Positions 1 through 45,414 of a stretch of DNA of 45,414 nucleotides are shown here, piece after piece (the first letter of the stretch is position 1; each line of letters starts with the position of its first letter). The notes below the pieces were generated by a model. The model was not told the DNA's origin. It saw only the letters and a list, made by a program, of their open reading frames with translations, and ran no database searches. The stretch is from the IMG/VR virus record IMGVR_UViG_3300042560_002043, positions 1 through 45,414 of that record; one strand, given 5' to 3'. The DNA comes from a virus. Both the position numbers and the translations under genes were made by a program.

Positions 1-127
1 GGGGGGACGGCTCAGGGGTGATACCGGCCTCCGGTGGAGCGGCATCCTCATCGGTTCGATTGTAGGTGCCGCCATCGAGCACGTACCGGCCCGCATGAGT
101 GGGAAGTGCTGGAGGCGCCTCAGGGGC
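1..127. repeat. Terminal direct repeat (left copy): circular-assembly overlap
   Basis: The first 127 bases recur exactly at 45288-45414. A redundancy of exactly 127 bases matches the largest k-mer commonly used by short-read assemblers, so this is best read as proof that the contig closes into a circle of 45,287 bp. It is unlikely to be a biological terminal repeat, because it lies inside a protein-coding gene of the late operon and the terminase is of the cos-cutting GpA family. Confidence 0.93.
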
Positions 128-151
128 GGACGGCGGGGCGGGGCGGGGCAT
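1..151 (-). CDS. 5' part of a small late gene split by the contig ends (72 aa in the circle)
   Basis: An ATG on the minus strand at 151 opens a frame that runs off position 1 and, in the closed circle, continues from 45287 to a TGA at 45220-45222. The 219-bp gene encodes 72 residues rich in Pro and Ala, with a central stretch GRYVLDGGTYNRTDEDAA. It starts 3 bp after the tail-terminator stop and ends 2 bp before the tail-tube ATG at 45217, so it fills the gap between these two genes exactly. The function is unknown. Its position suggests a small tail or head-tail accessory protein. The low-complexity ends suggest a flexible protein. Confidence 0.7.
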   Translation of the reverse strand, partial: MPRPAPPSAPEAPPALPTHAGRYVLDGGTYNRTDEDAAPPEAGITPEPSP

Positions 152-153
152 CG

Positions 154-606
154 TCAAGCGGTTAGGTCTCCCTCCAGTGTAGTGAACTGAAACTCATAGA
201 ACAAGTCAACGCTGCCAGGGTGGTCGTTACCCTTGTCATCGTTGAATACGGCAGAGGGTTGTTTAGTGGGTCGCCGTACTCTAAGTGTTAGACCACCAAG
301 GTATTGGTTAGCAAAAAGCAAGCTGTGGATTTTTACTCTGATCGGATCAGCTACGCGGCTTGCTGCATCACCATCAACATAAATAGAAAACGCTACCGGT
401 AGCGTGCAAAAAACTTGACAGCTTGTAGATGGTTCGGCGGATTCAGGTAGGGGGGTGATAACTAGCGCGGGTAATTCTCTCCTGTCAAGTGCTTCCTTTC
501 TGCTTCTATATGCTCTGCGGTTTCCATTGCTGTCCACGCTGATCTCAGTGATACCAGCCATCAAGGCTTCTATGGCGTTTAGGATTTGTTCGGTCTTGGA
601 TGGCAT
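154..606 (-). CDS. Tail terminator-like protein (lambda gpU type)
   Basis: This 150-aa protein has the size and position of lambda-type tail terminators, which cap the growing tail tube and join it to the head. It has an N-terminal helix (KTEQILNAIEALMAGI), a central strand with an RELPALVITP motif and a C-terminal strand ending FYEFQFTTLEGD, a layout often seen in gpU-like proteins. It lies one small gene upstream of the tail tube gene, as U precedes V in lambda. The start is ATG at 606, preceded by the 35-aa frame ending at 609. The assignment rests on length, pattern and gene order; sequence identity to lambda gpU is not obvious by eye. Confidence 0.62.
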   Translation of the reverse strand: MPSKTEQILNAIEALMAGITEISVDSNGNRRAYRSRKEALDRRELPALVITPLPESAEPSTSCQVFCTLPVAFSIYVDGDAASRVADPIRVKIHSLLFANQYLGGLTLRVRRPTKQPSAVFNDDKGNDHPGSVDLFYEFQFTTLEGDLTA

Positions 607-608
607 GG

Positions 609-716
609 TTACAGTATTGCGGCAGAGAGCGAAGCCATCAGAGTAGCAAGCCTAGCATCAAGCAAAGCGAGATCAAGTGCTTCGCCTTTCAGGCCGAGGG
701 ATTCAGGGGTTCCCAT
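609..716 (-). CDS. Putative 35-aa microprotein
   Basis: A short frame, ATG at 716 to TAA at 609-611, exactly fills the space between the LamG gene and the tail-terminator gene. Its ATG directly abuts the upstream TAA, and its stop lies 2 bp before the next ATG. The predicted peptide is a Leu/Ala-rich amphipathic helix containing LGLKGEALDLALLDARLATL. No clear ribosome-binding site is visible, so it would depend on translational coupling. The exact packing argues that it is real; its size and the missing Shine-Dalgarno argue against. Confidence 0.42.
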   Translation of the reverse strand: MGTPESLGLKGEALDLALLDARLATLMASLSAAIL

Positions 717-1415
717 TTACGAGCGAGGGAACGGAGCGTTCGGCAGCTCAATAGGCCGGGCACCTGGAATGGTTACTCGAAACTCATTGACATAAGCATT
801 TACCTCTTGAGATCCTGTAGCACTTCCGGCGCAGATCGAAAACGAACCCGTTGTACCGATGACGCCGGACACGGTAACAGATGCACCGGCAACGTTGTTT
901 TTGGATGCAGTTATCGTATTGCCAGAGCGCACCATGCGCAAGAATTGCCATTCACCCGCCGTCAATGACAAGCCGGTGCTAGCTCCCGCGATTTGCCAGC
1001 CGCTAGCGGTACTATTTGCAGTAAAATACTCAAGGTTTCCGTTGTTGCTAACCAATAGAGCCCCGCCAAAACCACCCTGAGTTGAGCGATGCGCCCATAA
1101 TGTACGAAAGCCAGGCTGTATCGTAACCGGAAAAAACCATCCTTCTTTCGTGAATTCGTTTCCACCAATAGCCAGCGAGGGATCCGCCACCGTTAAATAG
1201 CCACCATTGAACAATATGGACCCACCGCCAAATCTGCTCTGAGCCGTGCTAATTGCTACGCTGCCATTTACGGTTACCGCTTTCGGTGTACCGCTTAGGT
1301 CTGCAATGATCGTGCTACCATTGCTTCCGGTACCCGGCAGCAATAGGGGCACGTTTGCAAAAAATGGATCTGCCGTCGCTACGGGCCGTCCCGAATCAAT
1401 CCATATAACACTCAT
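717..1415 (-). CDS. LamG/concanavalin-type lectin-fold tail protein
   Basis: The 232-aa product looks like a LamG (laminin-G, concanavalin A-like) beta-sandwich. Residues from about 30 to the end carry the familiar pattern of the family: a GGGSILFNGGYLTV strand, a GGNEFTKEGWF strand, then WQFLRMVRSGNTITAS and a final EFRVT strand. Such domains bind sugars on cell surfaces, so a virion receptor-binding or decoration role is inferred. I chose ATG at 1415 because it overlaps the upstream stop as ATGA and has GGGAG nine bases before it; another ATG at 1430 is possible. It belongs to a three-gene block inserted between the FII-like and U-like genes. Confidence 0.7.
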   Translation of the reverse strand: MSVIWIDSGRPVATADPFFANVPLLLPGTGSNGSTIIADLSGTPKAVTVNGSVAISTAQSRFGGGSILFNGGYLTVADPSLAIGGNEFTKEGWFFPVTIQPGFRTLWAHRSTQGGFGGALLVSNNGNLEYFTANSTASGWQIAGASTGLSLTAGEWQFLRMVRSGNTITASKNNVAGASVTVSGVIGTTGSFSICAGSATGSQEVNAYVNEFRVTIPGARPIELPNAPFPRS

Positions 1416-2080
1416 GTCTGTTTCTCCCACGCTAATGATTCACGCTCTGGCGTCGCTGGATCGTCGGCCAGGAACTGCCCGTTCTCGCCACGAGCCTGCA
1501 CCACAATCCATAGATCCCCGACAGCATCGACCCACTCCTGCCCCAGTGCCGTCGCAGCCGGGCGGGTCGCACCGCCCAGGGCAGCCACAAACGCTTCGGG
1601 CAGGTGCAACATCAGGGCCAGGGTGCGCACCTCCTGCAGCAGCTCAGGGCTCACCAGCCCCTGGCGGCGCAGGGTCACCCATGCGCCGCGGAAGTCGTCA
1701 ACATCGCCACCTCTGGCAACATCCAGCAGCGTGTCAACCACGGCTACGCCTGCCGCCGGAGCCTGGTTCAGGCCGCCACCAATCACGCCATTGATTGCGG
1801 GATGGGCCAACAGGGTCCGCTTGAATGTCCGCCATTCCGGCGATGGGGGCACAGGCGGCAGCGGCTCCACCGCCCAGCCCCAGCGCCACTCGGCGGCGTC
1901 ACGGTCGATGGTGCGCGTCTCGGAGAGGCTGTGCGTGGCCGGGTCATATTGCGGGGCTAGCTCGCGCACGATGCGCAACACCTCGTAGCGCGAATCAAGG
2001 CCCTCGACAGGCTCTTCGTCGCGGCGGGGATAGTCGCGGACTTGGCCGGTTTCAGTGTCGAGCAGGACAAAATTTGGCAT
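1412..2080 (-). CDS. Tail-fibre-associated protein, possibly a fibre assembly chaperone
   Basis: This 222-aa protein follows the large fibre gene directly. Its first 80 residues (PNFVLLDTETGQVRDYPRR, then a YDPATHSLSETR stretch and a WRWGWAVEPLPP motif) resemble the N-terminal half of proteins encoded beside phage tail fibres. The rest is helical and unfamiliar. ATG at 2080 is preferred over ATG at 2086 because GGAGG lies eight bases upstream. The frame overlaps the fibre stop region and the next gene by an ATGA. Role inferred from position; the family is not securely recognised. Confidence 0.5.
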   Translation of the reverse strand: MPNFVLLDTETGQVRDYPRRDEEPVEGLDSRYEVLRIVRELAPQYDPATHSLSETRTIDRDAAEWRWGWAVEPLPPVPPSPEWRTFKRTLLAHPAINGVIGGGLNQAPAAGVAVVDTLLDVARGGDVDDFRGAWVTLRRQGLVSPELLQEVRTLALMLHLPEAFVAALGGATRPAATALGQEWVDAVGDLWIVVQARGENGQFLADDPATPERESLAWEKQT

Positions 2081-2082
2081 GA

Positions 2083-3729
2083 TCATGCCCTCCGCACGAA
2101 CAGGTAGACCTTGAGGCCAGCCCCGGCGACCGTGCTGCCTACCTGGTCGATGTCGATTGAAATCTCGGCGTCGTCGGCCAGGCTGGAATCTGTGATCGTT
2201 GCGGCGCTGGCGGCGGTGGTGCTGCTGGTTTCGGTGGCGTCAATGCTGAGCTTCGTGCCCAGCACCGATGTTCCGGCTTCGTTGATGTCCACAATCAGCG
2301 AAGAGCCGGTCGGGGCGATGTTGACGCCATCTCGAACCGCCAGCAATGTGGCGGGAAAAGGCATCCTGAACCTCACCTTGTTTGTGCCGGCGGTGAGTGC
2401 TGTGGTTTCATCTCCCACCGGGATCACGATCACATCGGTATCCCGCTGGTGAACGTGCCCTGCGTCTGCCGCCTGCCCCGTGCTGCCGGCTGCTGCGGTC
2501 GCCCCCAGCGCCGCCGGGGCACTGCTGCTCACCACTAGACGGCCGGAGAGATCGCCATAGGCTCCGCTCGTCGCCACCGCCGCCAGTCCTGTGATGGTCC
2601 CCGCTGGCTGCGTCCCGGTGTGCGTGCTCCTGTCCCTGAGCTGCGCGTCGGTGCTGTTCGCTGTGGCGCCTGAGGCGATCCCGTCGAGCTTTGCCTTCGC
2701 GGCGCTCGCCGCCCACCATGCCGCAATCGCCTGGAACACTCGCTGCGGAGTGAACGCCAGCCGGGTCGTGCTGGTGCCGGCCTCCGCCTCGGCCTGCGTC
2801 GCGGTCGCTGCGCTCCACTCCCTTGAGTCGCTCAGCCTGCTGTCGCTCGTCTGCACCGCTGTGTCCGCCTTAGCGCCCTGGGCCGCCGTTGCGAAGTCGG
2901 TGCTCGCAGCCGTGGCCGCCGAGCCCAGCCCCAGCGTGGTCCGAGCCGCTGCAGCGTTGGCGGCAGTGGCCAGGGCCTGGCCGGTTGCCGATGCCGTTGC
3001 CGCCCACCAGGCCGCAGCAGCCTGGAAAATCCTTTGCGCGGTGAAGGCCCTGCGGGTCGTAGCGCTGCCGGCCTCCGCCTCCGCCTGGCTGATCGTGGTG
3101 GCGCTCCACTCCCGGCTGTCGGTGAGCCTTGCGTCGCTGGTTTGGACGTAGCCAGTGAGAGTTGAAGCCAGGCCCGCAGGCTGCACCGCCGTGCCAGCCA
3201 GCACTGCCGCCGCGTCCCAGCCGGCCTGGGTGGCCGTGAGCGGCAGGCTGTAGCCGGCGGCGAAGGTGAGCGCTAGGGTGCCGGTGGTCGTGACCGGTGA
3301 ACCGGCGACAGCGAAGCCCGTGGGGACGCTGAGGCCAACGCTCGTCACGGTGCCGGAGCCGGTGGCAGTGACGGTCAGAACACCATTGACGATGCCCAGG
3401 CCGCTCAGGGTCAGCACCACCGGCGCCCCGGTGCCGCTCTCGCGGCCCAGAAGTCCAGCCGTCATCGTCAGGCCACTGTCACCGATCGGGCCGGCCGCGG
3501 CTTTGCCAACCAATGCAGCCGCAGTCGCCGTGCTGATCGGCTTGTTCAGGTCACTTGTATTGTTTACATTTCCAAGGCCAAGCGATGCCTTTGTGACTAA
3601 AGAAAGGATGGTTTGAATCGTAGCATTACGATTCTTTGGTGTTGCTGCCGGATCTACAATCGGAACCAGTTCGGAACCGGAAACGTTAGGATCAACTGGT
3701 AAGGCGCTGATAGGGAGATCGTTTGGCAT
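2083..3729 (-). CDS. Tail fibre-like protein with internal repeats (548 aa)
   Basis: The N-terminus carries a typical phage fibre segment (LGLGNVNNTSDLNKPIS), followed by a glycine-rich beta region. Residues from about 190 to 360 contain two long imperfect repeats: SREWSATTISQAEAEAGS / RRAFTAQRIFQAAAAWWAA, then SREWSAATATQAEAEAGT / RLAFTPQRVFQAIAAWWAA. A collagen-like or trimeric fibre body is likely. The last 130 residues form a separate beta domain (RFRMPFPATLLAVR, then TVDINE-like and DDAEISIDIDQVGS motifs), a C-terminal domain common on virion surface proteins of many phages. A DAGHVHQRD motif joins the two parts. Its place between the head-tail joiner and the tail terminator is unusual; fibres normally follow the tail tip genes. 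Confidence 0.75.
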   Translation of the reverse strand: MPNDLPISALPVDPNVSGSELVPIVDPAATPKNRNATIQTILSLVTKASLGLGNVNNTSDLNKPISTATAAALVGKAAAGPIGDSGLTMTAGLLGRESGTGAPVVLTLSGLGIVNGVLTVTATGSGTVTSVGLSVPTGFAVAGSPVTTTGTLALTFAAGYSLPLTATQAGWDAAAVLAGTAVQPAGLASTLTGYVQTSDARLTDSREWSATTISQAEAEAGSATTRRAFTAQRIFQAAAAWWAATASATGQALATAANAAAARTTLGLGSAATAASTDFATAAQGAKADTAVQTSDSRLSDSREWSAATATQAEAEAGTSTTRLAFTPQRVFQAIAAWWAASAAKAKLDGIASGATANSTDAQLRDRSTHTGTQPAGTITGLAAVATSGAYGDLSGRLVVSSSAPAALGATAAAGSTGQAADAGHVHQRDTDVIVIPVGDETTALTAGTNKVRFRMPFPATLLAVRDGVNIAPTGSSLIVDINEAGTSVLGTKLSIDATETSSTTAASAATITDSSLADDAEISIDIDQVGSTVAGAGLKVYLFVRRA

Positions 3730-3731
3730 GA

Positions 3732-4097
3732 TCAGGCCTCCAGCAGGAGTCGGCCGCCATCTTCCAGCAGCAGGTAGCCGCCGTCTTCAAGGAGCAAGGC
3801 GCCGAATGTTGTGACCACTGCTTCCTCACTCAAAAGAATCACACAAAACTTTCCGTCCCCTATGGGAAGGTTGTCCCTTACAGCGTAGGTCTGTCCGTTT
3901 ACTGTAAGGAGTTGATCATATAACAGTGTGCCAAATTCCGATGACAAGCACCGTACCATGTGCCTAGTAGTGGACATTTCGCCATCGCTGATGTATCGGG
4001 CTGGCGCATCATATACACCAAGCCCGCTGACACCATTGGCGACAACGGGCGTCCCGAAGTCGGCTAGAAAAAGTGGTAGGTCATCATCGAACGGCAT
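3732..4097 (-). CDS. Head-tail joining protein, lambda FII-like
   Basis: A 121-aa protein at the position of lambda FII, after the capsid gene. Residues 10-90 fit the FII-type fold: ADFGTPVV, GVYDAPARYIS, then LLYDQLLTVNGQTYAVRDN and PIGDGKFCVILL. Such proteins cap the head so that a finished tail can attach. The C-terminus adds a short repeat, LLLEDGGYLLLEDGGRLLLE, which the canonical joiner lacks and which is often found fused to phage structural proteins. The gene overlaps the upstream 59-aa frame by 14 bp and is followed by a TGA-TC-ATG junction to the fibre gene. Confidence 0.7.
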   Translation of the reverse strand: MPFDDDLPLFLADFGTPVVANGVSGLGVYDAPARYISDGEMSTTRHMVRCLSSEFGTLLYDQLLTVNGQTYAVRDNLPIGDGKFCVILLSEEAVVTTFGALLLEDGGYLLLEDGGRLLLEA

Positions 4098-4263
4098 GGC
4101 CGGGACCTGACTTAGTCCTAGACTTTTGGTCTTCTGCCTTTTCGATTACGCCAACTGCCAGCAACGCAGCGGCTGCATCTTCAGCCAGGGTAATCTCTTG
4201 CCCCGGCTCGTATCGAGTTCCGTTGTGATCAACGCAGCTCAGAACTGTGTACTCGTGGTTCAT
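4084..4263 (-). CDS. Small head-region protein (59 aa), DUF7210-like
   Basis: A short frame, ATG at 4263 to TGA at 4084-4086, begins 2 bp after the capsid gene stop and overlaps the next gene by 14 bp. The product has the pattern hydrophobic strand, DHNGTRYEPGQEITL, then an Ala-rich helix ending LLAVGVIEK. This is the pattern of small proteins found beside capsid genes in several phages (DUF7210-like). The function is not known; a head-completion role is a guess from position. The C-terminus is a basic tail. Confidence 0.62.
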   Translation of the reverse strand: MNHEYTVLSCVDHNGTRYEPGQEITLAEDAAAALLAVGVIEKAEDQKSRTKSGPGHAVR

Positions 4264-4265
4264 GA

Positions 4266-5234
4266 TCAGGCGACAATGCTTTGGAAGAAATAACCCACAT
4301 CACTGGCCGTGATGATCTCATTGACGCTTTCGCCGACGCGTAAACGTAGGGCGCCACGAAGGCCAATCTCAGGCGCTGGAATGGACCCAGCCACCCGAGT
4401 GCCGTACTGCGCGGTCATGCCAAAGGTGATGGCGTTGCCGCGGATGCTGGCAGCAGGGTTTTGATGGAGGAAGGCCATGTGCTTGCCCCACAGGCGGGTC
4501 ATTGTGGCAGGCTGGCCGGGCTTGGCAGTGTTGACCCAACCTTCGCCCACGTAAATCTGTTCCAGCTCCAGCAGCTCTGCCACCGCCTGGGTGCTGGCAG
4601 GGGCGCCGGCCGCGTTGGCCGTTGCGCTGTTGCCATTGCTAGAAGGCGCCAGGGCAGCGGTGATCTTTGGGTGAACCCGAAGCTTTGACCATGCCAAGCG
4701 ACCGATAACGCCGATATTAGGCCGGATCAACATTCCATCCAAGGCAGTTTGAATGGCAGAATAAGGATCCGAGTTGGTGTAATCAGACCATTGGCTGGTG
4801 CCACTCAGGGTGGTGCGGTTAGCGGATGGATAAGTGTTGAGGCCAAAGACAAGATCAGAGGTACGCTTTTCGCGGTCCAATGCAAGCAGTTCGGTAAGGC
4901 CCATGTTGGCCAAACCGATCGGATCCCAGCCGGGAACGTTCCGAGCAGCGTCAATGTCATCGTTAGGCACGACATCATCCAGGCCGTAGTCCCGTACGCT
5001 GGCCGGAGTTTCGGTGCCACCAAATTCCACCTCATTAGGTTGGCCTTTGCGGCCTACCAATGACGAGGGAACTGTAAACATTTGATCACGGCCGATCTGC
5101 TTGTACTCAAATTCTCGGCCACCAACCGGCACGCGAGGAAGTACAAAATCGGCAATATACTGGCGATTGGAATATGCCAGTGTGATTCCCGTCTGAACCG
5201 GATCGATGGGAAAGGGGAAATTCATGTTAGCCAT
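4266..5234 (-). CDS. Major capsid protein (lambda gpE / phage_cap_E family)
   Basis: The 322-aa product matches E-family major capsid proteins in length and pattern. There is a conserved start (PVQTGITLAYSN, YIADFVLPRVPV), then FEYKQIGRDQMF and a LDDVVPNDDIDAAR segment, and a C-terminal RVWGK-like stretch (TRLWGKHMAFLH) before the final strands GLRGALRLRVGESVNEI. It would form the HK97-fold shell. Gene order protease, decoration protein, capsid is as in lambda. The start ATG at 5234 lies 20 bp downstream of the decoration gene stop. Confidence 0.9.
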   Translation of the reverse strand: MANMNFPFPIDPVQTGITLAYSNRQYIADFVLPRVPVGGREFEYKQIGRDQMFTVPSSLVGRKGQPNEVEFGGTETPASVRDYGLDDVVPNDDIDAARNVPGWDPIGLANMGLTELLALDREKRTSDLVFGLNTYPSANRTTLSGTSQWSDYTNSDPYSAIQTALDGMLIRPNIGVIGRLAWSKLRVHPKITAALAPSSNGNSATANAAGAPASTQAVAELLELEQIYVGEGWVNTAKPGQPATMTRLWGKHMAFLHQNPAASIRGNAITFGMTAQYGTRVAGSIPAPEIGLRGALRLRVGESVNEIITASDVGYFFQSIVA

Positions 5235-5254
5235 GGTTCATTCCTGAGGAAGGG

Positions 5255-5644
5255 TTAGCCCTGGAACGAGCCAGGAGAGAGGAGAATTGAGCCAAGATCA
5301 CCGACGACGCCACTTACCATGGCGATGCCGGCGGTGTTGACATTGGCGCCATTGGAAGCAGCAGCTGCAATAGCCCGGCCACTGCTGTCACTCATGAGCT
5401 TTTCGCCACGAGTTACGGTACCGCCATAGGTGACCGGCTGAATTCCGGTGAAAACCACATCAACTCGCTCACCCGTGGCGGCAGCAGGAAGAGGCGGGGA
5501 GTCACTTACCCCAAGGATCAGATCAGTGCCGGCAGCGCCTTGAAGCACGGTATGGTCGTCTGTTCCAAACTTGACGAGTCGAGCAGGGTTGATCGTTGCC
5601 CCTGCGGCAAACGTTTTAACCAGGCCAGTGTTGCGAGTGCTCAT
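5255..5644 (-). CDS. Capsid decoration/cement protein (gpD or DUF2190 type)
   Basis: The 129-aa protein lies between the protease and the capsid gene, the place of lambda gpD. Its sequence is a series of short beta strands (FAAGATINPARLVKFGTDDH, LILGVSDSP, ERVDVVFTGIQPVTYGG, TRGEKLMSD) and ends with VVGDLGSILLSPGSFQG. This pattern is typical of trimeric capsid cement proteins, which stabilise the expanded shell. I chose ATG at 5644 because GAGGA lies five bases upstream and the product then begins at the usual point. An upstream in-frame ATG at 5686 would overlap the protease gene. Confidence 0.8.
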   Translation of the reverse strand: MSTRNTGLVKTFAAGATINPARLVKFGTDDHTVLQGAAGTDLILGVSDSPPLPAAATGERVDVVFTGIQPVTYGGTVTRGEKLMSDSSGRAIAAAASNGANVNTAGIAMVSGVVGDLGSILLSPGSFQG

Positions 5645-5651
5645 GATGTCC

Positions 5652-7004
5652 TCAGGCGGGGGTAAGTTCGGCTTTTGCTTGCGCACAGGCAGCCGGCAAG
5701 GCTAACTTTCGCCCGTTGGCCTCTGCTTCGGACATCAGCTCACGGGCGCGGCTGGCGATGGCAGCGCCTTGCGCAATCGGATCCACGGGGGCAGGTTTTG
5801 CAGGGGGTGATTCCGCGTCAGTCGGCGCGGCGGCAAACTCCTGGGGCGGCAGGGCCTCGGCCATGCGTTGGCCGCCCGCACTTGCGATACGCTCCCGCTC
5901 GGCGGCATTTACCAGCACCGCGGCTTCGGGGCCTGTGGTTTTGCCGTCGGCAACAAGCTTTTCAATCAGTGCTTCGTGGCCAGGCAAGAAAGCCATCGAG
6001 CGAACCGCGGCGACACGCTCACATTCAGCGGCGGCACCTTCGGCCCGCAGGATTGCAGCGGCTTCTGGGTGCTCAGCAGCCCACGCGGCTGCTTCTGCAG
6101 TGGGAGTCATGGGGGGAGAGTCCATAGAAACAGGAGCTGTGATGGTGGTTACCGTGCGACCAATCGATGCCGCTCGGTCGTTGAGGATGGAGATTGTCTC
6201 CTCCAGTGTAGCAATGCCATCCACCAAACCGGCATCAATCGCCTGTTGTCCTATAAACATCCGGCCATCGGCCATGTTCGCAAGCACTTGTTCAATGCTT
6301 GTGCCGCGTTGCGCTGCCACATCGCCAACAAAAAGACTATAGAGGTAATCAACTTCATCCTGAAGCACCTGCCTGCCGAGTTCTGTCAAGGCAGAGTGCT
6401 GGCTAGCCGCACGCTTGTAAGTGCCTGCAACAATTTCTGTAGTCTTTATCCCTATCGCTTCCTCTTGCTTGCTGATATCTACATGAGTTGCAACCACGCC
6501 AATAGAACCCGCCTGGCTGGTGGCAGACTCCATCATGATCAGATCAGCCGCCGTGCCAACCCACACACCAGCGCTGGCCATCATTCCCTCGACGTAGGTG
6601 GCAATCGGCTTGACTCCACGAGCTGCCATCACAGCCGCTGCCGCACGCTGCGTGCCGTTTACGGCTCCGCCGGGTGTATCGGCCATGATCACCAATGACT
6701 TAACCGATGGATCTTCAAGAGCCGCTCGCACATCTCGCACAAACAGTTCCGTGCTTGTGCCGCCACTGACTTGAGTCATCATGTTCATGCGTGGCGCCAT
6801 CACACCGCGCATAGGGATCAACGCCGCGCCATCCTGCACCGTGTAACCCTGCGGATCATTCACCAGCGGACGGCCGATCTTCGCCTCCACCGCCGCCACA
6901 TTCACCGGCTCTCCTCTTGCCCATGCCGCGTGTATCCCGTGGATCTGCTCCAGGCGGGGGGGCAAAATTGCCCATGGGGCGTTTAAGACATCAAGAATAG
7001 TCAT
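5652..7004 (-). CDS. S49-family prohead protease with scaffold-like C-terminus
   Basis: Residues 50-280 form an SppA/S49 serine peptidase domain. It shows DTPGGAVNGTQRAAAAV, the probable nucleophile Ser144 in MMASAGVW, QAGSIGVVATHVD, and a Lys197 in GTYKR about 50 residues later that suits the Ser-Lys dyad. Residues 290-450 are acidic, Ala- and Glu-rich and look like a scaffold, as in lambda C/Nu3, where the scaffold is made from an internal start. An ATG at codon 294 (position 6125) could serve here but has no clear Shine-Dalgarno. The gene overlaps the portal stop as ATGA. The protein would help shape the prohead and process it. Confidence 0.88.
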   Translation of the reverse strand: MTILDVLNAPWAILPPRLEQIHGIHAAWARGEPVNVAAVEAKIGRPLVNDPQGYTVQDGAALIPMRGVMAPRMNMMTQVSGGTSTELFVRDVRAALEDPSVKSLVIMADTPGGAVNGTQRAAAAVMAARGVKPIATYVEGMMASAGVWVGTAADLIMMESATSQAGSIGVVATHVDISKQEEAIGIKTTEIVAGTYKRAASQHSALTELGRQVLQDEVDYLYSLFVGDVAAQRGTSIEQVLANMADGRMFIGQQAIDAGLVDGIATLEETISILNDRAASIGRTVTTITAPVSMDSPPMTPTAEAAAWAAEHPEAAAILRAEGAAAECERVAAVRSMAFLPGHEALIEKLVADGKTTGPEAAVLVNAAERERIASAGGQRMAEALPPQEFAAAPTDAESPPAKPAPVDPIAQGAAIASRARELMSEAEANGRKLALPAACAQAKAELTPA

Positions 7005-8614
7005 GACGTTACAGTAGCAGATTGGTCAAGCATAGAGCCATCCTCTTCCTCGTCATCCTCCTCAAGCGGATCAACAGGATCAACAGGATCAACAGGATCA
7101 GGCTGAGAGGCCACTGGTTGTGTTTCAAGCATCAGACCACTCTCACGCCTTAGCCTTACTTCCCGAGAACGTTGATGGGTCTTCTCCTCCCAGTCGCCAC
7201 CGTCATAAGCCACCGTTTCCTCCGCTTGAGTGGTTATGCCAACCTCAATACGTTTCTCTGCTGCAAGTGCTTCTTTCAGCGGATCCAAGGCGCCAGGGCC
7301 ATCGCCACCCCAATTTGAGCCGCACCAAGCTTCGCGTACAAATGGATCAGAGAAAAACCCTGGGGCAACAATAATCCCTAATGCAACCGCGTCAGCAAGC
7401 CATTCCTCGTAGATTGGCTGACTCCAATTTGACACAAACCAAACACGTTCAATCTTCCACGTATGGTAAGCATCCAGTAATGCGGCCCTGCTGGCGGAAT
7501 AGCTAGCATTAAAAGCCTTGGTCAATACTTCTTTCGGCATATTTAGAGCTATGCTTATCATGTTAAGCATAGCTCCGAAGAAACCTTCAAACTGCGGATT
7601 AGGTCTTCCCGGTGTTGGAGAAGTAATGCTTTCACCGGGCAGCAAGCGCACGGTCTTCCCGCTGTTTAATCCACCGTCATATCTTGCGGCTTGAGCCACA
7701 TAGGACTCCTTCATTTCATCGTGATATATGTCCTGAAATGCTGTGCCATCCATCATGGCAAACACTGCTAGCGCTGCACTATTGACAGCCGCGTCTACTT
7801 CTGCATCGCTATATCGCGTAAGCTGCTTCAGTGTTGCAATAATTGGCCCCAGGCAAGGGCGGCCACGGGTTTGCCCCGGTCGGTGCATCTTTTTCAAGTG
7901 CAGCACGTTGCGCCGACCTGATTCGGAATAGAATGGTATTTGCTGCCATGTATTACCAGAGTATTGTTTTACGTTGCCAGGGTGGTATTTTGCTAGATGG
8001 ATGCTTGTTGGCTCACCATCTGCCGCTCGTTCAATCCCAGATACCAAGGTGCCAGTATCCATTTTGCCGTCCGGGTTGCAAACTCGATCGGCTTCTATTA
8101 GTTGAATCGCCAAGCGAAACGGCCAATTGCTGCGTTTTTTGTTTACCAATAGCGAGAACACATCACCGCTTTCATCATGCGAACGCAGTGCTAAACTTTG
8201 CAGCCCGTAGAAATCTAACTCGCGTGTTACGTCTGCAAACCTTGATCGAGCCCACATATGGAAACGCCTTTCAGTTTTTGATTGCCACTCTGATGCCTGA
8301 TCTTCTGACAACCCAAGCTCATCCGCGTTGATCCTGCTTTGCAGTGTTAAACCGGTTCCAATGATTTTACTAGAACGTGTCTGTATTGCGCCCGCTGCAA
8401 CCGGAGCAGTTCGCACAAGATCACGTGAGAATGCACGCTCATCACCTGTTTGCCATGTTGCTTCGCTATCGGCATCATAAGAAAATGGGCGCCAATTGCT
8501 AAACCTAAGCTGGTTTGCAATATCACTTGTGCCAAGAGACAGGCCTGAGCCGACTACTGCCAATGGCTCAGAAGCGGGTGCGCCGGGTTTTTGTTTTCGT
8601 TTAGTCTTACTCAT
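7001..8614 (-). CDS. Portal protein (lambda gpB-like)
   Basis: The 537-aa product has the features of lambda-family portal proteins: an N-terminal arm ending in DLVRTAPVAAGAIQTRSSKI, a GDVFSLLVNKKR region, the HLKKMHRPGQTRGRPCLGPI segment and the crown/wing helices SIALNMPKEVLTKAFNASYS. It would form the dodecameric ring for DNA entry and tail attachment. The acidic C-terminus contains DPV repeats encoded by a 9-bp tandem repeat (GGATCAACA on the plus strand, 7068-7094), a likely slippage hotspot. The start at 8614 overlaps the gpW-like stop as TGATG. Confidence 0.92.
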   Translation of the reverse strand: MSKTKRKQKPGAPASEPLAVVGSGLSLGTSDIANQLRFSNWRPFSYDADSEATWQTGDERAFSRDLVRTAPVAAGAIQTRSSKIIGTGLTLQSRINADELGLSEDQASEWQSKTERRFHMWARSRFADVTRELDFYGLQSLALRSHDESGDVFSLLVNKKRSNWPFRLAIQLIEADRVCNPDGKMDTGTLVSGIERAADGEPTSIHLAKYHPGNVKQYSGNTWQQIPFYSESGRRNVLHLKKMHRPGQTRGRPCLGPIIATLKQLTRYSDAEVDAAVNSAALAVFAMMDGTAFQDIYHDEMKESYVAQAARYDGGLNSGKTVRLLPGESITSPTPGRPNPQFEGFFGAMLNMISIALNMPKEVLTKAFNASYSASRAALLDAYHTWKIERVWFVSNWSQPIYEEWLADAVALGIIVAPGFFSDPFVREAWCGSNWGGDGPGALDPLKEALAAEKRIEVGITTQAEETVAYDGGDWEEKTHQRSREVRLRRESGLMLETQPVASQPDPVDPVDPVDPLEEDDEEEDGSMLDQSATVTS

Positions 8615-8856
8615 CACCAAAGCGGACGCGGTGTAATTGATCGGCGTCCATTACCTGAAGTGCCGATACTCAAGTTCTCTACTTGCTGTGTCCAGTATTC
8701 GATGCCTTTTCGGATTTCAACCAAATCCGCTCGTCTCATTGACCGGAAGCCATCACCATGGCCAAAGCTATACTGTTGCCCACTTAAAACAGCAGCTTCC
8801 GCATCAAGGTACTGCGTCAGCCGCGCTCGGGCGGTCTCCAGGGTGATGGCACTCAT
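8614..8856 (-). CDS. Head-tail connector, gpW/DUF6148-like
   Basis: The 80-aa product fits the gpW/DUF6148 pattern: two helices (TLETARARLTQYLDAEAAVL), a small hairpin (GQQYSFGHGDG) and a third helix (RADLVEIRKGIEYWTQQV). It sits between the large terminase and the portal, exactly where lambda W lies. Such proteins bind below the portal and are needed before tails join. It begins ten bases after the terL stop and is coupled to the portal gene through TGATG. Confidence 0.82.
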   Translation of the reverse strand: MSAITLETARARLTQYLDAEAAVLSGQQYSFGHGDGFRSMRRADLVEIRKGIEYWTQQVENLSIGTSGNGRRSITPRPLW

Positions 8857-8865
8857 GTAACCATC

Positions 8866-10755
8866 TTAGCGCGTGAACCTTGTGACACCAGCAAAAACGC
8901 TGCCATCGGTCTTCCCTGATGCAGTCGCCGCGGTAGGCGCCCCCCTTGCCGCGGCCTCCGCCAGCCGCTCCAGTTGGTCCCACATCGTCGCACGGTTGAA
9001 GCGGCGCTTTAGCAGCTCCAGCATTGCCAGGCAATACACCTCAAGGTCGAGCGGTTCATTCCGCGCACCTGATGGGCAATGCCACTCCAGCACCTGAAAG
9101 CCTTTCACGTAACGCGGTTGCAACCGCTCAGCGGTCAAACCCGCCAGGTACTCCTCTGTCGTCTCGTCATCAAAATGCACATAGCCGGGCCCTGGCTGCT
9201 CAATCTTCAACCGGCTGTAAACCGTCCGCTTCAACCCATGGCCGCCCACCATGTAAAGCGTAAGCCCGTTGCTGATTGTCTTGCCCCTGAATGTCACGTC
9301 GATCTTGCTGCCTTTGCTCAATGCAGGCGCGTCCCGCTTGTTCGCGCCCTTGATCGCTACCACGCCCTCCGCGGTGTAAGTCCTTGCCCAGTTGTAAGCC
9401 TCCGCCGTGTAGTGGCCGCCCGTGTCAACCGCGCAGAACCGCACCCGCATCGTTCCGCCTCCATCCCTCGGGAACTCCGTCCGCAAGACCGTCAACACCT
9501 GATCCCATACGTCCTGCTGCGCCGGGTCGCCTTCGATCTTCTGATGCCACACCCGCCAGCTTTCATCACCCCGTCCATACCCCTTGACCACCACTTCCAG
9601 CCAGGTGTCCTGCACGTCCACACTCATCAGCAGCACCAACACACCCGCCGGGCATGTTCCCGCTCGATACTCACCCGCACGCACAATCAAGCCGTCAGCG
9701 CTTACCTTGGCCAGTGCTTCGTCCTCCCATGCCTCGGCCGCTCGCTTGTTCTTCCATCCCTTGAGCAAGTTGACGTCACTCTTGGCCCGCAGGAATTCAT
9801 CCCGGATCTTTTCCCAGCTCAGCCACCCATAGGGCGCATACCACCCCGGCAGGTGGAATCCTGCTGTCTCCCCATCGCCTTTTGCCGTCGCCATCCATCG
9901 CCCGCCACCCAGCATGGTGCCCTTGTGGTGTTGCGCCACCAGCTCGTTGCACGCTGGGCATTTGCACAAAACCTCTGAATCAGAAGTATTCCACACAAAG
10001 TCTTTCCACTCCAGAAACTCGCGATCTCCGCAGCACGGCATCAGCGCGGCATACCGCCGGCGGTCAGATCGCTCCTCATACTCCCATGTGATGCGACAAG
10101 CGCCACGGGTTCCCGGTGTGCTGGTTAGCAGGGTCTTCCGGTCTGGAAAGTTAGTCTGGCGTGCCTCCGCGTTTTCTAATGGATCACCCTTATCGTCCAT
10201 CTCCATTGGAAACGAGCTAACCTCGTCTGCCCAGAAATACTGTGCTGGCATCCCTTGCGCTGCACTTCCGCTATTGCTGCCAACAATTGAAATCAACATA
10301 TCTCCTTGAAATTCTTTTAGAAACATCGCATTAGCTGAATCTCTAGACTTACTGCTTAGTGCTTTTGCTGCAACCGCTGGCGTATCCTCAAACAATGGCC
10401 GTAGCCTTTGTTGATACTGCCTCTTAGCAAACGGCTCAGTTGGAAACATGATTAGCATTGGCGCCGGGTCCATTGCAATGCTTCGCGCTGTCCAGTTCAA
10501 TCCACACTCTGTCTTAGCTCCCGACTGGCTCCCAAAGATCAGCACCACCCTTCTGATGCGCTTCTCCCGTGGGCTTAGCAGGTCCATAGGCTCCCGCAAG
10601 AACGGAACCCGATCTGTTCGCCATGGCCCAGGCTCTGAGCACGACCGCCGCGTCAGAATCCGCTCAGCATCCGCAAACTGACTCACCGTCAGGTCAACGG
10701 GCGGCTGAAGCGCTTCGATGAACGCCTCCCGATACAGCTGCGCTCCGTCAGGCAT
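8866..10755 (-). CDS. Terminase large subunit (GpA family)
   Basis: The 629-aa product is a lambda GpA-type packaging ATPase and nuclease. It shows the N-terminal region RVPFLREPMDLLSPREKRI, a Walker A-like GSQSGAKT at residues 75-82, a Walker B YFWADE at 173-178, and a STPGTRGACRI coupling motif. A cysteine-rich segment (PCCGDREF ... CKCPACNE) is characteristic of this family. The C-terminal half holds the nuclease domain, beginning LLMSVDVQDTWLEVVV. GpA enzymes cut cos sites, so the virion DNA probably has cohesive ends. The start overlaps the terS stop by 8 bp. Confidence 0.95.
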   Translation of the reverse strand: MPDGAQLYREAFIEALQPPVDLTVSQFADAERILTRRSCSEPGPWRTDRVPFLREPMDLLSPREKRIRRVVLIFGSQSGAKTECGLNWTARSIAMDPAPMLIMFPTEPFAKRQYQQRLRPLFEDTPAVAAKALSSKSRDSANAMFLKEFQGDMLISIVGSNSGSAAQGMPAQYFWADEVSSFPMEMDDKGDPLENAEARQTNFPDRKTLLTSTPGTRGACRITWEYEERSDRRRYAALMPCCGDREFLEWKDFVWNTSDSEVLCKCPACNELVAQHHKGTMLGGGRWMATAKGDGETAGFHLPGWYAPYGWLSWEKIRDEFLRAKSDVNLLKGWKNKRAAEAWEDEALAKVSADGLIVRAGEYRAGTCPAGVLVLLMSVDVQDTWLEVVVKGYGRGDESWRVWHQKIEGDPAQQDVWDQVLTVLRTEFPRDGGGTMRVRFCAVDTGGHYTAEAYNWARTYTAEGVVAIKGANKRDAPALSKGSKIDVTFRGKTISNGLTLYMVGGHGLKRTVYSRLKIEQPGPGYVHFDDETTEEYLAGLTAERLQPRYVKGFQVLEWHCPSGARNEPLDLEVYCLAMLELLKRRFNRATMWDQLERLAEAAARGAPTAATASGKTDGSVFAGVTRFTR

Positions 10756-11317
10756 CAGCCAATCCCTTCAACGCCATCTCAATCTCACCTTGCACCAACT
10801 GGCGCACCTCTTCCTGATCTTGCATTGTCGCCAGCATCGCCGCAATCCTCGACGGAATGATCAGCAACCGGTCACGTACCTGCCGGGCAAGCCGGGAGGC
10901 CTCCCTCCTTACGTCATCCGTTGGAACCAGCTCGCCCCGTCCATGCAAGGCCTCAAGCTTTGCCTTCTCCGCTTGGTAGTGCTCTCGCCTTGCACGGCTG
11001 TTGTTTAGGTCTGGGATATCGTCCTCTGGTAACGACTTGATATACGCTCGCAGTTGCTTTGAGCTCACTGCTGCCGGTGCCGCCGGTTGAGCCATTGCCA
11101 CCGCCGCCGGTTGGCGTGAGGTCCCTTCAGCTGATGGCGGCTTTTGTAAGGTGTTCTTTGCCCATAAAGTTAATGCCACTTCTTTGTTAATCATCTCCCT
11201 GCCATTTGCCTTCCTCACAACCGCCTCAGCAATCCGGCCGGTACGGATGGCCTTCCCGACCGCAGAAGGACTCACATCTAAAAGCCTCGCTAGTTCGCTT
11301 TTCGTGATCTCCGCCAT
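10748..11317 (-). CDS. Terminase small subunit (Nu1-like)
   Basis: The 189-aa protein begins with a winged HTH (ITKSELARLLDVSPSAVGKAIRTGRI) for cos recognition. After an Ala/Pro-rich linker comes the helical region typical of Nu1-like proteins (YQAEKAKLEALHGRGELVP, then SRLARQVRDRLLIIPSRIAAML). It would bind DNA near cos and recruit the large subunit. It is the first gene downstream of a 284-bp non-coding region carrying GGTTCAAA repeats, which suits a cosB arrangement. Confidence 0.9.
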   Translation of the reverse strand: MAEITKSELARLLDVSPSAVGKAIRTGRIAEAVVRKANGREMINKEVALTLWAKNTLQKPPSAEGTSRQPAAVAMAQPAAPAAVSSKQLRAYIKSLPEDDIPDLNNSRARREHYQAEKAKLEALHGRGELVPTDDVRREASRLARQVRDRLLIIPSRIAAMLATMQDQEEVRQLVQGEIEMALKGLADA

Positions 11318-11601
11318 TGCTTCAACTCGGTCAGCCCATGCTACAACGGCTTTGAACCACGGTTCAAACTGCGCTCAACCTTGGTTCAAAGCCCCAAAGG
11401 GGGAGGGGGTTGCCTTGCGCTCAGGGCCTGCTTGAACCTTGTTTTTGAGTCCACGCTGGGAGTTAGGTGGGGTTCGAACAATGCGCATATTGGAATGCTC
11501 CAGAAGGACCCGACAATCATACCGTTATATGATGATATCCTTATACAACAGTGTTAGTGCTGCAGCGTGTCATTTAACAACGGTACAACGTTAGTATTGT
11601 A
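11318..11601. other. Probable cos / late regulatory region upstream of terS
   Basis: This 284-bp stretch has no gene. The terS-proximal half carries GGTTCAAA or its complement at 11351-11358, 11361-11368, 11383-11390 and, in weaker form, CTTGAACC at 11431-11438 and GGTTCGAA at 11471-11478. The first two form an inverted repeat with a 2-bp gap. The distal half (about 11500-11600) is AT-rich and includes the palindromes GCTGCAGC (11559-11566) and TACAA-8-TTGTA (11584-11601). By analogy with lambda (cosN, then cosB, then Nu1), the repeats would be small-terminase sites and the distal half would hold the nick site. No lambda cos sequence is recognisable. Confidence 0.5.
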
Positions 11602-12438
11602 TTACTTAAACCGAGCCGATTCGATTGCCCGCCTGAATGCGCCTGGATAGAGGCGCTCAAACTCGCGCATCGCCAGGCTGCGAAGCGGGAAGCGGGGGGA
11701 GTAGGAAGGGGCTCGGACTACGTTGAACGCAACGGTGAAGCCGCGAGGCAGGCGAGCGGTGGCTGGCCTGCCGGGCCGACCACTGCCAAGGCCTGTGTTG
11801 CCTCGTGGCCGCGAGCCGGATCGAACTGCGATGGCGGAGTAGCTGGGGGGACGCGCCTCGCCTTGGTATCCGGCGGCGAATGGAAACCAGTGACGACTGG
11901 ACGTGGAGCTTCCGCGTGGTGTGTTGGCACTGAAGCCAGAGCCGGAGCCAGCGCGAAGGCCAGCAAGGAGTTGAACGTAGGTGGAGGATCGAACGTTGCC
12001 GTAACGGTCAAGGACACCGGGGCCCTTGCCTGATGGGGTGATGAACTGACCGGGATCAAGGATACCAACCGAACGTAGTTTACGTTCTGTACTCTTTGTT
12101 GATCGCGATCCACCCCTGGCTTGTACATCCATGTATCGACCAGATGGTGTACCAATGCCTTTACCTGAGAAGGTATCAGTAAACTCCCCATCGCCGTAGT
12201 TAAAGCCGACAGCGGCGGTTAGGTCTTGTGGAGTAGATGAGCGACGAAGAAGACCGCGGGTTGTCCAGGGGGTGGGGCGATCAATGCGTTGCGGTAGCTG
12301 AGAACGCATCGCCTCATGAGTTCCCTTGAGGGCAGAGTTAAGGGCATGAGATGTTATTGCTTGAATGTTTAGTGATAGGCTTGCTGCGTATCGTGATAGC
12401 TCATCTACTTGTATCGTATCAACGTCAAAGCGTATCAT
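11602..12438 (-). CDS. Tail-completion / minor tail protein Z-like
   Basis: The 278-aa product resembles a widespread phage structural family often annotated minor tail protein Z. It shows LPQRIDRPTPWTTRG near residue 55, a GRYMDVQARGGSR segment, the GVLDRYGNVRSSTYVQLLAGL block, a SANTPRGSSTSSRHWF region and a closing APSYSPRFPLRSLAMREF block. In lambda, Z lies between FII and U; here it lies upstream of the cos-like region, so in the packaged linear genome it would be at the opposite end from terS. The central part is Gly/Ser/Arg-rich. A putative promoter lies directly upstream. Confidence 0.6.
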   Translation of the reverse strand: MIRFDVDTIQVDELSRYAASLSLNIQAITSHALNSALKGTHEAMRSQLPQRIDRPTPWTTRGLLRRSSTPQDLTAAVGFNYGDGEFTDTFSGKGIGTPSGRYMDVQARGGSRSTKSTERKLRSVGILDPGQFITPSGKGPGVLDRYGNVRSSTYVQLLAGLRAGSGSGFSANTPRGSSTSSRHWFPFAAGYQGEARPPSYSAIAVRSGSRPRGNTGLGSGRPGRPATARLPRGFTVAFNVVRAPSYSPRFPLRSLAMREFERLYPGAFRRAIESARFK

Positions 12439-12464
12439 AGTATTGTGTTGTGTTGTTTCAGTTT

Positions 12465-12493
12465 ATTGTAGGCGTGCGTGTTGGCAATGAAAA
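12465..12493 (-). promoter_or_regulatory. Putative promoter for the start of the late operon
   Basis: On the minus strand, TACAAT (12465-12470) lies 17 bp downstream of TTTTCA (12488-12493). The -10 matches TATAAT at five of six bases; the -35 is weak, as expected if a phage sigma factor or activator is used. Transcription would start near 12458, about 20 bases before the ATG at 12438. The -35 overlaps the T-run of the terminator for the preceding operon. Confidence 0.32.
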
Positions 12494-12521
12494 GCCCCCC
12501 GGTGTTCCACCACCGAGGGGC
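12490..12521 (-). terminator. Intrinsic terminator after the replication operon
   Basis: Read on the minus strand, an 11-bp stem (12511-12521 with 12494-12504, one G-U pair) encloses a 6-base loop and is followed by TTTTC. It lies between the DUF7303-like gene and the late operon and would separate the two transcripts. Confidence 0.68.
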
Positions 12522-12531
12522 AACAAACAAG

Positions 12532-12636
12532 CCCCGGTCGCTGCTCAGTCCTGAGAAAACGGACAGCGCCCGGGGACCATGGCCGGAGGAGGCCCGAAGG
12601 GGATCCGAGTGTGCCTGTCTGAAAGACCTCGGATCC
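12532..12636. repeat. Two further inverted repeats in a structured intergenic region
   Basis: The first has arms 12532-12543 (CCCCGGTCGCTG) and 12564-12575 with 11 of 12 bases paired; its 20-base loop itself contains CTCAG-TC-CTGAG. The second has perfect 9-bp arms, GGATCCGAG at 12601-12609 and CTCGGATCC at 12628-12636, around an 18-base loop. With the terminator at 12490 they form three stacked hairpins in the gene-free stretch 12439-12681. Neither has a T-run, so they may fold in RNA for another purpose or be protein-binding sites. Confidence 0.6.
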
Positions 12637-12681
12637 GCAAGTAGTGTAGCACCTTGGCCAGGGGGGAGAAGCGATCAGGGA

Positions 12682-12948
12682 TCAGGCGATGCGGATGCAA
12701 TAGGCGATGCCCGCACATTTATTTCGGGCTGGATCCAAGCCGATGGAAAAGTTGACACGAATGGGCTGCTTGTTCTTGTAGGCATGAGCGCAGGTTCTGA
12801 CCGAGGCGATAGCGGCGGGATCAAACTCAAACCAGTCGCCCACCGCGAGGTCCGAGAAGGGCCAGCGGCGGCGGCGATCGATGTCGGGGGCGTTCGGGTC
12901 GACCAAGGGGCGTCTCTGCCCGTTCATGAAGTTTTTGTTGATTGCCAT
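12682..12948 (-). CDS. Small DUF7303-like phage protein
   Basis: The 88-aa product ends in a recognisable pattern: PFSDLAVGDWFEFD, then a SVRTCAHAYKNKQPIRVNFSI helix-strand unit and a final GIAYCIRIA strand. This resembles small uncharacterised phage proteins of the DUF7303 type, possibly nucleic-acid binding, often encoded near replication genes. The start is ATG at 12948; no Shine-Dalgarno is visible, and ATG at 12927 is another option. It is the last gene of the replication block and is separated from the primase by the iteron region. Confidence 0.6.
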   Translation of the reverse strand: MAINKNFMNGQRRPLVDPNAPDIDRRRRWPFSDLAVGDWFEFDPAAIASVRTCAHAYKNKQPIRVNFSIGLDPARNKCAGIAYCIRIA

Positions 12949-12996
12949 GAGATGGAGGTGGGATGGCTTTAGCAAGCGTAGCAGGCAAGTAAGGGG

Positions 12997-13280
12997 CGGG
13001 TAGGGCTGCCCTACCTCTGCCCTACCTCGATCTTAGGTAGGGCACCCGAAACCCGTTGCGTTGCAGTCGATTGCCCTACTTACCCTACTTACCCTTCCTA
13101 AAGTAGTAACAAGGGGTAATTATAGGGAGAAGGGGGGGGAGGGGTTGAGGGTAAGCAAAGTGTGCGGAGCAGGTAGGGCAGCTGGCAGGTAGGACAGCAA
13201 GCGAAAACCCCAGGTGTGGCCTGGGGTTTCGGGGTGCCCTACCTCATTTGGCGGGCTTTTGGTTGGGGGCAGGTAGGGCA
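12997..13280. other. Iteron cluster: candidate replication origin
   Basis: The roughly 300-bp gap between primase and the DUF7303-like gene contains about ten copies of a decamer TGCCCTACCT or its complement AGGTAGGGCA. Exact copies start at 13007, 13018, 13035 (complement), 13171 (complement), 13235 and 13271 (complement). Near copies start at 12997, 13072, 13081, 13090 and 13187. Copies occur in both orientations, and an AT-richer patch (13095-13130) lies in the middle. Repeats like this beside helicase and primase genes are the hallmark of iteron-type origins. A role as an operator array is the alternative. Confidence 0.6.
13204..13229. terminator. Hairpin terminator after the primase gene
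   Basis: AAACCCCAGG (13205-13214) and CCTGGGGTTT (13220-13229) form a perfect 10-bp stem with a 5-base loop. On the minus strand the stem is followed by a run of four T, so it fits an intrinsic terminator downstream of the primase stop at 13282. It lies inside the iteron cluster. Confidence 0.6.
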
Positions 13281-13281
13281 A

Positions 13282-15549
13282 TCAAGCTGTGGAAAACCAG
13301 CGCCATGTTCGCTGGCCGTCCTGCATGGTGCGGCGTCGTTCGTAGCCCATGGTGCGCAGCACGTCGGCAACTGCCATCTGATCTGCCCTCGTCTGGCGTT
13401 CTGTGGGCTTCTCAACCGCCTCAAGCAGGATGCGTTCGGTGGTGATCGGCTCGCCAGGGATTCGCTGCGCCAACCACTGGGCAATAGTCGGCTCCCATGG
13501 GTTGGATACCTGATAGGCCTCGTTCTCTGTGTTCACCAGCTGGGCCAGCTCGTGGGAGAGGTAGTTAAGCTCTCCGGCCCTGTAAGCGGCCACGGCGCCG
13601 GCCCATATGGCATCGCGATCCGCCATGAGGGTCCCGGTGTCGATGGGATCGGCCTGGGTGCGGGTGACGGGGATGATCCAGAAGCGGCGGTTGCCGGTGT
13701 CGTCGACGAGGAAGCCTGTCTGACGGTTGGTCGAGCCGACGATGATTCCGCGGCGCGGGAAGGACTCTGTGGCCTTGCCGTAGGGCACGCGGAAGAGGTC
13801 GGTGGCCTGCGAGAGGAAGTTCTTGATCTGGCCGGCATGCTTGCGGCTCATGACGTGGTCGAGCTCGGCCCATTCCATGATCCAAGAACGGTGAAGGATC
13901 ATCAGGTCGTCTTTGGATGAGCAGTCACCGAGGGCATCGGAGAAGAAGGGTCCGCCAAGCGCATTCCAGAAGGATGACTTGCGGGCGCCTTGATCTCCCA
14001 TCAAGACCGTGGCTGTGTCGTGTTTCCAGCCGGGCTCAAAGGCGCGGCGCACGGCCCCGATGAGGGTGCAACGGAGCATGTGGTCGTAGAGGGTTGGGCC
14101 TCCGAGCCTGACGTCTTCGGGCCTGAGGTAGCCCGTGGCGAGGCCACCGATGTAGGCAGGATCCACGGTGGCCTCCACATGCTCCAGGTAAAGGCGCACG
14201 GGGTCATATGTGTTTTCGTGAGCTATCTCAATGAGGCAATCCAAAGACAGTTCCTTGCCAACCTTAAAGCCTTGTCCAGCGAGGGTGAGGTAGAAGCGCT
14301 CAGCGCCATCAATGACGGCGCCATCAAGCTCGATCTGCTGTGAGAACGTGTTGTAGCGGAGGCGGCCACCGGCGGCCTGAGTGCGGAGCATGGCCAAGAG
14401 TTCGCCGGCTTCAAGCTTGATCGGCTTGCTGAATGAAGGTGTAAACCCCTCCTGCTGATCCTGCTGACGTGGAGTTGAACTATCCGGGAATTCCGGATTG
14501 TTGGCCTGTGACCGTGTGCCCGTTGGAGTGTGCTGGTGGGCTGCCCCGGCATGTTGAAAGAGTGGGCCAGGATCTTCGTCGGCGAGCTGTTCGAGATGGA
14601 TGTCGCGGATGCGATCGCGAACGAAGATGGCGGCTTGCTCTAGAGACCAGTCTGCATCAGCCACGTCCCAGCCGCTAGGGGCGTCATCAGGAGGCTCGAT
14701 GCGTCGGATGGTGGTGCCCGGCTGCTGGAGAAGGCGCCGAGCGAGACGGCTCATGGCGAGCGCACCATCGACGTCAGCATCGGGCCATAGGGTGATGCAC
14801 CGCCCCGTGAGCGGTGACCAGTCGACGAGGTCGACGGCCTTGGAGCCGTTGGACCACGAGACAACGACAACAGCTGGGAACAGGGCTGCCGCGGCATCAG
14901 CGGCCTTCTCACCCTCGACTACTAAAACGGGAGCGTCGGGCCGGTTGGCCAGGTCAGGGAGGCGGTAGAGGGGCCTTGGGGTGGGCCATTCGCAGGAGAA
15001 CGGGTCGGCCTTCTCGCCACGGGATCGTGGGAAGTGCCAGCGCCCGTCAAGCCAAACGCGATGAATGAAAATCTTGCGGCCTGGCTTGCCAGCCCGCGGC
15101 GGTATGTCGAACCGTTGAATCCAGAAAAGCTGTTGTCCAGTGAGGGAGCGGTAGCACCATTGGGCAGTTGCTCTGCCGAGCACTGGTGGCGGCGCGTCTG
15201 GTGGCGGGATCTCAGGGATTCGATGCGGCCGGGAGCGGTTGGGAGTGACATCAGGGGGCAAGTTGAGGTGCGCTTCAATCCGGCGGGCAGCGGTGGCGAA
15301 GTCCCACCCTGTGACTCGCAGCAGCAGATCCATGCCGGTGCCAGCGCGGCAGCATCCAGTGCGATCCGAACCGCCGGAGCAGATCCATGTGCCGCGGCCA
15401 TTCTTGTCGTCGAATCGGTAGCGATCAGAGCCACCACAGACGGGGCAGGGCTGGTGCTCACCGTTCAGCTGCTGAGAGGAGAGTCCTGCGATAGTCGAAA
15501 GGATCTGTGGCCAGTGGCCCTGCGCGGCCTCGATGATGTTCCGCGGCAT
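13282..15549 (-). CDS. Primase-helicase fusion (zinc finger, TOPRIM, VirE/SF3-type ATPase)
   Basis: The 755-aa product combines three parts. Residues 30-75 form a primase zinc finger with Cys35, Cys38 and Cys57 and a nearby CC pair. Residues 205-265 form a TOPRIM domain (LVVEGEKAADAA, then LWPDADVDG). The C-terminal half is a VirE/DUF5906-type ATPase with Walker A-like GDQGARKSS at 518-526, a MEWAEL acidic motif and an FRVPYGKATESFPRRG block with STNR, typical of the family. The linker (about 335-375) is Gln/Pro/Ser-rich. It would prime and unwind DNA at the phage fork. ATG at 15549 lies 3 bp after the stop of the upstream 58-aa gene. Confidence 0.92.
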   Translation of the reverse strand: MPRNIIEAAQGHWPQILSTIAGLSSQQLNGEHQPCPVCGGSDRYRFDDKNGRGTWICSGGSDRTGCCRAGTGMDLLLRVTGWDFATAARRIEAHLNLPPDVTPNRSRPHRIPEIPPPDAPPPVLGRATAQWCYRSLTGQQLFWIQRFDIPPRAGKPGRKIFIHRVWLDGRWHFPRSRGEKADPFSCEWPTPRPLYRLPDLANRPDAPVLVVEGEKAADAAAALFPAVVVVSWSNGSKAVDLVDWSPLTGRCITLWPDADVDGALAMSRLARRLLQQPGTTIRRIEPPDDAPSGWDVADADWSLEQAAIFVRDRIRDIHLEQLADEDPGPLFQHAGAAHQHTPTGTRSQANNPEFPDSSTPRQQDQQEGFTPSFSKPIKLEAGELLAMLRTQAAGGRLRYNTFSQQIELDGAVIDGAERFYLTLAGQGFKVGKELSLDCLIEIAHENTYDPVRLYLEHVEATVDPAYIGGLATGYLRPEDVRLGGPTLYDHMLRCTLIGAVRRAFEPGWKHDTATVLMGDQGARKSSFWNALGGPFFSDALGDCSSKDDLMILHRSWIMEWAELDHVMSRKHAGQIKNFLSQATDLFRVPYGKATESFPRRGIIVGSTNRQTGFLVDDTGNRRFWIIPVTRTQADPIDTGTLMADRDAIWAGAVAAYRAGELNYLSHELAQLVNTENEAYQVSNPWEPTIAQWLAQRIPGEPITTERILLEAVEKPTERQTRADQMAVADVLRTMGYERRRTMQDGQRTWRWFSTA

Positions 15550-15552
15550 GTG

Positions 15553-15729
15553 TCAGGCGGCTGGTGTTGGCGGCGGCAATGCGTGAAGTGGTATGGACAC
15601 GAGGATCCGCACGGCTTGAGGGAACCAACCCCGGACCATGGCACGAGCAACACCGCAGGAGGTGGCAGGCACATCAATCCGATGGATCTGCCCCTGCGGC
15701 TGCTCAATCATCACGTAGTAGATATTCAC
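15553..15729 (-). CDS. Small 58-aa protein in the replication operon
   Basis: A GTG at 15729 overlaps the stop of the preceding gene as GTGA, and the frame ends at TGA 15553-15555, 3 bp before the primase ATG. The product begins NIYYVMIEQPQGQIHRIDVP and continues with GVARAMVRGWFPQAVRIL, suggesting a small alpha/beta protein. The exact fit between two genes and the start overlap support it. Function unknown. Confidence 0.62.
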   Translation of the reverse strand: MNIYYVMIEQPQGQIHRIDVPATSCGVARAMVRGWFPQAVRILVSIPLHALPPPTPAA

Positions 15730-16064
15730 AGCGGAGCCTGTTGCTCGGCGGTGGGGAAAATTGAGTCGAATGGGTCAGCGGTCTCGACGGTCTCGACGGT
15801 TGGCAATTCAGGCGCCACAGAGGCTTGGGGGATGGCCCGGATGGCCCGCCGCTGCAGCTGCCGAACTGAGCGAACGGTCCCTTCAACAAGAAGGAATGAC
15901 CAGCCGCCGGAGCGGATCTTGTTGGTAGCCCAGGCGGAAAGGGGGCCAGTCGTGGCCCATTTGAGCACATCTTTATCGTCGACGAGCTGAGACGTCAGGT
16001 GATGAGCATCGCGGTAGAGACGCCGCAGTCGGCGGAGGGCGTCATGGGGCGTAGGTGCGGGCAT
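15726..16064 (-). CDS. Uncharacterised 112-aa replication-block protein
   Basis: ATG at 16064 to TGA at 15726-15728. The N-terminal half is helical and basic (HDALRRLRRLYRDAHHLTSQ, then KWATTGPLSAWATNKI). The second half has a strand WSFLLVEGTVRSVRQLQRRA and an acidic tail. No family is recognised. It lies between the VRR-NUC nuclease and the 58-aa gene, with a GTGA overlap to the latter, so it probably works in replication or repair. The 70-bp gap upstream (16065-16134) shows no gene. Confidence 0.6.
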   Translation of the reverse strand: MPAPTPHDALRRLRRLYRDAHHLTSQLVDDKDVLKWATTGPLSAWATNKIRSGGWSFLLVEGTVRSVRQLQRRAIRAIPQASVAPELPTVETVETADPFDSIFPTAEQQAPL

Positions 16065-16134
16065 GAGGCAAGGAGGTGGGCCATCAAAGGGTAAGGAGGC
16101 CAGGCGGCCTGCCTGACCTTGTCGTAACAGGCTG

Positions 16135-16578
16135 TTACAAGCCGAGCGGTGGCGCCCATGGCCCGCGGTCGAGGATCTGCTGGGCTTCTTCGACGGAGTG
16201 GGCGACGCCAGCGATGCCGCCGGCCTGATGGACGACGGTGAGGAAGGTGCGCTGCTCTGCCGAAGGCTCCCCCTTGTCCTTTGCCTCGATGGCAACGAAC
16301 ACCGCGATCCGACGGCCCACCATGTCGGGTGTGATGGTGACGGAGTGGAGGCCGATGGCATCACTGGTGCCGCTGAGCACCGAGCCTCCATGAGAGCCGA
16401 GGCCATAGGCGACATACCGGCCGCGCTGATCGTAGAGGCCACCGACGTTGTTGCGCCATAGCCGCACTGGGCCGCGGCAGAGGGTATCGATGATGGGCCC
16501 GAGAACCGTGGATGTCTCACGCGAGGGCCTGGCCTTCCCACGGGTCCGCCGAGCGGGTGGTTTGTCTGTGCTGCTCAC
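16135..16578 (-). CDS. VRR-NUC domain nuclease
   Basis: The 147-aa product is a stand-alone VRR-NUC (PD-(D/E)XK superfamily) nuclease. It shows PVRLWRNNVGGLYD at 37-50, the GTSDAIG motif at 70-76, the catalytic VAIEAKDKG at 96-103 with the E-x-K signature, and QRTFLTVVHQAGGIAGVA with the conserved Gln. This family cuts branched or flapped DNA. I chose GTG at 16578, preceded by GGTGGAG; the gene then overlaps the helicase 3' end by 62 bp in another frame. The genes are probably translated together. The pairing of SF2 helicase and VRR-NUC nuclease is common in phage replication modules. Confidence 0.85.
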   Translation of the reverse strand: MSSTDKPPARRTRGKARPSRETSTVLGPIIDTLCRGPVRLWRNNVGGLYDQRGRYVAYGLGSHGGSVLSGTSDAIGLHSVTITPDMVGRRIAVFVAIEAKDKGEPSAEQRTFLTVVHQAGGIAGVAHSVEEAQQILDRGPWAPPLGL

Positions 16579-18013
16579 GGATGCTCCACCGGTGTCGTGC
16601 CCAGCCTGGTTTATAGCCCCTGGCACGACCGAGCGCCTGGAAATCCTCCAGTGAACGGCAGTCACGCTCCTCCCTGATGCGCTGCCTGCGGGCCTGTTCA
16701 ATGGCCGCCACCGCCGCGGCCTTGACCGGATCAAACTCAACCAGCTCCCCCTCGACCCGATCGGTGTCGAGTTGAGCTGGTGGTCGAACGGGGAACTCAT
16801 ACCCGCAATTGCTGCAGGAGGAGGCGGCTGCTGGTGTGCGAGCGAAACAGGCTGGACAGTTCCGGTGGGGCTCTGCTGGCGGATCTGCGGCCTCACGGGT
16901 AGCGCGGCCTTCGAGCGACCAGTTACGGGGATCGGTTGGCATCCCCATATTGGTGCGGCCCTGGCCGTCGCCGATGTTTGCGACGTGGTCGACGAAGATG
17001 GCGAGGTCTTTGCCGGGGGCGGTGCGCAGGCCGCGGCCAAGCATCTGGAGATGAAGCGCGAGGGACTTGGTGCGGCGATCAACGATGACGCCGGTCACAC
17101 TGGGCACATCAGTGCCCTCAGTCGCGATCTCGCAGTTGACCAGGATCTTGAGGGAGCCGGCGGCTAGATCGCGAAAGGCCTGGCGGCGCATGGCCTTGTC
17201 GGTGTTACTGTGGATGGCAATGGCAGCGATGCCGGCTTCGCGGAATGCCCGAGCCTGTGTCTCGGCATGGGGGACGCTGCAGGCGTAGCTGAGTGCGGTG
17301 CCCATGTGCCGTGGGGCAATCGCCCGCATGTAGTGGCCCACGACGTCGCCGAGGTGCTCGCCTTGGCGGAGGATCTCCCCCTGTGCATCCAGGCCGGCGC
17401 GGGTGTCGAGCCTGCCGGGGGGTATGGGGGAGAGATCAACGGCCGGCGGGACGATCGCAAGCGCGGGGCAGAGGAAGCCGTGGTCGGTGAGCCAGGCTGT
17501 GCTGGGGCCGAGCACCATGTCTGTGAAGTAGCCGCCATGGCCAGCGCCCAACCCTTTTCCGTCGAAGCGCTCACCGGTGGCCGTGAAGCCCACCACGAAG
17601 GCCAGCGGGCAACTGTCGACGACCCGGCCCCACTTGTTGCCGACCACCATGTGATGGGCCTCGTCCTGGATGATCACGTCGGGAGGTTTCAGGCGGTCCA
17701 AGCGCCGGACAAGGGTGTCAACGGAGCACACCTGCACGAGCTGACGGGGCTGTTCGTGGTAGCCGGCGGCGATCATCCCGTGCGGCACGCCCTCGGCGTG
17801 GATCCGTTCGGAGAGGTCTCCGACGATCTCCTCCCGATGGGCGATGACCCAGCAGCGGCGGCGCTGGGCAGCGATGGCCCGGGCCCGGTTGGCGATGACG
17901 GTGCCCTTGCCAGAGCCCGTGGGTGAGATGACGAGGATGCGGCGATGGCCGGCCTGGATGGAGGCGCGGACGCCGTGGACCATCTCCTGCTGGTAGTCGC
18001 GAAGTGCTGGCAC
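16517..18013 (-). CDS. Superfamily 2 DNA/RNA helicase with C-terminal zinc ribbon
   Basis: The 498-aa product has the SF2 motifs: an N-terminal RDYQQEMV, Walker A SPTGSGKGT at 30-38, DEAH at 117-120, the TATGER motif at 144-149, an IVDRRTKS region and LQMLGRGLRTAPGK as motif VI. After the helicase core comes a Cys4 zinc ribbon (CPACFARTPAAASSCSNCGY). This architecture is typical of phage DEAD/DEAH helicases used in replication or recombination. It is the first gene of the minus-strand replication block, facing away from the RecE/RecT operon. Confidence 0.93.
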   Translation of the reverse strand: MPALRDYQQEMVHGVRASIQAGHRRILVISPTGSGKGTVIANRARAIAAQRRRCWVIAHREEIVGDLSERIHAEGVPHGMIAAGYHEQPRQLVQVCSVDTLVRRLDRLKPPDVIIQDEAHHMVVGNKWGRVVDSCPLAFVVGFTATGERFDGKGLGAGHGGYFTDMVLGPSTAWLTDHGFLCPALAIVPPAVDLSPIPPGRLDTRAGLDAQGEILRQGEHLGDVVGHYMRAIAPRHMGTALSYACSVPHAETQARAFREAGIAAIAIHSNTDKAMRRQAFRDLAAGSLKILVNCEIATEGTDVPSVTGVIVDRRTKSLALHLQMLGRGLRTAPGKDLAIFVDHVANIGDGQGRTNMGMPTDPRNWSLEGRATREAADPPAEPHRNCPACFARTPAAASSCSNCGYEFPVRPPAQLDTDRVEGELVEFDPVKAAAVAAIEQARRQRIREERDCRSLEDFQALGRARGYKPGWARHRWSIREQHRQTTRSADPWEGQALA

Positions 18014-18169
18014 GGGATGCCTTAGTAGTGCTGGAGGCTATCAAGAGGATGCCACCCCCCCCGCGGGAGACCGGGCCATTGTGACAATATGCAACAACAT
18101 GCTCCGGTGCGGTGGCTGGTGGTGCCTAGCAGTGCTTAAGGTTTGCAGCGTACCCCGCAATCTCAGGGC
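18014..18169. promoter_or_regulatory. Divergent control region between replication and recombination operons
   Basis: This 156-bp gap separates the helicase (minus) from the first plus-strand early gene. It must hold promoters for both directions, but no strong -35/-10 pair stands out. A palindrome ATTGTGACAAT at 18078-18088, followed by ATGCAACAACATG, is the most likely operator. If the phage has a switch or an early control point, it should be here. Confidence 0.45.
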
Positions 18170-18634
18170 ATGACCGACTGGATCACTGACCGCCTGCCGA
18201 CAGAAGAAGATGCAGATGAAGCAAAAGATGTCAAAATTCCCCCTGGAGATCCGAACGACTCTACTGGATATTATTTTTATCACTACACATTGATTGTGCC
18301 AGGCCAGCCATGGTATCCGTGTAGGTTCATTGCTCCTGCTGATCAGCCCGAGCCAAACCCCCCTGAACCATGCAGCACTTCGGAACTACCTCCGACCAGC
18401 ACCTTTTATACTGGCACTCCCATTACCATAGAAGCCGAGCCGACGAATCAAGACCTATTTGAACAAGCCCAGATAGATCATCTTCGGGCTAAAACCGAGC
18501 TAATCCGGGCGCAAGTTGCAGCCATCACTTGGGCCACCACTTTTTTCAACAACAACAAGGATCTTGCCCCAAGATCCGGCATGCCGGAGTTTATCACTTC
18601 CATAATAAATAAGCACCCTGGAGAAGCTGAATGA
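18170..18634 (+). CDS. Uncharacterised early protein with a DRLPTEEDAD start
   Basis: The 154-aa product begins DWITDRLPTEEDADEA and soon after has a YYFYHYTLIVPGQPWYPC strand pair. I recall this kind of N-terminus from small phage and bacterial proteins of unknown function. A Pro-rich middle is followed by a long helix (FEQAQIDHLRAKTELIRAQV) that may form a coiled coil. The ATG at 18170 has no good Shine-Dalgarno; a TTG lies 27 bp upstream in frame. It overlaps the RecE-like gene as ATGA, so the two are coupled. Confidence 0.65.
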   Translation: MTDWITDRLPTEEDADEAKDVKIPPGDPNDSTGYYFYHYTLIVPGQPWYPCRFIAPADQPEPNPPEPCSTSELPPTSTFYTGTPITIEAEPTNQDLFEQAQIDHLRAKTELIRAQVAAITWATTFFNNNKDLAPRSGMPEFITSIINKHPGEAE

Positions 18635-19488
18635 CCCGCCCCCATCTGATCCATCACCCCGGCCTTAGCAACGAGGACTACCACGCCCTCCAAGCCGTAA
18701 GCCCAAGTGGCATCAAACTACTAAAAAGATCACCGCTTCACTTTAAGGATGCAATCTTGGCCGATGATAGGATTATCAAAAAGCCTACTCCTGAAATGCT
18801 CAAAGGGACCGCCACTCACACGGCAATCCTGGAGCCTCAACTGTGGGATACCACTGTAGTTGTGGTGCCCGCCAATGCACCAAAGCGACCAACAAAAGCA
18901 CAACTACAGGCCAAGACACCATCAAAAGACACTCAATCTAGTATTCAATGGTGGCAAGAGTTTGATGCTTCTGCCGCCGGCCGCATTGTGCTTAGCACCG
19001 ACGATGCAGACGATGTGCGCCGCATGGCCGCTGCTGTGCGAGCCCACCCCGCTGCCCGCTTCCTCCTCGACATGCCCGGCCGCCGTGAGGCCAGCTACAC
19101 CTACTCAGACCCTGCCACCGGCGTCGAGTGCAAGACCCGACCCGACTGGCACAGCCTCGATGGCCGGATCGTCGTGGACGTGAAGACGGCCCAGGACGCC
19201 AGCAGGGAGGCGTTCGCCAAGAGCATCGCCAACTTCGACTACCACGTCCAGGCCGCCTGGAACCTCGACGCCCAGGGCGGGGAACTGTTCCTCAGCCTGG
19301 TGGTCGAGAACTCTCGCCCCTACGCGGTGGCGGTCTACCCCGCGTCTGAGGCCATGCTGGAGGCCGGCCGCCGGCGGAACTCGTCTGCCATGGAGAGCCT
19401 GGCGGAGTGCTGGAAGACAGGCCAATGGCCAGGCTACGGCGATGCAATTCAAGAACCCCTCGATCTCCCCGGCTGGGTCAAGGACTGA
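18631..19488 (+). CDS. RecE-like exonuclease (exonuclease VIII, PD-(D/E)XK, DUF3799)
   Basis: The 285-aa product matches the RecE C-terminal nuclease domain: the start LSNEDYHALQAVSPSGIKLL, then GTATHTAILEP (residues 59-69), Glu153 in RREAS, the ECKTRPDW motif (166-173), the catalytic VVDVKTAQDA (181-190) and a YHVQAAWN helix. It would resect double-stranded ends 5' to 3' and hand the strand to the annealing protein encoded next. It is coupled by ATGA to the upstream gene. Confidence 0.9.
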   Translation: MTRPHLIHHPGLSNEDYHALQAVSPSGIKLLKRSPLHFKDAILADDRIIKKPTPEMLKGTATHTAILEPQLWDTTVVVVPANAPKRPTKAQLQAKTPSKDTQSSIQWWQEFDASAAGRIVLSTDDADDVRRMAAAVRAHPAARFLLDMPGRREASYTYSDPATGVECKTRPDWHSLDGRIVVDVKTAQDASREAFAKSIANFDYHVQAAWNLDAQGGELFLSLVVENSRPYAVAVYPASEAMLEAGRRRNSSAMESLAECWKTGQWPGYGDAIQEPLDLPGWVKD

Positions 19489-19526
19489 GCACCACCATCA
19501 ACCATCAACGATCAACGATTCTCTCG

Positions 19527-20549
19527 ATGAGCAACCTTTCACCACAACTGCAAGCCAGCCAGCTCAAGTCTGAGCTCGTGCAGATGACCGCCTCTTTCCA
19601 GGCCGCCCTGCCCACGAGCATCAACGCCGACCGGTTCATCCGGACGATCGTCACCGCGGTTCAGATGGAGCCGAAATTGCTGGCCGCAGATCGCAAGACC
19701 CTTTTTCTTGCCTGCATGAAGGCGGCCCAAGATGGCCTGCTGCTCGATGGCCGCGAGGCTGGCCTGAGCGTCTACCGCAACCGCGAAACCGGCATCCAAA
19801 CCGTCGCATACCTGCCAATGGTCGGCGGGATCATGAAGAAGATCCGCCAGAGCGGCGAAATCAGCAGCGTTCGTGCCCACGTGGTCTACGAGAGCGATGA
19901 GTTCGAGTACGAGCTGGGCGATGACGAGCACATCATGCACCGGCCCAACCTGACGGCCCAGGGCGGGAAGATCGTGGCAGCCTACGCCATCGCGAAGTTC
20001 AAGGACGGCGACATCCAGCGCGAGGTAATGAGCTGGAAGCAGATCGAAAAGATCGCGAAGATAGCTACTGGCATCGGCAAGGCCTGCTGGGCTTCGGAGC
20101 CTGGCGAGATGGCGAAGAAGACCGTCATCAAGCGACTGTCGAAGCGCCTGCCCAGCTCCAACGACCTGCAGCAGGTGTTCGAGGACGAGGGCGAACAGGG
20201 CCAGCAGGTGGCTCAGGTGAGCGTGATGGAGGAGACCGCGCCCCAGCCGCAGCTGGCAACCCCTGTGACTGTGGAGGACCTGAACCGGCAGATCGCCGCG
20301 GCGCCTGAAGCGGTTGCGGTAGATGCTGAGGTAGTGGAGCCGGCCCCGGCCCCGGCTGTGGTCCAGGAGGCCGAGCCTGCCTCTGCGCCGACCCGTGCTC
20401 CCCGCACCCGGCGAGCCTGGACCGTTGCCGAGTCCGCACCGCAGGATGGCAACGAAAGCGCTGTTCAACCAACGCTGGCAGCGCAGACTCAAAAGGACGA
20501 GGAGGGCGAATTTAGCCCGCCTGAGTGTCCGTTTGGAGGTGACGCATGA
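19527..20549 (+). CDS. RecT-family single-strand annealing protein
   Basis: The 340-aa product carries the RecT core: INADRFIRTIVTAVQMEPKL, then LFLACMKAAQDGLLLDGREA, a VAYLPMVGGIMKKIRQSG block, and the C-terminal TGIGKACWASEPGEMAKKTV and IKRLSKRLPSS blocks. A long Ala/Pro/Glu-rich tail follows (about 240-340), an addition to the usual 270-residue family length that may bind partners such as SSB. ATG at 19527 was chosen because the homologous part starts just after it. The gene is preceded by RecE and overlaps the next gene as ATGA. Confidence 0.93.
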   Translation: MSNLSPQLQASQLKSELVQMTASFQAALPTSINADRFIRTIVTAVQMEPKLLAADRKTLFLACMKAAQDGLLLDGREAGLSVYRNRETGIQTVAYLPMVGGIMKKIRQSGEISSVRAHVVYESDEFEYELGDDEHIMHRPNLTAQGGKIVAAYAIAKFKDGDIQREVMSWKQIEKIAKIATGIGKACWASEPGEMAKKTVIKRLSKRLPSSNDLQQVFEDEGEQGQQVAQVSVMEETAPQPQLATPVTVEDLNRQIAAAPEAVAVDAEVVEPAPAPAVVQEAEPASAPTRAPRTRRAWTVAESAPQDGNESAVQPTLAAQTQKDEEGEFSPPECPFGGDA

Positions 20550-20776
20550 GTGATCCGGCCCCTTTTCTTATATCCAAGAAAGTGGCCCTGAGGTGGAAGA
20601 TGAGCCTCCAGACGCTTGCTAACTGGCGAGCGTCTGGAGGCAAGGGCCCACCACACATCAAGATCAGCAACAAGGTTTTATACCCCATTGAGGGGATCCA
20701 CGCTTACGAAAAGCTCAACCAATCATGGCTTGCAACATCACCACCACAGGACGACTCGGCCGCGATCCAGAGATGA
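20546..20776 (+). CDS. Small helix-turn-helix protein (excisionase/MerR-like)
   Basis: The 76-aa protein has an HTH of the excisionase or AlpA kind: PFLISKKVALRWKMSLQTLA, then NWRASGGKGPPHIKISNKVL and YPIEGIHAYEK. Such proteins bind DNA as architectural or regulatory factors. No integrase is present, so a role in excision is unlikely; regulation of the recombination operon is more plausible. It overlaps recT by ATGA and ssb by 52 bp. Confidence 0.75.
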   Translation: MSDPAPFLISKKVALRWKMSLQTLANWRASGGKGPPHIKISNKVLYPIEGIHAYEKLNQSWLATSPPQDDSAAIQR

Positions 20777-21204
20777 AATACCTGGAATCAGGGCAACAGG
20801 TAACGAAGTTCACCATCTGCGCTCGTCAAGCAAAGATTCGTGGGCAGGATCTACCGCCACTCTGGTTCACTGTTGAAGTGTGGGGCGGCTCGGCTCAATG
20901 GATTGCCGACAATCTCAAAAAGGGCGAGATGGTTTACGTCTCCGGAGAGTTGTCGCTACAGCAGTGGACTCACCGAGAAACAGGTGAGGTGAAGGAAGCC
21001 CTCACGATCAAGCGCGCCCAGGTGGAGAAGCTGTATGCGTCCCAGCAGGGAAGTGAGGGGGAAGCCCCTGCGGCAGCTGCTCAGGCTGTGGTCCCGGCGG
21101 CCCCGGCCCCGGCCCCGGCAGCACATCAGCAGGCCCCGCCGCGTCCTGCCCCGGTCCACCCGGCTGCCCAACAGGCTCCGCCCCCCTCCACCCCGTTCGT
21201 GTGA
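20725..21204 (+). CDS. ssb: Single-stranded DNA-binding protein
   Basis: Residues 1-108 form an SSB OB fold: NITTTGRLGRDPEMKYLESG, then VTKFTICARQAK, WFTVEVWGGSAQWIADNLKK, GEMVYVSGELSLQQW and EALTIKRAQVEKLY. The rest is a flexible Pro/Ala/Gln-rich tail. The end, PPSTPFV, replaces the acidic DDIPF tip of bacterial SSBs, so contacts with host SSB partners may differ. It is encoded last in the RecE/RecT operon, before a terminator. Confidence 0.93.
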   Translation: MACNITTTGRLGRDPEMKYLESGQQVTKFTICARQAKIRGQDLPPLWFTVEVWGGSAQWIADNLKKGEMVYVSGELSLQQWTHRETGEVKEALTIKRAQVEKLYASQQGSEGEAPAAAAQAVVPAAPAPAPAAHQQAPPRPAPVHPAAQQAPPPSTPFV

Positions 21205-21257
21205 TCGATTGTTAAGACCCCTGGTCTCCCGCCGGGGCGTACCAGATAATCCCATCA

Positions 21258-21284
21258 GCGGGGGCACCATCCCCCGCCTTTTCC
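21258..21284 (+). terminator. Intrinsic terminator after the recombination operon
   Basis: GCGGGGG (21258-21264) pairs perfectly with CCCCCGC (21271-21277) around a 6-base loop and is followed by CTTTTCC. It lies 54 bp after the ssb stop and should end the RecE/RecT/SSB transcript. Confidence 0.75.
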
Positions 21285-21295
21285 TACCATCAGCC

Positions 21296-21475
21296 ATGAC
21301 CATCACCGCTCTGCGCCGCCGCAACCTACGCCGCCGGCAGCCACCACCAGTGTTTCGCATCGAGCACCTCGCCGGTCTTGTTGCGGCTTTTGTATTCACC
21401 GGCTTTTTGATGAATGCTCACAGGTTAATCATGCCATCTTGCAGCCCCACCACGTTCGCCGAATGCCGAAAATGA
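21296..21475 (+). CDS. Small membrane protein (59 aa)
   Basis: A frame from ATG at 21296 to TGA at 21473-21475, overlapping the Rieske-like gene as ATGA. The N-terminus is strongly basic (LRRRNLRRRQ), followed by one predicted membrane helix (HLAGLVAAFVFTGFLMNAHR), giving an N-in topology by the positive-inside rule. The start lies only a dozen bases after the terminator and has no Shine-Dalgarno, which is a reason for doubt. The coupling to the next gene supports it. Confidence 0.5.
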   Translation: MTITALRRRNLRRRQPPPVFRIEHLAGLVAAFVFTGFLMNAHRLIMPSCSPTTFAECRK

Positions 21476-22164
21476 ACACCTACAAAATGCCCATTGAACT
21501 ACAAAGGTATGTAGATTTCTTAGCTGCTAATCCGTCGCCAACTGATGTAGTAGCCGGCAAGTGCTACATGGTGCCATGCGCAAACTACACCGCAGACAGT
21601 TGCCACCCACGATGGGTCCCACTTGTTGGGACTGTCCACGAAGACAGAGACGCTATAGGATTCAAGGCATGGCATGTGCACGTTGATACAAGGTTTCTTA
21701 CGGTAAAAAAATGCAATAATCCGATAGATCAAGAGGAAGAAAACCTAAGTGCACTAGGGCGCCCTTTGTCTTTAACCTGCCCAAGGGTTTGTAACTATGA
21801 CAGCGAAGTTTTGCTGTCCTCAGCACATGCTCCACTGAAAGTGCGCAGAATGCAAGCCCGCCGAGCTGAATCGTTGGAATGGAAATTCAATGATTTAACT
21901 GACTGGCGCAACGGAAAGAATTGGTTGATTACGTTAGAAGACACCTACGCCAATGCATTTCCAGCTTGTGGGGTATGCCCCCATCGTCAGATTCCATTAT
22001 CTGCCGGCAGGGACATGGGCAAAGGTGTCAGGCAATGCCCTGGCCATGGCCTGTGCTGGGACCGAGATGGCCGGATGGTGAGAACCGCGGAGGAGGCGCC
22101 AGCGAATGGCGAAGTGTTACAGAGTGTTGCGACCCACGGCGCAGGGGTGGCAGGTGGTAGATAA
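21472..22164 (+). CDS. Rieske-type [2Fe-2S] domain protein
   Basis: The 230-aa protein has a C-terminal motif that meets the Rieske consensus exactly: Cys169-Pro-His171, 17 residues, then Cys189-Pro-Gly-His192, with the surrounding pattern CPHRQIPLSAG and CPGHGLCWDRDGR seen in Rieske ferredoxins and oxygenase alpha subunits. It should bind a 2Fe-2S cluster through two Cys and two His. The first 160 residues (GKCYMVPCANY, WVPLVGTVHEDRDAIGFKAW, HVHVDTRFL) are not a known oxygenase catalytic domain. The start at 21472 overlaps the preceding stop as ATGA. An electron-transfer or redox-sensing role is inferred, and the partner is unknown. Promoter P1 lies over its 3' end. Confidence 0.78.
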   Translation: MNTYKMPIELQRYVDFLAANPSPTDVVAGKCYMVPCANYTADSCHPRWVPLVGTVHEDRDAIGFKAWHVHVDTRFLTVKKCNNPIDQEEENLSALGRPLSLTCPRVCNYDSEVLLSSAHAPLKVRRMQARRAESLEWKFNDLTDWRNGKNWLITLEDTYANAFPACGVCPHRQIPLSAGRDMGKGVRQCPGHGLCWDRDGRMVRTAEEAPANGEVLQSVATHGAGVAGGR

Positions 22165-22190
22165 TTTGGTGGTCGGGGCGCAGGAGCCCC
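22115..22190 (+). promoter_or_regulatory. Promoter P1 of a three-member phage promoter family
   Basis: An 18-bp box TGTTACAGAGTGTTGCGA (22115-22132) is followed 27 bp later by a -10 GATAAT (22160-22165). A GGGGC/GCCCC hairpin (22175-22190) begins where the RNA should start. The -10 contains the stop codon of the Rieske gene. The same layout recurs at 28667 and 30483. It would drive the 64-aa gene at 22209 and those downstream. Confidence 0.6.
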
Positions 22191-22208
22191 ACTACCCACA
22201 AGCCAGCC

Positions 22209-22403
22209 ATGACGCCCCCCACCACACTTCACCAAGTCACCTGCAAAGACGGCATCCTGTACGACGTTCTGAAGGCCAGCGCCTACACTTTCAAAGGCTG
22301 TGATCGCGTCAGCTACACCTGTAAGCGTCCCCGCGGCCGTCGCACCTACATCATCATCGGCTACGAAAACGGAACTTTCAGCACCGCCGCGCAAGCCTCA
22401 TGA
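22209..22403 (+). CDS. Uncharacterised 64-aa protein
   Basis: First gene after promoter P1. The product (TPPTTLHQVTCKDGILYDVL, then ASAYTFKGCDRVSYTCKRP and a basic TYIIIGYENG strand) looks like a small beta-rich protein with three cysteines. No family is recognised. The ATG sits in CCATGAC without a Shine-Dalgarno, as do the other promoter-proximal starts in this genome. It is coupled to the next gene by ATGA. Confidence 0.62.
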   Translation: MTPPTTLHQVTCKDGILYDVLKASAYTFKGCDRVSYTCKRPRGRRTYIIIGYENGTFSTAAQAS

Positions 22404-22795
22404 CCACCACCCTCCACAACGCCACCATCGGCGCCCATCTCCACCGCCTTGCCCGCGCCATCGTCCCTCTGGTGGCCTTTACCTACGTCGCTGGCCTTGC
22501 CCTTGGCGATTGGCTTCACTGGCTGAACGACCGCCTTGCCGGCCGCGGCAGGGCCCACTGGGCAGCATCCGCACGCCGCCGACCCGTGGCGCTGCTTCAA
22601 CCGGCTATTGACCGCCCCTGCTACATCCAGCTTGTTGGCCGAGCATCCCGCACGCCTCTTGAAGGAGTCTCAGTGATCGGACTACGCCAGATTGCTCGCA
22701 GCGCTGGCATCCGCGAGACCGGCGGGCGGAATGTGAGATCAGCCCGCAAGGCGGATCTGATCCTCGCAATACGTTCAAGACTGCAAACCTGCTAA
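22400..22795 (+). CDS. Membrane-anchored protein with SAP-like C-terminus
   Basis: The 131-aa product has a hydrophobic helix near the N-terminus (IVPLVAFTYVAGLALGDWLH), a basic linker and a C-terminal segment VIGLRQIARSAGIRETGG ... KADLILAIRSRL. That segment matches the two-helix pattern of SAP or Rho-N-like nucleic-acid-binding domains. It could tether DNA or RNA to the membrane; this is inference. It is coupled to the upstream gene by ATGA. Confidence 0.62.
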   Translation: MTTTLHNATIGAHLHRLARAIVPLVAFTYVAGLALGDWLHWLNDRLAGRGRAHWAASARRRPVALLQPAIDRPCYIQLVGRASRTPLEGVSVIGLRQIARSAGIRETGGRNVRSARKADLILAIRSRLQTC

Positions 22796-22823
22796 ATTCC
22801 ACAGCCTACATTGTGCCTCGCAA

Positions 22824-23459
22824 ATGAAACCACCAAACTGGACAAAAGCTGAGGAAGAGTTGCTGGCCAGCCTGGCCGGCGAGATGCCATTCTCTATTGC
22901 AACCAAAGTCTACATGGCGCAAGCTTCTTCGCGGGGTTTCCCAAAACGCACCCGTGTAGCATTAGAAGTAAGAGCAAAGATCATAGGTGTTCACAGAACT
23001 TCCACAGGAGAATGGTTGTCTACGGGTGACATAGCAAAAGCCCTTGATGTATCAATTCAAACGATCGTTCGATGGGTAGATGATAAAGGACTAAAAGCAA
23101 GGATTATCAAAAAGAAACGGTGGATAAAGCGATGCGACCTTCGCGGTTTTGCAAGGCAGTATCCTGCTTTATTTGGTGGGTTGAGCGAGCCTCAACTCAT
23201 ACAGCTGCTGGACCAAGAAGGCATCGCCAAATGGTTGGCAGAAAAAAATCTTCCTTTGCGTCGGATAAGCCTACCTGTTTTCTGCGTTGAAACAGGGAAG
23301 AAGTTCAGGTCAATCAAAGAAGCAGCTCGTTTTGCTCACGTAACGCGCCAGCGGATGGCAGATGCAATCAAGTATCAGCAATACGCCAACGGCAAGCATT
23401 ACAGGATGTTACGGCCTGAGCTTGTTGCAGCCACCAAGGCTCTGCCGAACGTATCATAA
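22824..23459 (+). CDS. Three-domain DNA-binding protein (SANT-like, MerR-like HTH, NUMOD1-like)
   Basis: The 211-aa product has three likely DNA-binding segments. Residues 4-54 (NWTKAEEELLASLAGEMPFS, RTRVALEVRAKIIG) resemble a SANT/Myb helix set. Residues 64-100 (WLSTGDIAKALDVSIQTIVR, WVDDKGLKARII) form an HTH of the MerR/excisionase type. Residues 153-200 (VFCVETGKKFRSIKEAARFA, HVTRQRMADAI, GKHYRML) match the NUMOD1/IENR1 repeat found in homing endonucleases. No nuclease domain is present. A regulator built from endonuclease parts is the best reading. A 12-bp palindrome directly follows the gene. Confidence 0.7.
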   Translation: MKPPNWTKAEEELLASLAGEMPFSIATKVYMAQASSRGFPKRTRVALEVRAKIIGVHRTSTGEWLSTGDIAKALDVSIQTIVRWVDDKGLKARIIKKKRWIKRCDLRGFARQYPALFGGLSEPQLIQLLDQEGIAKWLAEKNLPLRRISLPVFCVETGKKFRSIKEAARFAHVTRQRMADAIKYQQYANGKHYRMLRPELVAATKALPNVS

Positions 23460-23469
23460 GAACGTTCTT
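23458..23469. promoter_or_regulatory. Perfect 12-bp palindrome, possible operator
   Basis: AAGAACGTTCTT overlaps the stop codon of the three-domain DNA-binding protein and lies 28 bp before the next ATG. It could be an operator for that protein or a short RNA hairpin; the sequence alone does not decide. Confidence 0.35.
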
Positions 23470-23497
23470 TTGTTCAACCCTTCCCCCACTTTGAATC

Positions 23498-24748
23498 ATG
23501 GCAACTAATTGGAGAGAACTCTGCAGTTATCTTTTGGACGAAGTTACACACGAATCAGCTAACACCTGTTTGATTCGTGAAATGCTAGAACAGCCTGAAG
23601 AAACTACGCCTAATCTGCCCCGAGCGGTTGAGGCTGATCGTGCGCAGCGGGGCGACGCACCACCACCCCTAGAGCCCCGCGGCTGCCCCACCCCTGGCGC
23701 TTGCTCATGCCCTACGGCGCCGATCGTGCCACCGGAGCTGATCCGGGCATTGGAGCTGGCAGAGGCTGCGCTGGCGGACATCGGCGACGCCGACCGCGAG
23801 GAAGGCGATGACCTGGCATGGGCCGAGGCCCGAGCTGCGCAGGATCTGCCGCGCATCCGCCAGGCGTTGAAACTGCCCGACTACATCTTATCCCGCGCCA
23901 CCACCACCCCAAAAGTGCAAACGCCAACGGATGCGGATCTATACGACCTAGCTGCCGAGCACAGTGGCGATCCGGTGCCAGCGATGCGCAGCGCCTTGGC
24001 TTTGTGGGGCAGCCCTGCGGTGGCCCAGCCCGAGGTGGAGGAGCTGACGGATAAAGAGTTGAAGCGGCTTGCGTGGAATATTCATGCAGAAGCTAAAGAT
24101 GACACCACGTGTGGCGATGTTGTCGTGCGTGTGTGCCGCGCCGCCATCGCCGCCGATCGCGCCCGCTACGGCCGCCCTGCCGTGGCGCCGGTGACCCAGC
24201 CCGAGCCCGAGACGGGTGAGGAGCTGATTGAACTCAGGAAACATTTTGAGCGGATCCTGTGCGATGCCCGTTCGTTTGGCGGGCCAGTAGTCGGAAACAT
24301 TGCGCTGGCAGATCACCTGCTTAACGCCGTTTCCGCCCGCTACAGCCGCCCTAACGTGGCGCTGATCGTACCGCCGGAGTTGATCCGGGCATTGGAACTG
24401 GCAGAGGCTGCGCTGGCGGACATTCGCGACATTGAGAATGCAGACGCAGACCGCGAACGCGGGAATGACGTGGCATGGTATGAGCGCCGAGCCCTGGATG
24501 GTCTACGGGACATCCAGGGCTCGGCGTTGAATCTGTGGCGGGATCATTCTGCCGTCGCGCCGGTGGCGGTGAGTAAGCGCCCTTGGGAGCGACCTGGCTG
24601 GTGTGATGCAGAGGGATTGTGTTGGTGGTGCCCACCAGAAGGCCCGGCGTATTGGAGCATGGTCGAGCCGGCAATGGTCTACGGCGGATCTTTGCTCCCC
24701 CACTGGGCCATTCCGCTGCCCACCACCACACAGGAGCCACAGCTATGA
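23498..24748 (+). CDS. Large modular early protein with duplicated helical segment
   Basis: The 416-aa product is built from repeats. The segment PPELIRALELAEAALADI occurs near residues 78 and 291, each followed by an acidic helix with a DLAW or DVAW motif. The start (NWRELCSYLLDEV) resembles that of the 189-aa protein at 32692. The C-terminus (GWCDAEGLCWWCPPEG, then YGGSLLPHWAIPLP) is a Trp-rich module that recurs in small proteins of other phages. The function is unknown. A perfect 16-bp inverted repeat lies within the coding sequence. The end overlaps the next gene as ATGA. Confidence 0.7.
   Translation: MATNWRELCSYLLDEVTHESANTCLIREMLEQPEETTPNLPRAVEADRAQRGDAPPPLEPRGCPTPGACSCPTAPIVPPELIRALELAEAALADIGDADREEGDDLAWAEARAAQDLPRIRQALKLPDYILSRATTTPKVQTPTDADLYDLAAEHSGDPVPAMRSALALWGSPAVAQPEVEELTDKELKRLAWNIHAEAKDDTTCGDVVVRVCRAAIAADRARYGRPAVAPVTQPEPETGEELIELRKHFERILCDARSFGGPVVGNIALADHLLNAVSARYSRPNVALIVPPELIRALELAEAALADIRDIENADADRERGNDVAWYERRALDGLRDIQGSALNLWRDHSAVAPVAVSKRPWERPGWCDAEGLCWWCPPEGPAYWSMVEPAMVYGGSLLPHWAIPLPTTTQEPQL
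24485..24526. repeat. Perfect 16-bp inverted repeat inside a coding sequence
   Basis: CGCCGAGCCCTGGATG (24485-24500) and its exact complement (24511-24526) flank a 10-base spacer. The RNA would fold into a very stable hairpin in the middle of the gene at 23498-24748. The corresponding part of the gene's other repeat copy (about 23815-23870) lacks this symmetry. Confidence 0.85.
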
Positions 24749-25257
24749 CAAAGGATTTCAAGTACAGCCCCAGCCCAGAGTACAGGTTTTTACTGTATTG
24801 CCCTAGCAACGGGTTAACATTTTGGAAAACTGCGGAGGAAAGGAATGAAGCGGGTAAGGAATTGATTTCGGAATACCTTGACGACAGAGAATGGAACGAA
24901 GAAGTAGTAGAAATTTTCGCCGGCACGGTGGATGGGCATATTGTAGAAGTAGACCAGAAACACCGAGTAGGCAAGCTAGATGATGACGGATATGACGAGG
25001 ATGGGCAATACTGGCCTAACAATGAATGCGATTATACATGCAATTATGAGTTACAGCCGCTGCCCACCACCACAGGAGCCCCAGCCATGACCCCCGCTCA
25101 GATCGCCGAGGCCATGGCCGACGCCTACAGAGACCGCTACGAGCGCACAGGCCCCCTCGAAGATCCGATCGAGCCATGCCTCGCCGCGGCTGTGCGAGCC
25201 ATGCCGCCAGGGTGTGACGCGGTGGCGGTGGCGGATGCGCTGGAGGGGTTGGAATGA
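24745..25257 (+). CDS. Early protein of 170 aa, probably two fused small genes
   Basis: The frame opens with ATG at 24745, overlapping the upstream stop. Residues 1-105 form one module (FLLYCPSNGLTFWKTAEERN, then EEVVEIFAGTVDGHIVEVDQ, and a DDDGYDEDGQYWP acidic end). After a PLPTTTGAPA linker comes a second module starting MTPAQIAEAMADAYRDRYER. The linker DNA (25059-25092) nearly repeats the stop/start junction at 24713-24748 and still contains CAGGAG before the internal ATG at 25087. So the second module can probably also be made alone, and the fusion seems to come from loss of two bases. No function is known for either. Confidence 0.68.
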   Translation: MTKDFKYSPSPEYRFLLYCPSNGLTFWKTAEERNEAGKELISEYLDDREWNEEVVEIFAGTVDGHIVEVDQKHRVGKLDDDGYDEDGQYWPNNECDYTCNYELQPLPTTTGAPAMTPAQIAEAMADAYRDRYERTGPLEDPIEPCLAAAVRAMPPGCDAVAVADALEGLE

Positions 25258-25442
25258 CCCACGAGTGGCAGTGGCATCGCCGCCGATGGCGTGATTGCCA
25301 AATGCTGGCAACCGCCGGAGCATGGTGGTTCGTCGGTGTTGACATTGGATGGTTTGGTCTGGGCGTTGTGCGCGAGCTATGGGGCTGGCGGATCATGCTC
25401 GGGATGTGGCATCTGTGCGGGCGCAAGGAGGTGCGGCCATGA
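25254..25442 (+). CDS. Small Trp-rich, probably membrane-associated protein
   Basis: The 62-aa product overlaps its neighbours by ATGA at both ends, which supports it. It is rich in Trp and Arg, with a hydrophobic middle (MLATAGAWWFVGVDIGWFGL). No family is recognised. Confidence 0.55.
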   Translation: MTHEWQWHRRRWRDCQMLATAGAWWFVGVDIGWFGLGVVRELWGWRIMLGMWHLCGRKEVRP

Positions 25443-25840
25443 TCCTCGACCGCCTCGCATGGTTTGCCATGGGCGCCACGGTTGCCCTAACCCTCTGCGG
25501 CTGGCTGTGGCATCACCGATTCAGCCGGTACAAACCCCGCCACCGCCAATCCCTGCCGCCACAGGGTGACTGGTTGGACGAGGCCTTCCCGTTGCCGCCG
25601 CCCGATGTCATGGCAGCTATCAACCGCCAGCTAGATCGCGCCATTGCCGCCGAGATGGCCCGCCGCGGCAGCAACCCACCACCGCCCGGCCGCAAGCCGG
25701 CACAGCCGGCCGGGCCGCCATGCAATGGCGGTGAGATCACGCTGGCTCAATGGGAGGCCATGCGCACGCATTTCACCGAAGGGCTAGTCCAGCGCGGCCA
25801 GGGCAACGGCGGGCCCAGCACGGAGAAGCCATGGGAATGA
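25439..25840 (+). CDS. Single-pass membrane protein with Pro-rich tail
   Basis: The 133-aa protein has an N-terminal membrane helix (RLAWFAMGATVALTLCGWLW) and a cytoplasmic tail with the module RRGSNPPPPGRKPAQPAG. The same module, at DNA level too, is in the 83-aa membrane protein at 32444. A short helix (TLAQWEAMRTHFTEGLVQRG) ends the protein. The start overlaps the preceding stop as ATGA. The function is unknown. Confidence 0.6.
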   Translation: MILDRLAWFAMGATVALTLCGWLWHHRFSRYKPRHRQSLPPQGDWLDEAFPLPPPDVMAAINRQLDRAIAAEMARRGSNPPPPGRKPAQPAGPPCNGGEITLAQWEAMRTHFTEGLVQRGQGNGGPSTEKPWE

Positions 25841-26832
25841 GCCACACCCTGCACCTTGGCGACTGCCTGGAGGTGATGCGCACCATGCCGGATTGCAGCG
25901 TGGACGCGGTGGTGACGGATCCGCCGTATTACCGCGTCAAAGATGAAGACTGGGATCGCCAATGGGACAACCCAGAAGCGTTCTTGGCTTGGCTGGATCA
26001 GGTCGCCGAGCAATGGCAACGGGTTCTTAAGCCTAACGGGTCGCTTTATTGCTTTGCTTCCCCGCAGATGGCGGCACGGGTTGAGGTGATGCTTGGGCGG
26101 CGGTTTCAGGTGTTGAACAGCATCCGATGGACCAAAGCCCATGGGTGGCACGAAAAGGCCGAGAAAGAAGCGCTGAGGTCTTACCTCTCGCCATGGGAAG
26201 CCGTGATCTTTGCCGAGCAGCTTGGGGCGGATGGGTCAGCGCTGCATGGCTCTGGCTGGGCCGATCAATGCGCAGAACTTCGCGCTGGGGTGTTTGAGCC
26301 GCTGCGCCAGTACCTGCTTCAGGAGCGAGATAAGGCAGGCATCGCGAATCGACAGGTTGACGAGTGCTTGGGCACATCGGGCATGGCTGGCCATTATTTC
26401 GGGGCTAGCCAATGGGCGCTGCCCACTGAGGACGCCTACGCCAAGCTGCGGCACCTGTTCAACAATGGCCTAGGACACAAGTACCTCCGGCGCGAGTACG
26501 AGGATCTCCGGCGCGAGTACGAGGATCTCCGGCGCCCATTCAATGTCACCCGATTTGATCCGTTTACTGACGTTTGGACTTTTAGCACAGTCAAGCCAAG
26601 GCCGGGAAAGCATTCATGCGAGAAACCTCAGCCCCTGCTCCGGCACATCATCAATAGCAGCACCAATCCGGGCGCCGTGGTGCTTGACTCATTTGCCGGC
26701 TCTGGATCAACCGGCCAAGCCTGCCTTGCCCTGGGGCGTGAGTTTATCGGTATTGAACACTGCCCCCACTGGCACCGTGTTGCGCTTCGCTCCCTGACGA
26801 TGATCCAGCCCGATCTGCCGCTTTTAGGATAA
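25831..26832 (+). CDS. DNA adenine-type methyltransferase (beta class)
   Basis: The 333-aa product has the catalytic motif IV VTDPPYYRV at residues 28-36 and, near the C-terminus, the AdoMet motif DSFAGSGSTGQACLALGRE. Motif IV before motif I defines the beta class, and DPPY usually means N6-adenine methylation. GDCLEVMRTMPDCSVD precedes motif IV as in the family. A REYEDLR repeat before the C-terminal motif is encoded by a 21-bp tandem repeat. No restriction gene is nearby, so it is an orphan enzyme, perhaps protecting phage DNA. ATG at 25831 has GGAG five bases upstream; ATG at 25837, which overlaps the previous stop, is the alternative. Confidence 0.92.
   Translation: MGMSHTLHLGDCLEVMRTMPDCSVDAVVTDPPYYRVKDEDWDRQWDNPEAFLAWLDQVAEQWQRVLKPNGSLYCFASPQMAARVEVMLGRRFQVLNSIRWTKAHGWHEKAEKEALRSYLSPWEAVIFAEQLGADGSALHGSGWADQCAELRAGVFEPLRQYLLQERDKAGIANRQVDECLGTSGMAGHYFGASQWALPTEDAYAKLRHLFNNGLGHKYLRREYEDLRREYEDLRRPFNVTRFDPFTDVWTFSTVKPRPGKHSCEKPQPLLRHIINSSTNPGAVVLDSFAGSGSTGQACLALGREFIGIEHCPHWHRVALRSLTMIQPDLPLLG
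26485..26535 (+). repeat. 21-bp tandem repeat in the methyltransferase gene
   Basis: Two full copies (26485-26505, 26506-26526) and a 9-bp partial copy of a unit starting CTCCGGCGCGAGTACG encode the LRREYED repeat. I recall similar REYEDLR repeats in related methyltransferases, where copy number varies; slippage during replication is a plausible cause. Confidence 0.85.
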
Positions 26833-26971
26833 TGTCCGGCAATCACTCAACACAGTCTCCCCCTCTTTACCGCATGAACGGCGCCCAACTCGGCCTAGCC
26901 CTCAATCCCCCCACACCACCGTGAGGGGATCTATCCCACTATCTGATGCCGATCGACCGGGAGGTACAGCC

Positions 26972-27187
26972 ATGAGCACAACCACCACCCGCCAACCTTC
27001 CGTCGAACGCGGTTGCACTGGCAAAGCCAACCTAGGCAGGCGGTACCAGCAGGCTGCCAATCGCCTGGCCGCCAAACACAGCAAACGCTTTGGCGTGTAT
27101 CGCTGCCCGCATTGCGGTGGAACCCACCTGACCACCAAGCTGGGGAACACTGCGCTATACGAGCCTCTGCTGTACGTGACCTGCTGA
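26972..27187 (+). CDS. Small zinc-ribbon protein
   Basis: The 71-aa product ends with a likely half zinc ribbon, RFGVYRCPHCGGTHLTTK, after a basic helix (RYQQAANRLAAKHSKR). ATG at 26972 has GGGAGG nine bases before it. The 139-bp gap upstream (26833-26971) contains only a weak CCCTCA/TGAGGG inverted repeat and no convincing gene. A role in nucleic-acid binding is inferred from the zinc ribbon and the basic charge. Confidence 0.65.
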   Translation: MSTTTTRQPSVERGCTGKANLGRRYQQAANRLAAKHSKRFGVYRCPHCGGTHLTTKLGNTALYEPLLYVTC

Positions 27188-27215
27188 CCTTCCATCCCAC
27201 CACAGGAGAATCCCC

Positions 27216-27833
27216 ATGCTGAAAAACGACCGATGGATCCGCGAGCAAGCCGCCGCCGGCATGATCGAGCCCTTTCAGGCGGGGCTGGTGCGGGAGGTTG
27301 TGCTTGACCCCGGCCCGCCAGGTTTCCCGCTTCCCCTCAAAGTCCCTGCCCTCTCCTACGGCTGTTCCTCCTACGGCTACGACCTACGCCTAAGCCCTAA
27401 GGAGTTCCTGATCTTCCGCCATGTACCGGGCACGGTGATGAACCCGAAGCGGTTCAATCCCGCCAACCTGGAGCCAGCGCCCCTGCATGAGGATAGCGAT
27501 GGCCGCTATTTCATCCTTCCGGCCCACTCCTACGGACTGGGGGTCGCGCTGGATCACATCGCGATCCCCCAGAACATCACCTGCCTGTTCATCGGCAAGT
27601 CCACCTATGCCCGCATGGGGGTGATCGCCAACCTGACACCGGGAGAGGCCGGCTGGAAGGGGCACCTCACCCTGGAGCTCAGCAACTCCAGCGGCGCCGA
27701 CTGCCGCATCTATGCAGGGGAGGGCATCGTCCAGGCTTTGTTCTTCGAGGGGGAACCCTGCGAGACCACCTACCAAGACCGCGCCGGCAAGTATCAAGGG
27801 CAGCCGGAGCGGGTGACCTTGGCCCGAGTGTGA
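27216..27833 (+). CDS. dcd: dCTP deaminase
   Basis: The 205-aa product matches dCTP deaminase/dUTPase-fold enzymes, which turn dCTP into dUTP on the way to dTTP. It has SYGCSSYGYDLRLSPKEF, a GLGVALDHIAIPQNITCLFI strand pair, GKSTYARMGVIANLTPGEAG with the conserved GKSxxAR, and GHLTLELSNSSGADCRIYAG, in which the LTLE motif provides the catalytic Glu. The final YQGQPERV is typical. Phages use it to supply thymidine nucleotides during replication. ATG at 27216 has AGGAGAA upstream. Confidence 0.92.
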   Translation: MLKNDRWIREQAAAGMIEPFQAGLVREVVLDPGPPGFPLPLKVPALSYGCSSYGYDLRLSPKEFLIFRHVPGTVMNPKRFNPANLEPAPLHEDSDGRYFILPAHSYGLGVALDHIAIPQNITCLFIGKSTYARMGVIANLTPGEAGWKGHLTLELSNSSGADCRIYAGEGIVQALFFEGEPCETTYQDRAGKYQGQPERVTLARV

Positions 27834-27834
27834 A

Positions 27835-28032
27835 ATGGAGCTCCTTCAACCCGACCCTGCCGCACCCCTGGCGCCCCATATCCGGGTCGGACAGGACGAG
27901 CGCGGCTGCTGCTGCTGGGAGGTGGTGGACGGCGACCTGGTGGTGCGGACGGTGAGCATGACCCGAGCCAGGCAGCTCCTGGCCGAGCGGTGGTCGCTAT
28001 ATGACGAATTGCAACTAGGTGAAGGGCAATAG
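27835..28032 (+). CDS. Uncharacterised 65-aa protein
   Basis: This frame starts 1 bp after the dCTP deaminase stop. The product has strands ERGCCCWEVVDGDLVVRTVS and a helix TRARQLLAERWSLYDELQL. The tight spacing supports it. No family is recognised. Confidence 0.55.
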   Translation: MELLQPDPAAPLAPHIRVGQDERGCCCWEVVDGDLVVRTVSMTRARQLLAERWSLYDELQLGEGQ

Positions 28033-28063
28033 CCAACAACTCGTCGCCATGGCGTCAAAGTGT

Positions 28064-28090
28064 GTGGGTCGGGAAAATTCCCGGTCCCAC
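28064..28090 (+). other. Hairpin in the leader of the 90-aa gene
   Basis: GTGGG plus CGGGAA (28064-28075) can pair with TTCCCG plus CCCAC (28078-28090) with small internal bulges and a 2-base centre. It lies 12 bp before the ATG at 28103. It has no T-run, so it is more likely a translational control or boundary element than a terminator. Confidence 0.4.
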
Positions 28091-28102
28091 CCATGCACTC
28101 CC

Positions 28103-28375
28103 ATGCCTCCCGTGACCAACATTGAACGCCCTGAACAGCAATTCACTCTGTCATTTGGCGCCCTTGCGCAGCGACTGGAGGACCAGCTACGTGATCAAGG
28201 CTTACGACTGAATATGACGCCGTTACGTTGCGCGCTTTTGCAGCGTGATCTCGATGAAGTGTCACGACTTCTTTTTAGGGAAGTGATTACAAGAAAAGAA
28301 GCGACTAACGCACGGTCGCGAATTTTCAAGCGCATTCAGCGCAGCGTCAAGCCACTGGAGGAGCACAATGGCTGA
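28103..28375 (+). CDS. Small helical protein, paralogue of the gene at 31382
   Basis: The 90-aa product contains FTLSFGALAQRLEDQLRDQG, LRLNMTPLRCALLQRDLDEV and a basic C-terminal helix. The 77-aa protein at 31382 has the same order: VSLGALSPPIGEQLREQG, LKLDMDPLQRGYLQRDADEV, then a basic helix ending KPL. The genes are clear duplicates. ATG at 28103 was chosen from this alignment; ATG at 28049 and GTG at 28019 are upstream options. The amphipathic helices suggest a small regulator or an anti-host factor; no family is recognised. Confidence 0.65.
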   Translation: MPPVTNIERPEQQFTLSFGALAQRLEDQLRDQGLRLNMTPLRCALLQRDLDEVSRLLFREVITRKEATNARSRIFKRIQRSVKPLEEHNG

Positions 28376-28664
28376 AGCCGCCCTTGTCTCCTACCTGCTG
28401 GCCAACCGCCATCGGATCCCCAACCGGGCGATCATTAACTGCCTAGCTCTGGCTCAACTGAACCCAACTCCCAAACGCCGAGTTACCGCTAAGGAGCTAA
28501 TTCCTATTTTCCAAAGCAACACGCAAGGCGGGATTAGGTTTCTCATGAATGAACTCAGGCATTTTGGCCTGGTTGACTTCGATTCAGGAAGACGCGGCAC
28601 CCCCGGCTACCTGATCTGGCGGGTGGGGCCAGAGGAATGCCGCGGCCAGCAAGCCAACCACTGA
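28368..28664 (+). CDS. Winged-helix-like protein (98 aa)
   Basis: The product has a helical N-terminal half and the pattern VTAKELIPIFQSNTQGGIRF, LMNELRHFGLVDFDSG, GTPGYLIWRVG, typical of a winged helix-turn-helix with a beta wing. It may regulate phage transcription. It overlaps the upstream gene by 8 bp, and promoter P2 begins two bases after its stop. Confidence 0.62.
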   Translation: MAEAALVSYLLANRHRIPNRAIINCLALAQLNPTPKRRVTAKELIPIFQSNTQGGIRFLMNELRHFGLVDFDSGRRGTPGYLIWRVGPEECRGQQANH

Positions 28665-28666
28665 AT

Positions 28667-28744
28667 TGTTACAGAGTGTTGCGAGCCGCGGCCAATGAGC
28701 GGGAGGCGGGTGCATGATATGTGCATCGGGAGGCAACCGCCTCC
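28667..28744 (+). promoter_or_regulatory. Promoter P2 of the phage promoter family
   Basis: The same 18-bp box as in P1, TGTTACAGAGTGTTGCGA, lies at 28667-28684. A -10-like CATGAT/TGATAT lies at 28713-28720. The predicted RNA starts near 28725 and at once forms a perfect stem, GGAGGC-AACC-GCCTCC (28729-28744). It would drive the 97-aa gene at 28842 after a leader of about 115 bases, which also contains GGGGCCTTGACCCC. Confidence 0.6.
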
Positions 28745-28841
28745 TCCGGGGCCTTGACCCCTGGCCCGCGGGGAGCCTGCCAGATCGTCGGCAATCCCCG
28801 CACACCACCCCACCGCACCCCACCACCAACCATCCCCAGCC

Positions 28842-29135
28842 ATGACTCTGTTCGTCGTCGAGACCCAGAACGCCGACTATCTGTTCCATTGCCCCTCGGC
28901 CGCCGCTTCGTTCGCCGCTGAAAAGCGGCGATGGTGGATTGAGAACTGCCCGCCAATGGGCACCCCGCCGATCTTTCCGGTCCCGATGGGGCCGCAGCAT
29001 CGATTCCGCACGGATTTCGCCGATACCCCGCTGGAAGCCGGGCCAGGTCAAGACAGCTGCAGCCGCGTACAGCGCCACGTCCGCCGCTGGTGGGCAGAGC
29101 GCGATGCGTGGTGGAATGCTCCACAGCCTGCCTGA
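28842..29135 (+). CDS. Uncharacterised 97-aa protein
   Basis: The product starts TLFVVETQNADYLFHCPSAA and has a Trp- and Arg-rich second half (EKRRWWIENCPP, RRWWAERDAWW). The frame is the first after promoter P2, and its ATG lies in CCATGAC without a Shine-Dalgarno. No family is recognised. Confidence 0.58.
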   Translation: MTLFVVETQNADYLFHCPSAAASFAAEKRRWWIENCPPMGTPPIFPVPMGPQHRFRTDFADTPLEAGPGQDSCSRVQRHVRRWWAERDAWWNAPQPA

Positions 29136-29147
29136 CTTACCACCCCA

Positions 29148-29306
29148 TCAAAACCGACCACCGCGGTAGGGGAACACCTGACGCAGAGCACGCAGCCCCA
29201 ACTGAGCGAGGCTGTTGCTCCGCAGAGAACTCATGCCTACCAGCTCAGAGGCAACGAACAGGCCGAACCCAATGAGTTCCAAGTGAGTGGGGGAAAGGTT
29301 GACCAT
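29148..29306 (-). CDS. Small membrane protein of the lysis island (52 aa)
   Basis: ATG at 29306, preceded by CAGGAG, to TGA at 29148-29150. The product is one hydrophobic helix and an amphipathic tail: LELIGFGLFVASELVGMSSL followed by RSNSLAQLGLRALRQVF. Very similar short proteins (ASEVIGM, then NSVVQL) are common in cyanophages and other phages, where they are unnamed. It lies 29 bp downstream of the C39-type peptidase gene, so a holin, antiholin or spanin-like accessory role is plausible. Confidence 0.62.
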   Translation of the reverse strand: MVNLSPTHLELIGFGLFVASELVGMSSLRSNSLAQLGLRALRQVFPYRGGRF

Positions 29307-29335
29307 GATGTGCTCCTGTGGTTGATGGGATTCTA

Positions 29336-30073
29336 TCAGCCGCTGGCCAAGATAGCCCAGCCGTTGCCGGGTGCGTAGCGGTAGCTGTTTCCACTTGGTA
29401 CCACTTCCCAGCGGCGAGAGAAGTTCTTGTAGCTATAGCGTAGATCCGCCCCGTAGCTGTTGACGTATCCGCCATTGACGAGATCCATTTCTCCGAATGG
29501 GTCATTGACGATTAAGGCGGTGTCGTCATAGCCGATGGCGCAGATCCAATGGCCGTCGCCGTAGAGGTTGTTTAGATTCCCCTTATGGACACAGCCAAGT
29601 GGCACGCGCCTGCCCCGATCGATCTGAGCCCTGACGTCATCAAGCGTGCAGGTTTGATCGAATCGAGCCTGCACCCCAAAATATGCCAGCGCCTTGAGCT
29701 GCGCTGCCGCGTCGATGGTGTCGCCGTAGCGGAGCACGCGGCCCAGGTAGGCGTCGTCGCCGTTGGGGCCTTTCAGGGTGCCAGGCTTGAGGGCCTCTAG
29801 CAGCATGGCGCAGGAGCTGCTGAAGCACATCCTCAGCGCGTGCTTGGTGTTGGAGTCTCGCTGGGAGTAGTAGGGCCCCGGCAGAGGATTCCGCCGTACC
29901 GGTGCGGCCGGCTGCGCGGGGCTGCCATTGTCCCGCCACATTTCAGAGAACGCTTTGCGCTGCGCCTCGCTCATCCCCTGATCCAGGGCTGTGAGTGCTG
30001 CCAGTTGATGGGGGGTGATTTGGTCTTGGCGAACAAGCCACTCGGCAGCGGCGCGGACTGAGGTGTAAGCCAT
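29336..30073 (-). CDS. C39-like cysteine peptidase, candidate endolysin
   Basis: Residues 65-215 fit a C39_2/papain-like peptidase: PYYSQRDSN with Gln71, the probable nucleophile Cys83 in ALRMCFSSSCAMLLEA, then GDTIDAAAQLKALAYFGVQA, the active-site His175 in GDGHWICAIGYDD and Asp191 in VNDPFGE. The N-terminal 60 residues may bind the cell wall. Phages use this fold in place of a lysozyme to cut peptidoglycan cross-links. No other endolysin candidate is seen in the genome, and membrane-protein genes flank it. No signal peptide is visible. Confidence 0.75.
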   Translation of the reverse strand: MAYTSVRAAAEWLVRQDQITPHQLAALTALDQGMSEAQRKAFSEMWRDNGSPAQPAAPVRRNPLPGPYYSQRDSNTKHALRMCFSSSCAMLLEALKPGTLKGPNGDDAYLGRVLRYGDTIDAAAQLKALAYFGVQARFDQTCTLDDVRAQIDRGRRVPLGCVHKGNLNNLYGDGHWICAIGYDDTALIVNDPFGEMDLVNGGYVNSYGADLRYSYKNFSRRWEVVPSGNSYRYAPGNGWAILASG

Positions 30074-30109
30074 TAGATCTTCCGTGATAGGCGTGCAAGG
30101 GTGGACATC

Positions 30110-30433
30110 TTAGTGCTTCTTGTAGCCGCTGGCTTCAGCTGGTGGTTCGCCAAAATGCAAACGTGGGTTTATTGACTGCCAAAGCAGTGGTGTAAGCAGA
30201 GCAAGCACGCCAAGCAAAACAGCGCCTTGTGCTACTAGAACCTTTACATCCTGCAACTCTTTGGCGATTGGTGCGGGATCTGGCCTCTTTTCTATCTCGC
30301 CAAGCCGTCGAAACGCTTCGGATAGATCAACCTGCCTGTCAGCTACAAGCTTTGCAAGGGTATCAATTTTTCCTTCGACACCACCGAGCTTATAGAGAAT
30401 GTCTCCGTGTGAGACCCCATGTTCCTCCGCCAC
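30110..30433 (-). CDS. Holin-like membrane protein
   Basis: The 107-aa product has a coiled-coil N-terminal half (DILYKLGGVEGKIDTLAKLV, EAFRRLGEIEKR) and one membrane helix (VLVAQGAVLLGVLALLTPLL) near the C-terminus. This is the layout of many phage holin or lysis-associated proteins. GTG at 30433 is the only start that keeps the full helix region; no Shine-Dalgarno is visible, so the start is uncertain. It lies 36 bp upstream of the peptidase gene in the same direction. Confidence 0.62.
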   Translation of the reverse strand: MAEEHGVSHGDILYKLGGVEGKIDTLAKLVADRQVDLSEAFRRLGEIEKRPDPAPIAKELQDVKVLVAQGAVLLGVLALLTPLLWQSINPRLHFGEPPAEASGYKKH

Positions 30434-30482
30434 AAAAAGCCCGCTGTTGCGGCCAGTGTAGCCGCCAGCAACGTGGTTGCAA

Positions 30483-30559
30483 TGTTACAGAAAGTTACGG
30501 ATGGTAGTCAGCAGACGGCAGGCTGATACATAATACCCACATCGGAGGCCTCGGCTTCC
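30483..30559 (+). promoter_or_regulatory. Promoter P3 of the phage promoter family
   Basis: The box here is TGTTACAGAAAGTTACGG (30483-30500), in which GTTAC is directly repeated ten bases apart. The -10 CATAAT lies at 30529-30534, the same distance as in P2. The predicted RNA begins ATCGGAGGC and folds as GGAGGC-CTCG-GCTTCC (30544-30559), the same stem as in P2 with one G-C replaced by G-U. It points away from the lysis island into the block of small genes at 30581-34920. Confidence 0.62.
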
Positions 30560-30580
30560 GGGTCCCTTCGATTCATTTCC

Positions 30581-30937
30581 ATGACCGTCCCTCTCCTAGG
30601 GTCATCGCCTCCCATGGACCCCAACAGCACCCTCCCTCTGTGGTCATCGCCTGACCCTGCTGACTGGAGTAAGGCCATGCGCGCCGAGCTGCAGGTGCTG
30701 CGCTCCACCATCCTGCGCGTGGGTTTGCTGGCCGCCGGCATGGCCTGCTCACCTGAGGAGCGAGCGCGGCTCCAGCTGCTGGCCCACGAGGATCCCGCAG
30801 GCATCACCACGGCCAACATGCGGGAGCTGCACCGCCAGGTGCTGCAGATCACCCGTGACGTGGCCGTCTACGCCCAAGCGGCTGTGAGCCAGGCCGCGGC
30901 CGCTCATGATGATCCGCGTCGGCAGGAGGCGGGCTGA
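30581..30937 (+). CDS. Uncharacterised helical protein (118 aa)
   Basis: First gene after promoter P3. After a Pro/Ser-rich N-terminus the product is largely helical (ADWSKAMRAELQVLRSTILR, VGLLAAGMACSPEERARLQL, NMRELHRQVLQITRDVAVYA). ATG at 30581 is in CCATGAC; ATG at 30614 is an alternative. It is coupled to the next gene by TGATG. No family is recognised. Confidence 0.6.
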   Translation: MTVPLLGSSPPMDPNSTLPLWSSPDPADWSKAMRAELQVLRSTILRVGLLAAGMACSPEERARLQLLAHEDPAGITTANMRELHRQVLQITRDVAVYAQAAVSQAAAAHDDPRRQEAG

Positions 30938-31191
30938 TGAGCACCCCCCAATGCCATCACCTTCCATCTCCTTGGCCCGACAGTATTGCTCCAAACGCTG
31001 AGGCGATACTGGATGCCTTCAAGGCCACAATCGCCGCCACCACTCTCCGCGCTGCTGCGGGTCTGGTGGCACAGATGCGTCCCCATGGTGGCCGTGCGTG
31101 GACCGCTGAGCAGGCTGCGGCATTCGACGCGCTGAGCAAGGCAGCCGACCACCTCGCCGCTATCGCCGACGAACTGGAGGCCAACCGATGA
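30937..31191 (+). CDS. Small helical protein (84 aa), related to the gene at 31612
   Basis: The product contains AILDAFKATIAATTLRAAAG and ends ALSKAADHLAAIADELEANR. The 75-aa protein at 31612 has a similar order: a first helix (AQAVLDSMYEV), an LRAAADQ segment and a final LRAIAAELEA helix. They look like diverged copies of one helical module. It overlaps the neighbours by TGATG and ATGA. Function unknown. Confidence 0.58.
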   Translation: MSTPQCHHLPSPWPDSIAPNAEAILDAFKATIAATTLRAAAGLVAQMRPHGGRAWTAEQAAAFDALSKAADHLAAIADELEANR

Positions 31192-31385
31192 GCCCCATCC
31201 TCGCCGATTGCGCTCTTAATGGTGGCCCAACGATCAGCCGCGTTCGCGGTTGCATCAATGACGAGATGCGCGAGTGCATCATCTGCCACAATTCATGCCA
31301 CTGGGCCATGACCGAACATTCGTTTTTTGGGTTTAAACAGTCCTGTCCGTACAAAAAGCAACTGAAGCTGGAGGGGGAGCCATGA
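31188..31385 (+). CDS. Small Cys-rich protein (65 aa)
   Basis: Coupled at both ends by ATGA. The segment ECIICHNSCHWAM and a later SCPYKKQ give four Cys and two His that could hold a metal ion. No family is recognised. Confidence 0.55.
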   Translation: MSPILADCALNGGPTISRVRGCINDEMRECIICHNSCHWAMTEHSFFGFKQSCPYKKQLKLEGEP

Positions 31386-31615
31386 GCCAGCCAAATGTCA
31401 GCGTTTCCCTTGGTGCCCTCTCCCCACCGATTGGCGAACAACTCAGAGAGCAAGGACTGAAACTTGACATGGACCCCTTGCAGCGTGGCTATCTACAGCG
31501 CGATGCCGATGAGGTGACCCGCCTTCGTGTCCGTTGCATCCTCACCGAAGCCGAGTCAGACAAGGCCCGCAGGCGCATTTTCCAGATCATCAAAAAACAG
31601 GCCAAACCGCTATGA
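31382..31615 (+). CDS. Small helical protein, paralogue of the gene at 28103
   Basis: The 77-aa product (VSLGALSPPIGEQLREQGLK, then MDPLQRGYLQRDADEVTRLR and a basic C-terminal helix RRRIFQIIKKQAKPL) repeats the whole design of the 90-aa protein at 28103. The two genes lie about 3.3 kb apart, each in a different operon under a promoter of the P1-P3 family. Start and end overlap the neighbours by ATGA. Confidence 0.66.
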   Translation: MSQPNVSVSLGALSPPIGEQLREQGLKLDMDPLQRGYLQRDADEVTRLRVRCILTEAESDKARRRIFQIIKKQAKPL

Positions 31616-31839
31616 CCACCTCCCTCTCCTCCGCCGCGCAGGCGGTGCTGGATTCCATGTACGAAGTCAACTTAGACTTCAACGAAGAAAACCACGCCCT
31701 CGCCGCCGCCATTCTTCGCGCCGCTGCGGATCAGCTAAAGGCGCCGGTGGATCTCGGCTTGTATGGGAACAGCTACTGGGCTGGCATGTCTGCTGCCGAA
31801 ACCCAGCTCCGCGCCATCGCCGCCGAACTGGAGGCCTAG
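31612..31839 (+). CDS. Small helical protein (75 aa)
   Basis: ATG at 31612 overlaps the upstream stop. The product has SSAAQAVLDSMYEVNLDFNE, ALAAAILRAAADQL and a final ETQLRAIAAELEA helix. I recall similar proteins starting LSPAAQAVLDA in phage early regions, without known function. See the related gene at 30937. Confidence 0.62.
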   Translation: MTTSLSSAAQAVLDSMYEVNLDFNEENHALAAAILRAAADQLKAPVDLGLYGNSYWAGMSAAETQLRAIAAELEA

Positions 31840-31843
31840 TCCA

Positions 31844-32119
31844 ATGGCTAAGCACACCATCTACGACGGCCCCGCCGGTAACGCCCGCCTATTGGTCTCC
31901 GCCATAGCCCACGCTGCTGGCACGCCCCATGCACAGTGGTTTGTGCAGTTCACCCGCTACGGGGCGCGGGGCAAGTTGTTGGACCAGTGTGCGGTGTGGC
32001 TGCCCAGCCTCCAGGCATGGGACCGGTTTCGTTGGCATCCGATCCGCTGCCGACTGATCCCGCCTCCGGTACTGGCCACCGTCGAAGCCTGGCTGCGGGA
32101 TAGGGAGGTTGAGGCATGA
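31844..32119 (+). CDS. Uncharacterised 91-aa protein with VEAWL module
   Basis: The product begins AKHTIYDGPAGNARLLVSAI and ends with a helix PPPVLATVEAWLRDREVE. The last helix is shared with the 83-aa protein at 32444 (SPAVLADVEAWLRGRPV). ATG at 31844 lies 4 bp after the previous stop, and the end overlaps the next gene as ATGA. Function unknown. Confidence 0.58.
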   Translation: MAKHTIYDGPAGNARLLVSAIAHAAGTPHAQWFVQFTRYGARGKLLDQCAVWLPSLQAWDRFRWHPIRCRLIPPPVLATVEAWLRDREVEA

Positions 32120-32409
32120 CCAATCCAGTAACAGTGTATTGCACAAGGTATGCACTGACAACCGGAATCTTTCAACTAACCGGAAAAATCGACGCCACAG
32201 GGAACTTTGCGGAAGCCTCTGGTTTCCGGTTGGGGTATTATCTCTCTAGAACAGATTATTGCTTAAACCGGGAAGATGCCCTTGCTGATTTTGAAAAGCG
32301 AAGGGCTGCAAAAATTGCAAGCTTACGCAAGCAGATTGCAAAACTAGAAAAGATGAAGCCAACGATCAAAGACGACACCCCGCCACCCGCCGGGCATCCA
32401 TGGACCTGA
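32116..32409 (+). CDS. Uncharacterised protein with C-terminal coiled coil (97 aa)
   Basis: The N-terminal half is beta-like (VTVYCTRYALTTGIFQLTGK, GYYLSRTDYCLN). The second half is a charged coiled coil (FEKRRAAKIASLRKQIAKLE). ATGA overlap with the upstream gene. The base composition is AT-richer than its neighbours, which may point to a separate origin. Confidence 0.58.
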   Translation: MTNPVTVYCTRYALTTGIFQLTGKIDATGNFAEASGFRLGYYLSRTDYCLNREDALADFEKRRAAKIASLRKQIAKLEKMKPTIKDDTPPPAGHPWT

Positions 32410-32443
32410 CTCGCGCCCTATCTGATCTTAGGAGGCCGATGTA

Positions 32444-32695
32444 ATGGGAAGCCTTTTGTTTGGCCTTGTCGCTGGCTCCGGTTTGACCTGGGTATTTATG
32501 GAGCTCTGCCGCGATGGCTATTGGCGGGAGTTCAGCACCCGCCGCCGTGGCAGCAACCCACCGCCGCCAGGCCGCAAGCCAGCGCCATCAGCTAGGCCCC
32601 CCCACGCATCGCCGGCCGTGCTGGCCGATGTTGAAGCCTGGCTGCGTGGAAGGCCCGTGGCCAGCATTGAACCCATCATCACGAAGACACCATGA
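32444..32695 (+). CDS. Small membrane protein sharing modules with two other genes
   Basis: The 83-aa product has an N-terminal membrane helix (LLFGLVAGSGLTWVFMEL), then RRGSNPPPPGRKPA as in the protein at 25439, and then SPAVLADVEAWLRGRPV as in the protein at 31844. GGAGG lies eight bases before the ATG. It seems to have been assembled from pieces of other small genes. Confidence 0.6.
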   Translation: MGSLLFGLVAGSGLTWVFMELCRDGYWREFSTRRRGSNPPPPGRKPAPSARPPHASPAVLADVEAWLRGRPVASIEPIITKTP

Positions 32696-33261
32696 GCACT
32701 GACTTCGACTTCCGCGCCTTGTGCGCTGAGCTGCTGCAGCCGCTGGCTGAGTACGACGGCGCCAATCCGTTTCACGAGCACCGCGATCTGATCACCCGCG
32801 CCCGCGCCGCCCTGGCCAAGCCCCAACCACCTGCGACGGCTCCCCTGCTAACTGGCTACATCGACCCCGAGCACCGTGGCGAGGATCTCAGGCTACTGCA
32901 AGCCTTCTACGAGGCCTGCAACGCCGAAGGCGGCACCGCCGATGAGATCAACCTCCGCGGCATTCGGGCGGCGCTTGCAATCGACCGCGCCGCCTTGGCC
33001 CAGCAGTCTGCCGCCCCACCGCTGGTGGGGCCGTGGGTGGATGGCATACCCTGCGACTTCACGCGCAAGCTGTTGCGCCCGGCCTATGAACCTGGAGACG
33101 GGAGCGCAGACGGCGCCCAGCTGGTCAACCTGGCATGGTGGCATCCGGCCATGGGATGCGACTCGCTGCAGATTGTTGTGGACAACGCCCGCGCCATCCT
33201 CGCCAGACAGGCCAGCCTCACCTTCCGGAACCGCATTGCCAAGGAACAATCTGATGCCTGA
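32692..33261 (+). CDS. Uncharacterised early protein (189 aa)
   Basis: The N-terminus DFDFRALCAELLQPLAEYDG and the LITRARAALA helix recall the start of the protein at 23498 (NWRELCSYLLDEV). The middle has a DEINLRGIRAALAIDRAALA helix and the C-terminal third is alpha/beta (LVNLAWWHPAMGCDSLQIVV). It overlaps the preceding gene by ATGA and the next by 8 bp. Function unknown. Confidence 0.62.
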   Translation: MSTDFDFRALCAELLQPLAEYDGANPFHEHRDLITRARAALAKPQPPATAPLLTGYIDPEHRGEDLRLLQAFYEACNAEGGTADEINLRGIRAALAIDRAALAQQSAAPPLVGPWVDGIPCDFTRKLLRPAYEPGDGSADGAQLVNLAWWHPAMGCDSLQIVVDNARAILARQASLTFRNRIAKEQSDA

Positions 33262-33499
33262 TCCCACCGAACACGCCTGCCTGTCCTGCAAGTTCTCCAA
33301 ATGGAAGCGCACCAAAACAGGCAACCTTCATCCATCCGGCGAAGGACGCTGCACATGGGAAGGATGGAAACACTTTACGTTACCTAAGTGCATGAATTAC
33401 ACTTATTACTATGGCTCCAGTTGCCCCCCTCGACCAAACGGAGGTTATATTAACCGCAAGGAACCTATATCCTCTTGCCCGTGCCGGGAGGAGTTCTGA
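33254..33499 (+). CDS. Cys-rich small protein (81 aa)
   Basis: Eight Cys are spread over the product (HACLSCKFSKW, GRCTWEG, LPKCMNY, SSCPPRP, SSCPCREE), which suggests metal binding or a redox role. It overlaps the upstream gene by 8 bp and the downstream one by a single base in TGATG. No family is recognised. Confidence 0.6.
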   Translation: MPDPTEHACLSCKFSKWKRTKTGNLHPSGEGRCTWEGWKHFTLPKCMNYTYYYGSSCPPRPNGGYINRKEPISSCPCREEF

Positions 33500-33891
33500 T
33501 GCCTGATATTATTCCAACCCCCGCCCAACTGGCTGCAACTGGAGCCGGTATTCGCCGCGCCTTCGTAGAACTGGAAGCGGAAATCCGGTACTTTATTTAT
33601 CGCCATCCTGAATGGAAACGAGCCGCCGCGAACCGAGAGGCGCAGTGGCATCGCGAGCATCAAAAGGCCATCCTCCGCCAGCTGCTGAACCGCGATACCA
33701 GCCCCAGCGGTCGCAAGCGCCGCGCACGCCGCGCCAGGGGGAGATGGATCGAGGGGGGCTGGCAGCGGATCGAGGGGGGCTGGCAGCGGATCGAGGGGGG
33801 CTCCACCCCGTCGATGCTTCGTGACGAGGTCAACAGTATCTGGCTTGACCCCTCAGTAGGCAAAGCCTGGAAGGAGAAAGCCAATGACTAA
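33499..33891 (+). CDS. Basic helical protein with IEGGWQR repeats (130 aa)
   Basis: The first half is helical (AQLAATGAGIRRAFVELEAE, FIYRHPEWKRAAANREAQWH). A strongly basic stretch (GRKRRARRARGRW) is followed by two full copies and a partial one of IEGGWQR, encoded by a 21-bp tandem repeat. ATG at 33499 has GGGAGGAG upstream and is preferred to an in-frame ATG at 33475. A nucleic-acid-binding role is possible from the charge alone. Confidence 0.6.
   Translation: MPDIIPTPAQLAATGAGIRRAFVELEAEIRYFIYRHPEWKRAAANREAQWHREHQKAILRQLLNRDTSPSGRKRRARRARGRWIEGGWQRIEGGWQRIEGGSTPSMLRDEVNSIWLDPSVGKAWKEKAND
33746..33802 (+). repeat. 21-bp tandem repeat
   Basis: Two full copies (33746-33766, 33767-33787) and 15 bases of a third copy of a unit beginning GGATCGAGGGGGGCTGGC. 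The unit keeps the reading frame, adding seven residues per copy. Confidence 0.88.
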
Positions 33892-34033
33892 ACACCACAA
33901 CCAACACTATTACGATGCCATCCGCATCCGTCGGGCACGCCGCGCCAGGGCATGGGCAGCACTTTACATCATAGTCCTTTTACTTTCTGTTTTCCCTTAT
34001 CTTGTGATGCTTCTTATTTTGTGGAGCAGATGA
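33884..34033 (+). CDS. Small membrane protein upstream of the sigma factor (49 aa)
   Basis: ATG at 33884 has AAGGAGA seven bases upstream and overlaps the previous stop by 8 bp. The product has a basic N-terminus (AIRIRRARRARAW) and one long membrane helix (LYIIVLLLSVFPYLVMLLIL). Its stop overlaps the sigma-factor ATG as ATGA. The coupling raises the possibility that it controls or localises the sigma factor, as membrane anti-sigma factors do, but nothing in the sequence shows that. Confidence 0.68.
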   Translation: MTKHHNQHYYDAIRIRRARRARAWAALYIIVLLLSVFPYLVMLLILWSR

Positions 34034-34920
34034 ACAACACAGACACAACAAAATGGATGAAGGACCGCTTTGGCAGGGTTCCTCTTCTCACCCCTGCGCA
34101 AGAAATAGAGCTAGCCCATGCAGTGCAGCAATGGCTAGCGCTTGGTGATAGCTACGAAAAGACAGCAGATACAGCAAGGATAGAGCGCCGCGGTAGGCGA
34201 GCCAAGGATAGACTCATCGAGTCTAATCTAAGGCTAGCATTCAGTTACGTCTGTGAAAAGCATAGACACGTGTCGGGGGAAGATTTACACGATATGTTTC
34301 AAGAGGCTACTATAGGCCTTGCCCGTGCCGCCGAAAAGTTTGACCCAACAAAAGGATATAAGTTTAGCACTTATGCTTTCTGGTGGATCCGTCAAGCGGT
34401 AAACCGCTGGCTAGATACAAAGTCTCGAACCATTGCACTACCATGCGGCAGTTTCGGTATTGCCATGAGGATCAAAGATGCAAAAAGGGAACTAAAAGAA
34501 TTTGGGATACAGCCAACTGTTCAATCCATAGCCACTCACCTAGACATAACGGAAAGCAAGGTAGAGTCGATACTTGCCGCCCCTGTCGTTACCTACTCGA
34601 CTGATCAGTTGGTCAGCGGCACTAATGAGCTAACAATCCTTGAAACCCTGTCTACCCCTTGTGAAGATGTTGATGAACAGCTTACTTACAGTACCTATCG
34701 GCTATCACTAATTGCCGAGAACATAGATGAGATATTGGGTATGTTGAATCCGGCAGAGGCTCGGATTCTAAAAGACTACTATGGAATTGGAGTAGCGCCA
34801 CAGCAACAAGCGCAGATCGCAAAGGCATACAATATCTCCGCTTCTGTTGTTCGGCAGCGATTAGCAAGCGCTCAAAAGAGATTTCGTGGTGCTGCCTTGC
34901 GATTTACGCTGCCCACTTAG
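34030..34920 (+). CDS. Sigma-70 family RNA polymerase sigma factor, cyanobacterial-type
   Basis: The 296-aa product has sigma region 1.2 (GRVPLLTPAQEIELAHAVQQ, residues 15-34), region 2 (RLIESNLRLAFSYV, then MFQEATIGLARAAEKFDPTK and GYKFSTYAFWWIRQAVNRWL, 61-128), region 3 (about 140-190) and a divergent region 4 (LNPAEARILKDYYGIGVAPQ, then QIAKAYNISASVVRQRLASA, 239-281). Region 1.2 with PLLTPAQEIEL and the region 2.4 sequence resemble cyanobacterial primary and group 2 sigma factors more than the small phage types. ATG at 34030 follows GGAG and overlaps the previous stop as ATGA. It probably redirects host polymerase to phage promoters. Confidence 0.93.
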   Translation: MNNTDTTKWMKDRFGRVPLLTPAQEIELAHAVQQWLALGDSYEKTADTARIERRGRRAKDRLIESNLRLAFSYVCEKHRHVSGEDLHDMFQEATIGLARAAEKFDPTKGYKFSTYAFWWIRQAVNRWLDTKSRTIALPCGSFGIAMRIKDAKRELKEFGIQPTVQSIATHLDITESKVESILAAPVVTYSTDQLVSGTNELTILETLSTPCEDVDEQLTYSTYRLSLIAENIDEILGMLNPAEARILKDYYGIGVAPQQQAQIAKAYNISASVVRQRLASAQKRFRGAALRFTLPT

Positions 34921-36806
34921 AAGATTAGCGCTTTCCTTGTCCAGGATAGTGAAGCGCTTGCGTCAATCATATTGAGCGATCCATTGTTGACGGTTATCGA
35001 TACACTTGCAACACCTGCCGAACCGGTTGTGCTTGTGATTGAATCAGGAGATCCGATGCCGTAGCTTGGCGTATAACTGCGCACACCCATAGTGTTAGTG
35101 CAGCTACCTGTATCCAGTGTTGCGGCAGGGATGTTATTCGCACCGGTACCCGCCGGTTGAGAAAGGCTAAAGCCGATCGCCGTTACTCTACAGGTTGCCT
35201 CAAAGCCGTCCAAAAGGTGAACGATCCCGCGTTCTTTTGTGATATCAATTCCATGCGCAGAGCCTTGGGCAAGCTGGCCGGATCGCAGTTCCCCGATGTT
35301 AGGACCAAAGCTTATTTCTGAATACCCAACAATAGAGCCACCGTTGTTAGCGAGCTTTGTGATCTTCACCCCGCGCTGAGTACCGGAAGTTGATAGGTAG
35401 CCAATTCCTACTTCATTGACTGCAAGGTGATAGATATTGCCAGAAGCATCCGCAGCGATGGCCATCCCAAACGCTTCTTCCCCAAGTAATGTGCCGCCAG
35501 CAAAGCCAATCGAACCCGTATATTTGTACCTTGCGTTTACACTGAAGTCGGCAGCAATCTGCACCATTGTGTCTCTGTTGTGGCGGCACAGATAGCTTCC
35601 ATTTGGCAGCAAGGTGATCCCACCATCAAGGCAGCTGCCGGAGGAAGAAAAGACCTTGGTCTTATTGACGGTCGCACCATTGCTGGTGATCTCCATCAAC
35701 GTGGTCTGTACCGCCTTGAGGATCATGGCGCCAGAGGGGAGAACCAGCAGGCTGTCTCTGAGTGTTGGGTGGAGACTGCTTGTCGTATTATTTATACGGT
35801 AGTTGTTGCCACCGGTGTAGCTGCCGTCCGCGAGGCTGATTTGCAGTAATGTAGGCGCTAGGGGATTACCAGAAACACCAGCAAGTCGGCTTGCTGTATA
35901 GACAATGACCTGTGAATCATTCAGCGCTACGCGATACGCCCCAAGGATATTACCTGAATAATCCTTAGCCCATATTTGAGCACCCGATGCACTGAGCCTC
36001 CACCCCCTCATGGTTAGGACGCTTGTAATCCATGGTAGCTCATTATCATCAACAGTAAAAACAACACAGCCGCCATCTGGCAATGGCAAAACCTGCGGCG
36101 CGTACGCATTCCTGGATGTAGTCAGCATGCCAAATTCTGCAGATGTCCATCGCTGCCACAGCACAAGGCCATTGATGTCTCTCTTCACAACAACAAGCCG
36201 CACCATTGTTCCGCTTGTAGGCTCAAACCAGAAGACCTGGAATGATGTTCCATCCGGGCCGGATACAGCCGAGCCAACGCTGCCGCCATTGCCGATGGCA
36301 AATCGTTGTGCTGTCGCCAGGCGGGAGGTCCACAGCTCAGGAATGGCGCCGGGGCCTACCAATCGAACTGTTCCGCCGACATGAATCAACCCGGTGGCAG
36401 GTTGAACAATCAATGGATCAATGAAAGCAGGGATCAGCGCCTGTACTAGCTCGACCTCTGCATCGTGAACACCGCCAGATTCGGAAGTATAATCCGTGAT
36501 CCTGTAGGGGCCAGCATAGCGCCAATATAAGGCAGCATATTCAGCGGCATACTCTAACCCATCCAGTAATTCGGAAGATAACCTCCAGGCGTTATGCGTT
36601 TGCTCGCCATCCCAATGCGCTCGCAATGCGGCGATTGTTGTGGTTTTGGTATTGCGAAATGACAGTGAGAGTCTTGCGCCGGTAATGCGGTTGCCTGATT
36701 GGTAGTTCCTCAGGTTTCCAGCGATCGTGGTGTGATCTACGCCTGGGAACGATCCAGGTTGGGGGGTGATGGTTGTGGGCCGGATGCCGGCAGGAAAATC
36801 AGCCAT
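34917..36806 (-). CDS. Large tail fibre / receptor-binding protein (629 aa)
   Basis: Residues 1-130 form an adaptor-like domain (RITGARLSLSFRNTKTTTIA, LEYAAEYAALYWRYAGPYRI) also seen in the 231-aa protein upstream. Then comes a GLIHVGGTVRL linker motif. The remaining 470 residues are beta-rich with repeated blade-like patterns (LPLPDGGCVVFTVDD, ITLLPNGSYLCRHN, GMAIAADASGNIYHLAVNEV), suggesting a beta-propeller head. It is the last late gene, typical for receptor-binding proteins. Its TAA overlaps the sigma-factor stop on the other strand. Confidence 0.7.
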   Translation of the reverse strand: MADFPAGIRPTTITPQPGSFPGVDHTTIAGNLRNYQSGNRITGARLSLSFRNTKTTTIAALRAHWDGEQTHNAWRLSSELLDGLEYAAEYAALYWRYAGPYRITDYTSESGGVHDAEVELVQALIPAFIDPLIVQPATGLIHVGGTVRLVGPGAIPELWTSRLATAQRFAIGNGGSVGSAVSGPDGTSFQVFWFEPTSGTMVRLVVVKRDINGLVLWQRWTSAEFGMLTTSRNAYAPQVLPLPDGGCVVFTVDDNELPWITSVLTMRGWRLSASGAQIWAKDYSGNILGAYRVALNDSQVIVYTASRLAGVSGNPLAPTLLQISLADGSYTGGNNYRINNTTSSLHPTLRDSLLVLPSGAMILKAVQTTLMEITSNGATVNKTKVFSSSGSCLDGGITLLPNGSYLCRHNRDTMVQIAADFSVNARYKYTGSIGFAGGTLLGEEAFGMAIAADASGNIYHLAVNEVGIGYLSTSGTQRGVKITKLANNGGSIVGYSEISFGPNIGELRSGQLAQGSAHGIDITKERGIVHLLDGFEATCRVTAIGFSLSQPAGTGANNIPAATLDTGSCTNTMGVRSYTPSYGIGSPDSITSTTGSAGVASVSITVNNGSLNMIDASASLSWTRKALIF

Positions 36807-37501
36807 TACAACTCATCCGTTGAGATCGTAACGGTAGAACCTACACGAATCAGACCTGTCTGCATGATGTGACCGGTTCTGACTTCAATGTCGCCGCGAA
36901 CATGAACGAGCCCTGCTTCCATGGCGTGCCCAGTTCTCAACTCAATCGAGCCGCCAACCCGGACCACGCCGGCAGGTAGCTCGGTTTCGGTTGGTGGTTC
37001 GATCGTGATCGTAGGCGCCACGATCGGCGGATCCGGAACCGGCTGCGGCAACACTGGAGCGGTCACGACACCAGAGCCCGAGACAGCCGAGTAGATGGCC
37101 GCCACGGGGGCACCTACGGACGTGCCGGTGAGTGACGTGCCGTAGGCCCTGAGGCGCACCTCGATGCTGCCGGTGCCAGACGAGACGCGATCGACGGCAG
37201 GTTGCTCCGCGTAGGACCAGAGCAGGCCCGCTGCGGCGATCGTGGCGGCTGCTGTGTGCCCGCACCATGCCGCGGCGGGGAGATCGAATGGCTCTCGTTG
37301 CTGCGCGTGGTAGTGATCCCAGATCTGCTCCACCTCGCTGATGGGGCGCAAGGTAAAGGGGAGCTGTACTTCGGCGCCAACCTGTATGTTGCCAGTGCGG
37401 AACACGTAAGACACCCCGCCAGGGCCGACGTAAGTTTCTGTTGAAACTGCGCCGAGCGTGTAACTGCGCTCGTCCGGCACGATGGCGGGGAATGTTGCCA
37501 T
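36806..37501 (-). CDS. Tail adaptor protein with GLxHVxG repeats (231 aa)
   Basis: Residues 1-120 (DERSYTLGAVSTETYVGPGG, LPFTLRPISEVEQIWDHYHA) look like a tail-tip adaptor domain related to the start of the 629-aa fibre. After a Pro-rich linker, the C-terminus holds three units: GVVRVGGSIELRTGHAMEA, GLVHVRGDIEVRTGHIMQT, GLIRVGSTVTISTDEL. The same unit occurs once in the 629-aa fibre. The repeats may form a small beta stack or a docking site. TGATG junctions on both sides. Confidence 0.62.
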   Translation of the reverse strand: MATFPAIVPDERSYTLGAVSTETYVGPGGVSYVFRTGNIQVGAEVQLPFTLRPISEVEQIWDHYHAQQREPFDLPAAAWCGHTAAATIAAAGLLWSYAEQPAVDRVSSGTGSIEVRLRAYGTSLTGTSVGAPVAAIYSAVSGSGVVTAPVLPQPVPDPPIVAPTITIEPPTETELPAGVVRVGGSIELRTGHAMEAGLVHVRGDIEVRTGHIMQTGLIRVGSTVTISTDEL

Positions 37502-37950
37502 CAGATCGAAAGGCCAAGCGCTCCGTTGATCAGAGAAAAATCAATCTTCAATGGATAGGGAACCGTCACAGTTTGGCTGGCAGCAAAAGACCAGTAACCG
37601 AGCAATAACTGCTCGGATGCTGTTGTATTGCTAGATTGAGAATAGACGTAGATATGACGAAAGGGCCCAAAGCCTGCGCCGGTTGCATCCCAGATTATGT
37701 CATTGCCGACAAGTAGCCATTTGTTGCCGCTTATGCTGCGGCTTGTGATGGTTAGCGCAGTGGGGCCAGGGTAGCCGTTGCCGGCACCGATATCGACAAG
37801 GTCGCCGCGCTTTGTGTGCGCCAGGTTTGGTGTGGTGTTGGTAAGGCCAACACAAATGATATCATTTTGCATACTGATCGCACTATTCTTCCCTAGTGCA
37901 AGCTGCGCCAGGAAGCTGTCGTACGGTTGAAAGGATGGATTTTCAGACAT
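37501..37950 (-). CDS. Tail structural protein (149 aa)
   Basis: A beta-rich product (IICVGLTNTTPNLAHTKRGD, LVDIGAGNGYPGPTALTITS, FRHIYVYSQSSNT, QLLLGYWSFAASQTVTVPYP). Proteins with this pattern are often encoded near the tail tip of siphoviruses; the exact role is unknown. The ATG at 37950 lies 16 bp after the tail-tip gene stop. Confidence 0.6.
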   Translation of the reverse strand: MSENPSFQPYDSFLAQLALGKNSAISMQNDIICVGLTNTTPNLAHTKRGDLVDIGAGNGYPGPTALTITSRSISGNKWLLVGNDIIWDATGAGFGPFRHIYVYSQSSNTTASEQLLLGYWSFAASQTVTVPYPLKIDFSLINGALGLSI

Positions 37951-37966
37951 GCGCTAGAAGGTTGCT

Positions 37967-40000
37967 TTATGCAATTCTAGCAGCGGCAACAACCTGAGCC
38001 AGGAGGCTGGCACCAGTTTGATCCGTCGGATGGTGCTCCAGCTCCAGCGTCCACGGGCCCAGGGGCGGGCCGCTGACGGAGAGGAGATGGTAGTAGTAGC
38101 TCCAGTCGCCAGAACGGCCGACGGAGGGGTTGATCGCCTGGCTGAAGGCCACGATGCTGCCAGGCGCAAGGGCTGCCATCGCCAGCGAAGGCTCGACTTG
38201 AATGGTGGCTCGATGCTCGACGTAGCGCCGCCGGGCCAGCTCAAGGGCGGCCAGCCTGACCGCGTGCAACTCGCGGGTGACCCACTCGGATGCGTCAACC
38301 ACCTCCACGGGGCTGCCATTCGATACCCCGTTGAACCTGAACGGGCCAGAGGCGCGGATGATGCCGACGTTGGTTTCTGGTTGCTCGCGCCAGCGGGGGA
38401 GGATGCCAACCTGCCAGTGGCGATCCTCAGCGGGGATGCCTTGTATCGATGGCGGGCCGATGATATTGGCTTCGTTGAAGATAGCAACCGGAACGAGCGG
38501 GGCGGTGTTGAATTGATAGGTATCTGTGATCGGGATAGCGGGCCGCAAGCCGATTTTTCCGTTGTGGTTTGTTGGCCGCAACAGAAACAGGGGAGCCATG
38601 ACATCAAGCCATTCGGCGATGTTTGCGGGAGCAACGGCTAAGCCATCGCAGGTGATGGCATTGGCAGCATTGAATCTAGCCGAAAGGAGAAGGAAAGCAT
38701 CATCAATCTGTGAGGCATCTATTTCCTGCGACTGAAGCATGGCGTATTTTGCAAGATCTGGAAACAGGTTGCTGGAACCTGCTGTGCCTTCAATCAATCT
38801 TGGTACTGGTGTGCCATTGCGAGCGAAGACGTGAATATGCCGCCGCCAGCCTTCATTTTCTGCCGGATATTGTTTTGTTACAGATAGTGTGGTCAGATCG
38901 GCATAGGTTCCGCCGGTGCCGCAGTGGAGGGTAGCTTCAGGTTTGGGTGTAGGCTCGCTGTTTTCTTCCAGTATATCAAGAGTATAGGTTACACCAGCAA
39001 GGCCGCCGTATGCGCCGGTTTCATACCTGTAACTTAAATAGGTTTCGCTTGCTGTAACAGTTTTCAAAAAACCGCCCCTGACAATTTCATAGATGTAAAT
39101 ACTAATGTTTCCATACGGCTCTGTTGATGCAGGCCGGTTGAAGGTGTAGTTAGAGATGTTCAGGTAACGCGCTGCATCGGTTCTATTGTAGATGGCAGAG
39201 TTTCTGGCCGATAAATACAAACCATAGGTATAGCCATTGCTACTTGACTCATACAGCTCTACATAGTCGCGGCTGCCACCGGTAAAAGATTTCTCATCAT
39301 AATCTACTGAATTATAGACCTGAAAATAACTAAGGCTGCCGTACCATTCTGTTGATGGATTCTGTACCGGTGTAGTACGGGGCATCCCGTAAAGAGTGCT
39401 ACCTCCAGAAGATGGCCAGTCTATTTTTTTGTCGATGGTTATCTCAAATCTGGTTATGTAGTTTCCTGATGTGCTTACAGTTGTTTCGGCCATTGCTTCG
39501 GCGATGGCCGCGGCAAGGCCAAGGGTGGAATACCCCCTAATCTCCAGCAAGGCGCCTCCTATTTTATCGCCGACGATAGTCTCCTGCCTGTTGCTTGTCG
39601 TTACAAGAAATCTCTGTTGTATCAGGTTGCCCGGTGTCCATGTTCCTGCCCTTCCGTTATAGGCTTGTTGATATTCGCCGGCAACAAGCGGAGTATCGCC
39701 TTGGTAGATATCGCCAAGTTGAATCGTGGGCAATTGGCCAGCTGAGAGGACCAGCTGGTACGAGGCAGTGACTTGGTTCAGGTTGTCGTTCTCGAATCTG
39801 CATTCTGACGCGAGGGGGCTCGCCCACACGCCGCCTGCGCCGTTCTCGCGCTTTCCAAACACCACCGGCACGGACCACCCAAGGTCCAGGCTGGCCTGAG
39901 CTACGTTCAGATCGTTCCCGCCGGTTTGGCTGTCGGACGCGGCCAGCAGGCGCCGATCAGCGGCCTGGAGGGGTGCAGCAGCGGCAGGGATCAGCAGCAT
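37967..40000 (-). CDS. Tail tip / host-specificity protein (677 aa)
   Basis: The N-terminus (RRLLAASDSQTGGNDLNVAQ, then SLDLGWSVPVVFGKRENGAG and NDNLNQVTASYQLVLSAGQL) looks like tail-tip proteins I recall from environmental siphoviruses. The middle is a variable beta region. The C-terminal third (EWLDVMAPLFLLRPTNHNGK, RRYVEHRATIQVEPSLAMAA, LAPGSIVAFSQAINP) resembles a hub domain, like that of gpJ-type proteins. It would close the tail tube and hold the fibres. It starts in a TGATG overlap with the 153-aa gene. Confidence 0.75.
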   Translation of the reverse strand: MLLIPAAAAPLQAADRRLLAASDSQTGGNDLNVAQASLDLGWSVPVVFGKRENGAGGVWASPLASECRFENDNLNQVTASYQLVLSAGQLPTIQLGDIYQGDTPLVAGEYQQAYNGRAGTWTPGNLIQQRFLVTTSNRQETIVGDKIGGALLEIRGYSTLGLAAAIAEAMAETTVSTSGNYITRFEITIDKKIDWPSSGGSTLYGMPRTTPVQNPSTEWYGSLSYFQVYNSVDYDEKSFTGGSRDYVELYESSSNGYTYGLYLSARNSAIYNRTDAARYLNISNYTFNRPASTEPYGNISIYIYEIVRGGFLKTVTASETYLSYRYETGAYGGLAGVTYTLDILEENSEPTPKPEATLHCGTGGTYADLTTLSVTKQYPAENEGWRRHIHVFARNGTPVPRLIEGTAGSSNLFPDLAKYAMLQSQEIDASQIDDAFLLLSARFNAANAITCDGLAVAPANIAEWLDVMAPLFLLRPTNHNGKIGLRPAIPITDTYQFNTAPLVPVAIFNEANIIGPPSIQGIPAEDRHWQVGILPRWREQPETNVGIIRASGPFRFNGVSNGSPVEVVDASEWVTRELHAVRLAALELARRRYVEHRATIQVEPSLAMAALAPGSIVAFSQAINPSVGRSGDWSYYYHLLSVSGPPLGPWTLELEHHPTDQTGASLLAQVVAAARIA

Positions 40001-40461
40001 CAGAGCCTACAGGGGATCCCTACCACAGTGGAATCGTACCGGCGGGCAGGGAACTGAGCCGCCACCGGTGACAGCGGCGAACCCACCACCACGCTCAAGG
40101 TGGAGACGCCCTGGATGCTCCAGGAGATCAGCCGGCCAACGAACTGCGCGAGGATCGCCTGGCCCGCGGGGGGCGCCTCCGGGGCGACTGCTGCGGTGAA
40201 CTGATAGGCGGTGATGGCCGCCAGGTAGAAGCCGGTGCCAATGCCTACCATTTCCCTCGCGCCAGTCAGTGCAGGCATTGTAAGGGTGATTTCATTCGCA
40301 TCGGCAGTTACAGCAGAGGCAAACTTATCAACACCAAAATCAAGAAACTGATAGGGGATGCCATCTTGCGTGATAGTTGAATGGTAGAAGTTTTGCACAC
40401 TGTAGGCAGTAGAACCGTTGGGTTCGTAGACACGTAGGAAAATGGGAGTATGTGTTGTCAT
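40000..40461 (-). CDS. Minor tail protein (153 aa)
   Basis: A small beta-rich protein (IFLRVYEPNGSTAYSVQNFY, YQFLDFGVDKFASAVTADAN, then FVGRLISWSIQGVSTLSVVV and a final ARRYDSTVVGIPC). Position after the tape measure and before the tip protein matches lambda M/L-type minor tail proteins. It overlaps the tape measure stop by 4 bp. Confidence 0.66.
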   Translation of the reverse strand: MTTHTPIFLRVYEPNGSTAYSVQNFYHSTITQDGIPYQFLDFGVDKFASAVTADANEITLTMPALTGAREMVGIGTGFYLAAITAYQFTAAVAPEAPPAGQAILAQFVGRLISWSIQGVSTLSVVVGSPLSPVAAQFPARRYDSTVVGIPCRL

Positions 40462-43400
40462 CTTCTTCCTCTACGGCGCTTTCCGGAGGGTTGGCGTTGC
40501 TCGGCGTTGTTCTTGCTTATTGCCTGTTTGGCTACTTCATAGGCCATTCTTTCCATCTCACTCTTGGGGGCCCATAGTTGTCCATCAGGCATTGGTGTCA
40601 TTTTAGGTTGGATTGATATTGTGCCGTTAAATTCGGTGTCACCGACAAGGAAGCCGCCGCCGCCGGGGCCACCGCCAGCGACTCCCGTGGAATAGCCAAA
40701 CCCTGGGCTTGTAGTGGGGCCATAGGCCGTGTCTGTCCTGTTTGCTTTCATTGCCGCCACTCTATCCTCCTCTCTTACAAACCAGGGATCTGCGGGCGCG
40801 GGCATACGAACGCCGCCCCAAGGTGTCAATGAGCCACCAAAACTCTTAAGTACGTTTAGCTTGTCCATGTCAGATAATCCATACCGACCACGAGTTCCTC
40901 TATTTGCTTCGGCAAGCCTGTCTTCTGCTTCATGAAGTCGCAAAGTACCAAACGGATCAAAAGTGTACGTTACACCATTTACTACTTTTGTACCTTGCTT
41001 AAAGGTTGATACGCGATTATTTGGCAACCAACCTCCACCCCGCGCAAGTTCATGCTGATAACCTTGAACATATCCCCCCGTAGCAAACCTAGGGATTGCC
41101 GCTGCTCCCGTCACACCTGCCAGCACATTCCGTGCAAACCCCATCCGCTTGGAATCCGGCACGATGCTCTCGCCTTCACCGCCTTCTCCAACCCATGCCA
41201 GCGTGGGGCCTCGTACGTGGCCGCCGGCTGCAAAACCGGAAACTTGGTTTGATATATTGAACGATCCATCTTTATTCTGTCTTACAGTGACCTTTCCGCC
41301 TGATGCTTGATTTGTCGTGCCGCCACCAGCCATTGCGGCAGCAGTTCCCGGATCATAGCCAGCATTGATGCCACTAGCCTGCAGGTTCAAGTTGGCAACC
41401 TGCGTCCTAGCCTTCACACTTGCGTCAAAGGCTCGATTCTCTACCGCTGCAACAATCAGCTTACTTCTTGCTTGTTCTCTGGCCATCGTAAGATCAGCCG
41501 TGATCTTACCATATCGTAGGGCAATGTTGTACGCTTCTGTTGCACGGCGGAATTCGTTCTCAGCATTGATTACCCTGATCTGTTCCAGCTGTTTTTCTGC
41601 ATCGATCTGAGCAATAATGGCGTTATAGTTTACTTGCGCAGACCTATACTCTAGGTCCGCAATCTGCTGGGCGATTTCTTTTCGCTCTACTTCTGTCTGC
41701 GCAAGCGATTGCTTTTGCTCTAAAATTGCTCGTGCTACGCCGATCTGCGCTTGCTCTACATTTAAGATATTCTGCGCAGCATCACGCCGTTCATTTATTC
41801 TTGCTGTTGCTGCTTCGTTGATCCTTACTACTTGATCATATTGCTGATTCATCCTATCCGTGATTTCTTTTTCTATTGCCGCTTGGCGTTCTTTGGTGGC
41901 GGCTAGTTGTTCGGCCTGTGGCGCAATGCTCGACAATGCTTGACCATATTGGCTAACGGCGGCGGCGGCTCCTTCTTCGGCAAGTTTACGATTTACGGCA
42001 GATACTTTAGCCTGTTGAGCAATCTCGTCAAGTTTTTTCCATTCCGCAACGATTACTTCTGGCTCACCGCGAATGACTCCCATCAATACAGCGAATGTCT
42101 TTGCCAGGCCGATCGCAGGCATTGAAACTACATCAAGAATATGCTCTGCATTTTTTGCAAAACCATTTACTAGATCCGTAAGACCCATAATAACCGGCGT
42201 AACCTTGGGAAGCAATTCTTCGCCTAATGCCGTGGAAAGGTCTTTCACCGCAGCGGTATAGCGCTGTACCGGAGTAGGCTCTGGCGGCTTTAGCTTTGCG
42301 AGTTCTTCTGTTGCTTTTATGATTATATCAGTTGTGATCTTGCCATCGGATCCTAGCTTTTTGATCTCTCCTACTGATACTCCCATTACTTTGGCCAACG
42401 CAACGCCAATTGCTGGCATTCGCTCCATTAACGAGCGCAGTTCATCACCTTGCAGCCTTCCTGACCCCATAGCCTGGCCCAACTGGCGAAAGGCTTCGGC
42501 TCCGTCGTAAGCGCTAAGACCACCTAGCAGCACGGCATTATTAACGCCAGTATATACCGTTTCAATTTGATTTAATGAAACACCCATAGGCCGCAATCTA
42601 TTGTAAAGATTGGCAACCGCGGCTTGAGAATCGATATTGGCAATAGCAAATTGCTGTGCTCCTCTTGCCGCAATTTCATATATGCCAGCAACTTCGCCCA
42701 GTTCACCAGCTGTTGCATTGATTCGCCTACGGGTTAATTCTGCTTCTTGTCCGGCTGAGATGATGTTTCCCGCAATTTGAACTGTACCAACAGCACCCAA
42801 GGCAGCAGCAGCACTTATCGCCATGTTTCTTAACGACGTCATTCCTGCCATCATTTGCTGTTGAGAAGCCAGTTGGGCTCTGGATGATTCCGCTTGCCTC
42901 TGCTGAGTCTCTCTATCCATATCCCGAAAAGCTGCAAACATCTGCGCATCTGCTCTCGCTTTGTTCGCTGCTGCCTGCGCACGCCTATTCGCTGCTTCTA
43001 CTCCATCCAATGCCGCAACAGTCGCCTGCCTTTCCAGTCCCGCAATTTGCTTTAGATTGTTGATAGATTGATATTGAGCCCTTGCCTTCTGGATTTCAAT
43101 CTGTAATCCTTGTTCTGCTGCAGCTTTCTCCGATCGCATTGCATTGGTCACCACCAACGCCTGCTTCATTGCCGCATCGGCAGCCCTCACGCGATCTGCC
43201 GCGATCTTCACCTGCGCCGCCGCAAGCTCCTTCTGTGCCGCCAGTTGCTTGGTCGTCGCTGCATACTCAGCCTCAGCAGCCCTGAGGCTGATCTGCGCAC
43301 GCTGAGAGGCGAATGCAGCCCGCTCCTTCTCCGTCCTGGCCGCTGCCTGCTGGTTCTCGATCAACGTCCGCGATAGGGCCAGCTGGGCGCGCTCCAGCGT

Positions 43401-43517
43401 TGCTAGCTGCCGCGTCTCGTCTGCTACCTGCCGCATCGCAGCAGACAACGCCCGCACGTCAGCTGCCCCCTCGACTCGGGCACCGATTCGCAGGATGGCA
43501 TCAAACGTGGTAGCCAT
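40458..43517 (-). CDS. Tail tape measure protein (1019 aa)
   Basis: Length and pattern are those of a tape measure protein. Residues 25-220 are Ala/Gln/Glu-rich coiled coil. Residues 245-400 form the classical tape-measure domain (AGQEAELTRRRINATAGELG, GVNNAVLLGGLSAYDGAEAF, QLGQAMGSGRLQGDELRSLM, MPAIGVALAKVMGVSVGEIK). More coiled coil follows, and a Gly-rich C-terminus. It sets tail length; by the usual 1.5 angstrom per residue, the tail would be roughly 150 nm. It starts in a TGATG overlap with the GT reading frame. Confidence 0.93.
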   Translation of the reverse strand: MATTFDAILRIGARVEGAADVRALSAAMRQVADETRQLATLERAQLALSRTLIENQQAAARTEKERAAFASQRAQISLRAAEAEYAATTKQLAAQKELAAAQVKIAADRVRAADAAMKQALVVTNAMRSEKAAAEQGLQIEIQKARAQYQSINNLKQIAGLERQATVAALDGVEAANRRAQAAANKARADAQMFAAFRDMDRETQQRQAESSRAQLASQQQMMAGMTSLRNMAISAAAALGAVGTVQIAGNIISAGQEAELTRRRINATAGELGEVAGIYEIAARGAQQFAIANIDSQAAVANLYNRLRPMGVSLNQIETVYTGVNNAVLLGGLSAYDGAEAFRQLGQAMGSGRLQGDELRSLMERMPAIGVALAKVMGVSVGEIKKLGSDGKITTDIIIKATEELAKLKPPEPTPVQRYTAAVKDLSTALGEELLPKVTPVIMGLTDLVNGFAKNAEHILDVVSMPAIGLAKTFAVLMGVIRGEPEVIVAEWKKLDEIAQQAKVSAVNRKLAEEGAAAAVSQYGQALSSIAPQAEQLAATKERQAAIEKEITDRMNQQYDQVVRINEAATARINERRDAAQNILNVEQAQIGVARAILEQKQSLAQTEVERKEIAQQIADLEYRSAQVNYNAIIAQIDAEKQLEQIRVINAENEFRRATEAYNIALRYGKITADLTMAREQARSKLIVAAVENRAFDASVKARTQVANLNLQASGINAGYDPGTAAAMAGGGTTNQASGGKVTVRQNKDGSFNISNQVSGFAAGGHVRGPTLAWVGEGGEGESIVPDSKRMGFARNVLAGVTGAAAIPRFATGGYVQGYQHELARGGGWLPNNRVSTFKQGTKVVNGVTYTFDPFGTLRLHEAEDRLAEANRGTRGRYGLSDMDKLNVLKSFGGSLTPWGGVRMPAPADPWFVREEDRVAAMKANRTDTAYGPTTSPGFGYSTGVAGGGPGGGGFLVGDTEFNGTISIQPKMTPMPDGQLWAPKSEMERMAYEVAKQAISKNNAEQRQPSGKRRRGRR

Positions 43518-44247
43518 CAGTTATCCCCGTAGAAGCAGGCAAGCCAAGCTGTCTCCATTATATCAAGGCCGTCGATCATCTCAGCTTGATCTTGCACTCT
43601 ATAGACTCCGCAGTATTCAATGGCCAGGCTCATATCAAGACCAAGGGGGCCATTTGAGCCGTACCGCCAGTTCTTCCGCAACCTGTAAAACATATCTACC
43701 ACCTCTTTTGTTTCTGGATACAACCCAAACCGCTTAGCTTTGGGTGATGGCGATCCTGGTAGATTCGTGATGTTTAGTAGCGCAGCAGCCTGTTCTAGCT
43801 CTGCTTGCTGCTGCTCTACTTTCGGTGCCTGCGCTAGCTCCCAGAGGAACTCGGCGGCTCCGGTGAGTTTCCCACCTTCCGGGTTTCCATCGATTCATAC
43901 CAGCCCATGACGATGGCACTGGCGACTCCCTCTCGATCCAGGAATTGGGCCTTCCTCTCTGGGGAGAATTCAACCTCAGAGCCATCACGGTTCTTCATTC
44001 CTCGCCAGCCGGCGAGAAGTTCATCGGCTAGGGCTTCGTCTGAAATAGCGTCGGCGGGTATTTCACTGGTAGCCTCAATCTTCTTGGCATTGTCAAGGAT
44101 CAAGGCCAGGAGTTCTTTCTTCCTGGCGTTGCCGACCCTTTTGTAGTAGACCTCTTGCTCCTGTTCTTGGATCTCTCCATCAACAGGAAGAAGAATATTG
44201 ATCTTCCAAAGGTAGTCCGAATCGTCAAGGAAGAACGGGGAGGCCAT
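43517..44247 (-). CDS. Tail assembly chaperone fusion GT, made by -1 frameshift
   Basis: Reading from ATG at 44247 in frame to the slippery heptamer at 43867-43873, slipping back one base there, gives an open frame to the stop at 43517. The new part begins LTGAAEFLWELAQAPK, continues with a Gln/Glu-rich helix and includes KAKRFGLYPETKEVVDMFYR and SLAIEYCGVYRVQDQAEMID. The two parts have 127 and 116 codons, 243 in total. This is the lambda G/GT arrangement, in which the minor fusion product recruits the tape measure and tube proteins. The T region has no start of its own before residue YPET, so frameshifting is the only natural route. Confidence 0.85.
43834..44247 (-). CDS. Tail assembly chaperone G (unshifted product)
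   Basis: The 137-aa zero-frame product has the layout of lambda gpG: a beta N-terminus (DDSDYLWKINILLPVDGEIQ, EQEVYYKRVGNARKKELL) and helices (DEALADELLAGWRGMKNRDG, EGVASAIVMGWYE). The last ten codons after the slippery site (ending PPSSSGS) are a short unconserved-looking tail before the stop, as expected if most ribosomes do not shift. It lies between the tail tube and tape measure genes. Confidence 0.85.
   Translation of the reverse strand: MASPFFLDDSDYLWKINILLPVDGEIQEQEQEVYYKRVGNARKKELLALILDNAKKIEATSEIPADAISDEALADELLAGWRGMKNRDGSEVEFSPERKAQFLDREGVASAIVMGWYESMETRKVGNSPEPPSSSGS
43867..43873 (-). promoter_or_regulatory. Slippery heptamer for programmed -1 frameshifting
   Basis: On the minus strand the sequence is GGGAAAC, read as G GGA AAC in the zero frame. 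It fits the X XXY YYZ rule and differs from lambda's GGGAAAG only in the last base. It lies ten codons before the zero-frame stop. Confidence 0.82.
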
Positions 44248-44278
44248 GACAGGAGGCAGGGGCAGGGTGATGGTTGTA

Positions 44279-45217
44279 TCAGGTTAGCACCAGAGACCAC
44301 GCCGTGGGACCCGTAGCGCTGAACGGCATATTGCGCAGCACCAAGCTGTCGCTTCCCTTGGTGTAGGTGGCACGGCCGAAACTGGCCGCGGCAACATTGA
44401 AGGCGAAGGTGTTGCCCACACCGCCAGCGGCATGTGTAAGGCTAATCGGGTACGTAAGGCCCGACGTGGACAAAGTTGCCACAGGTTGGGTGGCCATGGG
44501 CTTCTGCTCGAAGACAATAGATCCGGAAGGCTTGGAATCGGTGATTAAGATTCGTGGTGTGCAACCGGCGCGGCTGCTGAAAGCGACAACGTTGCCGCTG
44601 TCGAATTCAAAGCCCTGCAGGCAATTGGCTACAGAATTGACGGTGAATTGAGTGGATGATCCGATCGGTGAGCACTGCGCTTGGTTCGTAAAGGTCGCAG
44701 TAGGGAAGGTACCGGCATCGGTGGGCTGAGAATACAAGCCCATGAAAGTAAACTCAATATACGGAAACTCATCGTTATTCATTCCGATTTTCCAGCTGCC
44801 GCGGCAGCCGGTCATCTGATGAAGCAGAGAGGTGGTGCCATTGGCACCGATGATCAACCAGCGGAGGGTGATGCTACTGCTGGTGCTAACTGCAGGTGTA
44901 TAGGTTGCGCTGGTGCTTGTTACCAGTGTCTCGGTAACCTTTATCGCGGGGAACAAGCCTGCGAAGTTCGGCGCGGTACCTGCTGCTCCAGAGCCGCCAA
45001 GGTAGACCCGGAAGGTGAATGTTTGATGCAGGCGGATGGTTGCCTGTTCGTTGCCTGCTTGATAGGGCAGAACAAGATCTCGCTCGACGCTGTCTCCATT
45101 CATCGGCTCCCAGCTTGGATCCACCTGGATTCTCAGCGGGATGTAGCCGCTTGACGGGGCAGTCCCCTCCACGGTTTCCGGGGCGTAGGTGAGGAGGCCA
45201 GGATTTGTAAAGAACAT
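44279..45217 (-). CDS. Major tail tube protein
   Basis: The 312-aa protein lies just before the G/GT chaperones, as lambda V does. The first 160 residues carry the tube pattern (YIPLRIQVDPSWEPMNGDSV, ERDLVLPYQAGNEQATIRLH, QTFTFRVYLGGSGAAGTAPN, then LLHQMTGCRGSWKIGMNNDE and FPYIEFTFMGLYS). The C-terminal half may add a surface domain. Its hexamers would stack into the tail tube. The ATG at 45217 follows the TGA-TC-ATG junction with the split gene. Confidence 0.82.
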   Translation of the reverse strand: MFFTNPGLLTYAPETVEGTAPSSGYIPLRIQVDPSWEPMNGDSVERDLVLPYQAGNEQATIRLHQTFTFRVYLGGSGAAGTAPNFAGLFPAIKVTETLVTSTSATYTPAVSTSSSITLRWLIIGANGTTSLLHQMTGCRGSWKIGMNNDEFPYIEFTFMGLYSQPTDAGTFPTATFTNQAQCSPIGSSTQFTVNSVANCLQGFEFDSGNVVAFSSRAGCTPRILITDSKPSGSIVFEQKPMATQPVATLSTSGLTYPISLTHAAGGVGNTFAFNVAAASFGRATYTKGSDSLVLRNMPFSATGPTAWSLVLT

Positions 45218-45219
45218 GA

Positions 45220-45414
45220 TCAGGCCTCAGAGGCAGGGGCGGAGGTGGGGGATGTGTTGGCGGCGGCAGGTAGCAGCGCCAGGGGGAGGGGGGACGGCTC
45301 AGGGGTGATACCGGCCTCCGGTGGAGCGGCATCCTCATCGGTTCGATTGTAGGTGCCGCCATCGAGCACGTACCGGCCCGCATGAGTGGGAAGTGCTGGA
45401 GGCGCCTCAGGGGC
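45220..45414 (-). CDS. 3' part of the small late gene split by the contig ends
   Basis: This is the continuation of the frame at 1-151. In the circle the gene starts at position 151, passes the junction and ends at TGA 45220-45222. Positions 45288-45414 repeat bases 1-127. The end of the product (ALLPAAANTSPTSAPASEA) is low-complexity. The stop is followed two bases later by the tail tube ATG. Confidence 0.7.
   Translation of the reverse strand, partial: APEAPPALPTHAGRYVLDGGTYNRTDEDAAPPEAGITPEPSPLPLALLPAAANTSPTSAPASEA
45288..45414. repeat. Terminal direct repeat (right copy)
   Basis: Exact copy of 1-127; see the left copy. When measuring gene content or length, these bases should be counted only once. 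Confidence 0.93.

Follow-up and report, generated by a model that had tools for sequence, protein, structure and literature searches.

On a phage DNA segment, three sites (P1, P2 and P3) combine a shared box with a −10 element and a hairpin at the predicted RNA 5′ end, which raises the question of which regulator recognizes the box and what the RNA structures behind it are for. The DNA analysed is IMG/VR virus record IMGVR_UViG_3300042560_002043, and its whole stretch of 45,414 nt is called the window in the following. The TerL of the window phage shows 61% identity to that of the Synechococcus phages S-CBS1/S-CBS3, and its sigma factor is similar to the sigma factors of S-CBS1/3 and S-LBS1. 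The TerL relatives, together with the encoded sigma-70-family factor, point to a cyanobacterium as the likely host. The phage is probably siphovirus-like and one of those infecting freshwater cyanobacteria.

Promoters in the window and in related phages

The boxes, −10 elements, TCGG motifs and hairpins of P1, P2 and P3 were read directly in the sequence and are located where a preliminary description of this DNA had placed them. The features are as follows; the hairpin of P2 is listed below together with its leader.

22115-22132, plus strand: P1 activator box, an HLR1-like direct repeat (TGTTACAGAGTGTTGCGA), read directly
22160-22165, plus strand: P1 −10 element GATAAT, read directly
22175-22190, plus strand: P1 5′ hairpin GGGGC-GCAGGA-GCCCC
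28667-28684, plus strand: P2 activator box (TGTTACAGAGTGTTGCGA), read directly
28713-28718, plus strand: P2 −10 element CATGAT
30483-30500, plus strand: P3 activator box (TGTTACAGAAAGTTACGG), read directly
30529-30534, plus strand: P3 −10 element CATAAT
30544-30559, plus strand: P3 5′ hairpin GGAGGC-CTCG-GCTTCC
30581-30937, plus strand: first ORF of the P3 same-strand gene run
33952-34920, plus strand: phage sigma-70-family factor, regions 1.2-4, last gene of the P3 run

The start of the −10 follows the start of the box by 45 (P1) or 46 bases (P2 and P3). TCGG, which opens the hairpin, stands exactly 7 bases past every −10, and each promoter leads to an ATG within CCATGAC (at 22209, 28842 and 30581, respectively), both as described before. 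The pair-preserving change from G-C to G-U between GGAGGC/GCCTCC of P2 and GGAGGC/GCTTCC of P3 is real as well. P1 and P2 indeed lack a conventional −35, as claimed, but in P3 TAGTCA matches at 4/6 positions with an 18-bp spacer. The box itself was ruled out as a sigma −35, since about 29 bp separate its end from the −10. When up to 3 mismatches were allowed, the box pattern was found 5 times in the window vs 0.65 expected, and none of 100 shuffles reached 5. In the viral contig L004, the P2 box is unchanged, the P3 box reads TGTTACAGAGTGTTAAGG, and the P3 hairpin maintains its stem with the loop altered to CACG. L009 and L010 encode the P3 gene, and the P3 promoter is absent there. By itself, the P1 hairpin folds no better than shuffles (z −0.8).

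Three more promoters built in this way, at 21201 (+), 23398 (+) and 16138 (−), had escaped the earlier reading:

21201-21216, plus strand: P0 box (GTGATCGATTGTTAAG), with the −10 distance of P1, P2 and P3
21245-21250, plus strand: P0 −10 element GATAAT
21258-21277, plus strand: P0 5′ hairpin GCGGGGG-CACCAT-CCCCCGC with a 7-bp stem
23398-23413, plus strand: P4 box (ATTACAGGATGTTACG), a weaker candidate
23452-23457, plus strand: P4 −10 element TATCAT at 54 bp, one helical turn further
16123-16138, minus strand: leftward box (GTAACAGCCTGTTACG) in the replication arm, with a weak −10 TACCCT 45 bp on

The P0 hairpin reaches −15.1 kcal/mol (z −3.1); P0 also carries CCATGACC and has its ATG at 21296 (ATGACC). 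Leftward boxes with similar −10s are present in related phages, too. Window boxes scoring >14 are restricted to 16–31 kb, comprising the early and replication region, with none in the structural-gene arms.

Because an exact scan of viral contigs for box plus −10 was nearly empty, with just L004 and one AT-rich coding match, a PWM was built from boxes linked to the conserved leader RNA that starts at P2 and is described below. Upstream of this leader, relatives have GTGACGGATTGTTACG, GTTACGGATTGTTGCG, GTGAAGCATTGTTACA and similar boxes, either at a fixed −59 from the leader CGGG or about 9 bp further up; in L007 and L008, the leader is present and the box degenerate. The matrix also finds additional promoters with other leaders. 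Among 38 nonredundant boxes, a strong −10 was found at a distance of 44–46 in 14 cases, at 53–55 in 8 and almost nowhere else, with 0.04 expected per distance. Identical peaks were obtained for the non-leader boxes, which had not gone into the matrix. Two spacing classes about one helical turn (9–10 bp) apart are the expectation for an activator bound on one DNA face.

For comparison, RecT relatives were retrieved by protein. The 8 closest ones (63–75% RecT identity; 105 kb) contain 22 boxes, 13 of them with a −10 at the 44–46 or 53–55 spacing, and the leader-bearing records (468 kb, with partly overlapping loci) contain 71, of which 49 have a −10. In 68 distant RecT phages of other lineages (654 kb), only 8 boxes were detected, and the 5 with a −10 represent one repeated sequence. 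In the closest RecT relatives, boxes are about 14 times as dense as in the RecT phages from other lineages. On reversed sequence, the matrix gave 0 combinations of box and −10 in every set. The isolates S-CBS1, S-CBS3, S-LBS1 and KBS-S-2A have few or none of these promoters, and a near-identity phage search as well as searches for the elements in phages returned no relatives.

The box and its probable activator

The box is a direct repeat GTKACR-N4-GTKACR with a 10-bp period, and TGTTACAGAGTGTTGCGA reads GTTACA-GAGT-GTTGCG with both half-sites in direct orientation. The boxes of NtcA (GTA-N8-TAC) and CRP (TGTGA-N6-TCACA) are inverted repeats. Both were ruled out, as the half-sites are direct and the second arms of NtcA and CRP are absent by inspection. 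That an activator binds at the box, as proposed in the preliminary description, is strongly supported by the direct repeat, the fixed −10 distance, the two spacing classes and the occurrence in many phages. The OmpR/PhoB DNA-binding domain Trans_reg_C (PF00486) was not detected in 19 phage records, with a positive control in Synechococcus elongatus, which argues for an activator that is probably encoded by the host.

A cyanobacterial regulator with a similar element is RpaB of the OmpR family, whose HLR1 has the consensus KTTACAWW-N2-KTTACAWW and which activates from sites at about −66 to −45 (PMC13421787), as supported for atpT (PMC9241938). The HLR1 half-sites, the 10-bp period and the direct orientation are found in the phage boxes, and in the window the first half is GTTACA and the second GTTGCG or GTTACG. 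Upstream of the leader, the published HLR1 consensus reached a summed score of 125 over 15 clusters, vs 103.3 ± 2.8 and a maximum of 112 in 300 dinucleotide shuffles. Relative to predicted starts, the boxes lie at −57 to −40, as would those in the window, or, one helical turn up, at −66 to −49, and thereby in the published activating region. The phage boxes differ from HLR1 in that the third position and the last base are often G (GTGACG), and WW is lacking after the half-sites: GA follows the first half in the P1, P2 and P3 boxes, usually GA or GG is found there, and the matrix has mainly G/A, then A/T, at the WW positions.

From these features, we consider it fairly probable that these are early promoters which borrow a host regulator of the RpaB type. 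If a different host regulator of the OmpR family (RpaA, SrrA/NblR type or Pho-type) bound the box, the phage genes would come under clock, stress or phosphate control, and a 10-bp direct repeat is indeed a general signature of the OmpR family. The departure of the phage boxes from HLR1 at WW also fits this reading, as do the overlapping targets of RpaA and RpaB, which are paralogs with certain sites and targets reported to be common to both (PMC13421787). However, in half-site (KTTACA), spacing and activating position the boxes agree with what has been published on RpaB, and we regard a different family member as rather unlikely. Still more improbable is an activator supplied by the phage, comparable to lambda CII. 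An HTH_17/MerR-like protein (22824-23459) sits among the box promoters, and the box is conserved in phages; however, besides the lack of an OmpR/PhoB domain in the 19 records, direct repeats tolerating a shift of one turn fit a host wHTH regulator better, and the box occurs at promoters of both arms, as expected for immediate-early transcription.

With RpaB as activator, each early promoter would pair its −10 with an HLR1-like box whose centre lies about 48 or 57 bp ahead of the predicted start, while a good −35 would usually be missing. Bound to this box in the form of a tandem dimer, a host response regulator of the OmpR type, most likely RpaB, would recruit host RNA polymerase and thereby tie early phage transcription to the light and redox state of the host. 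The P3 same-strand run up to the phage sigma factor suggests a hand-over from host-activated early to phage-sigma late transcription. Many early RNAs would carry a hairpin within a few bases of their start, and at one promoter per phage, here P2, this hairpin would be extended to a three-hairpin leader. Irrespective of the downstream gene, this leader may act in cis, be it on the polymerase during transcription, as HK022 put RNA does, or through protection of the RNA. Of this scheme, the data establish the box, its two spacing classes and its distribution as well as conservation and covariation of the leader; the activator, the early timing, the sigma hand-over, the start sites and the action of the leader are inferred.

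The three-hairpin leader RNA of P2

The earlier reading had overlooked that the hairpin at P2 opens a series of three, which together form a conserved leader:

28722-28806, plus strand: three-hairpin leader of about 78 nt, with hairpins at 28728-28745, 28748-28761 and 28768-28801
28842-29135, plus strand: 97-aa ORF read from P2, without family match

The leader occurs in about 36 other IMG/VR contigs of uncultured viruses. A first scan with the hairpin-3 pattern detected 24 viral contigs, and a second one with hairpins 1 and 2 alone, independent of hairpin 3, added 12, which were confirmed by a covariance model after four chance matches had been set aside. Usually, there is one copy per record; L092 has a second copy in tandem, and L019 has a degenerate one. 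The leader was not found in the isolates S-CBS1, S-CBS3, S-LBS1 and KBS-S-2A and matches no covariance model of Rfam 15 at E values up to 5. In GTDB genomes, the hairpin-3 pattern gave 8 matches, all outside Cyanobacteria by title and judged to be chance. Conservation covers the leader over its whole length, whereas flanks and downstream genes vary, and the first downstream ORFs are mostly unrelated, so that a riboswitch or gene-specific feedback is disfavoured. Relatives of the 97-aa ORF are second after the leader in L007 and L008, with an inserted ORF ahead.

To assess the structure, base-pair changes were counted after 26 rows had been aligned by sequence only. Two-sided changes were found in 7/23 pairs (0–1 pairs when partners were slid as a control), and there were 19 compensatory cells vs 3.5 ± 1.5 after shuffling, a number not reached in any of 500 shuffles. 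Covarying stems include GCGGGGA/TCCCCGC, GCCCGGA/TCCGGGC, GCGGAGA/TCTCCGC, TGCC/GGCA and TGGC/GCCA, and hairpin 1 shows a change from A-U to G-C. Unpaired TGGCCC, AGCC and the loop GTC are nearly invariant, and a terminator tail is lacking. By inspection, a pseudoknot between GGC (42–44) and GCC (54–56) is possible, with columns that hardly vary. The selection on RNA structure postulated from P2 and P3 is thus well supported by covariation for the P2 leader and is also seen at a second promoter class. Box and stem are both conserved in relatives, and the proposed promoter family stands. The GC-rich genome folds easily, and many leaders are no more stable than background 40-mers; however, the independent contigs from many metagenomes, the covariation and the spacing peaks refute chance or an assembly artefact, to which we assign next to no probability.

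The second class consists of TAGGTT promoters downstream of recT, which are followed by several unrelated ORFs and keep their hairpin through GCCC-GAGA-GGGC, GCCC-GAAA-GGGC and GGGG-GAGA-CCCC. For non-leader promoters in general, 5′ stems were counted at 8/17 vs a background of 31% (P 0.12). A larger set gave 18/37 vs 30% (P 0.014) and still included 4 leader-type promoters, so that the true excess is smaller. Therefore, of the earlier idea that the 5′ hairpin is a part of the promoter, it can be retained that such hairpins are common and weakly enriched; several promoters have none, and a universal promoter part was rejected.

Two functions of the leader were weighed. HK022 put RNAs measure about 70 nt, work from early promoters and do so without a protein (PMC9378689), and the P2 leader might similarly modify host RNA polymerase and suppress downstream pausing or termination. 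We hold this to be possible, at less than even probability, from its size of about 78 nt, its 5′ end coinciding with the predicted +1 of a phage promoter, the usual single copy per record, the conservation of paired and many unpaired residues, the unrelated downstream genes and the missing terminator tail. However, it has three stems vs two in put, and in the window a single ORF separates it from a gene of opposite orientation. It is also quite conceivable, at a probability somewhat short of even, that the hairpins do no more than shield the 5′ end of the RNA or adjust how leaders lacking a Shine-Dalgarno are translated, the three-hairpin form being a stronger version. The occurrence of hairpin 1 alone at P3 and other promoters (CATCGGAGG..CCTCC) and the stems kept while their sequence changes are consistent with this, but the conserved unpaired residues exceed the needs of a simple 5′ block.

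Relation to known systems

Cyanophages depend on light and host photosynthesis (PMC5082946), and a full-text literature search gave no paper joining cyanophage, promoter and RpaB. We tentatively suggest, as a combined reading that is rather doubtful as a whole, that widespread freshwater cyanophages have their early genes run by the host photosynthesis master regulator RpaB via phage HLR1 boxes, and additionally possess a new leader RNA class modifying host RNA polymerase, so that light and redox state would gate infection transcriptionally. If true, HLR1-like phage promoters would link the redox-sensing NblS-RpaB system directly to the expression of phage genes. With its support from covariation and no entry in Rfam, the leader with three hairpins constitutes an RNA family that in the searched collections is confined to uncultured viruses. 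Also, the promoter-leader unit before unrelated small ORFs shows how these phages swap accessory genes.

RpaB-activated promoters of the psaA, cpcB and atpT type share with the phage promoters the GTTACA-like direct repeat with 10-bp period, a comparable position (phage box at −57 to −40 or −66 to −49 vs the published −66 to −45) and, in most cases, the lack of a −35. In contrast, the phage boxes precede phage genes, often have GTGACG half-sites flanked by GA or GG instead of WW, and fall into two spacing classes one turn apart; the role of RpaB here is putative. The lambda promoters PRE and PI with CII are likewise phage promoters with a weak −35 and a repeat-binding activator, but the box described here lies further upstream (−57 to −40) and tolerates a shift of one turn, and its activator is apparently not phage-encoded. 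HK022 putL and putR (PMC9378689) resemble the leader as cis-acting RNAs of about 70–80 nt with stem-loops at the 5′ end of a phage transcript and no dedicated protein evident. They differ in that put has two stems and contacts the beta′ zinc-binding domain, whereas the leader has three hairpins, another sequence and another host. Finally, stabilising 5′ stem-loops of the ompA type are similarly close to the transcript start, within a few bases of it, but the P2 hairpin belongs to a larger conserved element, in which three hairpins are combined with conserved unpaired residues.

Three-hairpin leader of P2

The conserved RNA leader at P2, which comprises three hairpins, occurs in tandem in two related viral contigs, with a spacing of about 300–360 bp between the copies:

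L092:6489-6932, minus strand, two copies of the leader
L019:2041-2433, plus strand, two copies, the second degenerate

In L092, a separate box (the putative activator site) and −10 are located upstream of each copy. Within the P2 leader (window 28722-28806), two triplets are invariant in alignment A3: GGC in the junction (columns 42-44) and GCC in hairpin 3, where it lies in the internal loop (columns 54-56). These could pair to form a pseudoknot, although such invariant columns offer no sequence changes by which to judge the pairing.

Leftward box and early region

The leftward box in the window (16122-16139) has inverted-repeat symmetry as well (GTAACAG-CCTGTTAC) and could therefore be read on either strand; a −10-like sequence was detected on its leftward side only. 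The early region also contains an ORF that matches a Rieske domain:

Window 21439-22164, 241-aa ORF, domain match to Rieske [2Fe-2S]

5′-hairpins and TAGGTT promoters

GAGA/GAAA tetraloops are frequent in the 5′-hairpins of many L102-L113 promoters (9/37 versus 2.7% background; this 'non-leader' set still includes four leader promoters). In the TAGGTT promoters, a second class found in L103, L104, L105, L108, L110, L111, and L075, one and the same promoter with its 5′-hairpin stands in front of various small ORFs, and most carry an inverted repeat, GCCGG..CCGGC, between box and −10.
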